In this document: in pieces, positions 1-64,000 of the stretch | How the letters are laid out: each line of letters opens with the position of its first letter | Position numbering within the stretch: the first letter of the stretch is position 1 | Assembly: GCA_937924775.1 (NCBI GenBank) | Contig: CALDUT010000001.1 | Location: 372,001 to 436,000 of the forward strand | Direction: 5' to 3' | DNA length: 64,000 bases | Source of the DNA: an uncultured Gemmata sp. | GTDB lineage: Bacteria > Planctomycetota > Planctomycetia > Gemmatales > Gemmataceae | The notes under the pieces: generated by a model | What the model was told of the DNA's origin: nothing | Seen by the model: the letters and a program-made list of their open reading frames with translations, nothing else | The model's database searches: none | Program-made: the position numbers and the translations under genes

Positions 1-26
1 TCTTCGCCCCGCACACGCGGGGCCTT

Positions 27-935
27 GTGTGGTCTCTGGCTCCACGCGGCCTCAGCGGTGCGGAAGTCTGGTGTGGTCGCGACGACGATACCCCACGGAT
101 CGCGGTCAAAGCGTGGCCGGCACCGGTGACGCACGAGCGTCTTCAAGAAATCCACACGCAGATGCAGCGGGCCACGGCCCTACCGTTTGTTCCGCAAGTG
201 TTCGCGGGGGCCCACGGCACGACCTTCTCCTGGGCCGATCGCGTGTGGGATTGCTGCGCGTGGCAGCCGGGTCGTCCCCATTTCGCGCCAACCCTGGCAC
301 AAGTCGAAGCCGCCGGCGCTGCCCTGGCGCAACTCCATCAGATGTGGCGGACGGAACCCCGCTGGGGCCTATGCCCCGCCGTGGCAAACCGTTTGCGTCT
401 GTTGGCCGAATGCAAGCCGCTTTGGTCTACCCCGCCGAGCCGGTGGCCGCCGTTCCCCCACCCTCTCGATTCCCTGCTACCTGAGGTATTCACCATTTGT
501 CGTTCGCTCACTCCGCATGTTATCGCCACGTTACGAAGCCTGGAAGCAACGCCGGTTCCACTCCAGCTGTGTCTACGCGATGTCCGAGCTGATCATGTGT
601 TGTTCGAAGGAGAGGATGTGCGGGGAATCATCGACTTTGGAGCTGTCGCGGTGGATCATCCCGCGGTCGATCTGGCACGTCTGTTGAGCGATTATGAAAG
701 CTGGGACGATCAGCGTGTGTCCGTGGTCATGGCCGGGTATCAGCGAGTCGCCGGAATGGCCGCGTTTTCGGCAGAGGATGTGCGGCGGTTGGCCGGCACT
801 GGTGTGGTGTGTTCGATGGTCAGATGGTTGGTCCGACTTTTGGTGACGCAGGAATTTTGTGCGGACAACGAACTCCTGGTTCAGCGTTTATCGCAACTCT
901 TCAGGCGTGCCGAGGCGGTGGCTCGGTGGCTGTAG
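27..935 (+). CDS. Phosphotransferase-like protein (APH/choline kinase fold), probably 5'-partial
   Basis: Resembles aminoglycoside phosphotransferase/homoserine kinase-type enzymes, which transfer phosphate from ATP to a small molecule; the substrate cannot be told from the sequence. Seen: a GLSGAEVW nucleotide-loop-like start near residue 8, a catalytic-loop-like RDVRADH at 184-190 and IDFG at 202-205 (Mg-binding Asp), followed by DHPAVDLA as in this family. The usual HGD...N loop is altered: Leu precedes the RD and His stands where the Asn normally is, so activity is uncertain. The GTG at 27 is only the first start inside the window. The frame is open back to base 3, so the true start may lie upstream. 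Confidence 0.7.
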   Translation: MWSLAPRGLSGAEVWCGRDDDTPRIAVKAWPAPVTHERLQEIHTQMQRATALPFVPQVFAGAHGTTFSWADRVWDCCAWQPGRPHFAPTLAQVEAAGAALAQLHQMWRTEPRWGLCPAVANRLRLLAECKPLWSTPPSRWPPFPHPLDSLLPEVFTICRSLTPHVIATLRSLEATPVPLQLCLRDVRADHVLFEGEDVRGIIDFGAVAVDHPAVDLARLLSDYESWDDQRVSVVMAGYQRVAGMAAFSAEDVRRLAGTGVVCSMVRWLVRLLVTQEFCADNELLVQRLSQLFRRAEAVARWL

Positions 936-1240
936 CGGCAGCGGCTGGAACCGTCGGATTTCCCGGCAATGTGGGAGAAATTCGCGGGGCCGGCGATTTG
1001 ACAGCGTCGGAGGCCGTACTACGGTTCGAGTGTGAACGGGCCGTCTGGCAAGGCCGCCTTGGTCAACCACCAACGCCCGATGGTTCCCCTTGCCATACCG
1101 GTTTTTAGGGACGCGGACCAGGCGACAGATTCGTCTTCGCCCCGACAAACTGTGAACAACGGGAGAGACCGCTAGCGGGCCGGTGCGTGGAACCGCAGCC
1201 GTGATCCAGCCGGCTCGTGCAACACACCCGGAGAGAAGCC
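936..1240. other. Intergenic gap before the Tad locus
   Basis: No convincing gene. A TTGACA hexamer at 998-1003 with a weak TACGGT 16 nt further on could be a promoter for the pilin genes, but the -10 match is poor. Small open frames here show no homology I recognise. Confidence 0.35.
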
Positions 1241-1444
1241 ATGCTCGGCCGGTTCACCCGAAGGGTCGTCGCCTTCATACGCAAGGAGGATGGCCCGACC
1301 GCCGTCGAGTACGCCGTGATGCTGGCGTTGATCCTTGTGGTCCTGATCGCCGCCGTCAGCAACATCGGTAGTACGACGAACGAGATGTACAGCGACTTGA
1401 GCCTGCAAGGTGTCAAACCACCTAGCGGCTCAACCGGCACCTGA
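1241..1444 (+). CDS. flp: Flp/type IVb major-pilin-like protein 1
   Basis: A 67-residue Flp-family prepilin, the structural subunit of a Tad pilus. Seen: a short basic leader, then EDGPTAVEYAVMLALI, which fits the Flp processing motif G-x4-E-Y with cleavage expected after Gly18. A hydrophobic helix follows, then a short polar tail ending PPSGSTGT. The ATG at 1241 follows GAGAGAAG and is preferred over an in-frame GTG at 1217, which would put the leader far outside the family norm. It is the first of two tandem pilins heading the Tad locus. Confidence 0.9.
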   Translation: MLGRFTRRVVAFIRKEDGPTAVEYAVMLALILVVLIAAVSNIGSTTNEMYSDLSLQGVKPPSGSTGT

Positions 1445-1540
1445 AGGGTGCCACAGTGGGGCCACCCGCGATGTATGCAGACGGGGAACTCATACATCGC
1501 CCATTCGTGCTAGTTCTTTTTTCCACGGGAGATTCTGACC

Positions 1541-1738
1541 ATGCGCAGCCTGACCAAGAACCTGGTGTCGTTCCTGAAGGCGGAAGATGGCCCGACAGCC
1601 GTTGAATACGCTGTGATGTTGGCGTTGATCATCGTGGTGTGCATCGCAGCCATCACCACGCTGGGCTCGAACGCCAACAGCACCTTCAGCTTCGTGGGCT
1701 CGTCGATCCAACCGCCGGCCGGTGGTACCACCACCTGA
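1541..1738 (+). CDS. flp: Flp/type IVb pilin-like protein 2
   Basis: A second 65-residue Flp prepilin, 96 nt after the first. It carries the same EDGPTAVEYAVMLALI processing and helix region, with cleavage expected after Gly17. The C-terminal region differs from pilin 1 (SNANSTFSF...) but both end in a Pro-Pro-Gly/Ser/Thr tail (QPPAGGTTT here). The near-identical N-terminal segment with divergent tails suggests a local duplication that gave either a major/minor pilin pair or two alternative subunits. Confidence 0.9.
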   Translation: MRSLTKNLVSFLKAEDGPTAVEYAVMLALIIVVCIAAITTLGSNANSTFSFVGSSIQPPAGGTTT

Positions 1739-1879
1739 TCCGGTGGCTCGGTGCAGTGTGACTTACCGGGGGAAACAGGGACACGAGCCGGGCGCGGGTG
1801 CGACCCGGCTCGTGTCACGCCAGGGGCAGCCCGCCAGCCCGTGACATCCCAATTACGCACGCCAGAGGTGATTTGATCC

Positions 1880-2668
1880 ATGAACCAGTCCGCACCGGTG
1901 TTGGAGACGCCCACCCCGTCCACCCGTCCTCTGAATCCAGAGGATTCGCTCGGCATCGACCGCGCCTTCCTGCTTCAGATGGCCCGCATGCCCCTGTTGG
2001 CGCTACTGTGGGTTGCGGCCGCGGCCGTGGCTTCCCACGTGTGGGCCGCGCTCTGGCCGACCGGTCTGAATGCCGGACCATTGGTGGTCATCAGCTTCGG
2101 TATGATCCTCGCGGCTTGTATTGATGGCTGGGCCCTGAAAGTTCCCAATTGGATCACTCTTCCTCTCATTCTCAGCGGCTGGATGCTAGGTGCCTTGCAC
2201 GATTTCGGAATCGCGGTGGATTCGGGCACCGGAGGTTTCGGCATCGCGTTCATCGCCACCGGCGTGGGCTTTGCGCTGCTTTTCCCCATGCTGGCTATCC
2301 GCGGCGTGGGCGAAGGCGATGTGAAAATGCAAATGGGCTTCGGGGCTTGGGTCGGCGCTTACTTCGGAACCACGCACGAAACAGGCTTGCATGCCTTGGG
2401 CGTTGTGTTTTGGGCCTTCGCCTTCGGGGCGATCGTCGGAGGAGCGTTTGGCTTGGTCATCATTGTGCTGCGTCGCCGCTTTGGGGACAACGCGAACATG
2501 ATCCGCGAAATTTTCGCCGACTTGCGAATGATCGGTACCGGCCAGATCACTGCCGCAACCCAGCAAGCCCAGGCCCGACGCAGCCGGTGGACCAAATTGC
2601 CCTACGGAATCCCGTTGTGTGTGGGGTTCCTTATGTACTTGCTGTACATGCTGGTGCTGATGGCCTAA
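1880..2668 (+). CDS. tadV: Prepilin peptidase (A24 family, TadV/CpaA-like)
   Basis: A membrane aspartyl protease that cleaves the leader from Flp prepilins. Seen: multiple hydrophobic segments, a first conserved Asp in the ACIDGWALKVPN region and the GxGD motif as GEGD at residues 144-147. At 262 residues it is longer than minimal TadV proteins (about 150-170) because of an N-terminal polar extension and a C-terminal segment with an extra membrane span. AGAGGTG lies about 10 nt before the ATG. It sits directly after its presumed pilin substrates. Confidence 0.9.
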   Translation: MNQSAPVLETPTPSTRPLNPEDSLGIDRAFLLQMARMPLLALLWVAAAAVASHVWAALWPTGLNAGPLVVISFGMILAACIDGWALKVPNWITLPLILSGWMLGALHDFGIAVDSGTGGFGIAFIATGVGFALLFPMLAIRGVGEGDVKMQMGFGAWVGAYFGTTHETGLHALGVVFWAFAFGAIVGGAFGLVIIVLRRRFGDNANMIREIFADLRMIGTGQITAATQQAQARRSRWTKLPYGIPLCVGFLMYLLYMLVLMA

Positions 2669-3079
2669 GTCCGCCAGAAAGCCGACAACGGCCAGCCGTA
2701 ACAATTTTTCACCCAAAGCCGAGAAAATCACCGACTCGCACCGACACGGACTTTCCCGGTGAACTATAGAACTGGCAAGCTGTGAATTTTCGGCACGATC
2801 ACGAACTTGTGAAAGACTGAAGGAACCGGACCTCCCCTGCCGATTCAGTTGGCGGGGAGAAAAGACGCTACACCACACAACCCTGGTAAATCCGGCAGGA
2901 TCGTGCCAACCGGCACAAAAGGCCCGGCCGGAGAAACCGCTGAGCGATTCTCGGTGTGCGGCCTCGGTTCCGATAACGCGGCTTCAACGCCTCTGGCGAC
3001 CTGTCGGACGGATTGTGGCCGCGGCTAGGCCCGCTACTGTGGAACATTCGCCTGTTAATTTCTCCAAGGGTATGCACCC
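2669..3079. other. Intergenic gap between the peptidase and cpaB
   Basis: No gene seen. It contains a hairpin at 2832-2859 and a small GTGCC-AACC-GGCAC hairpin at 2903-2916. A TATAGA at 2765-2770 could be a -10 element but lacks a good -35. The gap separates the pilin/peptidase block from the assembly genes, so separate expression of the two blocks is possible. Confidence 0.4.
2832..2859 (+). terminator. Hairpin after the prepilin peptidase gene
   Basis: CTCCCC-t-GCC pairs with GGCGGGGAG around a 9-nt loop. There is no long T-tract after it, so termination is inferred only from stem strength and its place between pilin/peptidase and assembly genes. It could let the pilins be made in excess over the machine. 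Confidence 0.4.
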
Positions 3080-4429
3080 ATGAAACAAAAAAATGTGGTG
3101 TTGATGGTCATTGCGGTCGGGTGCGGCTTAGCGGCCGCATTCCTGACGTCGCAGATGAATGCCAAAAACCAAGTGGAACAAGTCGACGTGATCGTTGCAG
3201 CCAAAGACTTACCCGTGGGCACAACCATCACACGCGAAGAACTGAACAAACTCGTGAAAATCAAAAGCGTACCCAAGGATGCCCTGCCGCCCGCGTATGT
3301 CACCAACATGGACGAGTTGGTGGACAAACGCCTGTCGCGGCCACTGCGGGCGGAAGAAACCTTCAACCCCCAAGACTTGCTCAAAGGTGGGGCGATCACC
3401 CTGCCGCCCGGGTACAACATGGTATCGCTGCCGGTCAGCGTAGGGCAGGCCGCCGCGGGTTTCGTTGGTCCGGGCAGCCGGGTGGATGTCATCGCCAGCG
3501 TGCGTTTGAGCAATCAACTGAAAGCCTTCCCCCTCTTGGTCAACATGTTGGTGGTCGCGGTGGATACCCAAACGACCTATCAGGGCAACGGGGTCTTCCC
3601 CAGCCTGAATATGGTTTCGTTCGCGGTCAAACCCAAAGAAGCCTTGGTATTGTCGCTGGCGAAAAGCCGCGGCTGCAATTTGGAGCTGATGCTTCGCCAC
3701 CCCGAAACGAGCAATCCCAACGAAACCAATGATGATAAACTCGATGCCATCATCAAATTGCTATCAGATGAACGGGGGAGCAAAGCTTTGGTGGCCCAAC
3801 CCGGCAATCAAGATACGCCCGATGGCCCCAATCTGATTCCCGATGAACCCCAACCCTCCACTCCCAAAGCCACCCCGAAGCCCGAACCCAAGCCGGAGCC
3901 GCCGGCTTCGCCCGAGCCGCCGGTGGCGCCGCCGCCGAGCCTGGCCACCGTCACGGTGCTTGTCGCCAAGCAGGATATTGACGCCAATACCGTGCTGACC
4001 AACGACTTGATCACCACCGCGTTCGAATGGAAAGAATTGCCCAAGGATTATGCGGCCGATGCCGTCCGCGATCTGGCCGAGCATGTGGGCCAGGTTCTCA
4101 AAACGGGCGTGGCGAAAGGTCAATGGGTGACAGGATTTATGATCGGTGCGGCTTCCTCGAAAGCCCCACCGCAAGATCCTTTCACCCTGCCCAAACCCGG
4201 ACCGATCCCCGAAGTCAAACCGGTGCTGGTCAAACAGAACTTCCACGATGTCGCGGTTCACTCGGCGTCGGGTACTCGCATCCACCGCTATGTGGAAGTG
4301 GCCCCGGGGCAATGGAAAAAAGTCGCCGAGCTGACACCCGAACAAGCGGCTCGATCGCATGCGGCCAACACGCCCCCTGAAACACCCAAAACTCCCGAAG
4401 CCCCCCCGCGGGAGAAACACATTGATTGA
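3080..4429 (+). CDS. cpaB: Flp pilus assembly protein CpaB/RcpC
   Basis: A periplasmic, inner-membrane-anchored Tad component thought to link to the secretin. Seen: an N-terminal hydrophobic anchor (residues ~5-22), then a SAF-like domain (VIVAAKDLPVGTTITREEL, ~36-95) and a further conserved CpaB region. A Pro/Glu/Lys-rich linker (~250-290) leads to a second SAF-like segment (VTVLVAKQDIDANTVLTNDL, ~292-355). At 449 residues it is longer than typical CpaB (about 250-300), explained by the linker and the second SAF-like unit. The stop lies 191 nt before the secretin start. Confidence 0.88.
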   Translation: MKQKNVVLMVIAVGCGLAAAFLTSQMNAKNQVEQVDVIVAAKDLPVGTTITREELNKLVKIKSVPKDALPPAYVTNMDELVDKRLSRPLRAEETFNPQDLLKGGAITLPPGYNMVSLPVSVGQAAAGFVGPGSRVDVIASVRLSNQLKAFPLLVNMLVVAVDTQTTYQGNGVFPSLNMVSFAVKPKEALVLSLAKSRGCNLELMLRHPETSNPNETNDDKLDAIIKLLSDERGSKALVAQPGNQDTPDGPNLIPDEPQPSTPKATPKPEPKPEPPASPEPPVAPPPSLATVTVLVAKQDIDANTVLTNDLITTAFEWKELPKDYAADAVRDLAEHVGQVLKTGVAKGQWVTGFMIGAASSKAPPQDPFTLPKPGPIPEVKPVLVKQNFHDVAVHSASGTRIHRYVEVAPGQWKKVAELTPEQAARSHAANTPPETPKTPEAPPREKHID

Positions 4430-4620
4430 GAGCAACTATTCCCCTCGCGAAGGCGAGTTCGCGGGGGGAACCCAGCCGCCGAGCGGGCATCCTGGACCCA
4501 GGCCCCACACTCGGCGGATACCCCGGTCGGTCGTTCCCGACCATGATTCGATCCCAACCGGCGGCATCCCCAATGCCGCCGGGCTTGGAAACGAACCTCA
4601 AAGCGAGGAGAGGTGAAAGG

Positions 4621-6354
4621 ATGCACCGCCACCATACAACCCTGCGGCGGATGCCGTGGGTGATGACTCTGACCGTCGGCCTCGTGGTGACCCTGACCGG
4701 GCACGCCCAGCCGCCGGACCCGAAAATGCCGCCGTCGGTTCAGGTCGATCCCAAAACCGGCGCACTGATTGTACCGTTGGGTGGATTGGCCAGTTTCGAC
4801 CCCAAACTCACCGAGCCGCCCAGCGATATTCTGGTCAGTCGCGAAGACATTCTCGGAGTGCGATTGGATCCGAACGATCCCAAAAAATTGCTTCTGACCG
4901 GGAAAGTTGCGGGTTTGAGTCAACTGACCATCGTTCAGAAAGAAAAGCCGTCATTGAAATACGATGTCGTCGTTCAGCCGGACTTGGCCCTGCTTCGCAA
5001 CGTCATCAAGCGAACGGTGCCGACCTCGAACGTCGATGTTCAACCCGGTGTGGGGAATGTGATCGTTCTGAGTGGCTATGTGACCTCGCCGCAAGATGCC
5101 GACACCATCACGCGACTGGCGACAAGCGCTGTGGGCGGAAACCCGAACAACCTGGTCAACGCGATTCAGGTCGGCGGTGTGCAACAGGTGCAGATTGACG
5201 TGGTCATTGCGTCGGTGGATCGCAACCTGCTGCGGGCCCGGGGTTTCGACTTCGCCCTGCCCGGAGCCGGCAATGGAACTTCATTCAACAGCCTCATCAG
5301 CGGTCTGTTAGGCACGCAGCAAATGGGCGGTGCAGCGGGTGGTGGAGGCGTGGGCGGAGCCGCGGCCGGGCCGATGTTCAACCCCAACGCCAACCTGCAA
5401 TTGGCCATTATTCCGGACAAGTTCTTCGGTGCCTTGCAGGCTCTCCGCAGCGAAGGGGTGGCCAAATTCCTCGCTGAACCGAAGGTAGTGACCCAAACGG
5501 GCCGCCCGGCCTTCTTCCGAGCCGGTGGCCAACAGGCCATCCTCAGCCAAACGGCGGGCATCACTGGTCCGGGTGTGACCTTGGTTCCCTTCGGGACGCA
5601 ATTGGAAGTGGTGCCGATTGTCTATGGCAACAACATGATCTGGCTGGACATTCGCCCGAGTGTGACCGCGGTCAATCAAGGTTTGGGGATCAACGTCGGC
5701 GGTGCGCTGAGCCCCGGCTTCTCCGAGCAAAGCGTGCAATCGACGGTGTTGTTGGAATCCGGCCAAACCTTTGCCATCGGGGGGTTGATTCAAACGAGTG
5801 TGCAGGCTTCGGCGAGCAAAGTGCCGTTCCTCGGGGATTTGCCCTACATCGGCCCGGCCCTCAGCTCGGTGAGCTATGAAACGCGAGAAAGCGAATTGGT
5901 GATCCTGGTGACTCCACGCTTGGTCCACCCGATGGACCAGTGTCAAACGCCGAAGCGATTGCCAGGCCAAGAAACCCGCACCCCCGATGATTATGAACTA
6001 TTCTTGGAAAACATACTGGAAGCACCGCGGGGGCAACGGAAGGTGTGGAACGGGAAGTGTTACAACGCCGCCTACAAGTGTGACCCAACGTTGAGCAAGT
6101 ACCCGTGTGCCGGCAACGTTTGCACCGGTCCCAACGGCACCTGCTTGCCAATGCCAGTTCCCGGTCCCTTGCATGCAGCCACCGGTGGCTACGCCCCGAC
6201 CACCCCGGCCCCGATTCCCGTATCGCCGGTCAACGGAGCCAGTGGCGTCCCCGCGCCGATGCCGGAACCGACGACTCTCCCGGCCATCCCTGGCACACCG
6301 GTGGGCGAGGATTCCGGCTCATCCGTGCCTACCCTTCCACCGGTGGGAGGGTGA
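4621..6354 (+). CDS. cpaC: Tad secretin (CpaC/RcpA; type II/III secretion secretin family)
   Basis: An outer-membrane secretin forming the exit channel of the Tad pilus. Seen: a signal peptide (WVMTLTVGLVVTLTGHAQ), an N-terminal pilus-assembly domain (~40-110), a BON-like segment (~125-185), and the C-terminal secretin domain with the signature VPFLGDLPYIG from residue 401. After the barrel comes a Cys-containing segment and a Pro-rich tail to residue 577. The ATG at 4621 follows a strong GAGGAGAGGTG. A TTG-initiated extension to 4426 is open but lacks a signal peptide and overlaps cpaB, so it was not used. Confidence 0.92.
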   Translation: MHRHHTTLRRMPWVMTLTVGLVVTLTGHAQPPDPKMPPSVQVDPKTGALIVPLGGLASFDPKLTEPPSDILVSREDILGVRLDPNDPKKLLLTGKVAGLSQLTIVQKEKPSLKYDVVVQPDLALLRNVIKRTVPTSNVDVQPGVGNVIVLSGYVTSPQDADTITRLATSAVGGNPNNLVNAIQVGGVQQVQIDVVIASVDRNLLRARGFDFALPGAGNGTSFNSLISGLLGTQQMGGAAGGGGVGGAAAGPMFNPNANLQLAIIPDKFFGALQALRSEGVAKFLAEPKVVTQTGRPAFFRAGGQQAILSQTAGITGPGVTLVPFGTQLEVVPIVYGNNMIWLDIRPSVTAVNQGLGINVGGALSPGFSEQSVQSTVLLESGQTFAIGGLIQTSVQASASKVPFLGDLPYIGPALSSVSYETRESELVILVTPRLVHPMDQCQTPKRLPGQETRTPDDYELFLENILEAPRGQRKVWNGKCYNAAYKCDPTLSKYPCAGNVCTGPNGTCLPMPVPGPLHAATGGYAPTTPAPIPVSPVNGASGVPAPMPEPTTLPAIPGTPVGEDSGSSVPTLPPVGG

Positions 6355-6394
6355 ACCCCTTGGGTTCGGCGGGAGTCGATCCAGAATGTGCCCT

Positions 6395-6419
6395 AACCCC
6401 GGGACTTGCGCCCGGGGTT
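6395..6419 (+). terminator. Strong hairpin between cpaC and cpaE
   Basis: AACCCCGGG-acttgcg-CCCGGGGTT is a perfect 9-bp stem with a 7-nt loop. No T-tract follows. It may be a partial terminator or an mRNA-processing/stability element within the Tad operon. Confidence 0.45.
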
Positions 6420-6466
6420 CCGCCGCGGAGTCATCGGCCGCGGTCTAACCGAGTTGAGTGGTGACT

Positions 6467-7687
6467 ATGCAACGCGTCGCGATCGTAGACCCGACGGAAT
6501 CGACCCGCGAATCGCTCCGCACACTGCTGTTGGGCGTGGACTTTGTGTGGCTGGAGGCGGAATGCGCGCGTTACGAGTACTTCTTCGAAGTCATTCAGCA
6601 ATCGATGCCCGACCTGGCCATTGTCGCCCTCGACGCTGACAAGAATAAAGCCCTGCAAATGATCAGCCAATTGGCGGTGGAATACCCGACACTGCCGATC
6701 CTGACCATTAGCTACGACCATCAGGCACTCTTGCAATCATTGCAAAAAGGGGCCAAGTACTTCCTAACGCACCCGGTGGGTCTGGAAGATATGCTCAACG
6801 CCCTCCGCCGGGCGTTGGGGGATGCCGGCAGTAGTGGCGAACAGCATGCGCTGGGCAGCCCTACCCTGCGCGCCACTGGGGCCTCGTCGATGATCGCGGT
6901 GCTCGGTTCGCGCGGCGGCGTCGGGACCACCACCCTGGCCGTCAACCTCGCGGCGACCCTCGCGGCCGATCCCAATAACACCACCGCGCTCATCGACCTG
7001 GATTTAGCACTGGGTGATGCCGACATCGCCCTCGAAGTGTCGGGCTATGAGAATATCTCGATTTCGGACTTGGCCCGCAACATCGAACGGCTCGATATGA
7101 ACTTTCTCCGCCGGGCCATGGCCCGCCATGAGGCCTCGGGGCTGTCGATCCTCCGCCATCCGCTGGAAATTGCGGAAGGCAGCATCGTCCACGAACAGCA
7201 TGTCGAACGTATTTTGAACCTGCTAAAAATCAGTTACACCCACTTGATTCTCGATCTGTCCAAATCGTTGCTCCCGACGGATCTGATGGCCTTGCGGATG
7301 GCCGATCTGATTTTGCTGGTAGCGCAGTTGGAATTATCGAGCCTGCGGAACGTCGTGCGGCTGATTCATTGCCTCAATAGCGATGACAATCTCGGCGAGA
7401 AGATTCGCGTGGTGATCAACCGTCTGGGGGCTGATGCGGTGGAGGAGGGGATCAGCCTCAAGAAGGCTGAAGAAGTGATCGGCAAGCCGATTTTCTGGCA
7501 AATCCCCAACGACACCAAGGCCGTGATCGGAGCCCGGGTGGCGGGCGAACCCCTGATCCGCCATGCTCCCAAATCCCGCGTGCAGCAAAGCCTCCACGGT
7601 TTAACCCAAGCCCTCTACGGCAAACCCGTGAGCAACCCCAAAGATTCCCGCAGCAGCAAATGGGGGGGGTTCTTCAGCAAACGCTAG
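6467..7687 (+). CDS. cpaE: Pilus assembly ATPase CpaE/TadZ-like (ParA/MinD superfamily)
   Basis: CpaE/TadZ proteins localise the Tad machine at the cell envelope. Seen: an N-terminal receiver-like domain (~1-125) followed by a MinD/ParA-type ATPase domain with a deviant Walker A, SRGGVGTTT, at 148-156, so Thr replaces the usual P-loop Lys. DLDLALGD follows at about 185. The receiver half lacks the usual phospho-acceptor Asp: Ala lies where PDLxxxD is expected (PDLAIVALD). This is probably a pseudo-receiver. ATG 6467 is preferred over the two GTGs 6-9 nt upstream. 406 residues. Confidence 0.9.
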   Translation: MQRVAIVDPTESTRESLRTLLLGVDFVWLEAECARYEYFFEVIQQSMPDLAIVALDADKNKALQMISQLAVEYPTLPILTISYDHQALLQSLQKGAKYFLTHPVGLEDMLNALRRALGDAGSSGEQHALGSPTLRATGASSMIAVLGSRGGVGTTTLAVNLAATLAADPNNTTALIDLDLALGDADIALEVSGYENISISDLARNIERLDMNFLRRAMARHEASGLSILRHPLEIAEGSIVHEQHVERILNLLKISYTHLILDLSKSLLPTDLMALRMADLILLVAQLELSSLRNVVRLIHCLNSDDNLGEKIRVVINRLGADAVEEGISLKKAEEVIGKPIFWQIPNDTKAVIGARVAGEPLIRHAPKSRVQQSLHGLTQALYGKPVSNPKDSRSSKWGGFFSKR

Positions 7688-7784
7688 GTGAACGTAGACC
7701 TCCACGTTCGACAATCCGGGTGATCGAGACGACCTGCGAATTGTCCCGTGGTTGACCTTGGACCCTAACAGGAACTGTGACACC

Positions 7785-9182
7785 ATGAGCCGGCTTCAAC
7801 AAGGAATCTCGAAACTCAACAGCTTGCAGAGCAGCAATAGCATCGGCGGTGCCAGTAGCATTTCCCGCCTTTCCAGCCCCAGCGTGGGCGGGCCGGGCGG
7901 CAGCAGCAAGAACTTTGAAGAGTTGAAACGGCAAATTCATGCCAAACTCGTGGAACGGCTGGACTTCACCCGGGTGCGCGACCTGTCCAGCGACGCGATG
8001 CGCCGCGACATCCGCCGCGTCATCGAACACCTGTGCGATACGGAAAACCCCCTGCTCAACCGCATTGAGCGGGAAAAACTCATCGAAGAGGTGCTCGATG
8101 AAACCCTGGGTTTCGGCCCTCTGGAAGTGCTGCTCAAAGACCCCACAATCAGCGATATTCTCGTCAATGGCCCCTACAAGTGTTACGTCGAACGTCGGGG
8201 CAAACTCGAAAAGGTGGATGTCAAATTCCGCGACAACGATCACTTGATGCAGATCATCGACCGGATCGTGTCCAAAGTTGGCCGCCGCGTGGACGAAACC
8301 AGCCCGATGGTCGATGCCCGCTTGCCCGACGGTTCGCGGGTCAATGCGGTCATTCCTCCGATCGCCCTCGATGGCCCCAGTCTGAGCATTCGTCGCTTCG
8401 GCTCCAACCCGCTGAAGCTTGAAGACCTGCTCAATTACAAGGCTTTCACCCCGGAAATGGCCATGCTGATGGAGGCGTGTATCAAAGCCCGTCTCAACAT
8501 CATCATCTCCGGCGGCACCGGTTGCGGTAAGACCACACTGCTCAATACGCTGTCCAGCTTTATCCCCGGAGATGAACGGGTCGTCACCATCGAAGATGCC
8601 GCGGAACTCCAACTGCAACAGGATCACGTCGTGCGGTTGGAAACCCGGCCGCCCAACATCGAAGGTAAAGGCGCGGTGACCACCCGCGACTGTGTCCGCA
8701 ACGCGCTGCGGATGCGGCCCGAACGTATCATCATCGGCGAAGTGCGGGGGGCCGAAGCCCTCGATATGCTGCAAGCGATGAACACCGGGCACGGCGGTTC
8801 CTTGGCCACCCTGCACGCCAACAGCCCCCGCGAGGCTCTCACCCGCTTGGAAACGATGATCATGATGGGCGGCTTCGAATTGCCGGTCAAAGCTATGCGG
8901 CAGCAGATCAGTTCCGCCATCGACCTGATTATCCAGGCCAACCGGCTGCAAGGCGGGCCGCGGAAGATCACCCACATCACGGAAGTGATGAACATGGAAC
9001 AAGACATCATCATCATGCAAGACATCTTCCGCTACAAGCAGTTGGGCATCGACCAAAACGGTCGTGCCTACGGGCAATTCGAGGCCACCGGGGTTCGTCC
9101 CTCCTTCATCGCCCGGCTGGAAGCCAAGGGTGTGAAGTTGCCGTCGAATATGTTCGCGGAACGGGTCCTCATGCGTGATTGA
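7785..9182 (+). CDS. cpaF: Tad secretion ATPase CpaF/TadA
   Basis: The type II/IV secretion superfamily ATPase that powers pilus assembly. Seen: an N-terminal CpaF domain (~40-200), Walker [10 protein letters not shown] at 243-251, an Asp box and Walker B region around [12 protein letters not shown] and [10 protein letters not shown], and the His-box [13 protein letters not shown] near 345. It has the usual length for the family at 465 residues. The N-terminal ~35 residues are Ser/Gly-rich and poorly conserved. AGGAA lies 10 nt upstream of ATG 7785; a TTG at 7752 is possible but less likely. Confidence 0.95.
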
Positions 9183-9351
9183 GAGAACCCGATGTCCAGA
9201 TGGTGGATAATTGTTCAAAAATTGATCAGGATTCGCGGTGGTAACCGCGCCGCTGGCTGGCCGATGCAACCGCCGCCGGAATTGACCGACTCGCCACCCT
9301 AACAGAATTGGGCTGATGGGCCCCTGAGACCCCCTGCACCAGGTACCGCGT

Positions 9352-10311
9352 ATGAATCCGATGTTCCTCCCCGTGATAGTCGGCGGCCTCGTTGTCGCGA
9401 TGGTCATTTTGCTCTACCTGGCCCTCCGCCGCAACGATGAAGGCCGGGCCTCGGAACGGCTCGATCAGCTCGTGGGGCGGAACACGCGAACCGATTCCTC
9501 CGCGGACCTTCTGCTCAAACAAGCGCTCGAGGAAGTGGATAAGAAAACGCTGATGGACCGGCTGACCCCGGAATTTTTCAACCTCACCCGGCTTTTCGAG
9601 CAGGCCGATTGTAACATCAAACCCAGTGCCCTGTTTGGCGTCTCGTTGGTGCTGAGCGTACTGGGAGCTGCCCTATCTATTTGGCTAGTCAATATTTACG
9701 TTGCACCAGGGGGGGCATTGCTGCTCTTTTCGCTCCCGTGGCTGTGGCTGTACACCAAACGTGCTAATCGGCTCAAGGCGTTCGCCGCGCAACTGCCCGA
9801 CGCGATGGAACTGGTCGCCCGGGCCCTGCGGGCCGGCCACTCCCTCGCCGCCGGTATGCATGTTGTCGCCGAGGAAATGCCCGGGCCCATTTCCAAGGAG
9901 TTTGGCCGCGTCTACGAAGAGCAAAACCTGGGCATTCCGCTGGAAGAAGCCCTCAAGGGGATGTGCGAGCGTGTACCCAACCTCGACCTCAAATTCTTCG
10001 TCACCTCGGTGGCCATTCAGCGGCAAACCGGGGGGGATCTCGCGGAAATTCTCGACCGGATCGGCCATGTCATTCGCGAACGCTTCAAAATTCTCGGCCA
10101 AGTGAAAGCTCTGACCGCGGAAGGCCGTTTGTCGGGCGTGGTCCTCATTGCCCTACCGATCGGTCTTTTCCTGATGATGCTGTGGATGAAACCCGATTAT
10201 GTGGAACTTTTGTGGAAGGATCCCATGGGGGTCAAAATGTCGATCGGGGCCATCGTTCTGATGCTGATTGGCTCCTACGCGATCAAGAAAATCGTGGACA
10301 TTAAGGTGTAA
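9352..10311 (+). CDS. tadB: Tad inner-membrane platform protein TadB (T2SS F-type)
   Basis: An integral membrane platform protein that couples CpaF to the growing pilus. Seen: an N-terminal membrane segment (~5-24), two central spans (~100-140), and a GspF-like domain (LPDAMELVARALRAGHSL ... GGDLAEILDRIGHVIRER, ~150-260). Two C-terminal spans (~262-315) follow. 319 residues is normal for TadB. It is co-oriented with cpaF (169-nt gap) and followed by the paralogous tadC. Confidence 0.93.
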   Translation: MNPMFLPVIVGGLVVAMVILLYLALRRNDEGRASERLDQLVGRNTRTDSSADLLLKQALEEVDKKTLMDRLTPEFFNLTRLFEQADCNIKPSALFGVSLVLSVLGAALSIWLVNIYVAPGGALLLFSLPWLWLYTKRANRLKAFAAQLPDAMELVARALRAGHSLAAGMHVVAEEMPGPISKEFGRVYEEQNLGIPLEEALKGMCERVPNLDLKFFVTSVAIQRQTGGDLAEILDRIGHVIRERFKILGQVKALTAEGRLSGVVLIALPIGLFLMMLWMKPDYVELLWKDPMGVKMSIGAIVLMLIGSYAIKKIVDIKV

Positions 10312-10414
10312 CGCGCAGCGTGCGGTTCCAACCTCGCTGCCCCTAAGACAGAGCGGAGCCATCCCCACGACAACCCCCAACTGCCCACTGTGAACCAACA
10401 ACTGGAGTACTGCC

Positions 10415-11371
10415 GTGGACCTGCTTGCGTTCTTGACTCTCGAAGACCTCACGCCGGTCTTCACATTTGTCGCGATTGTGACCGGAACATTCTGGCTTTT
10501 GTCCCTGATTTCCAATCGCAACAGTCAAGCCGAAGAACGCCTGGAGCGGATCGGTCGGCCCAAATCGCTGATAGAAATCGAAATGTCGCAAGCGGAGACC
10601 AACAACCGCTTCAAAGGTTTGCAGGAAGCCTTTAAGAACCTGGGCGGTGTGATGGAACCCAAAAGCGAGTTGGAGAAGAACTCGCTGCGTATCAAATTGG
10701 CCAACGCTGGCTTCCGCAGCGAGAACGCGGCCGCCGTATATCACGGCATCCGCGTAGTTTGCCTGGCCGCCTTCCTTCTCCCGGCTCTTTTCTTTTTCTT
10801 GCTCAAAGATGGCTTCACCCTGAAGTCGATTCAATGGACAGTGGGATTGGCCGGTGTGGGGTTCTACCTCCCGCAAGTGGTGCTATGGCACCTGCGCACA
10901 ACGCGGCAGAAGGAAATTTTCCTCACCCTACCCGATGCCCTCGACCTGCTGGTCGTCTGTGTCGAATCGGGTCTGGGTTTGGATGCGGCGTTGCGAAAAG
11001 TGACCGACGAAATGAAGGGGCATGCCAAAGTCATCTGTGAAGAGTTCGCCTTAGCGAACCTCCAGTTGCAGATGGGGCGACCGCGGCGGGAGGTACTACA
11101 CGATTTGGGGGTACGAACCGGGGTCGACGATGTCCGTAGTCTGGCGGCCATCTTGATTCAGGCCGACCGGTTCGGTTCCTCGATCGCCCAGGCCTTGCGC
11201 GTCCAATCCGACTCGATGCGGACCCGACGGCGGCAACTGGCTGAAGAAAAAGCGGCGAAGACAGCCGTGCAACTGATCTTCCCGCTGGTACTGTTCATCT
11301 TCCCAGCGATCTTCGTGGTGCTGGTCGGCCCCGCGGCCATCCAGATCCAGAAGAATTTGTTGAAGGGTTAA
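10415..11371 (+). CDS. tadC: Tad inner-membrane platform protein TadC (T2SS F-type)
   Basis: The second platform protein, paralogous to TadB and expected to pair with it. Seen: an N-terminal span (~15-32), a central pair of spans (~105-155), a GspF-like domain with LPDALDLLVVCVESGLGL (~170-188) and RVQSDSMRTRRRQLAEEKAAK (split motif, ~263-283), and a C-terminal span (~285-312). It starts with GTG, preceded by GGAG at 10404-10407. 318 residues is typical. Confidence 0.93.
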   Translation: MDLLAFLTLEDLTPVFTFVAIVTGTFWLLSLISNRNSQAEERLERIGRPKSLIEIEMSQAETNNRFKGLQEAFKNLGGVMEPKSELEKNSLRIKLANAGFRSENAAAVYHGIRVVCLAAFLLPALFFFLLKDGFTLKSIQWTVGLAGVGFYLPQVVLWHLRTTRQKEIFLTLPDALDLLVVCVESGLGLDAALRKVTDEMKGHAKVICEEFALANLQLQMGRPRREVLHDLGVRTGVDDVRSLAAILIQADRFGSSIAQALRVQSDSMRTRRRQLAEEKAAKTAVQLIFPLVLFIFPAIFVVLVGPAAIQIQKNLLKG

Positions 11372-11417
11372 TCCGGGCATGGGGTAGGAGGCCCCCCCGG
11401 TCTCAAGGAGGAGTGCG

Positions 11418-12164
11418 ATGACCCGAATGATCCGCGCAGCGACCACAGCTGCGCTTCTTGGAAGTGGTTTAGCCTCGTTAGGATGTGTTCACACCGGCAC
11501 CCCGCGGGGTGAGGGGCATGGCATCATCGGCGATTGCTATCGCAACGCCGTCGATCCCTGCTATCCGGAACGCTATCAGCACGCAGCGCGGCAAGCCGTG
11601 CTGGCTCCCTTCGCCCAACAAGTTCACAACGGCCACATTCTCAACCAAACGCTCTTCAGCTATCACTTTGAAACTGGCAGCGACAAGCTCAACGCGGCGG
11701 GGCGGGAGAAATTGCTCTCCATCGCCCGGACACGGCCGGCCCCCGATCCGCGCGTGTACATTCAGGCCGCTGGCGACGCCGACCTGCCGCTGACCGACGA
11801 AAACGCCGACAAAATTCGCGACCTGCGAGCGGAATTGACCGCTCAACGGGCCGAGTCGATCCGGAAGTACTTGGCCACCATCGAAACCTTTACCCCTGTG
11901 GAGTACGAAATTTACGTTCACAACCCGGCCACGCCGGGCATCCCGGCGGACATGCCGGCCCGGGCCTATCGGGGATCGTTCCAAGGCTACACCGGCGGCA
12001 TCACGGGTTCGGCCAGTATCGGGGCTCTGAGTACTGGTGGCGGCGGCTCGCTCGTCAATATCCAACAAACAGCCCCCGGTGGAGCCACTCCCGGCGGGGC
12101 TGCCCCCGGTGGCGCTGGCCCGGGTGGCGCGGCTCCCGGCAGCGCCGGTCCCGGCGGTTACTGA
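11418..12164 (+). CDS. OmpA-like lipoprotein associated with the Tad locus
   Basis: A predicted outer-membrane lipoprotein: N-terminal signal with lipobox LASLGC (Cys at residue 23), then a region resembling an OmpA C-terminal peptidoglycan-binding domain (SYHFETGSDKLNAAG ... LRAELTAQRAESIRKYL, ~80-155). The tail is low-complexity Gly/Pro/Ala repeats (GGATPGGAAPGGAGPGG-like, ~220-248). AAGGAGGAG lies just upstream of the ATG. OmpA-like proteins occur in some tad operons and may anchor the secretin; that role is inferred from position. Confidence 0.75.
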   Translation: MTRMIRAATTAALLGSGLASLGCVHTGTPRGEGHGIIGDCYRNAVDPCYPERYQHAARQAVLAPFAQQVHNGHILNQTLFSYHFETGSDKLNAAGREKLLSIARTRPAPDPRVYIQAAGDADLPLTDENADKIRDLRAELTAQRAESIRKYLATIETFTPVEYEIYVHNPATPGIPADMPARAYRGSFQGYTGGITGSASIGALSTGGGGSLVNIQQTAPGGATPGGAAPGGAGPGGAAPGSAGPGGY

Positions 12165-12374
12165 GGGGCCCGACCAGCATTGACACAGAGACTGGAAAAC
12201 TGAGGCATTGCGAAGCGGAATGCTCCCCAACGAATATGGCTTGTTCGAATTCGAGTAACCGCTTCTGACAATTTCCGCAACTCCACAATTCCGGGGGCCC
12301 GGTGGCAGTAAATCGCCATCGTGCCCCTGGTTCATGTCCTAAACTCGATATGCCCTCCCTGAGGATCCACCACG

Positions 12375-12608
12375 ATGAGCTTGCGCTTCCACTTTACCTG
12401 TCTTTTGGCCATGATTTTTGGATTTCTGAGCACCGGTACTGCTGGTGCCGCCGAGCTGTCCGCCACACCCTTGGTGGCCAACTACTGGGATGGCTTCATC
12501 AAATATTGGACCGGCGTGTTTCAACAACAAAACGGCATTGTGATGGGTACGCTAGTGGTGGGAGCGGTTTGCCTATTGATCATCACCCGCGGCAAATGGC
12601 GCAAGTGA
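12375..12608 (+). CDS. Small exported membrane protein in the Tad locus, function unknown
   Basis: 77 residues with a clear signal peptide (LACLLAMIF-type core, cleavage likely after AGA near residue 25), a short aromatic-rich segment (NYWDGFIKYWTGVFQQQ), then one membrane span (~54-70) ending in a basic RGKWRK. I do not recognise a family. Its size and co-orientation between tadC/OmpA-like and the AAA+ ATPase suggest a small pilus-machine subunit or minor-pilin-like component. This is inference only. Confidence 0.7.
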   Translation: MSLRFHFTCLLAMIFGFLSTGTAGAAELSATPLVANYWDGFIKYWTGVFQQQNGIVMGTLVVGAVCLLIITRGKWRK

Positions 12609-12683
12609 TTCATCAGAAACAACTTGCGGCGAATCGTTCAGAATTTTCACGACGATCAGCGTGGGTTGCCAGGAGAAGTAGCG

Positions 12684-14033
12684 ATGCCATTACATCAGCC
12701 CGTCGCGGTGGCGGAGTGGGAAACGAACCCGGCTCCGGAGGCCCCGGTGTCGCCGGAATCGCTCAAGGAGTCGGGCTTATCGCTGGGGTTTGTCTGCGAC
12801 ATGATTCTGCGCACCGTGTACACCCGTGGGGCGATGATCGGTCGCGATCTGAGCCAGTTTTTGTGTTTACCGTTCAAGGTGATTCGCGAACCGCTGAAAT
12901 TTCTCAAAGATGAGAAATTGCTGCAAGTCGATGGTGGCGATTTGGTGGGGGAAGTCAGTTACCGCTTCAGCCTGACGGACTTAGGCCGCGAACGGGCCAA
13001 AGCGGCGATGGAGCAATGCGCCTACGTCGGCCCGGCCCCAGTGCCGTTGGAAGACTATGTAGAACAGTGCTACCGGCAAACGGTCACTGGCCTGGTGTGT
13101 TATCCCGAGGTGTTGAAAGCCCCCTTCAGCCACTTGGTGCTCAAGGAGGAGATGTTCAACAACCTTGGCCCGGCGATCATTAGTGGCAAATCGGTGTTCA
13201 TCTACGGCCCGCCGGGCAACGGCAAAACGGCCATGGCACGAGCCATTGGCGACTTCATGAACACCGCCGGTGGGTCGATCTACGTTCCGTATGCTTTTTT
13301 AGCCGATAGTAACATTATTACAGTATATGACCCGTCGCTGCACGTCATCGACGACACCTCAGACGACTACGCCGAGGATGCCGATGCGACCGTGCGCAAA
13401 CTCCTTTCCCACGGGGCCGTCGATCAGCGCTGGGTTCGGATTCGCCGGCCAGTGATCGTCACCGGGGGTGAACTCAACCTGCAAATGCTGGACCTCAAAT
13501 ATAATGCCGAAGCCAAATTCTACCAAGCCCCAATCCACTTCAAAGCCAACGGCGGTGTCTTCCTGATCGACGACTTCGGCCGCCAATTGGTCAGCCCCAA
13601 GGATTTGCTCAACCGCTGGATTCTCCCCTTGGAAGACCGGCACGACTTTTTGACAGTTGCCAGCGGCAAGAAATTCCAAGTGCCCTTTGAGCAACTGATC
13701 ATCTTCAGCACCAACCTCGACCCCAAAGCCTTGGTCGATGACGCATTTTTACGCCGCATTCGTCACAAGGTGGGGGTGAGCGCCCCCAGCCGCGATGTCT
13801 ACGAGCGGATTTTTGCGGCCAATTGCAAACGGTTGGGCATGAATTACGACCAATCCGCGGTCGATTATCTGTACGAACGCTACTATTCCCGGGGCCGCAC
13901 GCCCCGGGCGTCGGACTGTCGCGATTTGTTGGAAACCGTTCAGTCGATTTGCCGATATAGACGGCAACCTGTGCATTTAACGCGCGACCTGATCGCCGAA
14001 GCAGCGGCCAGCTTCATTGCCGAGTTCACCTGA
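12684..14033 (+). CDS. AAA+ ATPase with N-terminal winged-helix-like segment, Tad-associated
   Basis: A cytoplasmic AAA+ protein of 449 residues. Seen: a winged-helix-like segment (~40-95: MILRTVYTRGAMIGRDLSQF onward), Walker A GPPGNGKT at 175-182, Walker B FLIDD at 293-297 and a sensor-1-like FSTNLDP near 340. A lid region with an RR arginine pair (DDAFLRRIRHKV) follows. It is not the CpaF-type secretion ATPase. ATG 12684 follows AGGAGAAG; an in-frame TTG at 12624 was rejected. Linked to tad genes by orientation and spacing. Specific role unknown: possibly regulatory or a remodelling factor. Confidence 0.85.
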   Translation: MPLHQPVAVAEWETNPAPEAPVSPESLKESGLSLGFVCDMILRTVYTRGAMIGRDLSQFLCLPFKVIREPLKFLKDEKLLQVDGGDLVGEVSYRFSLTDLGRERAKAAMEQCAYVGPAPVPLEDYVEQCYRQTVTGLVCYPEVLKAPFSHLVLKEEMFNNLGPAIISGKSVFIYGPPGNGKTAMARAIGDFMNTAGGSIYVPYAFLADSNIITVYDPSLHVIDDTSDDYAEDADATVRKLLSHGAVDQRWVRIRRPVIVTGGELNLQMLDLKYNAEAKFYQAPIHFKANGGVFLIDDFGRQLVSPKDLLNRWILPLEDRHDFLTVASGKKFQVPFEQLIIFSTNLDPKALVDDAFLRRIRHKVGVSAPSRDVYERIFAANCKRLGMNYDQSAVDYLYERYYSRGRTPRASDCRDLLETVQSICRYRRQPVHLTRDLIAEAAASFIAEFT

Positions 14034-14155
14034 AAGATGAAATTTCAGGCGACAGAAGAAACCGGACGCGGGTTCGCGTCGTTGCACTGGCTTCGGCCAG
14101 CCGACGTTTCATCGTTCCTAAACTCTTTGCCTACTGGAAGATGCGAGGACGGGCC

Positions 14156-15019
14156 ATGGATGGCCGATGGTTGTGGAAATACTCGGTATGGGGTGCCATT
14201 CTGGCAGGTGTGCTGGGGTGCCGTCATCAACGGTCTGATCCGCTGGCCGAGATGCCCAATAGCTCCGCCCCCTGGCCGCAACAATCCGCCCACAGCACCG
14301 GCCTGCGCTCGCTGTGGGGTGGAAATGCCCCGCCGACCGCTATTCCGGTCGAACTGGCTCCGGCCGAATCGAATAAACCCGTCTCCGCGGATACACTGGT
14401 GGCCATCGCCGACGTGCGGTTGGAAGCGGCCTTCGATTCTAAAACCACCCCTGGCAGCCGCGACGCTCTGCTGGATTTAGCCCGCAAAGGCTATCAGAAG
14501 GCCCTTGAGCAAGAACCCAAAAGCAAAACGGCTCTGCGCGGCATGGCCCGCTACTATGCCCGCGTGGATGAGCGGGAAAAAGCCATCGAGATGTACAAAC
14601 GCTGCTTGAAGCATCATCCCCAGGATGCCGAGCTGGGTCACGAAATCGCTATGGTCCATGCCCGGTGGAAGGATTACCCTGGGGCGATCGCGTGGTGCCA
14701 GTACACCCTCAAAAACATCGACCCCGAGAACCGAACGGTCAAGAAAACGCTCGGGTTCTGCCACGCGATGGCCGGGCAATGGGACGAAGCCCTCGCAACA
14801 CTCTGCGAGATCATGCCGGAGGCCCAAGCCCGACACAACCTGGCTGGCCTGTTGGATCACCTGGGCTACCCGGAAGCCAGTAAAACCCAACTGCAACTGG
14901 CGTTACAAGCCGATCCCAACTTCGAACCGGCACGGCAGTTCCTCGCCGAACTGGAACCCAACCCCGCCGCTCAGCACCAACCTATTGTCACCGTCGGGGC
15001 CAGCCAGCGTGAACCCTGA
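14156..15019 (+). CDS. TPR-repeat lipoprotein (TadD-like)
   Basis: A predicted lipoprotein (lipobox LAGVLGC, Cys at ~22) with tetratricopeptide repeats from ~110 to 275 (YQKALEQEPKSKTALRGMAR; AIEMYKRCLKHHPQDAELG; AIAWCQYTLKNIDPENRTV). TadD proteins in tad loci are TPR lipoproteins needed for secretin assembly, and this gene closes the locus. GAGGA lies 6 nt before ATG 14156; ATG 14141 is an alternative. The terminator-like hairpin at 15135 follows. Confidence 0.8.
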   Translation: MDGRWLWKYSVWGAILAGVLGCRHQRSDPLAEMPNSSAPWPQQSAHSTGLRSLWGGNAPPTAIPVELAPAESNKPVSADTLVAIADVRLEAAFDSKTTPGSRDALLDLARKGYQKALEQEPKSKTALRGMARYYARVDEREKAIEMYKRCLKHHPQDAELGHEIAMVHARWKDYPGAIAWCQYTLKNIDPENRTVKKTLGFCHAMAGQWDEALATLCEIMPEAQARHNLAGLLDHLGYPEASKTQLQLALQADPNFEPARQFLAELEPNPAAQHQPIVTVGASQREP

Positions 15020-15134
15020 TCCGGAGGGGCGACAGGGTGTGAGCCTTGGGCTTGGTGGTATCTGGGACAAGCGCTGCTGTCTGGCATTGCCCCGGGTCGT
15101 CCGAGTTTCATAGGAAAACGAAGACGTGTGGCAA

Positions 15135-15182
15135 AACCGGGATAGCCCGCCAGGGAATCGGTGCTACCCCGGTTCGGTTTTT
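15135..15182 (+). terminator. Rho-independent-type terminator at the end of the Tad locus
   Basis: AACCGGGATAG (15135-15145) pairs with CTACCCCGGTT (15164-15174) with one mismatch, followed by a T-tract at 15178-15182. Its place after the TPR gene and before moaC fits the end of the Tad transcript. Confidence 0.6.
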
Positions 15183-15248
15183 GTAATCTAATGCAGTGAA
15201 GTCGGATTCCATACCCCGACGTGTTGTGAGGTCCATCGCGATTTTTTC

Positions 15249-15749
15249 ATGACGACCCCCCTATCGCACTTCGACGAACACGGTGCAGCGCGAATGGTGG
15301 ATGTCAGCCGCAAAAGCGAAACGCACCGCCTTGCCACAGCCTCAGCCGTGGTCCGGATGCAGCCCGAAACCCTCACCCTCATTCGTGACCGGCAACTGGC
15401 CAAGGGTGATGTGCTGGAAGTGGCCCGGCTCGCGGGCATCCTGGCGGCCAAAAGAACCGCGGACCTCATTCCGCTGTGCCATCCCCTGCCGCTGACTTCG
15501 GTGAAACTCGATTTTGCCTATCCGGCGGCCGATCGGCTGCATATTTCCGCCACGGTGACGGTTTTTGCCCGCACCGGTGTTGAGATGGAAGCCCTCACTG
15601 CGGTTAGTGTAGCGGCTTTAACGGTGTACGACATGTGCAAGTCGGTCGATCGAGCTATGACGATCGAATCGATTCGGCTCGAAGAGAAAGACGGCGGCAC
15701 CAGCGGCCATTTCCTTCGCGAATCGGGAGCCATTCCAGCAGGGAATTGA
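15249..15749 (+). CDS. moaC: Cyclic pyranopterin monophosphate synthase MoaC
   Basis: Converts the MoaA product to cyclic pyranopterin monophosphate in molybdenum cofactor synthesis. Seen: the MoaC signatures RMVDVSRK at the N-terminus, [17 protein letters not shown] (~75-92), [20 protein letters not shown] (~114-133) and a conserved EKDGG near 152. 166 residues is the usual length. No other moa gene lies in this window. Confidence 0.96.
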
Positions 15750-15807
15750 CGGTTGGCACCGTGGACGTATGCTTTCCGGGTTGCGGCACCAATGGGAGGG
15801 CCGCGTG

Positions 15808-16863
15808 ATGGGAACCGCAATGGCAACAATTTCGCCTGCTCTCGTCGGCGGGATCTCCACGACTCCTGAGGCCACTCCGGCCCACCGAGTGTCTCCCCCG
15901 GTGAGTGGACTTCGCCCCACACCCATCCTCGGCGATTTGGCCGAGGCGGAAGCTATCTTCGAACGCACCCTCGCCCCGTACCGCACACGCTTTGGTCCTC
16001 TGATTGATCACCTGCGGCACTACCGCGGCAAACGACTTCGCCCCACCCTGCTGCTTCTGGCCGCCAAAGCCGTCGGCAAAATCACCCCCGCGCACCACAC
16101 CCTCGCCGCGGCCATGGAGATGATCCACACCGCGACACTCGTTCACGACGATGTCCTCGATGAAGCCCAACTCCGTCGCCACGAAAGCACGTTCAACGCC
16201 ACTTGGGGCAACAAAATCAGCATCCTCTTGGGCGACATGCTTTTCACGCACGCCTTCCACCTGACCAGCACGGTGGATTGGCGAGCCTGCCTAATCACGG
16301 GCGAAGTGACCAATCGTGTCTGTGCTGGAGAATTGCGACAAATCACCGAACGCGGCAACCTTGAACTGACTGAAGACGATTATTTCGACATCATTGATGG
16401 GAAAACCGCAGCCCTCACCGAATGCTGCGGCCGGCTCGGGGCCCTCTACGCTGGAGCCCCAGAAGACGTCGCCACCCGGCTGGCCAACTACGGCCGCTGG
16501 CTTGGTCTGGCCTTCCAGATCGCCGATGATGTTCTCGATCTGATTGGCGATGAAGAGACCGCCGGCAAAACCCTCGGTACCGATCTGGCCCAGCAGAAAC
16601 TCACCCTCCCGGTGATCCACTGTTTGAACAGCTTACCCGACCTACATGCCACCCAGCTCCGCGACACCCTCCGCGCTGGCGGCGACCATCTCGGTCCGCA
16701 AGTTCTGGCTGCCCTTCAACAGACGCAATCCGTCGCTTACGCCAAACGCCAGGCGGACGACTACGCTAAAGCTGCCAAACGCGAACTCGACGGGCTGCCG
16801 CGAAGCGAATGCCGCACCCTGTTGGAAGCGATCGCAGATTGGAGTGTCCGCCGCGACAAATGA
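15808..16863 (+). CDS. Polyprenyl diphosphate synthase (trans-isoprenyl, octaprenyl/heptaprenyl type)
   Basis: Condenses isopentenyl diphosphate onto an allylic primer to make a long-chain quinone side chain or similar. Seen: RGKRLRP substrate-binding motif (~75), first Asp-rich motif in VHDDVLDE (~112), second Asp-rich motif in FQIADDVLDLIGDE (~235), and KTLGTDL. The start at ATG 15808 follows GGGAGGG at 15794-15800; ATG 15769 is an alternative. 351 residues. Product chain length cannot be read from the sequence. Confidence 0.92.
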   Translation: MGTAMATISPALVGGISTTPEATPAHRVSPPVSGLRPTPILGDLAEAEAIFERTLAPYRTRFGPLIDHLRHYRGKRLRPTLLLLAAKAVGKITPAHHTLAAAMEMIHTATLVHDDVLDEAQLRRHESTFNATWGNKISILLGDMLFTHAFHLTSTVDWRACLITGEVTNRVCAGELRQITERGNLELTEDDYFDIIDGKTAALTECCGRLGALYAGAPEDVATRLANYGRWLGLAFQIADDVLDLIGDEETAGKTLGTDLAQQKLTLPVIHCLNSLPDLHATQLRDTLRAGGDHLGPQVLAALQQTQSVAYAKRQADDYAKAAKRELDGLPRSECRTLLEAIADWSVRRDK

Positions 16864-16944
16864 CACTTCGCCCCCTCCCGCCATTCTGATCGCGTGTCCA
16901 CGCCAAAGCGAGTGAATTCCCCGGATCCCAGTCCATAGGGGATA

Positions 16945-17020
16945 GGTTCAACCGAGACGACGGCTGGCCTGTTGAACTACCGCGACTACCGCGGTTGAAC
17001 CGGCCCGTCTCCGCGGAGAC
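16945..17020. repeat. 10-bp inverted repeat and 14-bp palindrome after the polyprenyl synthase gene
   Basis: GGTTCAACCG (16945-16954) pairs perfectly with CGGTTGAACC (16992-17001). A separate 14-bp perfect palindrome, GTCTCCGCGGAGAC, follows at 17007-17020. Together they may form a terminator or operator region just upstream of the next promoter. Confidence 0.4.
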
Positions 17021-17065
17021 ACTCTGGCGGCACAGTGACCAAATTCTGAACACTTGCCGATGCGG

Positions 17066-17094
17066 TTGAGCTGGTCCTTCTTTACCGGTACACT
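17066..17094 (+). promoter_or_regulatory. Sigma70-type promoter candidate
   Basis: TTGAGC (17066-17071), 17-nt spacer, TACACT (17089-17094). Each hexamer matches consensus at 4 of 6 positions and the spacing is ideal. It lies about 50 nt upstream of the next ATG. Confidence 0.45.
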
Positions 17095-17146
17095 CTAACT
17101 CATCACGATAGTTCTTTTCCTCCACTCAGCTGTTTCAGGAGTTGTG

Positions 17147-19258
17147 ATGGCCCGGCTGCTCACCATGCTCACACTCACACTACTGACCGTCCCGGTACTG
17201 CTAGTTTCTATCACAGCGCAGCCTGAGGTGGGCGAGTATGTCAGCCAAGGCAGCCGGGCAGCCAGTGCCCGCGCCACACTGGCCAGCTTCAAGCTGCCCA
17301 CGCTTGAGGGGAAGTGGTATTACGTCGGGCCATTTGATAATACTGACCGGGCCGGGTTCGACTTCGCCTATCCGCCAGAGGAAAAAGTCGATCTGAAAGC
17401 GACTTACGAAGGCAAACGCGGCACGAAAATCGGCTGGAAAGAATACACCGACTTCCGCTTAGGCGAGGTCCTGGATCTGGAAAAACTCTTCCCCCGGGCC
17501 CGTACTAATGCCGTCGTCTACCTCTACCACGAATTTGAATCCCCGCGAGCCTTTCAATGGCCGCTATCCTTTGGCAGCGACGACACTCTCAGTGTCTTCA
17601 TTAACGGCCAGCGGGTCTACCACCAACCGTACTCTCGCGCTGCGGCCCCCGATCAGGACCGCGTGGTTATCGACGTGAAAGAGGGGAGAAACCAACTGTT
17701 GGTGAAGATTTGTCAGGATGCAGGCCAGTGGAAGGTGTATATCGCTCCCGAATTGCCGGACATCCTGCCCGCGACCATCCGCCGCCGACTCGACCGCGAC
17801 TTCCCCGCCCACCGGGAGGCCGCCTCGGCCAAACCCGTCCAAGGCGAAGAACTCTACTACAAGATGGTTACAATTCCCTTGGAGAACGACTGCGTGCTGG
17901 AAGTCGGCGGGTTGGCGTTTCGCCCGGATGGTCGGCTTCTCGTCTGTACGCGGCGCGGGGATATTTACCTCATCCACAACCCCACGGCGGACAACCCTGC
18001 GGAAGTCCGGATGTCGAAATTCGCCAGCGGATTGCATGAAGCTCTGGGGCTTTTGGTAGAATCCAACAACGTGGTTTATGTCGTTCAGCGGCCGGAACTG
18101 ACGCGGATTGTGGATCGCGACGGGGATGGAGTGGCCGACGAATATATCACCGTGTGCGACAAGTGGGGCGTTTCGGGGGACTACCACGAGTTCGCCTTTG
18201 GCCCCGCGCGGGATTCCCAAGGCAATTTCTTCATTACGCTCAATGTCGGCTTCGGGGGCGGTCACCAAGCCCGTGCCCCGTGGCGTGGTTGGTGCGTAAA
18301 AGTCACCCCCGATGGGCAGATGGAGCCGTTCGCCTACGGTCTGCGTTCTCCCAACGGTATCAACTTCTCCCCCGAGGGCGATCTGTTTTACTGCGACAAT
18401 CAGGGCGAATGGGTGGTGACCAACAAGATGCACCACATTCAACGCGGGCAGTTCTTTGGGCATCAGGCATCGCTGCGGTGGGTGAAGGATTCTCCCTTTG
18501 CGGGGAAAGTTCCCACGCAGGTGGCCAGCGGGATGCGCTACGACGGCTTCGATAAATCCGGCAACCACACCGCTCAGTACCCCGCTCTCAGCCCACCGTG
18601 TATTTGGTTCCCGTATGGCCGCATGGGCAAATCTGTCACCGAACCGGTGTGGGACACGACCGGCGGCAAGTTCGGTCCGTTCGCTGGGCAATGTTTCGTG
18701 GGCGATCAAACGAACGCGGTGGTGATGCGGGTGGCGTTGGAGAAGGTCAACGGCCAATACCAGGGGGCGTGTTTCCCCTTCCGGGCTGGGTTCCAATGCG
18801 GGGTCAATCGGCTAGCGTTTGCTCCCGACGGCAGCCTCTTCGCGGGGCAAACGAACCGCGGCTGGGGTTCGCTCGGGGGCAAACCCTACGGCCTGCAACG
18901 CCTGATCTACACCGGGCGGGTGCCCATGGAAATTCACCACATTGCATTGAAAAAAGAAGGATTTGAACTTGCGTTCACAAAACCCGTTGACCCGCGCTCA
19001 CTTGGCGACAAACCGGTCACAATCAGTTCGTACACTTACATTTATGAGAGCCGCTATGGCGGGCCGGAAATCGATGTCCGGGCCGAATCCCTCGGCCCCG
19101 TCCAACTCAGTGACGACGGTTTGAAGCTTCTGGTGCCTGTTGAGCCGCTGCGCAAAGGCCGGGTGTACGATTTCCGACTCCCAGGCCTCCGCAGCCGCGA
19201 CGGAGAACCGGTCCTTCACCCGGAAGCGTACTATACCCTCAACGAATTGGTGAAATGA
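17147..19258 (+). CDS. Secreted beta-propeller protein (sorbosone/glucose dehydrogenase-like, planctomycete type)
   Basis: 703 residues with a signal peptide ([16 protein letters not shown]). An N-terminal beta-sandwich-like region (~45-200: WYYVGPFDN ... [14 protein letters not shown]) resembles carbohydrate-binding or PA14-like modules. A six-bladed propeller region (~245-580: [51 protein letters not shown]) and a C-terminal beta domain follow. Such proteins are abundant in planctomycetes and are often annotated as membrane-bound dehydrogenase-like, but no substrate is known. CAGGAG precedes the start; GTG 17144 is adjacent in frame. Confidence 0.8.
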
Positions 19259-19280
19259 ATCGTGCCGGATACGCCCCCTT

Positions 19281-19793
19281 ATGGACTCCCAGAATCCCTT
19301 CGATCTAGCCTTTGGCGATCCGGCGCACCCGTTCCATCGTCACCATATGGAATTGGCGTTGCAAGAAGCGGCCGCGGCGGCCCGGGAGGATGAAGTGCCG
19401 GTGGGAGCCGTGATCGTTCATCCCGAACGTGGTGTGATCGGCTCGGCCCATAACATGCGTGAACAACTGCAAGACCCCACCGCCCACGCCGAGATGATCG
19501 CCCTGACGCAAGCCGCGGCGGCCCTCCGGTCGTGGCGGTTGGAAAAATGTATCCTCTACGCCACGCTTGAACCCTGCCCGATGTGCGCTGGGGCGATCGT
19601 GCAGGCCCGCGTGCCGATCGTCGTTTATGGCTGCCACGATCCGAAAGCCGGAGCTTGCCAGACGTTGTATCACATCACAAGTGATGTCCGCCTCAACCAC
19701 CGGGCCCAAATCGTCAGCGGTGTTCTGGCCGAACGCTGTGCCGCCCTTCTGACCGACTTTTTCCGCCAAAAACGGCAACAAGGGAAAAAATAA
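19281..19793 (+). CDS. tadA: tRNA-specific adenosine deaminase TadA (A34 to inosine)
   Basis: A cytidine/deoxycytidylate deaminase-fold enzyme that converts A34 of tRNA-Arg to inosine. Seen: the zinc motif HAE at 69-71 and PCPMC at 98-102, exactly as in TadA/nucleoside deaminases; VPVGAVIV precedes them. 170 residues is standard. It is followed by a strong hairpin. A general nucleoside deaminase is an alternative. The name is unrelated to the Tad pilus ATPase. Confidence 0.9.
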
Positions 19794-19803
19794 CGCCCGC
19801 TAC

Positions 19804-19835
19804 AACCGTTCGGACCCATCCTCCCCCGAACGGTT
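19804..19835 (+). terminator. Hairpin downstream of the adenosine deaminase gene
   Basis: AACCGTTCGG (19804-19813) and CCGAACGGTT (19826-19835) form a perfect 10-bp stem with a 12-nt loop. No T-tract, so the terminator role is inferred. Confidence 0.5.
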
Positions 19836-19928
19836 ACGACGATGCCGACGCCGGATTGGCACTCACAATCGCCGAAAAATTCTGTTATGCTCCATAGATA
19901 GCCCTTCCCCAGCCGTTGGAGTGGCACC

Positions 19929-21647
19929 ATGTGGCAGCGGTTCTTCGCAGTATTGGCGGTAGCCGTTCTCAGTAGCCTGCTGGCATCCGCGCAGCAGAGC
20001 AACGTTTATTCCAAGGCCGTCCCCCCCGAAAAAGCCGTTTTGGAGCGGTTGAATCTGAAAACGGAATGGGTCCAATTCCTGCCGGTGGAAGGGAATCGGG
20101 ACGCTCTGCTACAAATTCAAACGCTCGATGATCAACTGTTCGTCCAAACCCGCACCGGGGTGCTGGTCGCCCTCGATGCCCTCACTGGCCGCATTCAGTG
20201 GACGGCCCGGCTGGGCAATGGCTCCTACGGCAATGCGCACCCTGTCGCCGCCAATTCACGATTTGTCTTTTGTGCTTATCTGACAAAGCTTTATGCTTTC
20301 CATCGCTACACCGGAGCGACCGAATTTGTCGCGGAGATGGGAGCGGCTCCGACCGCGGGGCTTGTGGCCGATGAATCGGGCGTCTACGGTGTGTTAGGCC
20401 TGCGTTCGGGCAGTGGTGGGGCTCACCGGATCGCGGTTTACGACTTGCCCCGCCCCATCACCATCAATGATCCACTCAAACCCTCTGACGATCCGTTGGC
20501 TCGAGCGGCAAAATCAACCGCCACCAGCCCGGTGGATGATCTGTTGAACCGCTACAACCCCGGCGGATTGGCCCCGCCACCTCCGGACGAATTTGAACCG
20601 GCGTTCCGCCCCAAGGATTTGCAAGCCCCGCTTGGTGGTGGCACCGGCCAACGCACCCCGTCGGTTTCCACTCTGCCGAGCGTTGTTCCGCCCTATTCAT
20701 TAGGCAATCGGGCTCCGGCCCCTTCGCTCAACACCTTGGCGTCGCTGCGGCAGCCGTACCGGTTGCGGTTGGAATCGGGCCGCTACGTTCAGCAAACGCC
20801 CTCCATTTCCATGCAAATGCCGTCGGTATCCAGCTCAATGTTGCTGTCCGACTTGCGGCCCCAACCGATCCAGCCGCCCCTTCGTTGGGAGTACGCTCTC
20901 ACCGCGCGGATTCTCTATCCGCTCAATCTGACACCCACCCGAGTTTACGCGGTCACCGAAGATAACATCGTGGTGGCCATCAACAAAATGAGCGAACCGG
21001 GGAAAATCACCGTTGAAATCAATGACCGCCTCACGGCTCCGATCTCGGCCCGGCCCTCATCGTCCGGTCAAGAGCACTACGTTCCCATGGGCAATGGCCT
21101 GCTTGTAGGTGTCGACGCGACCAGCGGAACGCTGGCCGGTGGGCTCCTGGTGAAGTGGCGAACGGATGTCGGCGGGTTGAACAACCACTCCCCGTTCATC
21201 ACGAAAGAGTACGTCTACGCCTCGGGCGACGATAGCGGCGTCGTCTGTGTCCGCCGTGGGGATGGAGAAATTATCTGGAAAACCGATAACAACGCCGACA
21301 CAATCATCGGTGCCAACGAAGAATTCGTCTACATCCGCGATCGACAAGGCCGGCTTTTGGTTTACGATGCCAAGCGCCCCACGGATAGCGCCCGCAAACG
21401 CGCGGTGCCGCTGGGTTCGGCCAACATGAGCGAGTTCAATGTCCATATTTTGAACACCGCCAACGACCGGATTTACCTCGCAGCTAACAACGGGCTGATC
21501 GTTTGCCTGCGGGATGCCGCCCCCAAATACGCCAAACCAATGGTCATTTGGCCCCCCGCGGAGATCAACAAGCCCGAAAAACCGCGGATTGTTGTCGATT
21601 CGCCGGAAAAAAATGGGGATATGAACCCAGAAGCGAAGAAAGATTAG
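19929..21647 (+). CDS. Exported PQQ-type beta-propeller protein
   Basis: 572 residues with a signal peptide (FFAVLAVAVLSSLLASAQ). Propeller-like repeats include DDQLFVQTRTGVLVALDALT (~60-80), TRVYAVTEDNIVVAINK (~335), YVYASGDDSGVVCVRRGDGE (~430-450) and DRIYLAANNGLIVCLRD (~520). They match the PQQ/BamB-like repeat pattern. A Pro-rich low-complexity stretch (~205-305) interrupts the blades. Function unknown; no PQQ-enzyme catalytic signature was seen, so it is probably structural or sensory. Confidence 0.75.
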   Translation: MWQRFFAVLAVAVLSSLLASAQQSNVYSKAVPPEKAVLERLNLKTEWVQFLPVEGNRDALLQIQTLDDQLFVQTRTGVLVALDALTGRIQWTARLGNGSYGNAHPVAANSRFVFCAYLTKLYAFHRYTGATEFVAEMGAAPTAGLVADESGVYGVLGLRSGSGGAHRIAVYDLPRPITINDPLKPSDDPLARAAKSTATSPVDDLLNRYNPGGLAPPPPDEFEPAFRPKDLQAPLGGGTGQRTPSVSTLPSVVPPYSLGNRAPAPSLNTLASLRQPYRLRLESGRYVQQTPSISMQMPSVSSSMLLSDLRPQPIQPPLRWEYALTARILYPLNLTPTRVYAVTEDNIVVAINKMSEPGKITVEINDRLTAPISARPSSSGQEHYVPMGNGLLVGVDATSGTLAGGLLVKWRTDVGGLNNHSPFITKEYVYASGDDSGVVCVRRGDGEIIWKTDNNADTIIGANEEFVYIRDRQGRLLVYDAKRPTDSARKRAVPLGSANMSEFNVHILNTANDRIYLAANNGLIVCLRDAAPKYAKPMVIWPPAEINKPEKPRIVVDSPEKNGDMNPEAKKD

Positions 21648-21694
21648 TTCACTACCAACCTTGCCAAATCCTGGCCCCTCGGAAATCCTCAGAA

Positions 21695-21715
21695 GGTGGG
21701 TGAATTTCACCCACC
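21695..21715. repeat. 21-bp near-perfect palindrome upstream of the methyltransferase gene
   Basis: GGTGGGTGAA-t-TTCACCCACC. A related half-site, TTCACCCAC, follows in the next 30 nt. It could be a terminator for the propeller gene or an operator for the alkylguanine methyltransferase gene starting at 21751. Confidence 0.4.
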
Positions 21716-21750
21716 TCTGTTTGTTTCACCCACTCACGGGAGGGCGAACC

Positions 21751-22335
21751 GTGTCTACCCACACCGGCCCACCGCCACCGGCTCGCTTTGTCACCGCTGA
21801 TAGCCCGCTAGGATGGTGGGGCGTCGCGGCGACCGCGACGGGCATCTGCTGGTTCGGTTGGGGTAAGGATGATGTCGCCGTGGAGAACCAACTTCGGCAG
21901 CCGTTCCCCACCGCGATTCGCACTGCCGGCGATCCGCCACTGCGGGAATGGTTCGAGCTGTTACAACGTTACCTTGCGGGCCACGGGCCATGGCCCAAGC
22001 TCCCCGTTGACCTTCCCGGAACCCCCTTCCAACGACGCGTTTGGCGTGCTGTGCGGACCATTCCCGCCGGAGAAACGCGAAGCTACCAACAAGTCGCGAT
22101 CGCGATCGGCTGCCCCACGGCCGCCCGCGCTGTGGCCCGGGCGTGTGCCACCAATCCAGTGGCAGTCGTGGTGCCATGCCATCGCGTGATTGGCCACGAT
22201 GGGCAATTGCGCGGGTATGCCGGCGGATTGGACCGTAAGAGACGGCTGCTGCAGTTGGAAGCCCACAGCCCATACCGACCGCGACGGCCGCCGGTGAAAC
22301 CGCGGCCTGGGCCCCCCGCCAGAACTGACCAGTGA
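21751..22335 (+). CDS. ogt: Methylated-DNA-[protein]-cysteine S-methyltransferase
   Basis: Repairs O6-alkylguanine by transferring the alkyl group to its own cysteine. Seen: the DNA-binding helix GTPFQRRVWRAVRTIPAGET (~92-111) with the RARAVARA-like arginine-finger region, and the active-site PCHRVIG (~141-147). It starts with GTG 21751, preceded by GGGAGG; an in-frame ATG at 21661 would cover the palindrome and adds unrelated residues. 194 residues. The ~25-residue C-terminal Arg/Pro tail is not part of the conserved domain. Confidence 0.93.
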   Translation: MSTHTGPPPPARFVTADSPLGWWGVAATATGICWFGWGKDDVAVENQLRQPFPTAIRTAGDPPLREWFELLQRYLAGHGPWPKLPVDLPGTPFQRRVWRAVRTIPAGETRSYQQVAIAIGCPTAARAVARACATNPVAVVVPCHRVIGHDGQLRGYAGGLDRKRRLLQLEAHSPYRPRRPPVKPRPGPPARTDQ

Positions 22336-22591
22336 AGGTTTTGCGGCAATCAGAAGTCGTCGGAACCCACGAGTTGTGTGCCAACGGGGGACAACGGACA
22401 ACTGTTCAATTTTCAAACAGCCAACCGGTTTCTGGAGCAGCCCAGAGGCATTCCTTGAAAAGAAAGTCCGAAGAACAACTTTCCACAGGTTTCTTTGTTC
22501 AATCGGCAGGTGGCAACCCTTGACGGGTACGCGACGGCGGACTAGCGTGAGACGGGTTGAGTTTTATGAAGTTTTTCAGCGGCGGAACACA

Positions 22592-23890
22592 ATGCCCGGG
22601 ACATGCGTAGTTGGGTTGCAATGGGGCGACGAGGCGAAAGGCAAGATCGTCGATCTGTTGGGCCACGATTGTGATATTGTGGTGCGATACAACGGCGGAG
22701 CCAACGCGGGCCATACGGTGGTGGTCAATGGCAAAGCCTTCAAGCTCTCCTTATTACCCACCGGGGTGATTCGCCCGGGTGTCATTTCGGTGATTGGCAA
22801 TGGGGTGGTGGTGTATCCGCCGCGATTTCTGGAAGAGGTCGATTCGCTGGCTCAAGGCGGCATCGACGTGACCGGGAACCTGTTTGTGAGCGATCATGCC
22901 CACATCATCTTCCCCTACCATATAGAAGAAGAACGGCTGTTGGAAAGCGGCAGTGAGGGGAAGATCGGAACCACTGGTCGCGGCATTGGGCCGTGCTACC
23001 AAGATAAAGTCGGGCGGCGGTTCGGTATTCGCATGGGCGAGTTGCTGAACGAAGCACACCTGCGGGAGCGGTTGCGGTTTATTGTGCCCTTCAAAAATCG
23101 GTTGCTGACCGCGTTCGCCAATGGTCATGGGCCTTCCGTGCGTTCGTTCGACTCCGAGACCATCGCCGAGGAATACCTAGGTTATGCCCAACGGCTCAAG
23201 CCGTTTGTTCGCGATACCAGCCGCCTGTTGCAAGACGCGCTGGCAGCTGGCAAGCGACTGATCTTTGAAGCCGCTCAAGGGAGTCTGCTGGATGTCGATC
23301 ACGGGACATACCCGTATGTGACGAGTTCGAGTAGTTTGCCATCGGGCATCTGGGGCGGTGCCGGCGTTCCTGCGAAGTTCATCACGCGGATCATCGGTGT
23401 GGTGAAAGCTTACACCACCCGGGTGGGTCAAGGGCCTTTCCCCACCGAACTGACCGACGGCCCCGACGGTATCGGCGAACGCATCCGCCGCGTGGGCCGG
23501 GAATATGGTACGGTAACCGGCCGCCCCCGCCGGGTGGGCTGGTTCGATGCGGTCGCGGTCCGCTATACGGCCACGCTTTCCGGGGCCGATGAAATCACGC
23601 TGATGCTGCTCGACGTCCTCAGCGGCCTGACCGAGTTGAAAATTTGCACCGCGTATGAACTCGATGGCCAGCAGCTCACGCACTTTCCCAGCGATGCGTA
23701 TCAACTCGAACGATGCCAGCCCATCTACGAGACACTCCCGGGGTGGCGTGAAGACATCACCGGGATCCGGAAATGGGCCGATTTGCCCACCGCCGCCCGC
23801 CGCTATGTGGAACGTATCCGCGAATTGGTGGGGCTGAAGGTGAGCGTGGTGTCGGTGGGGCCGGATCGGGAACAAACGATTATGGTCTGA
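22592..23890 (+). CDS. purA: Adenylosuccinate synthetase
   Basis: Converts IMP, aspartate and GTP to adenylosuccinate, the first committed step to AMP. Seen: VVGLQWGDEAKGKIVD at the N-terminus (P-loop-like GDEAKGK), NGGANAGHTV near 38-47, GTTGRGIGP (~127-135) and GRPRRVGWFD (~303-312). 432 residues is standard. ATG 22592 gives the family N-terminus; the frame is open 216 nt further upstream without homology. A TTGACG-17-TAGCGT pair at 22520-22548 is a weak promoter candidate. purC lies at 55.4 kb, so the purine genes are scattered. Confidence 0.97.
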   Translation: MPGTCVVGLQWGDEAKGKIVDLLGHDCDIVVRYNGGANAGHTVVVNGKAFKLSLLPTGVIRPGVISVIGNGVVVYPPRFLEEVDSLAQGGIDVTGNLFVSDHAHIIFPYHIEEERLLESGSEGKIGTTGRGIGPCYQDKVGRRFGIRMGELLNEAHLRERLRFIVPFKNRLLTAFANGHGPSVRSFDSETIAEEYLGYAQRLKPFVRDTSRLLQDALAAGKRLIFEAAQGSLLDVDHGTYPYVTSSSSLPSGIWGGAGVPAKFITRIIGVVKAYTTRVGQGPFPTELTDGPDGIGERIRRVGREYGTVTGRPRRVGWFDAVAVRYTATLSGADEITLMLLDVLSGLTELKICTAYELDGQQLTHFPSDAYQLERCQPIYETLPGWREDITGIRKWADLPTAARRYVERIRELVGLKVSVVSVGPDREQTIMV

Positions 23891-23974
23891 AACCCGTGCA
23901 CAAAGACGGTGTTTCGGTAGCATGACTCAAACACCTTCGCTCGGCCTTCGGCAACCCATCGCGCTTGGGGTGGT

Positions 23975-24745
23975 ATGACGGCAGTACACGATCCTTGTGC
24001 CTACGCTCAATCAGTCGGTCTCGACCCCGGCCGGCTGCCGCGGCACATCGCGATCATCATGGATGGCAACGGTCGCTGGGCGCAGCGGCAAGGCAAAAAA
24101 CGCGCTGAAGGCCATGCGCGGGGGGCTCACTCCGTCGATGTCGTCACGGAGGAATGCTGCCGTTTGGGTATTCGCCAACTGACGCTCTATTGCCTCAGCT
24201 CAGAGAATTGGAAACGCCCCAAGACGGAAATCGACTTCCTCATGACGCTGTTAAAAGAATACCTGCTGGCGGAGCGGTCGAAAATTCTCGAACAGAACAT
24301 CCGGTTCACCGTCATCGGCCGCCGCAGCGGATTACCCAATGAAGTGCTGACCGAAATCGACGAAAACATCCGCCTGACGCAACACAACACCGGACTGACC
24401 TTGTGTCTGGCCATCAACTACGGTAGCCGGGCCGAAATTGTCGATGCGATTCAGGTCCTGGCGAAACGCGTCCTGAAGGGCGAACTCGCGCCGGAGGCCA
24501 TCGACGAACAAACCGTTTCCAATGCTCTGTACACCGCCGGTATGCCCGACCCGGACCTGCTCATCCGTACCGCAGGCGAGATGCGCGTCAGCAACTATCT
24601 TTTGTGGCAAATCTCCTATGCCGAACTCTGGGTCACGCCACAGTTTTGGCCCGAATTCGACGCGCCGTTGCTTCATGAAGCCCTCCGCGCTTACGCGCAT
24701 CGTGAACGCCGCTTCGGCGGATTGAACCCCGACGGAACCCCATGA
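23975..24745 (+). CDS. uppS: Isoprenyl (undecaprenyl) diphosphate synthase
   Basis: A cis-prenyltransferase that makes the undecaprenyl carrier for cell-wall synthesis. Seen: HIAIIMDGNGRWAQ (~25-38, catalytic Asp), GHARGA, LTLYCLSSENWKRP (~68-81) and the C-terminal PDPDLLIRTAGEMRVSNYLL (~190-209). Most family members have RTSGE..SNFLLWQ, so Ala replaces Ser here. 256 residues. It lies directly before cdsA, the classic uppS-cdsA pairing. Confidence 0.96.
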   Translation: MTAVHDPCAYAQSVGLDPGRLPRHIAIIMDGNGRWAQRQGKKRAEGHARGAHSVDVVTEECCRLGIRQLTLYCLSSENWKRPKTEIDFLMTLLKEYLLAERSKILEQNIRFTVIGRRSGLPNEVLTEIDENIRLTQHNTGLTLCLAINYGSRAEIVDAIQVLAKRVLKGELAPEAIDEQTVSNALYTAGMPDPDLLIRTAGEMRVSNYLLWQISYAELWVTPQFWPEFDAPLLHEALRAYAHRERRFGGLNPDGTP

Positions 24746-24869
24746 ACTGCCCTCCTGAAAGCCTCCCCCAGCTCCTCTCCCCGATCATCTCCCGCGCTTC
24801 TGCGGGTATCCAGCATTCGAACACGGGCCGTGGCGGTGAGCCGGAGAAGCTGTCCTCACGGGTTCTGCT

Positions 24870-25754
24870 ATGATCCGCACGCGGCTGGTGGTTGGCACGT
24901 TGCTCGCTCTGGGGGCGGCCGGGGTTTTGTGGGGCGATACCCGCTTGGCCTCCTTTGGGTACGCGTGGTTCCCGTGTTTGTTGGGTTTCGTGGGGATGGC
25001 GGGTTTCCTGGCGTCGCGGGAGTTGGTGCGGTTATTTCCCCCGGTTTTTCGGCCACCGGAGGCGTTGGTGGTTGGCGGGGTGCTGATGCTGCTTTTGGCC
25101 AATTGGTATCCCGGGCTGGTAGGAGGATTAGCCGCGAACACGGTTGGTTCACAAGCGGCTTCACCGTGGGCCGTACTGGTACTGGTATTGGTGGGAATAT
25201 TCCTCGCGGCGTTTCTGGGGGAAATGGCGCGTTACCGGGGCGAACCGGGCGCAGCGATTCCGCGTCTGGCTCTCACGCTATTCGCACTGGTGTACTTGGG
25301 CGTGTTGCCGGCCTTCTTCATTCAAGTTCGGTGGTTAGCAGAACCGGACACCTCCGCGATCATGCTCGCATTGATGGTCTTTGTACCCAAAGGAAACGAC
25401 ATCGGGGCCTTCTTTACCGGCACCTTTTGGGGCCGGCACAAAATGACGCCGATTCTCAGCCCGAAGAAGACCTGGGAAGGCTTCACCGGTGGCATGCTGA
25501 CGGGGGCCGGCGTGGCGGTAGGACTATCGTTTTTCGCTCCGGTGTTTCACAATGGTATGGGGGAAGCAATCGGCTTTGGTTTGGCCGTTGGGCTGGCCGG
25601 TGTGCTGGGGGATTTGGCCGAATCTCTCATCAAACGGGATTGCCAAACCAAAGATGCCTCCCACACGATCCCGGGTTTCGGCGGTATCCTCGATGTGATC
25701 GATTCGGTACTGTTGGCGGCTCCGGTGGGGTATGTGTGGTTTCAAGCGCGGTGA
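24870..25754 (+). CDS. cdsA: Phosphatidate cytidylyltransferase
   Basis: Makes CDP-diacylglycerol for phospholipid synthesis; an integral membrane enzyme with about eight hydrophobic segments. Seen: the signature SLIKRDCQTKDASHTIPGF and GGILDVIDS (~250-280), and a conserved NDIGAFFTGTFWGRHKM with PKKTWEG (~175-205). Relative to the PROSITE-type signature, Phe replaces His in the PGHGG segment and Val replaces Arg before the final Asp. 294 residues. Pairs with uppS upstream. Confidence 0.93.
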   Translation: MIRTRLVVGTLLALGAAGVLWGDTRLASFGYAWFPCLLGFVGMAGFLASRELVRLFPPVFRPPEALVVGGVLMLLLANWYPGLVGGLAANTVGSQAASPWAVLVLVLVGIFLAAFLGEMARYRGEPGAAIPRLALTLFALVYLGVLPAFFIQVRWLAEPDTSAIMLALMVFVPKGNDIGAFFTGTFWGRHKMTPILSPKKTWEGFTGGMLTGAGVAVGLSFFAPVFHNGMGEAIGFGLAVGLAGVLGDLAESLIKRDCQTKDASHTIPGFGGILDVIDSVLLAAPVGYVWFQAR

Positions 25755-25871
25755 GAAAGCCTGACGCCGCACAGTCTGATCCCCAGGCCACCGCGACACG
25801 ACCGGCCAGAATCGACCAGCCCGTGGACCAGCCGAATGCGGTAGGGGTGATATCGTTTCGGGAAATGCACC

Positions 25872-26834
25872 ATGTCAGAAAGTGTGACTCGTTCCTTATC
25901 GATCGAAGACCGCGACGAAGCGGTGATGCTGTTCGGCCCCCGGGATCAATACTTGCGTTCCCTGCGTGATACGCTCAACGTCAAGGCAGTGTATCGGGGT
26001 GGCGAACTGCGGATGGAAGGCAGTGCCGAGGGCGTGGAGCAATTTGAACGGGCGTTTCAGCAACTGCGGCAGATTGCCCGCAAACAGGGGGAAATTGGGG
26101 CCAAGGATGTCGCCAACGTCCTGGATGTGGTGCAAAGTGGAACCGCACGCGGCGGAGCTCCGATTGTAGCGATGGACAGCGGCCGCAACCTCCGCACCCG
26201 CACCGACGGCCAAAGCCGCTACATTCAGGCCCTGCAGAACCACGATGTGGTCTTTTGCGTGGGCCCCGCCGGAACCGGCAAAACCTACCTCGCGGTGGCC
26301 TGGGCCGTTTCGCTGCTCAAAAGCAAGCAAGTTCGCAAAATTGTGCTGGTTCGCCCGGCCGTGGAGGCCGGTGAACGGCTCGGCTACCTCCCGGGTGATC
26401 TGGTGGCCAAAATCAGCCCCTACCTGCGGCCCCTCTACGACGCCCTCGCGGACATCATGGACCCGGAAATCGTCAAAAAATACATGGAAAACGAGGTGAT
26501 CGAGATTGTACCGCTGGCGTATATGCGCGGCCGGACCTTGAATCAGTCCTGCATCATTTTGGACGAAGGGCAGAATGCGACCGTCGCCCAGATGAAAATG
26601 TTCCTGACGCGTATGGGTACCAATTCCAAGATCGTCATCACCGGTGACCTGACGCAGACCGATCTACCGCGAACTGTGAAAAGTGGTTTAGCCGACGCGG
26701 TGCAGCGCCTGCGGGATATTGAAGGGCTGGCGATAGTCCATCTCGATCAATCGGACATCGTCCGCAATCCCCTGGTAACGCGAATTGTCAAGGCCTACGA
26801 AGACGAACTACCCCGCCGAAAAACCAGTTCCTGA
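25872..26834 (+). CDS. PhoH-like ATPase
   Basis: A cytoplasmic P-loop protein of the PhoH family, linked in other bacteria to RNA metabolism and often paired with YbeY. Seen: an N-terminal KH-like segment (~25-75), Walker A GPAGTGKT at 131-138, VRPAVEAGERLGYLPGD (~158-174) and Walker B CIILDEGQNAT (~225-235), then TGDLTQTDLP. 320 residues is usual. No ybeY was seen beside it. Confidence 0.92.
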   Translation: MSESVTRSLSIEDRDEAVMLFGPRDQYLRSLRDTLNVKAVYRGGELRMEGSAEGVEQFERAFQQLRQIARKQGEIGAKDVANVLDVVQSGTARGGAPIVAMDSGRNLRTRTDGQSRYIQALQNHDVVFCVGPAGTGKTYLAVAWAVSLLKSKQVRKIVLVRPAVEAGERLGYLPGDLVAKISPYLRPLYDALADIMDPEIVKKYMENEVIEIVPLAYMRGRTLNQSCIILDEGQNATVAQMKMFLTRMGTNSKIVITGDLTQTDLPRTVKSGLADAVQRLRDIEGLAIVHLDQSDIVRNPLVTRIVKAYEDELPRRKTSS

Positions 26835-26912
26835 AGCGCATCGGGGGCCAGAAACTGGCACGGCGGTGGTGGTTTGAGCCACCACCGCCGCACACAAGTT
26901 TTTATATTTCAA

Positions 26913-27395
26913 TTACTTCGGCATCAGGACGGTGTCGATGACGTGAATGACGCCATTGCTGGCCTTCACATCCGCGGCCGTAACCTTGGCCCCGCCGAAC
27001 ATGACGTTTTTACCCTTCACTTCCACCTTGAACGCGGTGCCTTGCAGCGTCTTCACCTCCTTGCCATCGAGTTTCACGACATCTGCCGCCATGACCGCGC
27101 CTTCCACCGCGTGCGCCAACAGAATCTTCTTGAGCAGCTCCTTATCCGACAACGCCTTCTTGATAGTTTCGTCACCGAGCTTCTTGAACGCTTCATCCGT
27201 GGGAGCGAAGATGGTAAACGGCCCTTTGCCCTTGAGCGTATCGACCAGGCCGGCTTCCGAAACCGCCTTCAGGAGGATGGTGTGGTCCTTCGAACCGGCG
27301 ACGATTTCCGCAATCGTCTTCGGTTCGTCCGCGCGAGCAGAAACCGTAACCATCAGGCAGGCAGCGACCGCAGCAGCCATTAACCGAGACTTCAT
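26913..27395 (-). CDS. Secreted fasciclin (FAS1) domain protein
   Basis: 160 residues: signal peptide (LMAAAVAACLMVTVSARA) and one FAS1 domain with the conserved FTIFAPTDEAFKKL (~60-75) and GVIHVIDTVLMPK at the C-terminus. FAS1 domains mediate adhesion. The start at 27395 is preceded on the minus strand by CGAGGAG. The frame extends further upstream to 27551 without any domain, so that longer start was rejected. It runs convergent to the PhoH gene. Confidence 0.92.
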   Translation of the reverse strand: MKSRLMAAAVAACLMVTVSARADEPKTIAEIVAGSKDHTILLKAVSEAGLVDTLKGKGPFTIFAPTDEAFKKLGDETIKKALSDKELLKKILLAHAVEGAVMAADVVKLDGKEVKTLQGTAFKVEVKGKNVMFGGAKVTAADVKASNGVIHVIDTVLMPK

Positions 27396-27492
27396 CAGAA
27401 ATACTCCTCGGAGCACACTCGTGAGTGGCGACCGACGACCTTCGCCGATCGCGGAGAAACGCGGAGTTGCAAGGCCTGTTGGCCCCGCGTCC

Positions 27493-27801
27493 TCACTCGT
27501 CCCGCTCGTAATTCGTGTGGCATCCACGTGTGGATTCGGAACCTGCCACATTTTTCTTTTTTGTTAATAACTCCCAATAGAAGCGGTTAACTGCGTTTTT
27601 CGGTGTGTGTAAGCGACGACCGGGAACGACGGTCCAAAACTGCCCCCCAGCATTCAGTCGCTTTTGTGCAGAGTGGATGTCTTGCACGAAGCGGCCATCA
27701 CGCATAACCCGTACAGGGAACTTCCGCAATTTACCAAACTTTCGGCCCGAAGGTTTACGGTTCAACTTCTTGCGGAAAACCCGCCACTTGCGCTTGTTCA
27801 T
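27493..27801 (-). CDS. Hypothetical small basic protein
   Basis: 102 residues, very rich in Lys/Arg (RKWRVFRKKLNRKPSGRKFG near the N-terminus) with a plausible globular middle (FPVRVMRDGRFVQDIHSAQ). No family recognised and the upstream Shine-Dalgarno is weak. It lies 98 nt upstream of the fasciclin gene on the same strand. It may be real or a chance frame. Confidence 0.35.
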   Translation of the reverse strand: MNKRKWRVFRKKLNRKPSGRKFGKLRKFPVRVMRDGRFVQDIHSAQKRLNAGGQFWTVVPGRRLHTPKNAVNRFYWELLTKKKNVAGSESTRGCHTNYERDE

Positions 27802-28420
27802 CGGTGTGATAACCTTGGCTCAATAACGTCGCCGTAAGCGGAAAAACCGCCACTAGGACCCAAGAGATTGGACCGCCCAACACCCCTTCACGGGAATTCG
27901 CCCGAGCTACCGACCGAAGGACCAGAACGATTGGTGGCTCTGGAGATGGGCAACGGACATTGACAACAGCCGCCCCATCCAGGAACCTGGAACGCGACGG
28001 AATGTCGGGTTTACGGGAGCTTGAGGCGATTCGCCCGATTCTGGCCGAATCAACCTACGCCGGCGTCGGTGTGAACCGCCTGATGAGCATCCCCTGAGTA
28101 ACGCGTGCGCCGGACTCGAATCGACGCGGGGTGAATCGCAAACCGAACAAATTCTTGCGAGGGATTTTGTACGCTCGACGATAGACATGTGTAGAATGGG
28201 ATGCGGTGGCCTGAACGGTTGAACCGTGTTCTGGGGTAACGTCTCCGCCCCCGGACTGGCATTGGTGACCCCACTGTCCGAAAATCCGACACGGCGGTTC
28301 TATCTCTTAGGTCGTGCCGTTACTCCAGGTATGAGAATTGCTCCACAATGATGGGGCGGTCGCGGCTAGCCCACTCGAAGCCGCAGAACATCCGCACCCC
28401 GGCAGGGAGATATTGTCCCC
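27802..28420. other. Intergenic gap, no gene supported
   Basis: About 620 nt. Short frames on both strands lack homology. A TAGAAT at 28192-28197 with a poor -35 could be part of a promoter for the FlgM-like gene. No RNA gene or repeat recognised. Confidence 0.4.
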
Positions 28421-28654
28421 ATGCGTAAGAGCTTATGGCGTGATTGGCACCGTTGGCAGCTGACTCTGGCCCTCCAGCCCCTCAGCCCCCCTGCCAACCG
28501 CATCAATGATCGACCGACGAGTGATACCGATGGTATCCGCCACGAGTTAGTGGCCCGCATTCGGCAACAAATTGCCGATGGAACCTACGAAACGGAAGAA
28601 AAATGGCGACTCGCCGAGGAAGCGCTCCTTCATCGGATCGAGGAAACGGTGTAG
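28421..28654 (+). CDS. FlgM-like anti-sigma factor domain protein
   Basis: 77 residues. The C-terminal half, IRHELVARIRQQIADGTYET and EEKWRLAEEALLHRI (~38-74), follows the FlgM pattern (helix, GTY, helix with A-x-x-L). FlgM binds and inhibits sigma-28. The N-terminal half is Pro/Trp-rich and unconserved. No flagellar gene or sigma-28 lies in this window. GGGAG lies 11 nt before the ATG. It is directly upstream of the Fur-family gene but probably transcribed separately. Confidence 0.7.
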   Translation: MRKSLWRDWHRWQLTLALQPLSPPANRINDRPTSDTDGIRHELVARIRQQIADGTYETEEKWRLAEEALLHRIEETV

Positions 28655-28725
28655 TCTCATCGGCCACCCAGGGATCCAATGAAGAGTCTGCCGGGCCGTC
28701 CCTTTCGCTTTACTCCCTGGCGATT

Positions 28726-28734
28726 TGCTATAAT
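28726..28734 (+). promoter_or_regulatory. Extended -10 promoter element for the Fur-family gene
   Basis: TGC-TATAAT is a perfect extended -10 (TGnTATAAT). There is no good -35, as is common with extended -10 promoters. It lies between the FlgM-like stop and the GTG at 28769, giving a predicted transcript start near 28741. Confidence 0.6.
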
Positions 28735-28768
28735 ACCGGCATCACTTCGGTTGGAGGGAGGAAACCCT

Positions 28769-29254
28769 GTGCCACTGCCTGCTGTCGCGGTGTCGCAAAC
28801 GCCGGAAGACAAATTCCGCGAATATCTGGCGAGCCGGCCCAAGCCGCAACGTTTCACCGAACAACAACGCGAACTGTTGCAGTACATTTTCGCCCGGCAT
28901 TCTCACTTCGACGCCGACGAACTGTTAGAAAAACTCAAAGCGGCCAAAAAACGGGTCAGCCGAGCGACCGTCTACCGGACTCTCTCCAAACTTGTTGATG
29001 CTGGGCTTTTGCGCCGCATCGAGTTGGGCGATCGGACCGTTTACGATCACGATTACGGCTACCCCGCCCACGATCATTTGGTTTGCGAACGCTGCCATTC
29101 CATGACGGAATTCCAAAGCCCCGAACTGGAAGCGATTCTCCAACGCGTCGCCAGTGAACACCTATTTCGGCCCTCCGGCCACACGCTGGTGATCCGGGGC
29201 GTATGTGCCGCGTGCAATGCCGCTCAAGCCGCCAAACACCGGCTGATCATGTGA
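28769..29254 (+). CDS. Fur-family metal- or peroxide-responsive repressor
   Basis: 161 residues. Seen: a winged helix (RFTEQQRELLQYIFARHSHF ... RVSRATVYRTLSKLVDAGLL, ~25-80), the metal site region HDHLVCERCHSMTEFQ (~102-117) and a second Cys pair, CAACNAA, near the C-terminus (structural zinc). It could be Fur, PerR or Zur; the sequence does not decide. The start is GTG 28769 after GGAGGGAGGA. An upstream ATG at 28679 would precede the extended -10 promoter and is rejected for that reason. Confidence 0.9.
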   Translation: MPLPAVAVSQTPEDKFREYLASRPKPQRFTEQQRELLQYIFARHSHFDADELLEKLKAAKKRVSRATVYRTLSKLVDAGLLRRIELGDRTVYDHDYGYPAHDHLVCERCHSMTEFQSPELEAILQRVASEHLFRPSGHTLVIRGVCAACNAAQAAKHRLIM

Positions 29255-29566
29255 TAACGAACCTTCGGCCACGGCCATTGAACACCCCTTCCCATACCCC
29301 CAGCTCTCTAGCCGCGGTGGCTGGGGAAGGCCCCGATCCACTGTGAACGTTTTCCTAGCGTAGCCGTGGCGTTAGTACTTCCCGGGCCAGCCATTCGGCC
29401 GCGGGCAAAAAATCCTCAACGAACATTTTCTCCGCACCACGCCGGTGGTTAAAATAATGCTTAATCGGCCGGAACGACCGAAACCTCACTGGAGGGTCGA
29501 GAGGGTCGAACCGGGGGCCATAGGTGGGATCGTTTCATCGGGTTAACCCTGCGAGGTCACGCACTG
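29255..29566. other. Intergenic gap with one hairpin
   Basis: No gene seen. CCCCAGC (29298-29304) pairs with GCTGGGG (29320-29326) and may be the terminator of the Fur-family gene. Nothing else recognised. Confidence 0.4.
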
Positions 29567-31024
29567 ATGCACAGCGCTGATCGCCAATTCTGCCGCCGTA
29601 CCCGCCGCGAATTCCTCTGGGAAGCCGGGGCCGGCTTCGGTGCCTTGGGGCTGACCGCCCTTTTGCACAACGACCCGCTGTTGGCCAACACCCCCACCAA
29701 AGCCCCGACCCGGTTTGTCAACCCCATGGCCCCCAAAAAGCCGATGTTCCTGGCCAAGGCCAAAGCCGTGATCTTTCTATTTATGTACGGCGGCCCCAGT
29801 CAGGTCGATACCTTCGACTACAAACCAGAACTCGCGAAACTCGATGGCAAGACCATCCAGGTGAAAACCTTTGGCCGCGGCGGGCATAAAAATGAAGGTC
29901 GTATCGTTGGCCCCAAATTCGCCTTCAAGCCCTATGGGCAGTGTGGGAAAATGGTCAGCGATCTGTTCCCGCACATCGGCCAGTGTGTTGACGATATCGC
30001 CTTCATCCACAGCATGTATGCCGAAAGCCCCATTCATGGCTCGGGCTTGCTGATGATGAACACCGGGCGGCTCCTCAGCGGTAGCCCGTGCCTAGGGTCG
30101 TGGGTCACCTATGGATTGGGCAGCGAAAACGAAAACCTACCCGGGTTTGTCGTGATGCTCGACAATAGCGGCGGCCCCATCAACGGCCCCAAGAACTGGT
30201 CGAGCGGCTTCATGCCCGCGGCTTACCAGGGCGTTCCCATTCGCGCCGACAAAACCCCGATTCCTGATCTTACGCCTGCTCCCGGAACCACTCGCGAAGC
30301 CCAACGGGCAATGCTCGACCGGCTCAAAGAAAAGAACGAACAGCACTTGGCCAGCCGCAGCGACAACAGCGAACTGATGGCTCGCATTGCCAGCTACGAA
30401 CTCGCCTTCAAGATGCAGCAACACGCCCCTGAAGCTGTGGATTTCTCCCAAGAAACCCAGAAAACCCTCGAATTGTACGGGATCGGCGAGAAGAAAACCG
30501 ACGACTTCGGCCGCAAATGCTTGCTGGCGCGTCGTCTCGTCGAACGCGGCGTCCGCTTCATCCAAATCTACTCGGGCGGCAACCACAACGACTACAACTG
30601 GGACGCCCACGGTGACCTTGTCAAAAACCATACCACCCACGCCCAAGCCACCGATAAACCCATCGCCGGCTTGCTCATCGACCTCAAACGCCGCGGACTT
30701 CTCGATAGCACCATCGTTATCTGGAGCGGCGAGTTTGGCCGCCAACCCACGGCGGAATACGCCGTCGGCACCGGACGCGATCACAACGCCTACGGCTTCA
30801 CCGCGTGGATGGCTGGCGGCGGCATCAAAGGCGGCGTGAGTGTTGGCACGACCGACGAATTGGGTAACTTCGCGGTCGAAAACCGCTTCCATGTGAAAAA
30901 CCTGCACGCCACCGTACTTCATCAGATGGGACTCGACCCCAACAAACTCACCTACTTCTACGGCGGGCTGGACCAGAAATTGGTTGGGGTTGAAGGTGCA
31001 GACCCCATCCCGCAAATCATCTGA
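29567..31024 (+). CDS. DUF1501 protein with twin-arginine signal
   Basis: 485 residues. DUF1501 proteins are alkaline-phosphatase-superfamily-like exported proteins, very common in planctomycetes and usually of unknown function. Seen: RRTRREFLWEAG twin-arginine-type signal (~10-21) and hydrophobic GFGALGLTALL, FLFMYGGPSQVDTFDYKP (~64-81), HDFGRKCLLARRLVERGV-like region (~305) and IWSGEFGRQPTAE (~385). They are often encoded next to a DUF1549/DUF1553 partner, but no such partner is adjacent here. Confidence 0.93.
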   Translation: MHSADRQFCRRTRREFLWEAGAGFGALGLTALLHNDPLLANTPTKAPTRFVNPMAPKKPMFLAKAKAVIFLFMYGGPSQVDTFDYKPELAKLDGKTIQVKTFGRGGHKNEGRIVGPKFAFKPYGQCGKMVSDLFPHIGQCVDDIAFIHSMYAESPIHGSGLLMMNTGRLLSGSPCLGSWVTYGLGSENENLPGFVVMLDNSGGPINGPKNWSSGFMPAAYQGVPIRADKTPIPDLTPAPGTTREAQRAMLDRLKEKNEQHLASRSDNSELMARIASYELAFKMQQHAPEAVDFSQETQKTLELYGIGEKKTDDFGRKCLLARRLVERGVRFIQIYSGGNHNDYNWDAHGDLVKNHTTHAQATDKPIAGLLIDLKRRGLLDSTIVIWSGEFGRQPTAEYAVGTGRDHNAYGFTAWMAGGGIKGGVSVGTTDELGNFAVENRFHVKNLHATVLHQMGLDPNKLTYFYGGLDQKLVGVEGADPIPQII

Positions 31025-31030
31025 CGCTTT

Positions 31031-31064
31031 CCATCCGCCCCCTCAGCGGCCGCGGATGGCTGAG
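31031..31064. terminator. Overlapping hairpins between convergent genes
   Basis: CCATCCGC (31031-31038) pairs with GCGGATGG (31052-31059), and CTCAGC (31042-31047) with GCTGAG (31059-31064). The two stems are mutually exclusive. They lie between the DUF1501 gene and the convergent HEAT gene, so they could serve both as a terminator. Confidence 0.4.
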
Positions 31065-31124
31065 TTGGTAGCTGTTGGCGGTGTGACTTGCTCGGAGATC
31101 GCGACCGGCGACGGCTAGCGATAG

Positions 31125-32051
31125 CTACTGCGCCGGTCCAGAAACCAGTCGCAGCGCCTGCTCCACGGCTTGCCAAACCGGCTCGGGAGCTTGCACCAGA
31201 GAACCGCGGAGTTCCATCAACGCCGTGGCCGCCGCCGGACCGATGCGCCCTAACGCTTGGGCGGCATACACCCGGCAATTCACCTCGGGCGAAAGAGCCC
31301 CTGCATCCCCCACCTGCGGGGGGGTCACCGCCTGACTATCCGGCAGTGTGGACAGCACCGGCTGAGCCGGCCCGGACGTATCCGTGACCTCCGCGACCGT
31401 GGCTTGCGGTCCTCGAACCACTTGCACCAAATCGGCAATGGCCGCCACCGCCGCCGGCCCCATCCACCCAATCGCCAACGCCGATTCGGCCCGGACAAAG
31501 GGATCAGCATGGTGCAAATGGGCTATCAGCGTCGGCAGCGCCGGAAGTCCAATCTGCGACAGGGCTTTCGACGCCAAGCGGCACAGCACAATATTCGTTC
31601 CCCGCATGGCCTCGGCCAACGCCGGGACACTGTCCGCCGCCTCCGCTCCCATATTGCCCAGCGCTTGGGCGGCTCCCGAAGCCGTGCGAGGGTCCGCATC
31701 CTTCAGAGCCTGGCACAAATTCACCAGCGCTGGCCGCGCCAATGGGCCTAACTTCGCCAAAGCCCACACCGCATGCCGCCGAACGTACTTATCCCCATGA
31801 TCGAGCATCGCCACCAGCGTCGGCAATGCATCCGGCCCCATCAGACCAATCGCCTGCGCCGCGGATTCCCGTACGCGGGGATCAGTGTCGTGCAAAACAG
31901 CCACCAGGGCGGGCAGGGCCTCACGAGCCAGCCAACCCAAACGGCCTAAATCTTTCGCTGCTCGCAACCGCTCCATCACGCAGGAGCTTCGCAAGGCGCC
32001 CAGCAGCGCTGGCAACGGATCGTCGGCAGTGGTCATACACGTTGGTGACAC
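31125..32051 (-). CDS. HEAT-repeat protein
   Basis: 308 residues made of about seven HEAT-like repeats (ALPALVAVLHDTDPRVRES, AAQAIGLMGPDALPTLVAML, AVWALAKLGPLARPALVNL, AQALGNMGAEAADSVPALAE, ALAIGWMGPAAVAAIADL). HEAT repeats form protein-protein scaffolds. No signal peptide or catalytic domain seen. GTG 32051 has CGAGG at suitable spacing; ATG 32036 is the alternative. A less regular linker (~230-275) precedes the last repeat. Confidence 0.85.
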   Translation of the reverse strand: MSPTCMTTADDPLPALLGALRSSCVMERLRAAKDLGRLGWLAREALPALVAVLHDTDPRVRESAAQAIGLMGPDALPTLVAMLDHGDKYVRRHAVWALAKLGPLARPALVNLCQALKDADPRTASGAAQALGNMGAEAADSVPALAEAMRGTNIVLCRLASKALSQIGLPALPTLIAHLHHADPFVRAESALAIGWMGPAAVAAIADLVQVVRGPQATVAEVTDTSGPAQPVLSTLPDSQAVTPPQVGDAGALSPEVNCRVYAAQALGRIGPAAATALMELRGSLVQAPEPVWQAVEQALRLVSGPAQ

Positions 32052-32344
32052 GCTCGCGCCTCGCCCGGTGCCATCATCGGGGCGAAGTCCCTCCGGGAAG
32101 CAAACAACCTTAGTTCATCCCACGTATCTCGCAAGCGTATTCTCCGAGTTTACTTCGCTGGGAGTGAAAAATGGAACTTCCAGCAAAATGCCCCCCTTCC
32201 GTCCGGCCACAGAAAATCACCGGGACTTGAGAATTGCGGCGCAAACCGAATCAGCCGTTTCGGGAAAGGATTGGTACACCGCGACTTCAACCACCACTGC
32301 CGCTCTGCCAAGAGCGCCCCCGCCACCTCGGGATCCACTAACCC

Positions 32345-32395
32345 AGGTATACCTTTTTTGGGGAAGATAGATTATTGACACCTGAGGTATTACCT
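32345..32395. promoter_or_regulatory. Pair of related palindromes, candidate operators
   Basis: AGGTATACCT (32345-32354, perfect) and AGGTATTACCT (32385-32395). Their centres are about 40 bp apart, close to four helical turns. The second lies inside the promoter spacer. A similar half-site TACCTCGTAA occurs at 32421-32430. Confidence 0.45.
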
Positions 32396-32403
32396 AGTAA
32401 TAA
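32375..32403 (+). promoter_or_regulatory. Sigma70-type promoter for the DUF1559 gene
   Basis: Perfect TTGACA (32375-32380), 17-nt spacer, TAATAA (32398-32403, 4 of 6). Predicted transcript start near 32410, about 33 nt before the ATG at 32443. Confidence 0.65.
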
Positions 32404-32442
32404 CATAATTTGTCGTCTCATACCTCGTAATGGAGAGAAGCT

Positions 32443-33483
32443 ATGACTGCACGATGCCGACACCATGGGGCTTTCACTCTCATTGAGCTGTTGGTGGTCA
32501 TTGCGATCATTGCCATTCTAATTGGGCTATTGTTGCCCGCGGTGCAGAAAGTGCGGGAAGCCGCGGCCCGTCTGAAATGCCAGAACAACCTCAAACAGAT
32601 CGCCTTGGCGATGCACAATTATGAGAATGCCAACGGCCATTTGCCCGGCATGGCGGGGATTACGTCGCTGGGCTTTTCGCCCCAAGCTTTGGTGCTGCCT
32701 TACATCGAACAAGAAGCCCTCGGCCGAGTCATTGATCCGGTAAATCAACCGCTTCTGTTAGGGAATTGGCCGTTCTCGGCCCTCAATCCGGTGTATGCCA
32801 CCGTGGCCGCGACACCGATTAGCACCTTTCTGTGCCCGGCCGACAATCAGCCGCCTGTCAACACCACGGTGCATCGGCTACCGGCCGTAGGGGGGAATTT
32901 CGTCACCGCGGCAGGCACCAACTATATGGTGTGCACCGGGACGGGCCTCAATCCGGATGGCAGCAGCCGCAGTGGCGACATCCGCGCGATGACCGATGGG
33001 CTGTTCTGGTATGGCTCGCGGACACGCCTGACGGATATTGCCGATGGTACGTCCAACACGTTGATGCTATCCCAAGCCCTTCTGGGGCGGTACAACACCG
33101 ATCCGGACCCGCCGACCGGGCCACGGCGACAAGCCGTCAATGCCGGTAATCACCGACCGCTTGCTCCCGGGATGGGTGTCGATCCGCAACTGACCGCGAC
33201 CAACTATCTCGATTATCCTGGGCGTTGGGGTGGCCGGGGTAGCATGTGGATTTGGGGCAACATCGGTACGACCAGTTTCAACACCTTCCTGCGCCCCAAT
33301 GATCCTAACCCGGATGTCACCGCCCACGGCAACGGCTTTTTCGCGGCCCGCAGCAATTTCAGCGGGGGTGTCAACGTGGCTTTGGCCGATGGCAGTGTCC
33401 GCTTCGTTCGCGACACCATCGCCCTTGCCACCTGGCGCGCATTAAGCACCCGTGCCGGCGGCGAAGTTCTCAATGACTTCTAA
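32443..33483 (+). CDS. DUF1559 protein with prepilin-type N-terminus
   Basis: 346 residues. Seen: prepilin-type N-methylation motif GAFTLIELLVVIAIIAILIG (~7-26), then the DUF1559 region beginning VQKVREAAARLKCQNNLKQI and ending with the H-X9-DG-type motif region NVALADGSVRFVRD (~316-330). These pseudopilin-like proteins are hugely expanded in planctomycetes; their function is unknown, likely extracellular or in a type II-like filament. GGAGAGAAG lies before the ATG. Confidence 0.95.
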   Translation: MTARCRHHGAFTLIELLVVIAIIAILIGLLLPAVQKVREAAARLKCQNNLKQIALAMHNYENANGHLPGMAGITSLGFSPQALVLPYIEQEALGRVIDPVNQPLLLGNWPFSALNPVYATVAATPISTFLCPADNQPPVNTTVHRLPAVGGNFVTAAGTNYMVCTGTGLNPDGSSRSGDIRAMTDGLFWYGSRTRLTDIADGTSNTLMLSQALLGRYNTDPDPPTGPRRQAVNAGNHRPLAPGMGVDPQLTATNYLDYPGRWGGRGSMWIWGNIGTTSFNTFLRPNDPNPDVTAHGNGFFAARSNFSGGVNVALADGSVRFVRDTIALATWRALSTRAGGEVLNDF

Positions 33484-33532
33484 TCGGCATCTGGAGAATG
33501 TCTTCTTCCTGTTGGCATCTGGAGAATATCTT

Positions 33533-34918
33533 ATGCTTCCGATGGTTGTGTTAGCCGTGTGTGCGGGAGCGAACCCGGCAGTGGCAGATACTTGGCCCGG
33601 TTTCCGGAACGAGGGGAGCAGCCGCACCGCTGCCCGCGATTTGCCCGTGCAATGGTCGCCCCAAGAGAACATTCCCTGGCGTGTCGAATTGCCCGGCTAT
33701 GGCCAATCGTCCCCGGTGATCTGGAAGGATCGTGTGTTTCTGACGGCCATCGATGGCCCCCAGAAGGAAAAGCTCTTCATCCTCGCTTTGGATACGAAAA
33801 CTGGCAAACTGGTGTGGAAGAAAGACTACGCGGCCAGTCAAAAGGGGAAGAACAACCCGATGATGAGCCGGGCCGCTCCCACCCCGGTGGTTGATCGCGA
33901 AAATGTTTATTGTCTGTTTGAAAGTGGGGATCTGTTCGCCCATTCGCATGATGGCGGTAAGATTTGGCATCTGTCGCTCACCCAAGAGTACGGCGAATTC
34001 CAAAATAATCATGGTTTTGGTAGTTCGCTGGCCCAATCGGGGCGTGCCATATTCGTGCAAGTCGATCACGCTGGTCCGTCGTATTTGCTGGCCGTCGATA
34101 AAGCCAGCGGCAAGGAATTGTGGAAAGTCGAACGACCCAACCGCCCCGGGTGGACTTCTCCCATTGTCACCACCGTCGACAACCAGCCGATTGTTCTGGC
34201 CAGCGGCGGTGGCACCCTCACGGCTTACAGCGCCGCCTCGGGGCAAGTGCTCGCCACACTCGATGGGCTGACGGGTAACACCATTCCTTCTCCCACCGCC
34301 TTTGGCGATCTCGTCGTCATCGGTGCAACGGAAAACCCAATCAAACCCGATCGGGTTGCTTCCGCTAAATCGAATTGTCTGGTGCGGCTAACGCACACCC
34401 GCGGCCAATTCCACTTCGAACCGCTGTGGCATAGCAAACATGCCATCAGCCACCATGCCAGTCCTGTGGTTCACCAAGGGCATGTTTACATCGTCACCAA
34501 ATTGGGTTTGGTTTATTGCATTGACCTGAAAACCGGTGAAGAGAAATACGCGGAACGGCTCGATGATCAGGTGTGGGCCACCCCCATTGCCGCCGGGGAC
34601 TACGTCTACTTCTTCGGCAAGTCGGGGATCACCACCGTTCTCAAAGCCGGCCCCGAATTCGACAAAGTGGCCACCAACCGGCTCTGGTCGCGGGAGGAAT
34701 ATCAAGCCCGCCTGGAAGCGGCCAAGAAAGCCGTAGCCCAAACACTTCCCCAACCCCCCGAAGGAAAAGGCCCCGGCGGTGGGCCCCCATTGCCTAAAGC
34801 AGAAGCAGAGGCGATCCGCTACTCTGCGGTTGGAGATGTCGTGTATGGGGTCGCCGCCGTGGATGGTGCGTTTTTCATCCGCACCGGCACCGAATTGATT
34901 TGCGTCCGCAACCGGTAA
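33533..34918 (+). CDS. Exported PQQ-type beta-propeller protein (BamB-like)
   Basis: 461 residues: signal peptide (MVVLAVCAGANPAVA) and propeller repeats such as LFILALDTKTGKLVWKKDY (~85-103), NVYCLFESGDLFAHSHDGGK (split, ~125-145), YLLAVDKASGKELWKVERP (~185) and LVYCIDLKTGEEKYAERL (~325-342). GGAGA lies 7 nt before ATG 33533; the frame opens at 33452 inside the DUF1559 gene and that longer start was rejected. The 14-nt direct repeat GGCATCTGGAGAAT at 33486 and 33514 lies just upstream. Confidence 0.85.
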   Translation: MLPMVVLAVCAGANPAVADTWPGFRNEGSSRTAARDLPVQWSPQENIPWRVELPGYGQSSPVIWKDRVFLTAIDGPQKEKLFILALDTKTGKLVWKKDYAASQKGKNNPMMSRAAPTPVVDRENVYCLFESGDLFAHSHDGGKIWHLSLTQEYGEFQNNHGFGSSLAQSGRAIFVQVDHAGPSYLLAVDKASGKELWKVERPNRPGWTSPIVTTVDNQPIVLASGGGTLTAYSAASGQVLATLDGLTGNTIPSPTAFGDLVVIGATENPIKPDRVASAKSNCLVRLTHTRGQFHFEPLWHSKHAISHHASPVVHQGHVYIVTKLGLVYCIDLKTGEEKYAERLDDQVWATPIAAGDYVYFFGKSGITTVLKAGPEFDKVATNRLWSREEYQARLEAAKKAVAQTLPQPPEGKGPGGGPPLPKAEAEAIRYSAVGDVVYGVAAVDGAFFIRTGTELICVRNR

Positions 34919-34949
34919 CCCAATAAGTGAAAAAATGTACAAAACGAGA

Positions 34950-35063
34950 AACAACACGATGAAAGTTGTCACACGAATTGTCACCTCGTTTCCACTGGTA
35001 ACGGCTCGTTTTGGTACTCGGCGAGGGAACAACACGATGAAAGTTGTCACACGGATTGTCACC
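34950..35063 (+). repeat. 36-nt direct repeat at the start of the AztD-like gene
   Basis: Positions 34950-34985 and 35028-35063 are identical except for one base, at an offset of 78 nt (a multiple of 3). Both copies contain ACGATGAAAGTTGTCACACG, so the start codon and its first residues (MKVVTRIVT) are duplicated in frame. Confidence 0.9.
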
Positions 35064-36521
35064 GCCACACTGTTCATTTTCTGTACTGCGTCTGCCGGAT
35101 GCGCCCCGACAGACGCGGGTTGGGACACTACACCCGACGAACGCACCCCGACTTCCGCCCCCACGCCAACAGATACGAATGCTCCTGCCGGTCAACCCTC
35201 AGCCACGGCCCCAAAAACGCGACCGTTCGCCCGTATTTTCCTCCAGGATCACAGCACTGCGGCCCTCCGATGGGCGGATCTACGGATCGACGAGAAGAAC
35301 AACTTCACCCTCGGGCCTCTCGCCGATATCGACGGTCTGAAGCCGCTGGATCCGACGCGGCAGAAATGGGTGCAGATGAAAGAATCGCACCGGATCATCT
35401 GCGCTGGCATTCGCGACGATGCCGACGGCCAATTCGAAAGCGGATGGGTGATGATCCACTCCGGGGTCGGTTACATCGACCACGGCGACCACGGACACTG
35501 GACCTTTTCCCACAAACCGCAACTGATCGATGCCCGCCGCGACACCCAACAAGGCAATCCGGCGCATTTGTATGTCTACAACGGCCGCTTCTTCCTTGCC
35601 AACGATAAACTCAACGGCTACACCCGGCTCGACCCGACCCGCTACGAGAAAGACCGCAACGGGCAACTCACCAAAGATACACCGCGGTTCATCGTCGGCG
35701 GCGGTAATCACATCACACTCGCCGTGGTAAACGATCGCGTCGGCTATTCCTGCTGGATCGACGGCGGTGGACCGAACAAAGGCCGCGTGGATGTCACGCC
35801 CATCACAACCCAGCCGAAAAGCGAACCAGCCTATTCCTTTTACCTGCCCACCGGCGTCATCCACGGGGCGACCGCCTGCGCTGGTAAGGTTTTCTTCGCC
35901 CCCGCTGATGGCATCTGCTGGGTGGAGGCGGATCTCGACGCCCAATTGAAGCCAGACCAAGTGAAGATTCACCACATCAGCCTCGGTACCGAAGGGGACA
36001 AGCCCCGCCGCACCGGGGCCTTCACCACCCACGGCCACCACGTCATCTTCACCACCGGCAAAAGTGATAACGCGGCCTTGGCGATTCTCAACGCCAAAGA
36101 CGCCGAACCCAAGCCGATTTTCGTCCCCTTGGCCGTGAAAAAAGGCACTTCACCCACGACACCAGAAGTCGTCAACACCGCATGGGGCAAAGATTATGCC
36201 TTCGTCTTCCACGATCACGCCAAAGATGTGGACGCGGAAGACATTCTCGACATCATCGCCCTCGATCCCAACGGCGACGGCCACTTTACCGATGCCAAGG
36301 TGTTGAAATCGCTGAAAGTGGGCCGTAGCGCGGTCGATGGGCACTTCGGCCACCACGACATCGCCTTCGACGCGGAGTATCAATACGCGATCTTCACCAA
36401 CCCCGGCGACGGTACCCTGTCGCTGCTATCGCTGAAATCGCTGGAAATTGTCGCGACTTTCCCCATCGGTGGTTCGCCCGGAGCGATCGTCGTCGTGGGA
36501 AGCCGCGAAACCGACGATTGA
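35037..36521 (+). CDS. AztD-like zinc metallochaperone-type lipoprotein (tentative)
   Basis: 494 residues: lipoprotein signal ending in ASAGC, a Thr/Pro-rich linker (~35-75), then a beta-propeller-like domain. The segment YIDHGDHGHW (~150) resembles the His-rich zinc-binding loop (DHGDHxH) of AztD periplasmic zinc chaperones. Further His clusters occur at TTHGHHVIF and HFGHHDIAFD. AztD normally works with an AztABC zinc transporter, not found here. The second ATG (35037), after GAGGGAAC, is preferred. The first copy of the duplicated start lies at 34959. Confidence 0.65.
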   Translation: MKVVTRIVTATLFIFCTASAGCAPTDAGWDTTPDERTPTSAPTPTDTNAPAGQPSATAPKTRPFARIFLQDHSTAALRWADLRIDEKNNFTLGPLADIDGLKPLDPTRQKWVQMKESHRIICAGIRDDADGQFESGWVMIHSGVGYIDHGDHGHWTFSHKPQLIDARRDTQQGNPAHLYVYNGRFFLANDKLNGYTRLDPTRYEKDRNGQLTKDTPRFIVGGGNHITLAVVNDRVGYSCWIDGGGPNKGRVDVTPITTQPKSEPAYSFYLPTGVIHGATACAGKVFFAPADGICWVEADLDAQLKPDQVKIHHISLGTEGDKPRRTGAFTTHGHHVIFTTGKSDNAALAILNAKDAEPKPIFVPLAVKKGTSPTTPEVVNTAWGKDYAFVFHDHAKDVDAEDILDIIALDPNGDGHFTDAKVLKSLKVGRSAVDGHFGHHDIAFDAEYQYAIFTNPGDGTLSLLSLKSLEIVATFPIGGSPGAIVVVGSRETDD

Positions 36522-36544
36522 ACCCACATAAGAGCTGGTCGGAG

Positions 36545-36685
36545 GGGGCCGTGGCCCGGCGGGAAGCCGAACGGGGGCTCCGCACCACGGCCCCATCAGA
36601 ACCGGCATCTGTTCACATTTTGAACACCCGATTCGCGTTGTTGTAAGCGTTCCTGTCTTAGGAACGCTTGTTCAGAAAATGAACA
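36545..36685. terminator. Hairpin cluster between convergent genes
   Basis: Four inverted repeats: GGGGCCGTGG/CCACGGCCCC (36545-36554, 36585-36594); TGTTCA-N5-TGAACA (36610-36626); AAGCGTTCCT-gtctt-AGGAACGCTT (36645-36669, perfect 10-bp stem); and a second TGTTCA-N5-TGAACA (36669-36685). It probably acts as a bidirectional terminator for the AztD-like gene and the convergent protease gene. Confidence 0.55.
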
Positions 36686-36689
36686 GGCG

Positions 36690-39600
36690 TCAATCATCGG
36701 CCATCGGGATGAAACTGGGGGGCGGAGCCTCTGTCGCTGGGGTGGGCCGCAAACGGGGCATCGGTGCCACCGGCCGCGGCGCGGGGGTGCCCCCGGCGGG
36801 TTCTCGGCCGTGGGCCCACTGATCCCGAAGCTTGGCTTTCTTCCAGGCTATCACGTCGTCAGTGACCACCTCCACGGCTTTGAGCAGTTGCGTATCGCGA
36901 CCGCGTTGCCAATCCTCGGGCGTGATGTCCACCTCAATGTCGGGTTTCACCCCTTCTTTTTCCATGTTCACTCCGGTGTTGGTGAACACACCGATCCGCG
37001 GCAAACGGAACGATGAACCGTCGATCAGGTACGTTCCCCCAGTACCGATCACGGCCCCGGCGGTGGTTTGGCCCACGAGTTTCCCCAACCCCAACGCCCG
37101 GAACGCATGCGGAAAGATTTCGGCGTCGGAATACGAGCGATTATTGGTGAGGACCACCATCGGTTTAGTCCATTTCCGGTCGGTGGCCCGCAGAACGAGG
37201 CCTTCGCCACCGTCGCGCTGGCGGAAAAAGGTGTGTTCTTTGCCAACCAGATAATTCAGCACCTGGTCGTGCGTGAAGCCGCCGCCGTTGTAGCGAACGT
37301 CGATAATAATGGCATCTTTGTCGAAATGATCGGAGTAGAGCGCCCGGACGAAGGCATCGAGTCCGGGTTCGTCCATGCTGGGAATGTGAATGTAGCCGAT
37401 CTTTCCCCCACTGGCTTGGGCCACAGCCTCGGCGTTCTGCTGCACCCACCGATCGTACATCAGTTGCGCGATGGCGGTGCGGTTGGCCGCCACGATTTCG
37501 ACTTTGCGTTTGGTTTTGGCGTCTTTCGGATCGCGGGCCACTTCGAGGAGCACTCCCTCGCCGGCTTTGTTGTTCAGAAGTTGGGAAATGTTGACTTTTT
37601 CGGTCAACGGCACGCGGTCGATCGCGAGAATGACATCGCCGGGTTTGATGTCGATACCGCGTTTGTCGGCCGGCCCACGTTTCAGGATTTCGGCCACTTT
37701 CAGCCCCGGTCCGGGGTAGGTTTCGTCGAAGATGAGCCCCAAATCCGCCGTCCACTCGTCTGGAGTGGGGAGCTTACCGCTGATGCCGAGGTGGGACGCG
37801 TTGAGTTCCCCGAACATCATACTGATGAGGGCGTAGAGGTCTTCGCGGGTGGCCGTATGGTCCACCAGCGGACGATACTTTTCGCGAACCGCCAGCCAAT
37901 CGACCCCGTGGTACTGCGGATCGTAGAAATTGTTGGCCAAAGCCCGCCAGCTTTGGGCAAACATCTCCGCGAATTCTTCGTTTTGCTTGATGGTCATCCG
38001 GGCGCTGAAGGGCACTTTGTTGGGTTCTGCCGGCGGGGTCCCAAAGTTGAAGCCGGTGCGCACATAACGCAGCTCGCCGGAACTATTGAGGAAGTAGATG
38101 GTCCCCGGGGATTTCTTCGACCAGCGAATCCAACTGGGGCGTTGGTTGCCGGTGGTCATGCGGGTAACCGCCGAGCCGTTGGTATGGGCCACCCACAGAT
38201 CATCGCCATTCGACCGCGACCGGAACGCCACCTGCAGCCCATCCGGCGAAATCATGCCGTATTCGGCACTCATGGTGCTGGGGCGTTCGACGCGCAGGTG
38301 GATGTCATCCCAGTCGATCTGATCCACCGCGGGCGGGGGGCTGCCGTCGGCCACCGGTTTCTGCAGGGAAACGACGTGCATCGAGTACGTTCCACGCCGC
38401 ATCCCGACGAAGGCGATTTTGCCATTGCGACGACTCCAACTGACATCGCTATTCCAGGTGGCATGCCGCGAAATGTTCACCGGCGTACCGCTGCCATCGG
38501 TCGCGGTGATGTAGATTTCTGCTGAGAACGATCCATCCATGCGGCAATAGACGATGTATTTCCCATCGGGGGACCAATCGTAGTCCAGAACTTTCTGCTC
38601 GCTGACGATCACCCGCAGCTCGCGGCCATCGGGTGTCATGGTCCAGAGCTTGCCTTCGCGGATGAAGGCGATCTTGTCGCCTTGGGGGCTGAACGATGCC
38701 CCGATTTCTTCGGAAACCGTATCGGTCAGCCGTGTGGTTTTGAAGCGATGCGCCTGAGTCAGCTCCGGGTGTTCTGGATCATCGGCTTCGAGCAGATACA
38801 GATCGATACTGCCGCTGCGGTCGGAGGCGAAGAGAATCTTCTTACCGTCGGGCGACCATGTGGGGTTGAGGTCGGCGAAGGCGTGTTCGGTAAGGCGGAT
38901 GCATTTTCCGCCGTTGGGGATTTTGGTGAGAAACAGTTGCCCATGAATGACCAAAACCGCGTGGGTTTCATCTGGCGAAAGGGCATATTCGGTGGCATCG
39001 CGGGTGAAGGTGATGGATCGTTCGGTGTTGGATTTATCGTCGGCGTTCACTTCGATGGCGATCTTGCGCGGTAGCGCATCGCCTTTGGTGCCGACCACCC
39101 ACAGATCGGCCCCGCATTCATACACAATCCACTCGCCGTTGCCGCTGATGCGGGCCCGGCGCACGGTATCGTCGGTGTGGTACGTCAGGGGGCGGGGTTT
39201 CCCAATCGGCAGCAAATTCGACGACAGGTGTTGATAAACGATATTGGCACACCCGGGTGGGCTGCCATTTTCTGTCACATAAAAGAGCTTGCGTGCATCC
39301 GGGCTGAACATAGGGTAGCTATCTTGGCCGTTAAAGGTGGTGATCTGGGTCGGTTCGCGGCCGTCGAGGCCGCAAATCCAGATATCGTCGTTACTGGAGC
39401 CACGATAGCCCCGCCGGTACCACACCCCCGGCCCGCGGACAAAAGCGATGGCATTACCCTTGGGCGAGAAATGCGCCTCCTTGCCTTCAAACAGGGGTAA
39501 CTTCCGCTCCGCCCCCCCTTCGACGGGAACTACAAAGCACTCGGTCTGCGACGGAAAAGTCGGCGACCGGGGCGATGAGAACACCACGCCGCGGCCGTCT

Positions 39601-39965
39601 GGCGTCCATCCGGTCACCATGTCCGGGGCGCTGTCGAAGGTCAGCCGGGTGGGTTTGCCGCCGACGGCACGCACGACAAAAACGTCGTAACTGCCGTAGC
39701 GGTTAGAACTAAAGGCGATATATCGGCCATCCGGGCTGAAGACGGGGTGGATGTCGTGGGCCTCGTGCATGGTCACCGGCCGGGCGACACCGCCAATGGC
39801 TTCCACCGTCCAAATATCGCCTAAGTAACTGAACGCAATGGTTTTGCCATCGGGGGAAATGTCCGGAGTGCGGGCAAAGCGGATCGGCTCTTGAGCAAAT
39901 CCCGGGGTGGTGGTGGCAACGAATACCGCCACAGGGATCGCAACGACGCGAAAATACCAACGCAT
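36690..39965 (-). CDS. Tricorn-like S41 family peptidase with PD40 propeller
   Basis: 1091 residues with a signal peptide, so exported. Seen: WD40-like PD40 repeats (~20-660: FSPDGRYIAFSSNRYGSYDV, WSPDGKKILFASDRSGSIDL, WSPDGKYIVYCRMDG), a tricorn core domain with the likely catalytic His near 725 (NASHLGI), a PDZ domain (~770-850), and the S41 domain with YNGGGF (~895) and SYSDAEIFP (~945, likely nucleophile Ser). Tricorn degrades peptides. The C-terminal ~50 residues are Pro-rich. Confidence 0.92.
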   Translation of the reverse strand: MRWYFRVVAIPVAVFVATTTPGFAQEPIRFARTPDISPDGKTIAFSYLGDIWTVEAIGGVARPVTMHEAHDIHPVFSPDGRYIAFSSNRYGSYDVFVVRAVGGKPTRLTFDSAPDMVTGWTPDGRGVVFSSPRSPTFPSQTECFVVPVEGGAERKLPLFEGKEAHFSPKGNAIAFVRGPGVWYRRGYRGSSNDDIWICGLDGREPTQITTFNGQDSYPMFSPDARKLFYVTENGSPPGCANIVYQHLSSNLLPIGKPRPLTYHTDDTVRRARISGNGEWIVYECGADLWVVGTKGDALPRKIAIEVNADDKSNTERSITFTRDATEYALSPDETHAVLVIHGQLFLTKIPNGGKCIRLTEHAFADLNPTWSPDGKKILFASDRSGSIDLYLLEADDPEHPELTQAHRFKTTRLTDTVSEEIGASFSPQGDKIAFIREGKLWTMTPDGRELRVIVSEQKVLDYDWSPDGKYIVYCRMDGSFSAEIYITATDGSGTPVNISRHATWNSDVSWSRRNGKIAFVGMRRGTYSMHVVSLQKPVADGSPPPAVDQIDWDDIHLRVERPSTMSAEYGMISPDGLQVAFRSRSNGDDLWVAHTNGSAVTRMTTGNQRPSWIRWSKKSPGTIYFLNSSGELRYVRTGFNFGTPPAEPNKVPFSARMTIKQNEEFAEMFAQSWRALANNFYDPQYHGVDWLAVREKYRPLVDHTATREDLYALISMMFGELNASHLGISGKLPTPDEWTADLGLIFDETYPGPGLKVAEILKRGPADKRGIDIKPGDVILAIDRVPLTEKVNISQLLNNKAGEGVLLEVARDPKDAKTKRKVEIVAANRTAIAQLMYDRWVQQNAEAVAQASGGKIGYIHIPSMDEPGLDAFVRALYSDHFDKDAIIIDVRYNGGGFTHDQVLNYLVGKEHTFFRQRDGGEGLVLRATDRKWTKPMVVLTNNRSYSDAEIFPHAFRALGLGKLVGQTTAGAVIGTGGTYLIDGSSFRLPRIGVFTNTGVNMEKEGVKPDIEVDITPEDWQRGRDTQLLKAVEVVTDDVIAWKKAKLRDQWAHGREPAGGTPAPRPVAPMPRLRPTPATEAPPPSFIPMADD

Positions 39966-40374
39966 GGCAGAATGTGTCCTTCTCGCAGGCGACGCGACAG
40001 TGGTTATAACATGCAGTTTACCGGCTGTTCACGATTCGTTCCAAACGGAATGACGGACCCAGTGGTCCCAACTCACACCCGACAACGGAAAATTGTCTAT
40101 GTGGGGAACGCCAGCGACGCCATCGGCTCCAGATGGGGTTGAAGAAGTCACAAACATCGTGTTGCAGCTTCTGGGACTGTGTCGTCAGAGATTCCGCCGG
40201 AGTCTGGGTGTTTCACAAAGTGACCGGAGGCCGTCCGGGGGGCCTGTTTTTGCCGGTGGTATCCCAAATCTGAAAGCAGCATGAGACTTAAGGAATTGTC
40301 TGATGACAGCCGGCCTGGGTGTGCAGTAATATCACAGTTGCCAGATTCCGCCCCGGTATAAGGGTGAACTGACC
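39966..40374. other. Intergenic region between divergent genes
   Basis: No gene seen. It carries a hairpin followed by a T-tract on the + strand (listed separately), which is unexpected because the flanking genes diverge. A TATAAC element on the minus strand (GTTATAAC, around 39993-40000) may serve the protease gene. Confidence 0.4.
40228..40251 (+). terminator. Orphan intrinsic-terminator-like hairpin
   Basis: AGGCC (40228-40232) pairs with GGCCT (40241-40245), followed by GTTTTT (40246-40251). No + strand gene lies upstream in this gap, so a short untranslated RNA may end here. Confidence 0.35.
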
Positions 40375-41622
40375 ATGCTGAAGCGTATTTTCCCCTTCAT
40401 CACTCTTGTAGCCTTAGCCATCCTCTTGGATTCCACGCCGACACCGGCCCAGCCGGGTCGGGGCAAAGGTGGCTTTGGGGGCGATTCCGGGGGGGGGCCG
40501 GGGGGCTTCGGTTTTGGTCGCCGGCCCGACGGGGGTGGTGGGCCGGGCATGGGGGGGCCCGGAAGTGGCGGCCCGCCCGGCGGTGGGTTCAGCTTCCGGA
40601 TGGGCGGTTCCGGCGACAATCCCGGAGGGGGCGGCCCACCTGGCGGCTTGGGTGGTTTCGGTATGGGTAGCCCTGGTGGTGGTGGACCGCCCGGTGGTTT
40701 CGGGGGCTTCGGAATGGGCCGGGGGCGGGGTATTTCCCCCGAACAAGGCTGGCAGGGTTTACAATTCCTCACTGGTAGCTCCGGCGATACTGTCGATCTG
40801 GGGAAAATTCCTCCCCAAACCCGGGCCATGCTCAACAGCATCACCGAACGCATGGGCGGTCTACCCCTGCCGGAATCCGGGATTATGACGAAAGACCAAT
40901 ACATGGACTTCTTTGCCCGCAGTGAGGCCGCGCGGATGGCCCGGACAGAATCCGGCGGTGGGAGTGATCGTGGCCGCGGCCCTGGCGGTTTCGACTCTGG
41001 CAGTTGGGGTCAAGGCGGTTGGGGCCTAGGAGGCTGGGGCGGTTGGGGAGACCAAAACCGCGACAGCCGCGACAGCCGCGACAGCCGCAATTCTGATCGC
41101 CGTCAACCAACCGACGAAGAACGCCCTGTGGCCATGCGTTATGGGAAGCTCCCGCAAGGCCTTCCGAGCTGGTTCAACGAACTGGATGGGGATAAAGACG
41201 GACAAGTAGGCCTCTATGAATGGCGCAAAGCGGGTAAAGACCTCAAAGAATTCATGGAAATGGATCTCAACGGCGACGGTCTTGTCACCGCGGATGAGTA
41301 TCTCCGCTTTGCCCGGCTGAAGAATATCGAAACCAAAGTGGCCGCCTACGAAAGTGGGGAACGCGAACCTGGCAACTGGGGTCTGGGCGAAAAACTCGAT
41401 GGCGGCGGCAGCTCCAACAGCAAAGGGGGATGGGGTCCTCCCGGTGGCTTCGGCGGCTGGGGTTCCGGCGGTTTTGGCCCGCCCGGCGGTGGCTTCGGCG
41501 GCTGGGGTTCCTCGGGATGGGACAAAGGCCCCAAGGGTGAAAAAGGTGATAAGGGCGAAAAAGAAAAAGGCGACAAAGGCGACAAAGGCAGCAAAGGCAA
41601 CCCGTGGCAACCGCGACGCTAA
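40375..41622 (+). CDS. Exported glycine-rich EF-hand protein with collagen-like tail
   Basis: 415 residues: signal peptide (FITLVALAILLDSTPTPA), a long Gly/Pro-rich stretch (~25-120, ~185-230), two EF-hand calcium loops (DGDKDGQVGLYE and DLNGDGLVTADE, ~270-310), then a Gly-rich block and a Lys/Gly/Asp/Glu tail (KGEKGDKGEKEKGDKGDKG, ~385-410). EF-hands of this type are common in planctomycete secreted proteins. Low complexity limits any functional call. Confidence 0.85.
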   Translation: MLKRIFPFITLVALAILLDSTPTPAQPGRGKGGFGGDSGGGPGGFGFGRRPDGGGGPGMGGPGSGGPPGGGFSFRMGGSGDNPGGGGPPGGLGGFGMGSPGGGGPPGGFGGFGMGRGRGISPEQGWQGLQFLTGSSGDTVDLGKIPPQTRAMLNSITERMGGLPLPESGIMTKDQYMDFFARSEAARMARTESGGGSDRGRGPGGFDSGSWGQGGWGLGGWGGWGDQNRDSRDSRDSRNSDRRQPTDEERPVAMRYGKLPQGLPSWFNELDGDKDGQVGLYEWRKAGKDLKEFMEMDLNGDGLVTADEYLRFARLKNIETKVAAYESGEREPGNWGLGEKLDGGGSSNSKGGWGPPGGFGGWGSGGFGPPGGGFGGWGSSGWDKGPKGEKGDKGEKEKGDKGDKGSKGNPWQPRR

Positions 41623-41644
41623 CTAGCACATTAGCTTAGACTTA

Positions 41645-41710
41645 GACCGCGTGGCCATCGCCCACGCGGTCCCCCTCTCTGTGGCTCGTCGGCTCTCCCC
41701 GGCGAGCCAC
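41645..41710 (+). terminator. Two tandem strong hairpins after the EF-hand gene
   Basis: GACCGCGTGG/CCACGCGGTC (41645-41654, 41662-41671, perfect 10 bp) and GTGGCTCGTC/GGCGAGCCAC (41681-41690, 41701-41710, one wobble). There is no T-tract. Probably a double terminator. Confidence 0.6.
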
Positions 41711-42085
41711 GGGTACTTTCCGCGTGACTCAATCACACAAAATAGAGAGATAGTTCGAGATATCTATCCCCCGGACGGTCAAGTTACAGACCCTATGCCG
41801 CGTTAGTCGTCGCCCAGAGCTTGGTGCAAGGGATCTCGTGAAGCGATTCAATGGCTGAGTGCATCGGAACTTGCGAAGCGGCCCAGCGGAATCAGCCGAG
41901 CCGAGTTCGCGTTGGCGGGCGGTGGGACAATACGGAGTGTGGGCCATTCGCCAGTCACAGGGGGCTCAGCTGCAATCGCCCGGTTGTTGCTTGGGCAAGA
42001 CAATTACCGAAGTCACAATCGTCCCAGCTGAGGCTTTTTTCTCCGCCGAAGTTACGACCGTCCCCCATACGGATCACCGAACCGC
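41711..42085. other. Intergenic gap containing a structured element
   Basis: No gene supported. GATAG...CTATC around 41748-41768 and the 41965-42040 hairpin (listed separately) are the only structures seen. Small + strand frames show no homology. Confidence 0.4.
41965..42040 (+). terminator. Orphan hairpin with T6 tract
   Basis: CTCAGCTG (41965-41972) pairs with CAGCTGAG (42025-42032), followed by GC and six T (42035-42040). The ~50-nt interior can fold further (GCCC...GGGC). No + strand gene lies between the two EF-hand terminators and this element. Confidence 0.4.
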
Positions 42086-42625
42086 CTAGCGGAGGATGCC
42101 ACCACCAGGTGGGGTGGGTAGTTCGTGTATTTCTTCACGAACTTTGCGCAACCCGATGGCGCAAATTTCGAATTGTTCGCTGAGGCGGCGGAACAATTCC
42201 GCTTCGGCATCATGCTGTTGTTCTTCCTCCATGCGGCTGGTCATCAGATAGCCGCGTTTGCCCTGGGCAGTGTAGCTGACCATCGCATCCTTACAGACGC
42301 GAGACCGGAGCCGTTCGAGGGCTTCGGGGAATAACCCGGTCCAAAAGAGGGCAAAATCGCCAATGTGGCGGTAGTATTCGGTCTGCGTGCGACCGCCAGC
42401 GGGCAGGCGTTCGGCTTCGATCACCATCTCGGCCAGTTCGGTCAGCGGTTGGCCCATGGCCCCGCGGAGCCGGTAGACCTCGTCGTAATGAACGAAGCGT
42501 GTTAAAAGCCCGGAAAGGTAATCGATCAGGGGCGGGTCGGCCACGCCCAAATGCGCAAAAAAGGCGTGTTCCGTAAGCCCCGCGAACATCCGCCGCAGCG
42601 GGTGTTCTAGGGGTGGGTCCCACAT
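42086..42625 (-). CDS. Conserved-looking protein of unknown function
   Basis: 179 residues with no signal peptide or membrane span. Well-formed sequence: LIDYLSGLLTRFVHYDEVYRL, TQTEYYRHIGDFALFWTGLF and SRMEEEQQHDAEAELFRRLSEQF segments, mainly alpha-helical. A strong GAAGGAGG lies upstream of the ATG, supporting a real gene. No domain recognised. Confidence 0.75.
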   Translation of the reverse strand: MWDPPLEHPLRRMFAGLTEHAFFAHLGVADPPLIDYLSGLLTRFVHYDEVYRLRGAMGQPLTELAEMVIEAERLPAGGRTQTEYYRHIGDFALFWTGLFPEALERLRSRVCKDAMVSYTAQGKRGYLMTSRMEEEQQHDAEAELFRRLSEQFEICAIGLRKVREEIHELPTPPGGGILR

Positions 42626-42892
42626 CGTTCACTAACCTCCTTCTGCTTGCGTGAAATCCCTCTATTTATCAACATGCCGCGTCGCGTGTAGAAAATCAAC
42701 ACACAATCGGCAAGGGGGAAAATGGTTTTTCTTCGTGCCGTGTGTGCTGCCTATTTCTTCAGCAGAAGAACGCATCAGTGCTGACAAATTGCGCAGCAGC
42801 GTGTCTTTCGCGACTTTCCGCTCGCGAATCCGTTAAATACATTCCATGGTTTCATAGTTGTCACTGGCCTTCGCCTTCTTTTGCGGGACGTT

Positions 42893-45667
42893 ATGTTTCA
42901 TCCGGGACTGTGTTTCCTCATCCGTTGCGGTGTTCTGGTGGTTGTGGTTCTCGTCGGCTTGGGCCGTAACCACGCGGACGAACCCGCTCCCCCCCCGCGG
43001 GCGTTGCCTGATGAGCGAGATGAAGAAAAGGCTGTCGAAGCCCAAATCGCTGGTCGCACGCCGGAGGAGATCCGGGGGTTACTAAACCAATTGGCCGAGC
43101 AATGGCTTGCTCTCCAAGGGGAATGCCAACTCGTGGAGCATCGATGCACCCAATGTGTGCAGGAATTTCGGAAGGCCCGCGAACAACTCACAGCTTTGGT
43201 CGAGCCGAACGCAAAAAAAGTGCCGCTGATCTTCCGTGCCGCGGATGTGGACGTCGCCCTCACCACCGCGCAGCAATTGGCGGATTTTCACGCCAACCGC
43301 CAGCAACGGCTCGAAGCGGTTCAAGCCGCTGCGAAAGCAGTTCTCCACGCCGGGATCGACCGCAATCTGACATGGGATCGCGCTCAGAAACATCTGCGGC
43401 GAATGGAAACCGCGGTCAGCCTAGCGCGCACACAGCCGAACGTTCCAATTCCGCCCCTCTTGGCCCCCGCGCGATTCATCGACGCGATGCAATGGCTGGC
43501 CAACCGCAAAACCCAGGCGACCCCGTTGCCCTCGATCGACCTCCGCCAGTTGGAGGAAGAAATCGCCCGCGCCGCGACGGCGGCCGCGTCGTTCCGGGCC
43601 GAGTGGGAGCAGTTGCAAACCGCGCGGGACCGCCTTGTGGCCGTCTTCGCCTTCCGCGACAAGCTGAAAGGGTTAAGCCCAGCGCAGTTGGCTGAGGAAT
43701 TCACCCGACTGCGAGGATTACTCGATGAAAAGCTCCTGGCCCTCAAGGGCGACGCGGCCGATTACGCCCAAGCGGTCGAAGCCGTCAGCAGAGCCCAGGC
43801 CAAGCGGGTCGCCTCTCGCGAAGCTCCCACGGGTTGGGAAGTCCCGGGAATCGCGGGATTCTCTCATGAAATTCTCATGTCGTGGTTGTCGGCCGCTCAA
43901 CAGCAGTATTCGGCCCGAATTCGTGCAGCGGAGGAATCCGCCGCCATCACTCAAGCCGTAATTGAAGCTTACGAGAACGCCGAAAAGCGAGCCCGTAGCT
44001 ATGCCAACACCCTCGACGCGACGCGTCTTGTTGCGGATCAACTCGCCAGTGTCATGGCCGAAATCGAACATCGCATCGGTTCCGGCGAGCTGGAGGCCGC
44101 CCAAGCCCCCCCGGGTTTCCGCGACGCCGCCCCCACGGTTCGCATTCCCGAACCGTGGGCCACCGAGGCCCAACAGCTCGCGGCGGCGATCACACAATTT
44201 TCCTCCCAGCGCAACGCCCTTCGTCCAAGGGATGACGCAGGCGAAAATATTCAAATGCTCACTACCGCGTTGCTGGACCACGTCAACCGGCGACTGGACC
44301 TGCTCACCGATCTGAAAAAGCTCGAAACCCGATACGCCACAGCTGAGAAGGATCGTTCGGAAGCCGACCAACAGCGGCTCCACCAACGGGCGGCCGCCCG
44401 GATGCGGAGCGAATCGGCTCCATGGGATGGCCTTCTCGCCTACGACCGCTCACCGGCCGCCGCCGCTTGGGAGAACTTGCTGAGTGCCTACTACCGCGAA
44501 CTGATCGATTTGGAAGAGAAGCAACAGATTCTCGATCAACAGAAGGACCGCCTTGACAAACTGATCGAATTCACCCGCAAGGAAGCCGACGATATTACAA
44601 AACTCCGGAGCGTCTTGGCGCCCCAAGCCGCGAAATCCGACACGGTGCGGACGTGGGATCAATGGTTGTCGCGTCGGCTGGAACCGACCGGATTGGAGGC
44701 GGAAATCGCCGCCTACCGCGACGAGACCGCACGGCTGAATACACTCGCCGGGGCAAACGCTCGCCGTATCGCGGAACTGACCGGGCCAACGCCGACCGAA
44801 CGCGACACCGCGACCCCGCTGCAACCCCCGCAACCTGCCACCGGGGGCGAAATAGGCCAGGTCCGAGCGGAATTGCAACAAGCCCGGATTCATGGTCTCC
44901 GCGGAACCGGACTGAGCATTCTCACGGTGCTGGTGGCGGCGGCAGTTATTCCCCGGTTGATTCTGTTGCTCCTCCGCCGCCGCTTACGCGGTGGCCGCGA
45001 CGAAGCCGGCAACCCGTCCCCGATTTTGGCCGCCGTCCGCGGGCCACTGCGGATCGCGGTCGCGGTGGCAGCGTTGGCATTGATCCTGAGTCTTCTGGGT
45101 TTCGATGTCACCGCGTTGATTGTCGCTTTGGCGATCGCAGCTCTGGCTATTGCGTTAGCGGCTCGCCCGATGATTGCCGATATCCTGGGTTCGTTTGTTA
45201 TTTTCGCCGAACGCCGCTTCAAGGTGGGCGATGTGATTCGACTCGGCGACAACGAACCGGCCCGGGTCGTCGGTCTCACTTGGCGTTCGACAGCCTTGAA
45301 GAATTCCCAAGGCCTGATCATGAGCGTGCCCAACCGAAAAGTGACGGAAACAACCGTCGAAACGCTCTCACGCGGGGCCGAAACTTACGATACGATCACC
45401 GTGACCATCACCACTGACAAAGACGCCGGCAAGGTGATCAATGTGATCCGGGCCGCGATGGCCCAGTGCAAAAATCTGACCCCCGATCACGGCGTCACCG
45501 TGCTGAGCTACAACCAGAAGGGGAATCAGAAGGTGGTCCATTATCGGTTCTGGTGGTTTCTCAAGGATTACGAAGCCCGCAACAAGACACGCGACGAAGT
45601 TTTTGCCCGCGTCGCACTGGGGTTGGCTCACGAGGACATGGGGGGCATCGAACTGACCATGGCGTAA
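42893..45667 (+). CDS. MscS-family mechanosensitive channel with long N-terminal coiled coil
   Basis: 924 residues. Seen: an N-terminal signal/anchor (LIRCGVLVVVVLVGLG), ~600 residues of mostly helical, coiled-coil-like periplasmic sequence, then three membrane segments (~675-780) and the MscS beta domain (LGSFVIFAERRFKVGDVIRL, ~765-785; NSQGLIMSVPNRKVTETTV, ~805-823). Such long MscK/YnaI-like proteins release osmolytes under tension. ATG 42893 lies four codons inside a TTG-started frame. Confidence 0.88.
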   Translation: MFHPGLCFLIRCGVLVVVVLVGLGRNHADEPAPPPRALPDERDEEKAVEAQIAGRTPEEIRGLLNQLAEQWLALQGECQLVEHRCTQCVQEFRKAREQLTALVEPNAKKVPLIFRAADVDVALTTAQQLADFHANRQQRLEAVQAAAKAVLHAGIDRNLTWDRAQKHLRRMETAVSLARTQPNVPIPPLLAPARFIDAMQWLANRKTQATPLPSIDLRQLEEEIARAATAAASFRAEWEQLQTARDRLVAVFAFRDKLKGLSPAQLAEEFTRLRGLLDEKLLALKGDAADYAQAVEAVSRAQAKRVASREAPTGWEVPGIAGFSHEILMSWLSAAQQQYSARIRAAEESAAITQAVIEAYENAEKRARSYANTLDATRLVADQLASVMAEIEHRIGSGELEAAQAPPGFRDAAPTVRIPEPWATEAQQLAAAITQFSSQRNALRPRDDAGENIQMLTTALLDHVNRRLDLLTDLKKLETRYATAEKDRSEADQQRLHQRAAARMRSESAPWDGLLAYDRSPAAAAWENLLSAYYRELIDLEEKQQILDQQKDRLDKLIEFTRKEADDITKLRSVLAPQAAKSDTVRTWDQWLSRRLEPTGLEAEIAAYRDETARLNTLAGANARRIAELTGPTPTERDTATPLQPPQPATGGEIGQVRAELQQARIHGLRGTGLSILTVLVAAAVIPRLILLLLRRRLRGGRDEAGNPSPILAAVRGPLRIAVAVAALALILSLLGFDVTALIVALAIAALAIALAARPMIADILGSFVIFAERRFKVGDVIRLGDNEPARVVGLTWRSTALKNSQGLIMSVPNRKVTETTVETLSRGAETYDTITVTITTDKDAGKVINVIRAAMAQCKNLTPDHGVTVLSYNQKGNQKVVHYRFWWFLKDYEARNKTRDEVFARVALGLAHEDMGGIELTMA

Positions 45668-46028
45668 CCGCAGGGGTCAGAACTTTTCCGGATTGGGAGA
45701 TTCCTAAGTTGTAATGCTCTGAAATTGAGGCTAACATCGAAACCATACTGGATTCAGCCATTTAATCCTGAGGCGGATGAAGGCCCACGCCTCTGTTGTG
45801 CATCCAGTGTTTACGTCCGCTCGTATCGTGTTCCCAAAATGGTTTGTGCCCCAACTGCGAAGGCACCCGGGTTGAGAACGCTCTGACCAGGGCGACCCGT
45901 CCCATACTACTGATCCACGCGGTGGCAAAGCCGAACGAAGCGACACCATAACCATTTCCACCCGCCAAACGGTTTCTGTTCATATTCTGTACATTTGTCA
46001 CCATCATCCCGCGTCAAGTCTCCAGTGT

Positions 46029-46394
46029 TTGATCGATACGGACACCGACGCCCCTGGCCAACATGTCAACAACGGCCGGCATGTCGGAAATGGCCCCTCG
46101 GCAAAACCGCTGGGTGTCCATCTGAATGTGAACGTGCAGGTCAAAACCAACGGTAACGTCAGTGATATACAAAAGATCACTTTGGACATCGTGGCTTCGA
46201 GAATGGCGATTTTTACTGAACGGATTGATCCACCACCACCGACCAGTTGTCTGCCGCCGGGTCATGGTCCCATCGGCTATCGCGTTCGCGGGCTGTTCGA
46301 TCCGAATGTGAAGTATCTGGTTTGCGTTGCCCACGAACTGACGGCGGATCCCACGGTAGCACCAGCCCCCGTCGATGGGGTCACAATTATCTAA
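46029..46394 (+). CDS. Possible hypothetical protein or gene remnant
   Basis: 121 residues from a TTG start. The segment LGVHLNVNVQVKTNGNVSDI looks like alternating beta strands, and its third-position G/C pattern resembles real genes nearby. The frame is open far upstream (to before 45905) without a good start, and there is no Shine-Dalgarno, so it could be a degraded gene. No family recognised. Confidence 0.35.
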   Translation: MIDTDTDAPGQHVNNGRHVGNGPSAKPLGVHLNVNVQVKTNGNVSDIQKITLDIVASRMAIFTERIDPPPPTSCLPPGHGPIGYRVRGLFDPNVKYLVCVAHELTADPTVAPAPVDGVTII

Positions 46395-46617
46395 CGCAAG
46401 GGGCGCCACCGAATAGTACTGTAACGTGACCATTCCTAATGCCGTTGACCGGGCCTCCATCGCCCGCGTAATCGAGTTCGACGCCTTGGATCGTCCCTTG
46501 CGCTGGCAAACCGTGGTACTCCAATAACCGGCGGTCACCAGCGGCCCACGGTCGATTCCCTCCCGATGGCGTCCTTGGGGCGGGTGGAACTCGCCGTGGC
46601 CGTGTTTCGTCCCTCTC

Positions 46618-46623
46618 TATAAT
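46618..46623 (+). promoter_or_regulatory. Consensus -10 element upstream of proS
   Basis: TATAAT, 67 nt upstream of the proS ATG. No good -35 hexamer at 16-18 nt. Confidence 0.4.
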
Positions 46624-46689
46624 CCACAGCATCACGCACGCCAAAGGCCCTGGCTTCGGCGTCGGACTGTTGTTTGAGGAACCCAATCC

Positions 46690-48231
46690 ATGGCGGATGT
46701 CATCACCCCCCGCGCCACCAATTATTCCCAATGGTATCTCGATGTCGTCAAACAAGCGGGCTTAGCCGATAACTCGGATGTACGCGGATGCATGGTCATC
46801 AAACCCACTGGCTATGCCCTCTGGGAGAAGATGCAACGCGGACTCGATCGGCTTTTCAAGGATACTGGGCACGTCAACGCCTATTTCCCGCTCTTTATTC
46901 CCCTGAGCTATTTGGCCAAAGAAGAACAAATGGCTGAAGGATTCGCGAAAGAGTGTGCGGTTGTGACACATTACCGCCTCAAGGCCGAGCCCGGCAAACC
47001 CCTCCATGTGGACCCCGAAGCCAAACTCGAAGAACCGCTAATCGTCCGGCCGACGTCGGAGACGATCATTTGGAACACCTACAAGAAATGGATTCAGAGC
47101 TACCGCGACTTGCCCTTGCTCATCAACCAGTGGGCCAACGTGGTCCGTTGGGAGATGCGGACGCGGTTATTTTTGCGCACAGCGGAATTTTTATGGCAGG
47201 AAGGACATACCGCGCACGCCACCGCGAAAGAAGCCGAAGACGAAACCTTGCAGATGGTTCGTGTCTATCAGAAGTTTGCCGAAGAGTTTATGGCCATGCC
47301 GGTGCTGGTGGGGCCGAAAACCGAAGGCCAGAAGTTCCCGGGGGCGGTTTACACCCTGTGCATCGAAGCCATGATGCAAGACGGCAAAGCCTTGCAAGCC
47401 GGGACATCGCACTTCCTCGGCCAGAATTTCGCCAAAGCCTTTGACGTCACCTTCAAAGATCAGAACAACAAAGAAGAATACGCCTGGGCCACCAGTTGGG
47501 GGGTCAGCACCCGGCTGATCGGTGGCTTGATCATGACGCATTCCGACGACAATGGCTTGGTTCTGCCACCACGCTTGGCCCCCACGCATGTGGTGATCGT
47601 GCCTTTGGGGAAAAATGATGCCGAACGGGCACCGTGTATCGCGGCCGCGGAAAAGCTGGCCGCCGAATTGCGAAACCTTCCCCGCGACGAGTTCTTCGGC
47701 TACGAACCGATCGCGGTCAAGATCGACACCATGTTCGATAAACAACCCGGGTTTCGCTATGCCGAATATGAGGTCCGCGGTGTGCCGGTACGCGTTGAGA
47801 TTGGCCCCAAAGACATTGAGAAAGGCGCGTGCGCTGTGGCTCGCCGCGACGTACCTGGCAAGGACGGCAAGCAGTTCGGCATCCCCCTGGCCGGCGCGGC
47901 GGAATACATCCACCAGCTCCTGCGCGACATACAATCGGCCCTCTATCAGCGGGCCCAACAACGTCGCGACACACGCACCGTGACCGCCCACACGCTGGAC
48001 GAATTCAAAGACCTTTTCCCCGATCGCGACGAACACGAAGACCTGCCGGTCGAAGCGCTGAAATTCGTCTACGCCCACTGGGACGGCACACGCGAAACGG
48101 AAGAATGGGTGCAAAAGCACTTCAAAGCCACCATCCGCTGCTTACCGTTTGATGCGCCCCAGGAAGAGGGCCGATGCATTTTCACGGGCCAGCCCTCAAA
48201 ACGGCAGGTCGTCTTCGCCCGGGCCTACTAA
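46690..48231 (+). CDS. proS: Prolyl-tRNA synthetase, short (archaeal/eukaryotic-type) form
   Basis: Charges tRNA-Pro. Seen: the class II motifs [14 protein letters not shown] (~62), RPTSETIIW (~119-127), and [20 protein letters not shown] (~150-170). 513 residues and a C-terminal extension ending in ...RAY with a terminal Tyr, which marks the eukaryote/archaea-like ProRS without the bacterial editing insert. Only two of the Cys expected in the C-terminal zinc domain are visible (RCLPF, GRCIF). Confidence 0.96.
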
Positions 48232-48249
48232 AAAATGGCCCAAAATTAT

Positions 48250-48278
48250 TTGACAACGTCCCCCAGATTGCGCAGAAT
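48250..48278 (+). promoter_or_regulatory. Sigma70-type promoter just after proS
   Basis: Perfect TTGACA (48250-48255), 17-nt spacer, CAGAAT (48273-48278, 4 of 6). Predicted start near 48285, inside a 16-bp palindrome. Confidence 0.55.
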
Positions 48279-48283
48279 AAATG

Positions 48284-48374
48284 GTGAACTCGAGTTCACT
48301 TTTCTGCTTCTTTCTCATACCGAAGTAGAAGTGAACAAAATCTCATTTTCTGCAGACGGCCTCCAGCCGTTTTT
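48284..48374 (+). ncRNA. Candidate ~90-nt small RNA or attenuated leader
   Basis: Begins with the 16-bp perfect palindrome GTGAACTCGAGTTCAC (48284-48299). The middle GTTCAC can pair with GTGAAC upstream (48284-48289) or with GTGAAC downstream (48331-48336), where a longer imperfect stem extends through TCT/AGA and CTTC/GAAG. Ends in ACGGC-ctcca-GCCGT followed by five T (48356-48374), a textbook intrinsic terminator. No RNA family recognised. The terminator could alternatively serve proS. Confidence 0.45.
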
Positions 48375-48724
48375 GCAACCGCCACACTCTGTCAGCAGAC
48401 GGGGTATCTCCACGCCCCATCGCCTCCGGCAGCGACGCCTTACACCATTTTTCGCAACAGCTGCCGGGGAAGACCAGTAGCTTTCTTCCCAACTTTTTCA
48501 GGAGTTTCTCATGAATCGGTACACTGGATCAAAATTATGAGAAAAATCCTCGATGAGCAATTGAGGAATCATGGACTTCTCGTTGGTAACGCGCGACCTG
48601 TCGCGGTGTAGTGACAATACTGGTTCTGGTCATGTCGTCAGAACGGTGATTGTTGATTCCCCCGCTGGGGCTGAGTTATGGCCACAGAGGTCATCGGCGG
48701 TGGGCGGCTGGATACGAGGTCGCG

Positions 48725-50410
48725 ATGGGATTTTCTTATTATCATTTCTCGGCTCATCGGTCCTGGCGCCGAGGGCTCATGAGTCTGGCGCTATTGGGGC
48801 TGGTGTGGGGTTGTTCCCCCGTGGAGAAATCCGATGAAAAGTCGAAGTTTCGTTTGTCGGAGCCGAACGCACAGCAACCGGACGATCAGCCGCTGCCGGT
48901 GCCACCTTCTCGCCCACCGTCGGAACCTCAACCCGGAGGATTGTTGCTGCATGATCCGCGCGCGTTCCCAGGCTATACGCTTATCGCCCCCCTGATGTCT
49001 ACCAAGACTCATCTTATCGACATGAGCGGGCACATAGTTCACAGTTGGACCAGTGATGCTTTGCCCGCCATGAGTGCCCAATTGCTTCCGAACGGGAACC
49101 TGTTGCGGCCGTGCCAGTTACCAGAAACGGAACGGCACTTCACCCACTCCGGGGGCGGCGGCCGCATCCAAGAATTCACCTGGGACGGCGAATTGGTCTG
49201 GGACTTCCGCTTCCACGATGCCCGGCACCTGCCGCATCACGACGCCATCAAACTTCCCAACGGTAACGTGCTGCTAGTCGTCTGCGAGCGAATCCCGGTG
49301 ACAGAAGCGGAAGCCGCAGGCCGCAAACCGCATTCCATCAATGGCGACTACCTGCTGGTGGATTCGCTGGTGGAGATTCGACCAACGGGTCGGACTACCG
49401 GCGAAGTGGTGTGGCGTTGGCGCGTGTGGGATCATCTGGTCCAAGAGTGGGACGACACGAAACCGAACTATGGTTTGGTCGCGGAACACCCCCAACGGAT
49501 TGATTTGAACTACGGTGTGGGAACCAACGGAGTGGTGGTGGCCAAAGGCGTAGATGTGGCCAAGTTGCAAGCCTTGGGTTATCTCGGCTCCTCCAGCCCC
49601 TCGCCAGGTATGCTGGGCAATGCCGACTTCACCCACATCAACTCGGTCGCCTATAATCCCGAATTGGATCAAATTGCCATCACCGGCCTGACGTTCTCAG
49701 AAATCTGGATCATCGATCACTCCACCACGATGAGCGAAGCCGCTGGCCGCACCGGTGGCCGATACGGCCAAGGCGGCGATCTGCTGTACCGCTGGGGTAA
49801 TCCGCGTGCCTATCGCCACGGTACCAATGCTGATCAACAACTCTTTGGCCCCCACGATGTCCAGTGGATCGCCAAAGGATTACCGGGAGAAGGAAACTTG
49901 CTGGTGTTCAACAATGGTGTGGGCCGCCCGCGCGAGATGTACTCGTCCATTGAGGAAATTCGCCCGCCGCGGGATGCCGCCGGCAAGTATCACCGGAAAC
50001 CCAATAGCCCCTTCGGCCCGTCCAAACCCCACTGGAGCTACCACAGCCCCATCAAACCAACGTTCTTTTCGCCCACCTTTTCCGGTGCGCAGCGACTCCC
50101 CAACGGTAACACCCTGGCCTGCGTTGGCATGACGGGAAGTCTCCACGAAGTCACACGCGACGGTGTCGATGTCTGGAAATTCTCCCTCAACCACGGGCAG
50201 AACGAGCTGCCGATGCTACCACTGCCGCCGACTAACACCCCGCCGCCACCTCCCGGCCATCCCGGAGTGCCCGGGCCCCCGATCCCAATAATGGTACCTG
50301 GCGAACCCGTGTTCCGCGCCATCCGCTACGCCCCGGATTACCCCGGTCTGGTCAACAAAGACCTCTCGACCAAAGACGGTTCGATGGCCATGGTCGATGC
50401 CGAGGGATGA
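48725..50410 (+). CDS. Arylsulfotransferase-like lipoprotein
   Basis: 561 residues. Seen: a lipoprotein signal with LVWGC (Cys ~30), then a beta-propeller with DMSGHIVHSWTSDALPAMSA, GELVWDFRFHDARHLPHHDA (~150-170) and FGPHDVQWIAKGLPGEGNLL (~375-395), matching the ASST (arylsulfate sulfotransferase) family, where paired His residues are catalytic. Donor and acceptor are unknown. Pro-rich C-terminal stretch. ATG 48725 follows CGAGGT; the frame opens at 48650. Confidence 0.8.
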   Translation: MGFSYYHFSAHRSWRRGLMSLALLGLVWGCSPVEKSDEKSKFRLSEPNAQQPDDQPLPVPPSRPPSEPQPGGLLLHDPRAFPGYTLIAPLMSTKTHLIDMSGHIVHSWTSDALPAMSAQLLPNGNLLRPCQLPETERHFTHSGGGGRIQEFTWDGELVWDFRFHDARHLPHHDAIKLPNGNVLLVVCERIPVTEAEAAGRKPHSINGDYLLVDSLVEIRPTGRTTGEVVWRWRVWDHLVQEWDDTKPNYGLVAEHPQRIDLNYGVGTNGVVVAKGVDVAKLQALGYLGSSSPSPGMLGNADFTHINSVAYNPELDQIAITGLTFSEIWIIDHSTTMSEAAGRTGGRYGQGGDLLYRWGNPRAYRHGTNADQQLFGPHDVQWIAKGLPGEGNLLVFNNGVGRPREMYSSIEEIRPPRDAAGKYHRKPNSPFGPSKPHWSYHSPIKPTFFSPTFSGAQRLPNGNTLACVGMTGSLHEVTRDGVDVWKFSLNHGQNELPMLPLPPTNTPPPPPGHPGVPGPPIPIMVPGEPVFRAIRYAPDYPGLVNKDLSTKDGSMAMVDAEG

Positions 50411-50543
50411 CGGCCTCAACCATCGCCGGCGGAATCTGTTGGTGAAGTTGCTGGCAAGGGCGAAAATGTGGATATCGGGGCCGGTTATTCGGCCCATTCA
50501 GAGAGTGCCTTACAATCGCCGGGGATTTCTCACAATCATGGAC

Positions 50544-50597
50544 GAAAAAGCACCCGGACCAGGTGAGCCATCACGACGATGGGCTTGCCCGGTCCGG
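50544..50597 (-). terminator. rpmA: Rho-independent terminator of rpmA
   Basis: Read on the minus strand: CCGGACC/GGTCCGG outer stem (50591-50597, 50554-50560) with GG/CC, AGCC/GGCT and ATC/GAT inner pairs around a 5-nt loop, then a run of five T (50545-50549). It is 48 nt past the rpmA stop. A shorter GGGCCG/CGGCCC hairpin at 50478-50495 may end the + strand gene. Confidence 0.75.
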
Positions 50598-50644
50598 CGT
50601 CGTTGATTCGGCGAGACATTTTTTCTCGGAAAGTTTGGCCGCAT

Positions 50645-50914
50645 TCAGCCAATGGCGGTGGCGTTGGGATCGAAGGGTTGAACGTTGATCCGCTTGCCGC
50701 CCTGGTCGAAGTACACCGTACCATCCACCAGAGCGTGGATGTTGCAGTTTTTGGCCATACGCACGAAGCGGCCAGGGGCAAACTTGGTCCCGCATTGGGT
50801 GACGAGGATGCTACCGACCTTCACCGCTTGGCCGCCATAGGCTTTGAGTCCGCGACGCTTCGGAAGCGAATCGCGCCCGTTTTTGACCGAACCTTGGCCC
50901 TTTTTATGCGCCAT
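50645..50914 (-). CDS. rpmA: 50S ribosomal protein L27
   Basis: A large-subunit protein near the peptidyl-transferase centre. 89 residues starting MAHKKGQGSVKNGRDSLPKR, with GSILVTQCGTKFAPG and VGMAKNCNIHAL-like core (here VRMAKNCNIHALVDG). The start at 50914 is the family start; the longer frame to 51055 is not supported. The N-terminus begins directly with MAHKKG, without the cleaved extension found in Firmicutes. No rplU (L21) lies beside it. Confidence 0.97.
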   Translation of the reverse strand: MAHKKGQGSVKNGRDSLPKRRGLKAYGGQAVKVGSILVTQCGTKFAPGRFVRMAKNCNIHALVDGTVYFDQGGKRINVQPFDPNATAIG

Positions 50915-51138
50915 AACCGCGCACTCCCGTACCTGTTGAATCGTCGAACCATCGCGAGAAAGATATTGTAGCGGCTGAGAAAGAAATGGCAACCGAAACT
51001 CCCGACGGAATGAACTAACCTTGGGAATCGGTCTTCTGGTCCGGAGACTTTTCATTTCTTTCTCACGCTCAATCGATTACAACTCGAAGCGATACAATCG
51101 CCCTGCTCGATTCGTTCCCTAACCGGTGATTTGCTGCC

Positions 51139-52743
51139 ATGACACACCTGCGTCTTGTCTCATCGGTCGTCTTATTCAGTCTGGCTCTCTCGACGGCACG
51201 CTCCGCACCGGAGGTGGCTCCATATCCGACACCCGCTGGGTACAAAACGGTCAAAACCGCGCTGTCGATCAAAGACAGTTCCCCCACACCCGCTGCCAGT
51301 ACCGCTGCCGGATATTTGGGTGTAGTGATTGGGGAAAAGAACGGGCGACCCCTGATCGACGCGGTCGCCCCTGATTCACCCGCCGAGGCCGCCGGATTCC
51401 AAGAAGGGGATGTGATCGTTCGCGTCGATGATAGCCCGGCCATCTCCGCAGCCTGGGTTCGCGATCTGCTGCGGACCAAACTCGCCGATGATCGTATTGC
51501 GTTCGTGGTTGAACGCGGCGACCGCAGGCTCACCTTCACAGCACGGCTGAAAGCCACCAGCTCGCCGCTACGGACCGGCGAGGGCGGCGGCCTGGGCAGC
51601 AAAGGCGGACGCACCAGCGGCTGGGACGATCGACTCCGCCGCACCTGGACGAAATCGACCTACCGCCTGGCCATCATCGGCATCGAATATCCCGATGTAA
51701 AGCACAACCCCAAGATCAAGGAAAGCGATTGGGAAGAGTCGATCTTCAGCTTAGGAACCTACACCGGCAAAAGCGCCACCGGCCAACCGGTCTATGGCAG
51801 CATGAATGATTATTACCAGGAGATCAGCTCCGGCAAGTTGAAGATCGAAGGGAAATTCGTGGGTTGGTTTGAAGTATCGAAGAAACGGATGGAGTACACC
51901 ACCGGCAGCGGCACCAGCGCCAGTGAGAAAAGCGCCCTGTTGATCGAAGCTTTGGATCTGTTCACCCAAAAGGAAGGCAAGGATGGCCTGAAGGACTACA
52001 ACGGCGTCTTCTTTCTGTACGCCGGCGGCCGCGTGCAGACCACCCGCGGTGGCCTCTACTGGCCGCACCGGGCCAACATCACATACCCCCCCCGCACCGG
52101 GACCTCCATTCCCTACTTCATCGTTCAAGAAGGCGGCAACACGATGACGGACATCAGCGTGTTCTGCCACGAGTTCGGCCATATGCTCGGCTTGCCCGAC
52201 CTTTACGCACGCCCCGAGCAACCGGGTAGTGAAGGGGTCGGGGTGTGGTGTGCTATGTCGAATCAGATTGGCGGTGGCCGACCGCAACATTTCTCCGCGT
52301 GGTGCAAGGAGCAGCTCGGGTGGATCCAACCGACCGTGATCGATCCTTCGGTTCGGCAAAAACTCATCCTCGCCCCCATCGAGAACGACCCGACACAATG
52401 CTTCAAGATCAAAATTCGCCCGGATAACAGCGAATACTACCTCCTGGAAGTGCGCAAAAAGATCGGTTGGGATTCCCAATTGCCAGCCGAGGGGTTACTC
52501 ATCTGGCGAGTGGTCCGGGGCAAGCCGATTCTTGAAGAATCCCACGGGATCGAAGGGCCCGAAGGTCCGCGGGTGTTCCTCAGTAGCGTGCCGTATCCCA
52601 GCGCATCGAACAATAGTTTCACGCCGTTCACGATTCCCAGCAGCAAAGGCCAACTCGGCGGCGATACGCCGGTTTACATCACCAACATCACCCGCTTGCC
52701 CGATGGCCGCGTGACTTTCCATATCGGTTACGAATATCAGTAG
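51139..52743 (+). CDS. Secreted M6-family metalloprotease with N-terminal PDZ domain
   Basis: 534 residues: signal peptide (SSVVLFSLALSTARS), PDZ domain (~50-135: GYLGVVIGE ... AGFQEGDVIVRVDD), then an M6 (immune inhibitor A-like) protease domain with zinc site HEFGH at 344-348 followed by Asp354 (HExxHxxGxxD). MSNQIGGG and a C-terminal beta domain follow. PDZ placed before the M6 domain is an unusual order. Likely extracellular or periplasmic. Confidence 0.9.
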   Translation: MTHLRLVSSVVLFSLALSTARSAPEVAPYPTPAGYKTVKTALSIKDSSPTPAASTAAGYLGVVIGEKNGRPLIDAVAPDSPAEAAGFQEGDVIVRVDDSPAISAAWVRDLLRTKLADDRIAFVVERGDRRLTFTARLKATSSPLRTGEGGGLGSKGGRTSGWDDRLRRTWTKSTYRLAIIGIEYPDVKHNPKIKESDWEESIFSLGTYTGKSATGQPVYGSMNDYYQEISSGKLKIEGKFVGWFEVSKKRMEYTTGSGTSASEKSALLIEALDLFTQKEGKDGLKDYNGVFFLYAGGRVQTTRGGLYWPHRANITYPPRTGTSIPYFIVQEGGNTMTDISVFCHEFGHMLGLPDLYARPEQPGSEGVGVWCAMSNQIGGGRPQHFSAWCKEQLGWIQPTVIDPSVRQKLILAPIENDPTQCFKIKIRPDNSEYYLLEVRKKIGWDSQLPAEGLLIWRVVRGKPILEESHGIEGPEGPRVFLSSVPYPSASNNSFTPFTIPSSKGQLGGDTPVYITNITRLPDGRVTFHIGYEYQ

Positions 52744-52982
52744 TGCGATGGACCGCCTGAAAACGTTGTCCCGCGTCGCACGGCTGCCTTTTGCGGCAGC
52801 CGTGGTCGCTTCGTAGTGGCGAAAATTCCTCCCGAATTCATCTCGACACCCTCTGTCCAATTGCTATACAGCGGGATTCGTTGCCACTGGGGGCTGGGGT
52901 TCAGCTAGCAACCCTGGCCCCGGTGGATGGCCGCATCGACCGGCGGGCATGGAGGCTTGGGGGGCATGGGGGGAATGAGACC

Positions 52983-53582
52983 ATGAAGCGAGGATTAATC
53001 TGGCTGTGGCTGGGGATGGCCGCGTTCAGCAACGGTTGCGGTTCGTCGGCCCGTTACGTTCAAAAGAACGATTTGGAAGGTACGGGAATCGTGGCGATTC
53101 CGTCGAATACGAATATGTGGCCCACATATCACCGGCGGGAAGCCCTGGCGAAGATCCAGGAACATGTCGGTCCGCATTATGAGATTATTTCCGAAATGGA
53201 GGTGGTGACGGGGCAAACCACGGTCAGCGATGCGCAGGTGAATACCGAGGCCGTAAACAACCGGCGGAATCCGGGGCGGCTGAGCGAATTCCAAAGCGTC
53301 CGGGGCTTCTCCACCACCCGCGACATCACCGAATGGCACATTCTGTACCGGCGCAAACCAGCTCCGGCTATGGGTTCGAATAGCGTAGGAACGGTGGGCG
53401 GGAACCCATCCTCTCCGTCCGCGAGTCCAGGGGCGACCGGGGTGCAGCCAGCCGGCGGCATTCCGTCCACCTCAGCTCCTCCTTCGGGTGTCGTGCCGAA
53501 TGTCCTCCCCACCGGCGGGCCGACGTCCTTCAGCGTGCCGATGAATCCGCCGGCTCTGGAGAAGGCGAATTGTTCGACGTGA
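52983..53582 (+). CDS. Hypothetical lipoprotein
   Basis: 199 residues: lipoprotein signal with AFSNGC (Cys ~19), a conserved-looking domain (~25-125: GTGIVAIPSNTNMWPTYHRR, ALAKIQEHVGPHYEI, TEWHILYRRKP), then a Pro/Ser/Gly low-complexity tail. An extended -10-like TGC-TATACA lies at 52862-52870. The phrase of small residues followed by REALAKI...HYEIISE resembles proteins often found in planctomycetes; function unknown. Confidence 0.75.
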   Translation: MKRGLIWLWLGMAAFSNGCGSSARYVQKNDLEGTGIVAIPSNTNMWPTYHRREALAKIQEHVGPHYEIISEMEVVTGQTTVSDAQVNTEAVNNRRNPGRLSEFQSVRGFSTTRDITEWHILYRRKPAPAMGSNSVGTVGGNPSSPSASPGATGVQPAGGIPSTSAPPSGVVPNVLPTGGPTSFSVPMNPPALEKANCST

Positions 53583-53623
53583 CGGATTCGCTAGCGAGCG
53601 CAGTTGCGCTCTAAGGTAAGAGT

Positions 53624-54655
53624 ATGAGTGAACAACCGGAACTCCGCCGCGATCCGATTACCGGGCGGTGGGTACTGATCGCCCCGGCGCGGGCGCGGCG
53701 ACCCATTGCGCTGACCGGTCATGCGCCGCACGCGCGGACCAACGGCGAGCGATTCCCATGCCCGTTTTGTGCCGGTCAGGAAGCCGATACGCCCGATGAA
53801 GTGTTCGCATACCGGGAAGCAGGCAGCCAGCCCAACGGCCCAGGGTGGTCGCTCCGCATCGTGCCGAATATGTATCCGGCGGTACAAGTGGAACCGGCGG
53901 AATTCGTGGCCATTTCCGCGGTCAGCGTCCTCGAATCCGCCCCGGCAGTGGGTTATGCCGAAGTGCTGATCGACTGCCCCCAGCACATCGACAACCCCAC
54001 CCAATTAAGCAATCAGCAATTCCGCGATGTCTTTCGCGCTTACCGGGAACGGATGCAGGCCCTCGCAGCCGATTCGCGTTTGGCGCATGTCGCGGTGTTC
54101 AAAAACGTCGGTGCGGAGGCGGGAGCTTCACTTGGCCATAGCCACTCGCAACTGATTTCTACACCGATTGTACCCGAACTTTTGCGCAAAGAACTGACCG
54201 GGGCCGAAGAGTATCACCGCCGCCGGGGGCATTGTGTGTATTGCAACATGCTGGAACGCGAACTGGCCGACGGGGTCCGCGTGGTCGCCCGTTCCGAGCA
54301 TTTCGTGGCCCTCACCGCGTTCGCGCCGCGGTTTGCGTATGAACTGTGGGTGCTGCCCGTTGGGCACCAACCCCGCTACGAGGCGATTTCCGATGGCGAG
54401 GCCTTGGAACTGGCTGTGTTGCTCAAACGGGTCCTGCGTTCCCTCGATGACTGTCAGCACTTACCCGCGTACAACTGGTTTCTCCACACCACACCGCTGC
54501 GGGAGGGCGAACCGCCGTATTATCACTGGCACTTGGAACTCACCCCGCGGACCTCGCGCCCAGCGGGGTTCGAGTGGGGATTCGGCTGCCATATCACAAC
54601 CATAGCCCCGGAAGTTGCAGCCGAACAACTCCGCGCTGCCCTCCCGCCGTCCTAA
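53624..54655 (+). CDS. galT: Galactose-1-phosphate uridylyltransferase
   Basis: Transfers UMP between glucose-1-P and galactose-1-P in the Leloir pathway; HIT superfamily. Seen: ELRRDPITGRWVLIAPARA N-terminus, a zinc Cys pair CPFC (~43-46), and the active-site HSHSQ at 172-176 (nucleophile His174). 343 residues is standard. No galK or galE in the window. GTAAG-type Shine-Dalgarno is weak. Confidence 0.92.
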   Translation: MSEQPELRRDPITGRWVLIAPARARRPIALTGHAPHARTNGERFPCPFCAGQEADTPDEVFAYREAGSQPNGPGWSLRIVPNMYPAVQVEPAEFVAISAVSVLESAPAVGYAEVLIDCPQHIDNPTQLSNQQFRDVFRAYRERMQALAADSRLAHVAVFKNVGAEAGASLGHSHSQLISTPIVPELLRKELTGAEEYHRRRGHCVYCNMLERELADGVRVVARSEHFVALTAFAPRFAYELWVLPVGHQPRYEAISDGEALELAVLLKRVLRSLDDCQHLPAYNWFLHTTPLREGEPPYYHWHLELTPRTSRPAGFEWGFGCHITTIAPEVAAEQLRAALPPS

Positions 54656-54771
54656 ACTAAGCGGCATCCCCGCATTGGGGGGAGCCATGACCCCAGATGA
54701 CAGCGACCACCGGCGAACGGCGACGCCTCCGGCGGGGCGACACGGAATTTACCCACAGACCGCGAACCACC

Positions 54772-55380
54772 ATGCGTATCGGCATCTTTGGCGGCACCTT
54801 CGACCCGGTTCATATGGGTCATCTGATCCTGGCCGAACAGTGCCGGGTGCAAGCGAATCTGGATGAAGTCTGGTTTGTACCCAGCGCCCAACCGCCACAC
54901 AAGCCCAACGCCATCACACGCTTTGAACACCGCTGCGACATGCTCGAACTCGCGATCGCCGGTCATCCGGCTTTCCGGGTCAATCGCATTGAAAAGGAAC
55001 GGGATGCCCCCAGCTTCACCGCGGTCACCCTCGAACAACTCCACACTCGCCACCCCGGAGATACGTTCGCTCTGCTGCTCGGTTCGGATTGCCTGCCCGA
55101 TCTGCCTGGCTGGTACGAACCGCGGAAGATCATCGCCATGGCGGAATTGATCGTGGTTATCCGCCCCGGCGGCATGCTGTGGACCGCGGAACGACTTGCC
55201 CGGGCCTTACAGATCGACGCCAGCCAAGTGCGGCTGCGCTTCATTGCTTGCCCGATGATTGATATTGCCAGCCGCGAGTTGCGTCGGGCGGTCAGCGATG
55301 GTTTGAGTATTCGCTATCTGGTGCCACGGGCAGTGGAAGAGTACATCCGCGAACGCAAACTGTACTTGCCCAGTGGCTGA
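54772..55380 (+). CDS. nadD: Nicotinate-nucleotide adenylyltransferase
   Basis: Adenylates nicotinate mononucleotide in NAD synthesis. Seen: GIFGGTFDPVHMGHL at the N-terminus with the (H/T)xGH motif (His14, His17), VPSAQPPHKP (~43-52) and the C-terminal ISSTxIR-equivalent IASRELRRAVSDGLSIRYLV. 202 residues. The longer frame from 54697 adds unrelated residues and was rejected. Confidence 0.95.
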   Translation: MRIGIFGGTFDPVHMGHLILAEQCRVQANLDEVWFVPSAQPPHKPNAITRFEHRCDMLELAIAGHPAFRVNRIEKERDAPSFTAVTLEQLHTRHPGDTFALLLGSDCLPDLPGWYEPRKIIAMAELIVVIRPGGMLWTAERLARALQIDASQVRLRFIACPMIDIASRELRRAVSDGLSIRYLVPRAVEEYIRERKLYLPSG

Positions 55381-55386
55381 GCCACC

Positions 55387-56256
55387 TCATCGCGTCAGCC
55401 GCTCGAGAACTTCTTGGTACTTTGCCAGTGTCTTCTCCACCACGTCGGCTGGCAAAGGCGGTGGCGGACTGGCCTTATCCCAAGCGGTGCTTTCGAGCCA
55501 ATCGCGGACCAATTGTTTGTCGAACGAGGGCGGTGAGACCCCGGGACAGTAGCTGTCTTGGGACCAGTAGCGGGAACTATCCGGTGTGAGAACTTCGTCG
55601 ATGAGGATGATTTCTCCACTGGGCAGTCGGCCCCATTCGAGCTTGGTATCGGCTAGAAGAATCCCGCGGCGTCCGGCATAGTCGGCCGCGCGCTGGTAGA
55701 TATCGAGCGTGCGGGCTTGCAGGGTGCGGGCGGTTTCTAGCCCAAACCGTTGCGCCATGGTGTCGAAGGAGATGTTTTCGTCGTGCCCGGATGCGGCTTT
55801 GGTCGCCGGGGTGAATATCGGCTGCGGTAAGCGGTCGGCCAATTGCAGCCCCGCCGGCAGAGGAATACCGCAGACCGTTTGCGACGCCTGATATTCCTTC
55901 CAGCCGGAGCCGGCGAGATAGCCACGGGCGACGCACTCGATGGGAATGACCGTGGTCTTTTTCACCAGCATGGCCCGGCCTTCGAGTTCCGGTTGGCGGA
56001 ACTCCGCCGGCATGTCCGCGAGGTTGGCACTGAGGAAGTGGTTAGGTACATCGAGCCACTTGAGCCAAAAGAGCGTCATCGCGGTGAGAATGCGGCCTTT
56101 ATTAGGAATGCCCGGTTGCAGAACATAATCGAAAGCACTGATGCGATCGGTGGCCACAATCACCAGTTTGTCGCCCAGGTCGTAAACATCGCGGACTTTA
56201 CCGCGCCGCGGCGTGTACCCCGGGACCTGACTTTGCACAAGCGCTTCAGCAGGCAT
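55387..56256 (-). CDS. purC: Phosphoribosylaminoimidazole-succinocarboxamide synthase
   Basis: SAICAR synthetase of purine synthesis. Seen: RGKVRDVYDLGDKLVIVATD at the N-terminus (~18-37), IPIECVARGYLAGSGWKEY (~104-122) and the C-terminal LIDEVLTPDSSRYW (~212-225). 289 residues fits the family. It runs convergent to nadD with only six bases between the stops. Confidence 0.97.
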   Translation of the reverse strand: MPAEALVQSQVPGYTPRRGKVRDVYDLGDKLVIVATDRISAFDYVLQPGIPNKGRILTAMTLFWLKWLDVPNHFLSANLADMPAEFRQPELEGRAMLVKKTTVIPIECVARGYLAGSGWKEYQASQTVCGIPLPAGLQLADRLPQPIFTPATKAASGHDENISFDTMAQRFGLETARTLQARTLDIYQRAADYAGRRGILLADTKLEWGRLPSGEIILIDEVLTPDSSRYWSQDSYCPGVSPPSFDKQLVRDWLESTAWDKASPPPPLPADVVEKTLAKYQEVLERLTR

Positions 56257-56360
56257 AAAGTGGCCAAGGTTATGAATGAAGCCTAATGGGAAGACAACTC
56301 ACCCCTTATATTGTAGGGCTCCAACTGCGGAAAGGGCGCAACCGCTTGAGGACGAACGAC

Positions 56361-57824
56361 ATGCGCAAGCACGAAACGAGACTGATCGACCCGAACGCGG
56401 ACACCATCGCCGCCACCCTCAGTGCGTGCGTGACCGACACCAACAAACGCTGCCGGGTCCGCCGCTTGGAGGATAATCCTAGCAAATGGCACAAACTCGC
56501 GCGCCAGATCGCCGCCAAAACGGAAGGTTGGGAAATGTTTCGCGCAGGTCGCGGCGGGGTCCCGGCGACGCAGGTAATCGTCGCCTGGTGGACTGATACC
56601 ATCGGCCGCAAGCATGTCGTTGTGCGTGGTTGGCGGATCGAACACGACGAAGCCCGCATCGTACTCTATCACGACACCCTGGGCTCTCTCCCTCCCTTAC
56701 TGCACGCATACCCGGAGTATGTATGTTTGCGCCAGCTCGATTCTCAGCCAGAAGAAGTCATCTGTGCGTGCGGCTGTGGAGCCGTCGGAACTCCGGAGAC
56801 ACTGGGATGGATGGGGACGACGTGCGGTCCGTGCTTCGACCGTCAGCAAGAGGCCGGGGAGCAAGCCCTGCGCGGGCATACTCCCGGTGTACTATACAGC
56901 CACCGCGAACCCCTCCGCGGTGTGGCCTGCTCGCCCGATGGCCAGCGTGTAGCCGCTGTGGAAGGTCGTAATCTCATCACCTACTGGGATTTACCCGAGC
57001 GCACCCGAACGACGTTGCAATTCCGTGGCAGTCGTGTGGAGGATGTGGCGATCAGCCGCGACGGTCGGTATCTGGTGGTCGTGGGCACGAGTACCACCTT
57101 CGATGCTATAGGCTATCCCACGGGAGGTATGGCGGCCGTATTTGATCTCAACGCGGATCCGCCAGTCCGCGTGGATCAGAACGTAACACCCCTCCCACCG
57201 ACATGGCGAATCGTCGCTTTGCCCAACGCCAATATGGCGATCGCTCTCCAACAGATGCCGTTCCACTTGGCCACCGTGGTCTTCCTCGAGATTCCGAGTG
57301 GCCGGGTGATCAAACAATTCGACCTCGACCAAAGCTACGTCAGTACATTCACCGTTTCCGCCAATGGGAAACGCCTCCTCACCGGGCGGACCGAATCGTT
57401 ATCCGTGATTGATCTGGAAACGCAGACGACACTCCGGGAATTGTCCGGCTATCATATCTGCGCGGTGCTGTCTGCCGATGGTCAGCGTGCCTACATCAAC
57501 CGCGGAGGAAATCTGCACGTCTACGATCTGAGCCGCGGTCGACGTTATAACCCCCCCCGAAACGATGACGTTCCCCGCCAAATCTGCTCATTGTCGGCCG
57601 ACCCCACCGGGCAATGGCTTTTTGGCAGCAGTTATTTCGGAAAGCTATCGGTATTCTGCACCCAAACGCTCCAGCTGATCGCGGAGTTGAAATGGCACCG
57701 CGGGTGCATCACGGGCTTGGCCTTCAGTGCCGACGGCCAGCGGCTGTTCAGCTCAGCGGTGGATGGTTGCGTGAAGGTGTGGCTGATTCGCCACCTTCTC
57801 CCGAACGCCTCGCCCAGGAAATGA
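56361..57824 (+). CDS. WD40-repeat protein with cysteine-rich N-terminal module
   Basis: 487 residues. N-terminal ~110 residues are unrecognised (WHKLARQIAAKTEGWEMF; VIVAWWTDTIGRKHVVVRG). A CxCGC...CGPC motif (CACGCGAVGTPETLGWMGT then CGPC, ~135-160) looks like a zinc-binding site. WD40-like blades follow (EPLRGVACSPDGQRVAAVEG ... HRGCITGLAFSADGQRLFSS). No signal peptide, so cytoplasmic. ATG 56361 has TGAGGA upstream; ATG 56286 is a possible alternative. Confidence 0.75.
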   Translation: MRKHETRLIDPNADTIAATLSACVTDTNKRCRVRRLEDNPSKWHKLARQIAAKTEGWEMFRAGRGGVPATQVIVAWWTDTIGRKHVVVRGWRIEHDEARIVLYHDTLGSLPPLLHAYPEYVCLRQLDSQPEEVICACGCGAVGTPETLGWMGTTCGPCFDRQQEAGEQALRGHTPGVLYSHREPLRGVACSPDGQRVAAVEGRNLITYWDLPERTRTTLQFRGSRVEDVAISRDGRYLVVVGTSTTFDAIGYPTGGMAAVFDLNADPPVRVDQNVTPLPPTWRIVALPNANMAIALQQMPFHLATVVFLEIPSGRVIKQFDLDQSYVSTFTVSANGKRLLTGRTESLSVIDLETQTTLRELSGYHICAVLSADGQRAYINRGGNLHVYDLSRGRRYNPPRNDDVPRQICSLSADPTGQWLFGSSYFGKLSVFCTQTLQLIAELKWHRGCITGLAFSADGQRLFSSAVDGCVKVWLIRHLLPNASPRK

Positions 57825-58451
57825 CCAAAGGCCCGACGGCCGATGATGGCCTAGAAGTTATTTCTCAACCGCTGAGTTGTTTCGTAACTCCTGAGGAGGG
57901 TCATTTTCTTAAGGCATCTGAACGTTGTAACCCATTACGAAACAGATTCTTGTCGGGATGAGAAAGAACCATTCGGATGTCTACTTTTGTATATTTTTGT
58001 ATAGTTAAGATAGCCAACTTTAGCCAATTCCTGTCAGGCATGAAATTTGCGATCGAGAATTAATTTTTCATAAGCCCTTTGAATAAATTGACTTCGGTGC
58101 GACATTCTAACATTCGCCGACGTTCCACGTGGAACACTTCGCCAAAAATAGACATTCCCCCGTCGCGACAAAGGCCCTAGCGGGTCAGTGGATCCTGGAA
58201 TAGCTTCGCTCCAGCTGGCGACGCGAAGGAAAGGTCTACCAGCTGTGAACGCCGGGGAACGCCGGGGAACGAAGGTCGTTTCTCGCCACACACGATCAAC
58301 GGGAATCGCTCGGCAACAGCCCAAGCGGAAAACACGGCCCACCGATTTCTGGCAATTCGGCACTGGCTTTGCCTTCCTGAAGGCCCATCGAACAGCTAAG
58401 CTTATTTAGAGATGTCAAATGTCCTCATATTTCCGTCCTTGAGGCCTCCGG
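57825..58451. other. AT-rich gap carrying a parS-like palindrome
   Basis: About 630 nt without a supported gene, visibly more AT-rich (57960-58090) than its surroundings. Contains TTTTGTATA repeated in tandem near 57983-58003, TAGCCAA twice near 58011-58027, the parS-like site, and a 10-nt repeat GAACGCCGGG twice at 58247-58266. No DnaA box (TTATCCACA-like) was seen. Confidence 0.5.
58122..58135. promoter_or_regulatory. parS-like ParB-binding site
   Basis: GTTCCACGTGGAAC is a perfect 14-bp palindrome. It equals the core of the ParB site parS as known in pseudomonads (TGTTCCACGTGGAAC) and differs by one base pair per half from the commonest bacterial form, TGTTTCACGTGAAACA. No parA or parB gene is in this window. 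Function is inferred from sequence alone. Confidence 0.65.
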
Positions 58452-59063
58452 ATGGGTGTTGATACGGCTACGAACACCACACGCGTTACGCTGTTACACC
58501 GCCTTCATCAAGACCCCAACGACCAACTATCGTGGGCGGAATTCGTGCGTGTCTATGGTCCGGCGATTCGCGGATGGCTAGCCCACTGGGGATTGCAGGA
58601 AGCCGATGCCCAGGACGTGGCCCAGAACGTGTTGTTACGTCTGACCGCGAAACTGCCACAATTCAAGTACGACCCCAACAAAAGCTTTCGGGCCTGGCTC
58701 AAAACACTCACCCACCACGCCTGGCACGACTTCATCACCGAAGCCAGTCAACGCACACGCGGCAGTGGCGACACCAGCGTACTGGATCATCTGCAATCCC
58801 TCGAAGCCCGGGAAGACCTCGCCACCCGGGTCGAAGCCACCTTCGACAAGGAATTGCTCGAAATGGCACTTCTTCGGGCCAAGGAACGCGTCGCGGCGAC
58901 CACATGGCAGGCGTTCCAGCTCACGGCGCTCGAGGGGGTGGCCCCGCAAACGGTGGCCGATCGGTTGGGCTTGCGAGTTTCTCAGGTCTATCTGGCCAAA
59001 CATCGGTTGCAAAAACTCCTGCAAGAAGAACTCCGTGCTTTGGAAGGCGATCCGGACGTTTGA
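58452..59063 (+). CDS. ECF-type RNA polymerase sigma factor
   Basis: 203 residues. Seen: sigma region 2 (ADAQDVAQNVLLRLTAKLPQ then FRAWLKTLTHHAWHD, ~55-95) and region 4 with helix-turn-helix (ALEGVAPQTVADRLGLRVSQ, ~160-185). This resembles the planctomycete-expanded ECF subgroups. No anti-sigma gene adjoins it. Shine-Dalgarno is weak. Confidence 0.88.
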   Translation: MGVDTATNTTRVTLLHRLHQDPNDQLSWAEFVRVYGPAIRGWLAHWGLQEADAQDVAQNVLLRLTAKLPQFKYDPNKSFRAWLKTLTHHAWHDFITEASQRTRGSGDTSVLDHLQSLEAREDLATRVEATFDKELLEMALLRAKERVAATTWQAFQLTALEGVAPQTVADRLGLRVSQVYLAKHRLQKLLQEELRALEGDPDV

Positions 59064-59234
59064 AACGGCTTAGGTGGTGGGGAGATTCTACCCGCGTTTG
59101 TGAGCCGTTGTGCCGTGTCGCCGACACTGGATAGGATGCCAGAATGGAAGCTGTTGGTTGGTCGTGGGGTGGACCCACTAGGCGGTGTCGCGACAGGAAC
59201 TGTCGTTTCACTACGCCGCACGGCCAGTCGCGAC

Positions 59235-60107
59235 CTACTCGAGAGTAACGACAACGCCATCGGCTCGGCCGGCGAGCCACCGTACCTGGACGGGGTTGGC
59301 ACTGGCCTGAATCCAGCGCACCGAGCCGTCGGCGAAGCTGAAGAAGACACCCGCGCCATGTCGCGACCGGTACGCCTGCGGCGCAGAGCCGAACAGTCGT
59401 GATTCGCCGTCGTCGAGCCACCACATCACATCGCTGATCTGGACGACACCGTTGGGATTGCCGGTCATACCCGCCCAGATCGCGGCCCGCCAGCGGTGCG
59501 CTTCATCGAACAGACATTCCCCCACCAACAGGGTGTTCGATGTACCATCGGTGATGTCCATGATCCGGGTGCGGCTGTTGAGATACATGATGCCGCCATA
59601 GTCGATGTCCATGCGGGTCTCAACAAACGAATACGGTCCGCAGACGGCGTGATAGTTCGAGGTCGCATGGTGGTTACGCAAGGGATTCCGCTCGGGGGCG
59701 GAATCGGCTGGGCAGAGGAAAATCTTCAGTACCACCTGGCTGAATCCGCCCGGGACATCGGTCGCATGGACTGAGGTTCCGCCGCCACCGAAGCGGATTC
59801 CACTCGCAATATTCAGTTGGCGAAACAGATTCTCCTGCTCAATAAACGGTAGCAGGTAGGCCCCCCAGCCCCAGGACCCGCCGAAATCCGGCCCGGCAAA
59901 CGCGGGGGGAAAACGGTCGTCGTTCACCAGCGCGTACGCGTGCAGGCCGAGAGTTTGTTGTTTGAGATTGTTGCTACAGCGAATACGGGCCGCCGCGGCG
60001 CGCACTTTCTGAATGGCCGGTAGCAAAAGCCCGATCAGAACTGCGATAATCGCAATAACGACCAACAGTTCGATCAGGGTGAAAGCCCGGAAACGGGGCT
60101 GGGTCAT
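59235..60107 (-). CDS. DUF1559 protein with prepilin-type N-terminus (second copy)
   Basis: 290 residues. Prepilin motif AFTLIELLVVIAIIAVLIGL (~8-27), then QKVRAAAARIRCSNNLKQQT, and a C-terminal GVFFSFADGSVRWIQ (~252-266). It lacks part of the middle found in the 32443 copy. It converges on the sigma factor gene and diverges from the DnaJ-like gene. Confidence 0.94.
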   Translation of the reverse strand: MTQPRFRAFTLIELLVVIAIIAVLIGLLLPAIQKVRAAAARIRCSNNLKQQTLGLHAYALVNDDRFPPAFAGPDFGGSWGWGAYLLPFIEQENLFRQLNIASGIRFGGGGTSVHATDVPGGFSQVVLKIFLCPADSAPERNPLRNHHATSNYHAVCGPYSFVETRMDIDYGGIMYLNSRTRIMDITDGTSNTLLVGECLFDEAHRWRAAIWAGMTGNPNGVVQISDVMWWLDDGESRLFGSAPQAYRSRHGAGVFFSFADGSVRWIQASANPVQVRWLAGRADGVVVTLE

Positions 60108-60192
60108 CAGAGTTTCTCACCCCAAAAGAAGCGAATCTTACCCTTTCGTCTCCTATCTAAACGAATGAAATACCAGTCCGGTTGGCTGGAAT

Positions 60193-60200
60193 GCTACAAT
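60193..60200 (+). promoter_or_regulatory. Extended -10 promoter element for the DnaJ-like gene
   Basis: TGC-TACAAT matches the extended -10 with one change. A transcript start near 60207 would exclude the upstream ATG at 60165 and supports ATG 60234 or 60252. Confidence 0.45.
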
Positions 60201-60233
60201 TTTAACAGTCCCGCAGTGGTGGCTTCGTCATCC

Positions 60234-61196
60234 ATGCCCACAACCAGTACTATGCCTCGTGATCCTTACGAAGTCTTGGGTGTTTCTCGGTCCGCGACCG
60301 CGGAGGAGATCAACAAGGCGTACCGGAAGTTGTCGAAAAAGTATCACCCGGACCGCAACCCCGGGGATAAAGAAGCCGACGCCAAATACAAGGAAGTGCA
60401 AGCCGCCTACGACATTCTCGGCGATGAGAAGAAGCGGGCACAGTACGATCAGTTCGGGTTTGCAGGCCCCCAATCGGGCTTCGGCGGGGGTGGAACGGAA
60501 GGTTTCCCCGGCGGCTTTACCGGCGGTTTTCCGGGAGGCTTCCCCGGTGGCTTTTCCACCGGGCCCGGGGGCGTGCAATTCGACCCCGAAACCGCACAGC
60601 GTCTCTTCGATCTTTTCGGGGGCCCCGGCGGCATGGACTGGGGCGATCTCTTCGGCACACCACGACGGAAAACTCGCACGCGCAGCCGTCGCGTCGAGCC
60701 GATCGAAAGTGAAGTCGTTGTTCCTTTCACAGTCGCTGCTAACGGTGGCAGCGTTTCGCTGGAAATCGACGGCAAACGGATCGATGTCAAAGTGCCTGCG
60801 GGTATTGAAGAGGGCAAGAAGCTGCGGGTGCCGGCCGAAGCGACCGGTGCCGCCGACGTGCTGTTGCGGGTCAAGATCGCCCCGCACCCGTATTTCCGCC
60901 GCGAAGGCAATGACATCTACCTCGACGTGCCGATTTCCGTGGCCGAAGCGGTTCTCGGGGCCAAGGTGGACGTTCCCACACTCGATGGTACGAAACTGAC
61001 CGTCACGGTGCCCCCGGGTACCTCCGGCGGCAAGAAGCTGCGCCTCCGCGGCAAAGGGATCGCCGGCGGTGATCAATATCTGGTCTTCAAAGTGGAAGTC
61101 CCCCCTGGACTGCTCGACGACACCAGCCGCAGATTGATTGAAGAATTCGCCCACCGCAACCCGTACAACCCGCGTGCTAACGTGCCGTGGGCCTAA
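60234..61196 (+). CDS. DnaJ-like co-chaperone (CbpA/DnaJ C-terminal type)
   Basis: 320 residues. J domain (~9-70: PYEVLGVSRSATAEEINKAY, HPD within KKYHPDRNPG), a Gly/Phe-rich linker (~80-125), and a DnaJ C-terminal substrate-binding region (~165-315: DVPISVAEAVLGAKVDVPTL). The Cys-rich zinc module (CxxCxGxG repeats) of full DnaJ is absent, as in CbpA. ATG 60252 (MPRDPYEVLG) is equally possible as start. Confidence 0.93.
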   Translation: MPTTSTMPRDPYEVLGVSRSATAEEINKAYRKLSKKYHPDRNPGDKEADAKYKEVQAAYDILGDEKKRAQYDQFGFAGPQSGFGGGGTEGFPGGFTGGFPGGFPGGFSTGPGGVQFDPETAQRLFDLFGGPGGMDWGDLFGTPRRKTRTRSRRVEPIESEVVVPFTVAANGGSVSLEIDGKRIDVKVPAGIEEGKKLRVPAEATGAADVLLRVKIAPHPYFRREGNDIYLDVPISVAEAVLGAKVDVPTLDGTKLTVTVPPGTSGGKKLRLRGKGIAGGDQYLVFKVEVPPGLLDDTSRRLIEEFAHRNPYNPRANVPWA

Positions 61197-61216
61197 GAGA
61201 GGCCCAGACTCACAAA

Positions 61217-61236
61217 CGATCCGTTGCAGCGGATCG
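61217..61236 (+). terminator. Hairpin between the DnaJ-like gene and rnpA
   Basis: CGATCCG-ttgcag-CGGATCG, 7-bp perfect stem with a 6-nt loop. No T-tract. Weak terminator candidate. Confidence 0.35.
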
Positions 61237-61315
61237 GTAGCACGACCGAAACGGTAAATGTCCAAATACACCATCCGTTGCGGCACCATCGGATGAAGCC
61301 CCAGGAGGAATCGCG

Positions 61316-61843
61316 GTGAAATTCCCCTTTCCCCGCACTCACCGATTGCGAACCGCCGCGGAGTTCGAACGCTGCTATGCGCGGAAACGCTCGGTTTCGG
61401 ACAACGTGCTGATTGTGTATGCCTGCGAGAATGGCTTGCCCCATCCGCGGTTGGGCTGTTCGGTGTCGCGAAAAATCGGCAATGCTGTGACGCGGGCACG
61501 GTACAAGCGACTGTTCCGCGAAGCGTTCCGCCTCACGCAGCACCAACTGCCGTCGGGGGTAGACCTGATTCTCATTCCTCGCCCCGGACCCGAACCGACT
61601 CTTGCAACACTCCAAGCCTCACTGATCAAACTCGCCCATCAAGCGGCCCGCAAACTGACGCCGTCGTCATCTGGTGGGCGAAGTACGGAAACCCCCGCCC
61701 CAGGAATTGCCAAACCAGCACCACCCACCAGATCAACGACCGACGCTCCCCACGCCCCAACCAAGAGCCAACCCGGCACGCTACTACCGCCCCAGCGGCC
61801 AACTGCGGAAACTCCCCCCACCCCGACGGAGACACCACCGTGA
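61316..61843 (+). CDS. rnpA: Ribonuclease P protein component
   Basis: Assists RNase P RNA in tRNA 5' maturation. Seen: RTAAEFERCYARKRSVSDNV, RLGCSVSRKIGNAVTRARYK and RLFREAFR (~43-70), with the usual RNR motif changed to RAR. The first ~115 residues are the family domain. The remaining ~60 are a Pro/Thr/Ser-rich tail absent from typical RnpA. GTG start after CAGGAGGAA. No rpmH is visible upstream. Overlaps yidD by GTGA. Confidence 0.93.
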   Translation: MKFPFPRTHRLRTAAEFERCYARKRSVSDNVLIVYACENGLPHPRLGCSVSRKIGNAVTRARYKRLFREAFRLTQHQLPSGVDLILIPRPGPEPTLATLQASLIKLAHQAARKLTPSSSGGRSTETPAPGIAKPAPPTRSTTDAPHAPTKSQPGTLLPPQRPTAETPPTPTETPP

Positions 61844-62088
61844 ACGCACTTTGTTGGCTGTGGCATGGACCCGCTCGCGCGATCAGTGCCCTCATGATTC
61901 TCCTTGTGCGTGGCTATCAGAAGCTGATGCGGCCGCTATTGCCGCCGATGTGTCGCTTTCATCCCGGCTGCAGCGAGTACTTCATTCTCGCGGTGAAAAA
62001 ACACGGCCCCGTCTTCGGCTGTGCCAAAGGTGTTTGGCGGATCTGCCGCTGCAACCCGTGGGGCGGCAGCGGCGAAGATTGGCCGTAA
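61840..62088 (+). CDS. yidD: Membrane protein insertion efficiency factor YidD
   Basis: 82 residues. Seen: ILLVRGYQKLMRPLLPPMCRFHPGC and SEYFILAVKKHG (split motif, ~22-55), the YidD/DUF37 Cys signature (CRFxPxCS), and CRCNPWGGSGEDWP. It starts at GTG inside the rnpA stop (GTGA overlap), typical of translational coupling. YidC normally follows in bacteria, but here a ThuA-like gene on the other strand follows. Confidence 0.95.
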   Translation: MNALCWLWHGPARAISALMILLVRGYQKLMRPLLPPMCRFHPGCSEYFILAVKKHGPVFGCAKGVWRICRCNPWGGSGEDWP

Positions 62089-62092
62089 CGGG

Positions 62093-63001
62093 TCACTTCT
62101 TTTTGCCTTTGTCGTCCCAGTTGGCAGCGATTTCCTCGTCGGTGACAGTGGATTGGACTCCGCGAGCCGGTACCTCCAGCTTACATAACCACACCATCGC
62201 ATTGAGGACGACTTTGCGGAAGTTGTCGTCCTTCCAGTTGCGGTGCGTATGCCCCCCTGTGAAGCCGCAGCCACGGCCCCCATCGTCCCGTTCCACCACC
62301 CACATCATCACTTCGTCGCGACCTTTGGCCTCCTGAATGTGCTTGTACGGCCCCCGGGGATAGACATACGGCCCATCGCGGACCGCATCGGAGGGTTTCG
62401 CGACAAGAATCGGTGTAATACCTTTCATCTTTTCGCGAAACCGGATGTTGAAGTACCATTCGTCGCGAATACTCAACGGCTGCACGCCACGGCACACCGG
62501 ATGGTGCGGAAACTCTTGGAACTGTGGCGTCCACATCGGATTGACAGAGTAAGCGTGTTCGTAGTAACCGCCGATCCATTCTTGGAATTGCGGCCCACCG
62601 AGGTCTTTGGGTACTTCGACCCCGTAGTGCATGCACATCAGCCCCACGCCTTTCGCCATAAGCTGACCGATGCGTTCGAGGCGTTTGTCGCGAATCAGCG
62701 GATGACCGTTACCACCATCGGCATAGCAAACGATGGCATCGGCTGTATCGAGGGCTGAGTCGTCTTTGGGGTAGCCATTGAGGAAGACGACCGTTTCCAG
62801 ATTCGGGACGCCATGCAGGCATTTGGCCAACAGGCGGATGCCGGCGTTGAATTCATGGTCGCCCGGTCCGTGACTAGGCGTACCGGCGATCAGCACAAGC
62901 TTCTTCGGTTGGTTGTTGGCGGCGATGGTGGCCGCCGGGAGCCCCCCGGCCAGGGTGATCGCCGCACCGGTGGTGAGCAGTTCGCGTCGCGAGAGAATCA
63001 T
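62093..63001 (-). CDS. ThuA-like domain protein with twin-arginine-type signal
   Basis: 302 residues. ThuA-like proteins have a class I glutamine amidotransferase-like fold and are linked to sugar metabolism, often in planctomycete loci. Seen: a signal with SRRELLTTGAAITLAG (RR plus hydrophobic), then LIAGTPSHGPGDHEFNAG (~35-52), CMHYGVEVPKDLGG (~140) and GFTGGHTHRNW (~252). It converges on yidD with four bases between the stops. Confidence 0.9.
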   Translation of the reverse strand: MILSRRELLTTGAAITLAGGLPAATIAANNQPKKLVLIAGTPSHGPGDHEFNAGIRLLAKCLHGVPNLETVVFLNGYPKDDSALDTADAIVCYADGGNGHPLIRDKRLERIGQLMAKGVGLMCMHYGVEVPKDLGGPQFQEWIGGYYEHAYSVNPMWTPQFQEFPHHPVCRGVQPLSIRDEWYFNIRFREKMKGITPILVAKPSDAVRDGPYVYPRGPYKHIQEAKGRDEVMMWVVERDDGGRGCGFTGGHTHRNWKDDNFRKVVLNAMVWLCKLEVPARGVQSTVTDEEIAANWDDKGKKK

Positions 63002-63087
63002 GGCTATTCCTTTCTTTCAGACGGGAATGAACTCAAGACAATCACGATTTTGTCCTGGGCGGCCAACCACTTCATCTCCCCCATCGC

Positions 63088-63408
63088 TCATGAAACAGCA
63101 TCGTCGGCAAACAGTGACGACAAATCGACTTTGGGAACGTCACCAGGTCCCACCGAGCTGCCGGCGATGAGGGTGCTTCCCTGCGACATTCCCTGAATGT
63201 CTATCTTCTTGCGAACAATAATCAACGAATGGAGAACCCGCCCCGGTTTTTCGACAGTTACCAAGCCATCGCTAATTCGCACTGGCATCATGATACTGGA
63301 CGAGTTACTATCACCATTCGCCAATACCAGCGAATCCGATAGGCTGTGTGGAACCTGAACCTCCCCGTGTGATAACACCACACCGGTGAGTGAGTCGGTA
63401 GCCGTCAC
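63088..63408 (-). CDS. Hypothetical protein, coupled or frame-broken pair (downstream part)
   Basis: 106 residues from GTG 63408. Patterns such as DSLTGVVLSHGEVQVPHSLS and SLVLANGDSNS, RVLHSLIIVRKKIDIQGMS look like beta-helix/bactofilin-like repeats, in which a 'visible/hidden state' of alternating short strands recurs. It overlaps the upstream frame by GTGA. Possibly the C-terminal part of one protein. Confidence 0.45.
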   Translation of the reverse strand: MTATDSLTGVVLSHGEVQVPHSLSDSLVLANGDSNSSSIMMPVRISDGLVTVEKPGRVLHSLIIVRKKIDIQGMSQGSTLIAGSSVGPGDVPKVDLSSLFADDAVS

Positions 63409-63791
63409 TCCGAGCGCACAAACTGCGCTACAGCACTTCTGCGGAGCCCATTTCCGGCTGAATCTTTATGCTTCTGAACGATGGTCTTATGAGTACAAAT
63501 AACTGCGGTTTGAATTTTGTCCCATCGTGATGGTCCGCTTGTGGTCGGCATACCCCGCATTTGACCCAGTTCGACAAGTTTTTGGCCTATAAGCATGGCC
63601 GAGTTCCACGGTTGCTCGGCGTCGGAATCGATGTCGAGGCCTGCCAGTGCGGCTACGAAAAGCTCCACCTGACCACGTTTGGCAAACTGTTGTTGAGGCT
63701 TCAGGTCCTTATCCGTAGCCCACGCTGGTTGGAATACGGTCTCCGAAGCCATGAGCGAGAATACAGCGATGGCCAAAACACTAACTATCAC
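63405..63791 (-). CDS. Hypothetical exported protein, coupled or frame-broken pair (upstream part)
   Basis: 128 residues from GTG 63791: a signal-like N-terminus (VLAIAVFSLMASETVFQPAWA) and a polar domain (GQVELFVAALAGLDIDSDAE, IQTAVICTHKTIVQKHKDS). No family recognised. Its last codons overlap the next frame's GTG. A single-base shift near 63410 would join the two into one ~230-residue protein. Confidence 0.45.
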   Translation of the reverse strand: MIVSVLAIAVFSLMASETVFQPAWATDKDLKPQQQFAKRGQVELFVAALAGLDIDSDAEQPWNSAMLIGQKLVELGQMRGMPTTSGPSRWDKIQTAVICTHKTIVQKHKDSAGNGLRRSAVAQFVRSE

Positions 63792-63919
63792 CCACTTTAT
63801 GATGACCTCACGATAATTTGGTTTCGACCAATCGTCCCATCTTCTCCCATTTGCGCACCTTCGTACACTGATGGGCGACGGAATTGCCCTCCAAACCTCG
63901 CGGAGCGGGCTGGCCCGCT

Positions 63920-64000
63920 ATGTCGATTGTTCTGTCTGTTGCTGGTCAACTGACGGTCGCGGAAAAGCTGTCGCGGATTGCGGCCCGCGATTGGCTGGCC
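63920..64000 (+). CDS. Start of a gene cut by the window end
   Basis: ATG 63920 followed by 27 open codons (MSIVLSVAGQLTVAEKLSRI...) to the window edge. GGAG lies about 13 nt upstream. Too short to identify. Confidence 0.35.
   Translation, partial: MSIVLSVAGQLTVAEKLSRIAARDWLA

What the first reader, a model, noticed from the sequence alone, without database searches (positions are those of the whole stretch)
48250..48374. Promoter-palindrome-switch-terminator unit: candidate small RNA or attenuator after proS
TTGACA-17-CAGAAT is followed by a 16-bp palindrome at the predicted start site, then a segment (GTTCAC) that can pair either upstream or downstream with GTGAAC, then an intrinsic terminator with five T. 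All fit in ~125 nt with no protein gene. The palindrome contains GAAC-N4-GTTC, the core of Gram-positive-type LexA boxes, so a DNA operator reading is also possible.
Basis: partly seen in the sequence, partly recalled or inferred. Interest (0 to 1): 0.75.

Follow-up and report, generated by a model that had tools for sequence, protein, structure and literature searches.

The report
Short terminated RNA unit after proS
Just behind a tRNA-synthetase gene of a Gemmata-like bacterium lies a convincing promoter that should make a folded RNA of about 90 bases and stop; a sister species keeps the layout with different letters, but what the RNA does is unknown.

Summary
The promoter and the terminated unit hold up; the 'switch' and the LexA reading do not. 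The promoter (TTTGACAA-N10-ATTGCGCAGAAT, 48249-48278) lies 17 bases behind the proS stop. In sister genome G012 it stands at the same place with all 20 specified bases identical, while the DNA around it has diverged. It is one of 26 matches to an extended promoter motif in the two genomes (control 0). Of those 26, only it and its G012 ortholog are followed within 250 bases by a hairpin plus T-run, 91 and 86 bases on. Both have, at the same distance, a long hairpin of equal strength but mostly different sequence, with two stem pairs changed on both sides. A ~90-nt non-coding transcript is therefore likely. The 16-bp palindrome is no rarer than chance, is missing in G012, fits Gemmata lexA boxes poorly, and neither of its pairings touches the terminator. 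Best reading: a small-RNA gene in the proS 3' UTR sharing the proS terminator. Main rival: a prematurely terminated leader of the arylsulfotransferase-like gene downstream. No transcript was seen, and only two species inform the comparison.

The parts
46690..48231 (+). proS (prolyl-tRNA synthetase), gene upstream of the unit
   Evidence: ORF; PF00587, PF09180, PF03129; relatives in 40 of 41 genomes at E<=0.001, some of them only distant class-II synthetase matches
48249..48278 (+). promoter P1: TTTGACAA-N10-ATTGCGCAGAAT (TTGACA-17-CAGAAT)
   Evidence: 20 of 20 specified bases identical at the orthologous place in G012; 12 matches in G000 and 14 in G012 with up to 3 mismatches, control 0; recurrence in only 3 of 19 genus genomes
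48284..48299 (+). 16-bp perfect palindrome at the predicted start site; can form a 6-bp hairpin with loop TCGA
   Evidence: not beyond chance in 64 kb; not in G012
48285..48374 (+). predicted short transcript, about 90 nt (start site inferred, not measured)
   Evidence: distance from P1; fold z -4.07
48294..48336 (+). long leader hairpin, 15 pairs, 11-nt loop
   Evidence: z -4.86, 0 of 500 shuffles; counterpart in G012 starting 15 instead of 16 nt after the -10, -17.5 against -17.8 kcal/mol, pairs 6 and 7 changed on both sides
48354..48374 (+). intrinsic-terminator-like hairpin (5-7 pairs) with T-run 48370-48374
   Evidence: counterpart in G012 (about 8-bp stem, then T7) is the only stem+T5 site on the + strand of the 7,539 bases held as L031
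48506..48656 (+). second conserved non-coding block between the terminator and the ASST-like gene; not part of the unit, probably the gene's own control region
   Evidence: 121 of 151 identical to G012 against 40 of 96 in the unit and 366 of 501 in the gene's first 501 bases; 34-nt core in 3 of 95 family genomes, beside the ASST-like gene in each
48725..50410 (+). arylsulfotransferase-like gene downstream (start codon inferred; mechanical ORF starts at TTG 48650)
   Evidence: PF05935, 1.4e-15; follows proS also in G012 and, 1.4 kb away, in G003

Best explanation
It is a short, non-coding, self-contained transcription unit nested in the 3' UTR of proS: a sigma-70-type promoter starts RNA at about 48285, the RNA folds into one long hairpin and stops at an intrinsic terminator near 48374, giving an RNA of about 90 nt. 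The same terminator probably also ends the proS message. I commit to a small-RNA gene of the kind that has its own promoter at the end of an mRNA and shares its terminator. Shown by sequence: promoter conservation and recurrence, hairpin and terminator layout kept in two species. Inferred: that it is transcribed, the start site, the shared terminator, and that the product acts as an RNA.
For: P1 is identical in its 20 specified bases in G012 at the orthologous site. Of 26 sites of this promoter motif in two genomes only P1 and its ortholog have a stem+T5 within 250 nt, at 91 and 86 nt. End of -10 to end of T-run is 96 and 93 nt. Hairpins: z -4.86 and -4.57, 0 of 500 shuffles each; -17.8 and -17.5 kcal/mol, five outer pairs the same and two changed on both sides. 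In L031 the G012 terminator is the only stem+T5 site on the + strand of 7,539 bases, and in the window only 17 nt separate the proS stop from P1, so the proS message has no other such terminator nearby. The ASST-like gene has its own conserved block, and G003 has block and gene without a P1-type match, so P1 is not needed for that gene.
Against: No transcript data. Apart from the promoter and AGTTCA the 90 nt are not conserved (40 of 96), so no pairing seed is kept, which is unusual for a base-pairing small RNA. No Rfam family matches, at gathering score or with E<=5 beyond chance snoRNA/miRNA hits. Only two species. The window's terminator is modest (5-7 pairs, T5) and is not listed by the general scan; the G012 terminator region does not fold better than its shuffles (288 of 500 as good).
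Confidence: 0.48

Rival explanations
1. Terminated leader: P1 is the promoter of the arylsulfotransferase-like gene, most transcripts stop at 48374 and read-through feeds the gene; the short RNA is a by-product or the regulated step.
For: P1 is the only sigma-70-like hit on the + strand between the proS stop and 48725 in the scan. Order promoter-hairpin-terminator-gene is kept in both species. Structure kept while sequence turned over fits a cis role.
Against: P1 lies 447 bases (window) and 344 bases (G012) before the gene's inferred start, with a terminator between. No alternative pairing overlaps the terminator stem. Leader-block pairing is not better than shuffled leaders (177 of 300 and 216 of 300 as good). 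G003 has gene and block but no P1-type match.
Confidence: 0.3
2. Ordinary gene end: the hairpins and T-run are just the proS terminator, and P1 is a promoter with no product of consequence (or one that reads through weakly).
For: The region starts 17 nt after the proS stop; the palindrome too is terminator-like. Stem+T5 sites occur by chance about once per strand and window (mean 1.27). The RNA sequence is not conserved.
Against: P1 is under strong constraint (20 of 20, with flanks diverged) and the long hairpin, which a terminator does not need, is kept in both species.
Confidence: 0.15
3. The palindrome is a LexA (SOS) operator at the P1 start site.
For: LexA is encoded. The lexA promoter of G000 carries GTGAACAGTTGTTAAT, which shares 10 of the 12 outer bases with GTGAAC-N4-GTTCAC (count by eye).
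Against: Score 6.0 bits against 13.2-25.0 for box 1, -0.2 for box 2, 3.8 for both; ranks 73, 696 and 143 of 127,974. Inner bases T..A differ from the purine..pyrimidine seen in the lexA boxes listed. Not in G012.
Confidence: 0.04
4. The palindrome is the operator of another, unknown repressor.
For: It sits on the start site; TGAACNNNNGTTCA occurs at only 2 places in G000 and 5 in G012, so it is rare.
Against: Absent from the orthologous G012 promoter; the other G000 site lies inside a 531-aa ORF.
Confidence: 0.03

Closest known systems
3' UTR small RNAs with their own promoter (DapZ of Salmonella dapB, MicX of Vibrio; reviewed in PMC9438474, passages seen)
   Same: Promoter at the end of the upstream coding gene, short RNA ending at what should be the mRNA's intrinsic terminator, no protein.
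   Different: P1 lies 17 nt after, not before or within, the stop codon region; no evidence of expression, chaperone or target; the RNA letters are not conserved between two close species.
Transcription attenuators / terminated mRNA leaders (general knowledge, recalled)
   Same: Promoter, leader hairpins and an intrinsic terminator upstream of a gene on the same strand.
   Different: No antiterminator that excludes the terminator stem was found; a further 150-base conserved block stands between terminator and gene.
Gram-positive-type LexA boxes (consensus recalled) and the Gemmata lexA boxes found here
   Same: GAAC-N4-GTTC core.
   Different: Inner bases and total score do not fit; not conserved at the ortholog.

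Membership tests
Own-promoter 3' UTR small RNA | promoter of its own at the 3' end of a coding gene | tested here: met
   P1 17 nt after the proS stop, conserved and recurrent; by sequence only
Own-promoter 3' UTR small RNA | intrinsic terminator shared with the upstream mRNA | tested here: inconclusive
   hairpin plus T-run in both species and no other stem+T5 site nearby; termination not measured
Own-promoter 3' UTR small RNA | conserved pairing stretch / base-pairing targets | tested here: not met
   40 of 96 aligned bases identical to G012, no better than the neighbouring 53 of 131; targets not searched genome-wide
Own-promoter 3' UTR small RNA | stable transcript in the cell | not testable with these tools
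   no RNA data
Transcription attenuator | terminator between promoter and regulated gene | tested here: met
Transcription attenuator | alternative structure that excludes the terminator stem | tested here: not met
   both pairings of 48294-48299 end before 48337; terminator hairpin 48354-48372 formed in the full-length fold
LexA operator | match to the LexA box of the host group | tested here: not met
   6.0 bits against 13.2-25.0, rank 73 of 127,974; boxes are inferred, LexA binding not shown
LexA operator | LexA binding / induction by DNA damage | not testable with these tools
   needs bench work
Any Rfam family | covariance-model match at gathering score | tested here: not met
   0 matches in the 64-kb window; only a chance hit at E 3.8 in 48200-48760

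The most novel reading that the evidence does not exclude
A class of short RNA units in this planctomycete lineage whose layout and fold are under selection while the letters turn over freely: the act of starting and stopping (or the bare hairpin) at the end of proS is what matters, for instance to gate entry of RNA polymerase into the next gene, driven by a lineage-specific extended promoter (TTTGACAA-N10-ATTGCGCA) that is rare in the rest of the genus.
Probability: 0.15. Interest if true: 0.6.

Novelty: new member of a known kind. Interest (0 to 1): 0.33.

Why it matters
Three literature searches of the held library gave listings without a paper on small RNAs or start-site maps of Gemmata, so a unit with a conserved promoter and fold would be a concrete starting point. 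The extended promoter motif and the lexA boxes found on the way are useful, testable handles for the group. In itself the finding is a modest, ordinary-looking small-RNA or leader candidate.

Tried and rejected
LexA operator: tested by footprinting lexA promoters of 19 genus genomes, one best locus each; an exact GAAC-N4-GTT was found in 6 of 19, a box-1 match to a seed taken from G000's own lexA in 14 of 19, which were used for the matrix; L201, L202, L204, L215 and L217 were dropped for want of a box. recA promoters of both genomes show no GAAC-N4-GTTC in the stretch scanned. Rejected as the likely reading.

Switch: folding of full and truncated leaders and the sister sequence give no coupling to the terminator. 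Pairing of the leader with the downstream block: not above shuffles. Repeat or mobile element: the region matches nothing else in G000 or G012 beyond short promoter-like pieces. Covariation by tool: MAFFT could not align the two hairpins in register, so pair changes were read from the two separate folds; RNA-model building was not tried with two sequences.

The promoter motif at looser stringency gave 45 and 46 matches but control hits 4 and 2, so only the stricter set of 26 was used; for the base-frequency table 7 of the 26 (L132, L133, L137, L140, L143, L147, L148) were left out as lying in genes or doubtful. Downstream genes of these promoters were looked at by eye in 20 loci and not run against a family library. 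No structure prediction was run.

Full report
Setting. The window lies in a 4.79-Mb Gemmata-like genome, G000. The nearest relative among those searched is G012, proS 97% identical; its contig has the same length and the same sequence behind proS as JANWYJ010000015.1, 'Gemmata sp. isolate SKYG68' (L031). The unit lies between proS (46690-48231) and an arylsulfotransferase-like gene (PF05935, 48725-50410), all on the + strand.

Observation. Taken singly most are not remarkable: one 16-bp palindrome against 1.55 expected; three stem+T5 sites on the + strand against 1.27; five promoter-like sites in 6 kb against 2.3, with the terminator not listed by that scan. The fold of the 90 nt is better than all 200 shuffles and the long hairpin better than all 500.

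Promoter. There TTTGACAA and ATTGCGCAGAAT are unchanged, 10 bases apart. The pattern with up to 3 mismatches has 12 matches in G000 and 14 in G012 and none read backwards. A shorter form with up to 1 mismatch is in 3 of 19 genus genomes: 8, 10 and 1 matches, control 0. At looser stringency control hits appear. Many of the 26 stand a short way before an ORF on the same strand, some do not. So this is a genuine, lineage-weighted extended promoter motif, most simply the housekeeping type; that it is read by the housekeeping sigma factor is inferred.

Unit. Among the 26 matches only the window site and its G012 ortholog have a hairpin plus at least five T within 250 nt, the T-run starting 91 and 86 nt after the -10. 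From the -10 to the end of the T-run it is 96 and 93 nt. In G012 that site is the only stem+T5 site on the + strand of the 7,539 bases of L031, with seven T; stem+T7 sites came up 2 times in 15 simulated 64-kb sequences. Yet the G012 terminator stretch does not fold better than its shuffles, being very G+C-rich. The long hairpins begin 16 and 15 nt after the -10; five outer pairs are the same, the next two are C-G/T-A in one and G-C/A-T in the other, and the inner parts are unrelated. Energies are -17.8 and -17.5 kcal/mol, z -4.86 and -4.57.

Switch. The GTGAAC at the start site is not matched by any inverted repeat in the first 40 nt of the G012 RNA. In the window the 5' hairpin (-6.4 kcal/mol) forms first and is replaced by the long one (-17.8) once the RNA reaches 48337. 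Neither form touches the terminator, so as a switch it would control nothing visible.

LexA. G000 has one LexA match. Its promoter region carries GTGAACAGTTGTTAAT, and the same box, with a second one 30-34 bases on, can be found in 14 of 19 genus genomes. The palindrome scores poorly on matrices of these boxes, with 72 or more window positions scoring as well or better. That LexA of Planctomycetes does not use the E. coli box is stated in PMC3108266 (passages); a passage of PMC8565304 shows how varied LexA motifs are and does not mention Planctomycetes. The boxes are inferred and binding is not shown.

Downstream block. Between the terminator and the gene, 48506-48656 is 121 of 151 identical to G012, more than the first 501 bases of the gene (366 of 501), while the unit (40 of 96) and 48375-48505 (53 of 131) look unrelated. 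Its 34-nt core is in 3 of 95 family genomes, G000, G012 and G003, and in G003 it also precedes the gene, which there follows proS at a distance. G003 has no P1-type match. As RNA the stretch 48490-48720 folds no better than shuffles (67 of 200 as good), so a DNA-level control region is the simpler reading. This separates the unit from the gene and tilts me to a stand-alone short RNA, but not by much.

Explanation and odds. Small-RNA gene in the proS 3' UTR, 0.48; terminated leader of the next gene, 0.30; ordinary gene end with an idle promoter, 0.15; LexA operator, 0.04; other operator, 0.03. [quoted passage not shown] The resemblance is in layout; the defining RNA-level features could not be tested, and a conserved pairing stretch was tested and not met, so I say it works like one and do not file it as a proven member.

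Noticed in passing
48506-48656; G012 and G003 upstream of the same gene (L230, L229): Conserved non-coding block before the arylsulfotransferase-like gene, 121 of 151 identical to G012, 34-nt core in 3 of 95 family genomes; includes an inverted repeat TTTCTCAT...ATGAGAAA shared by G000 and G012. Function unknown.
   Followed up: partly
48249-48278 and L127-L149 (positions 1501-1530 or reverse): Extended promoter motif TTTGACAA-N10-ATTGCGCA[C/G]AAT, frequent in G000 and G012 and nearly absent from 17 other genus genomes; the ATTGCGCA part overlaps a near-palindrome with the -10.
   Followed up: partly
L197, L198, L203, L205-L214, L216 (upstream of lexA): Two boxes, GTGAACAGTTGTTA-like and GTGGACGGGTGTAG-like, 30-34 bases apart in 14 of 19 Gemmata lexA promoters: candidate LexA boxes of the genus.
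   Followed up: partly
L131 (G000) and L124 (G012): A promoter of the same motif, kept in both species, points toward the end of a gene on the other strand (release-factor-like by eye, no family search), so it may drive an antisense or orphan RNA.
   Followed up: no
16133 and 22396, - strand; 2699, - strand: Window positions that score well on the lexA-box matrices (14.3-17.0 bits on the combined one); 22396 lies close to the start of the ORF 22376-23890.
   Followed up: no
L031 about 4530-4655: In G012 pieces like TACTGAAAAATGGCCAT recur between the proS stop and the promoter, as if the gene end had been duplicated (by eye).
   Followed up: no
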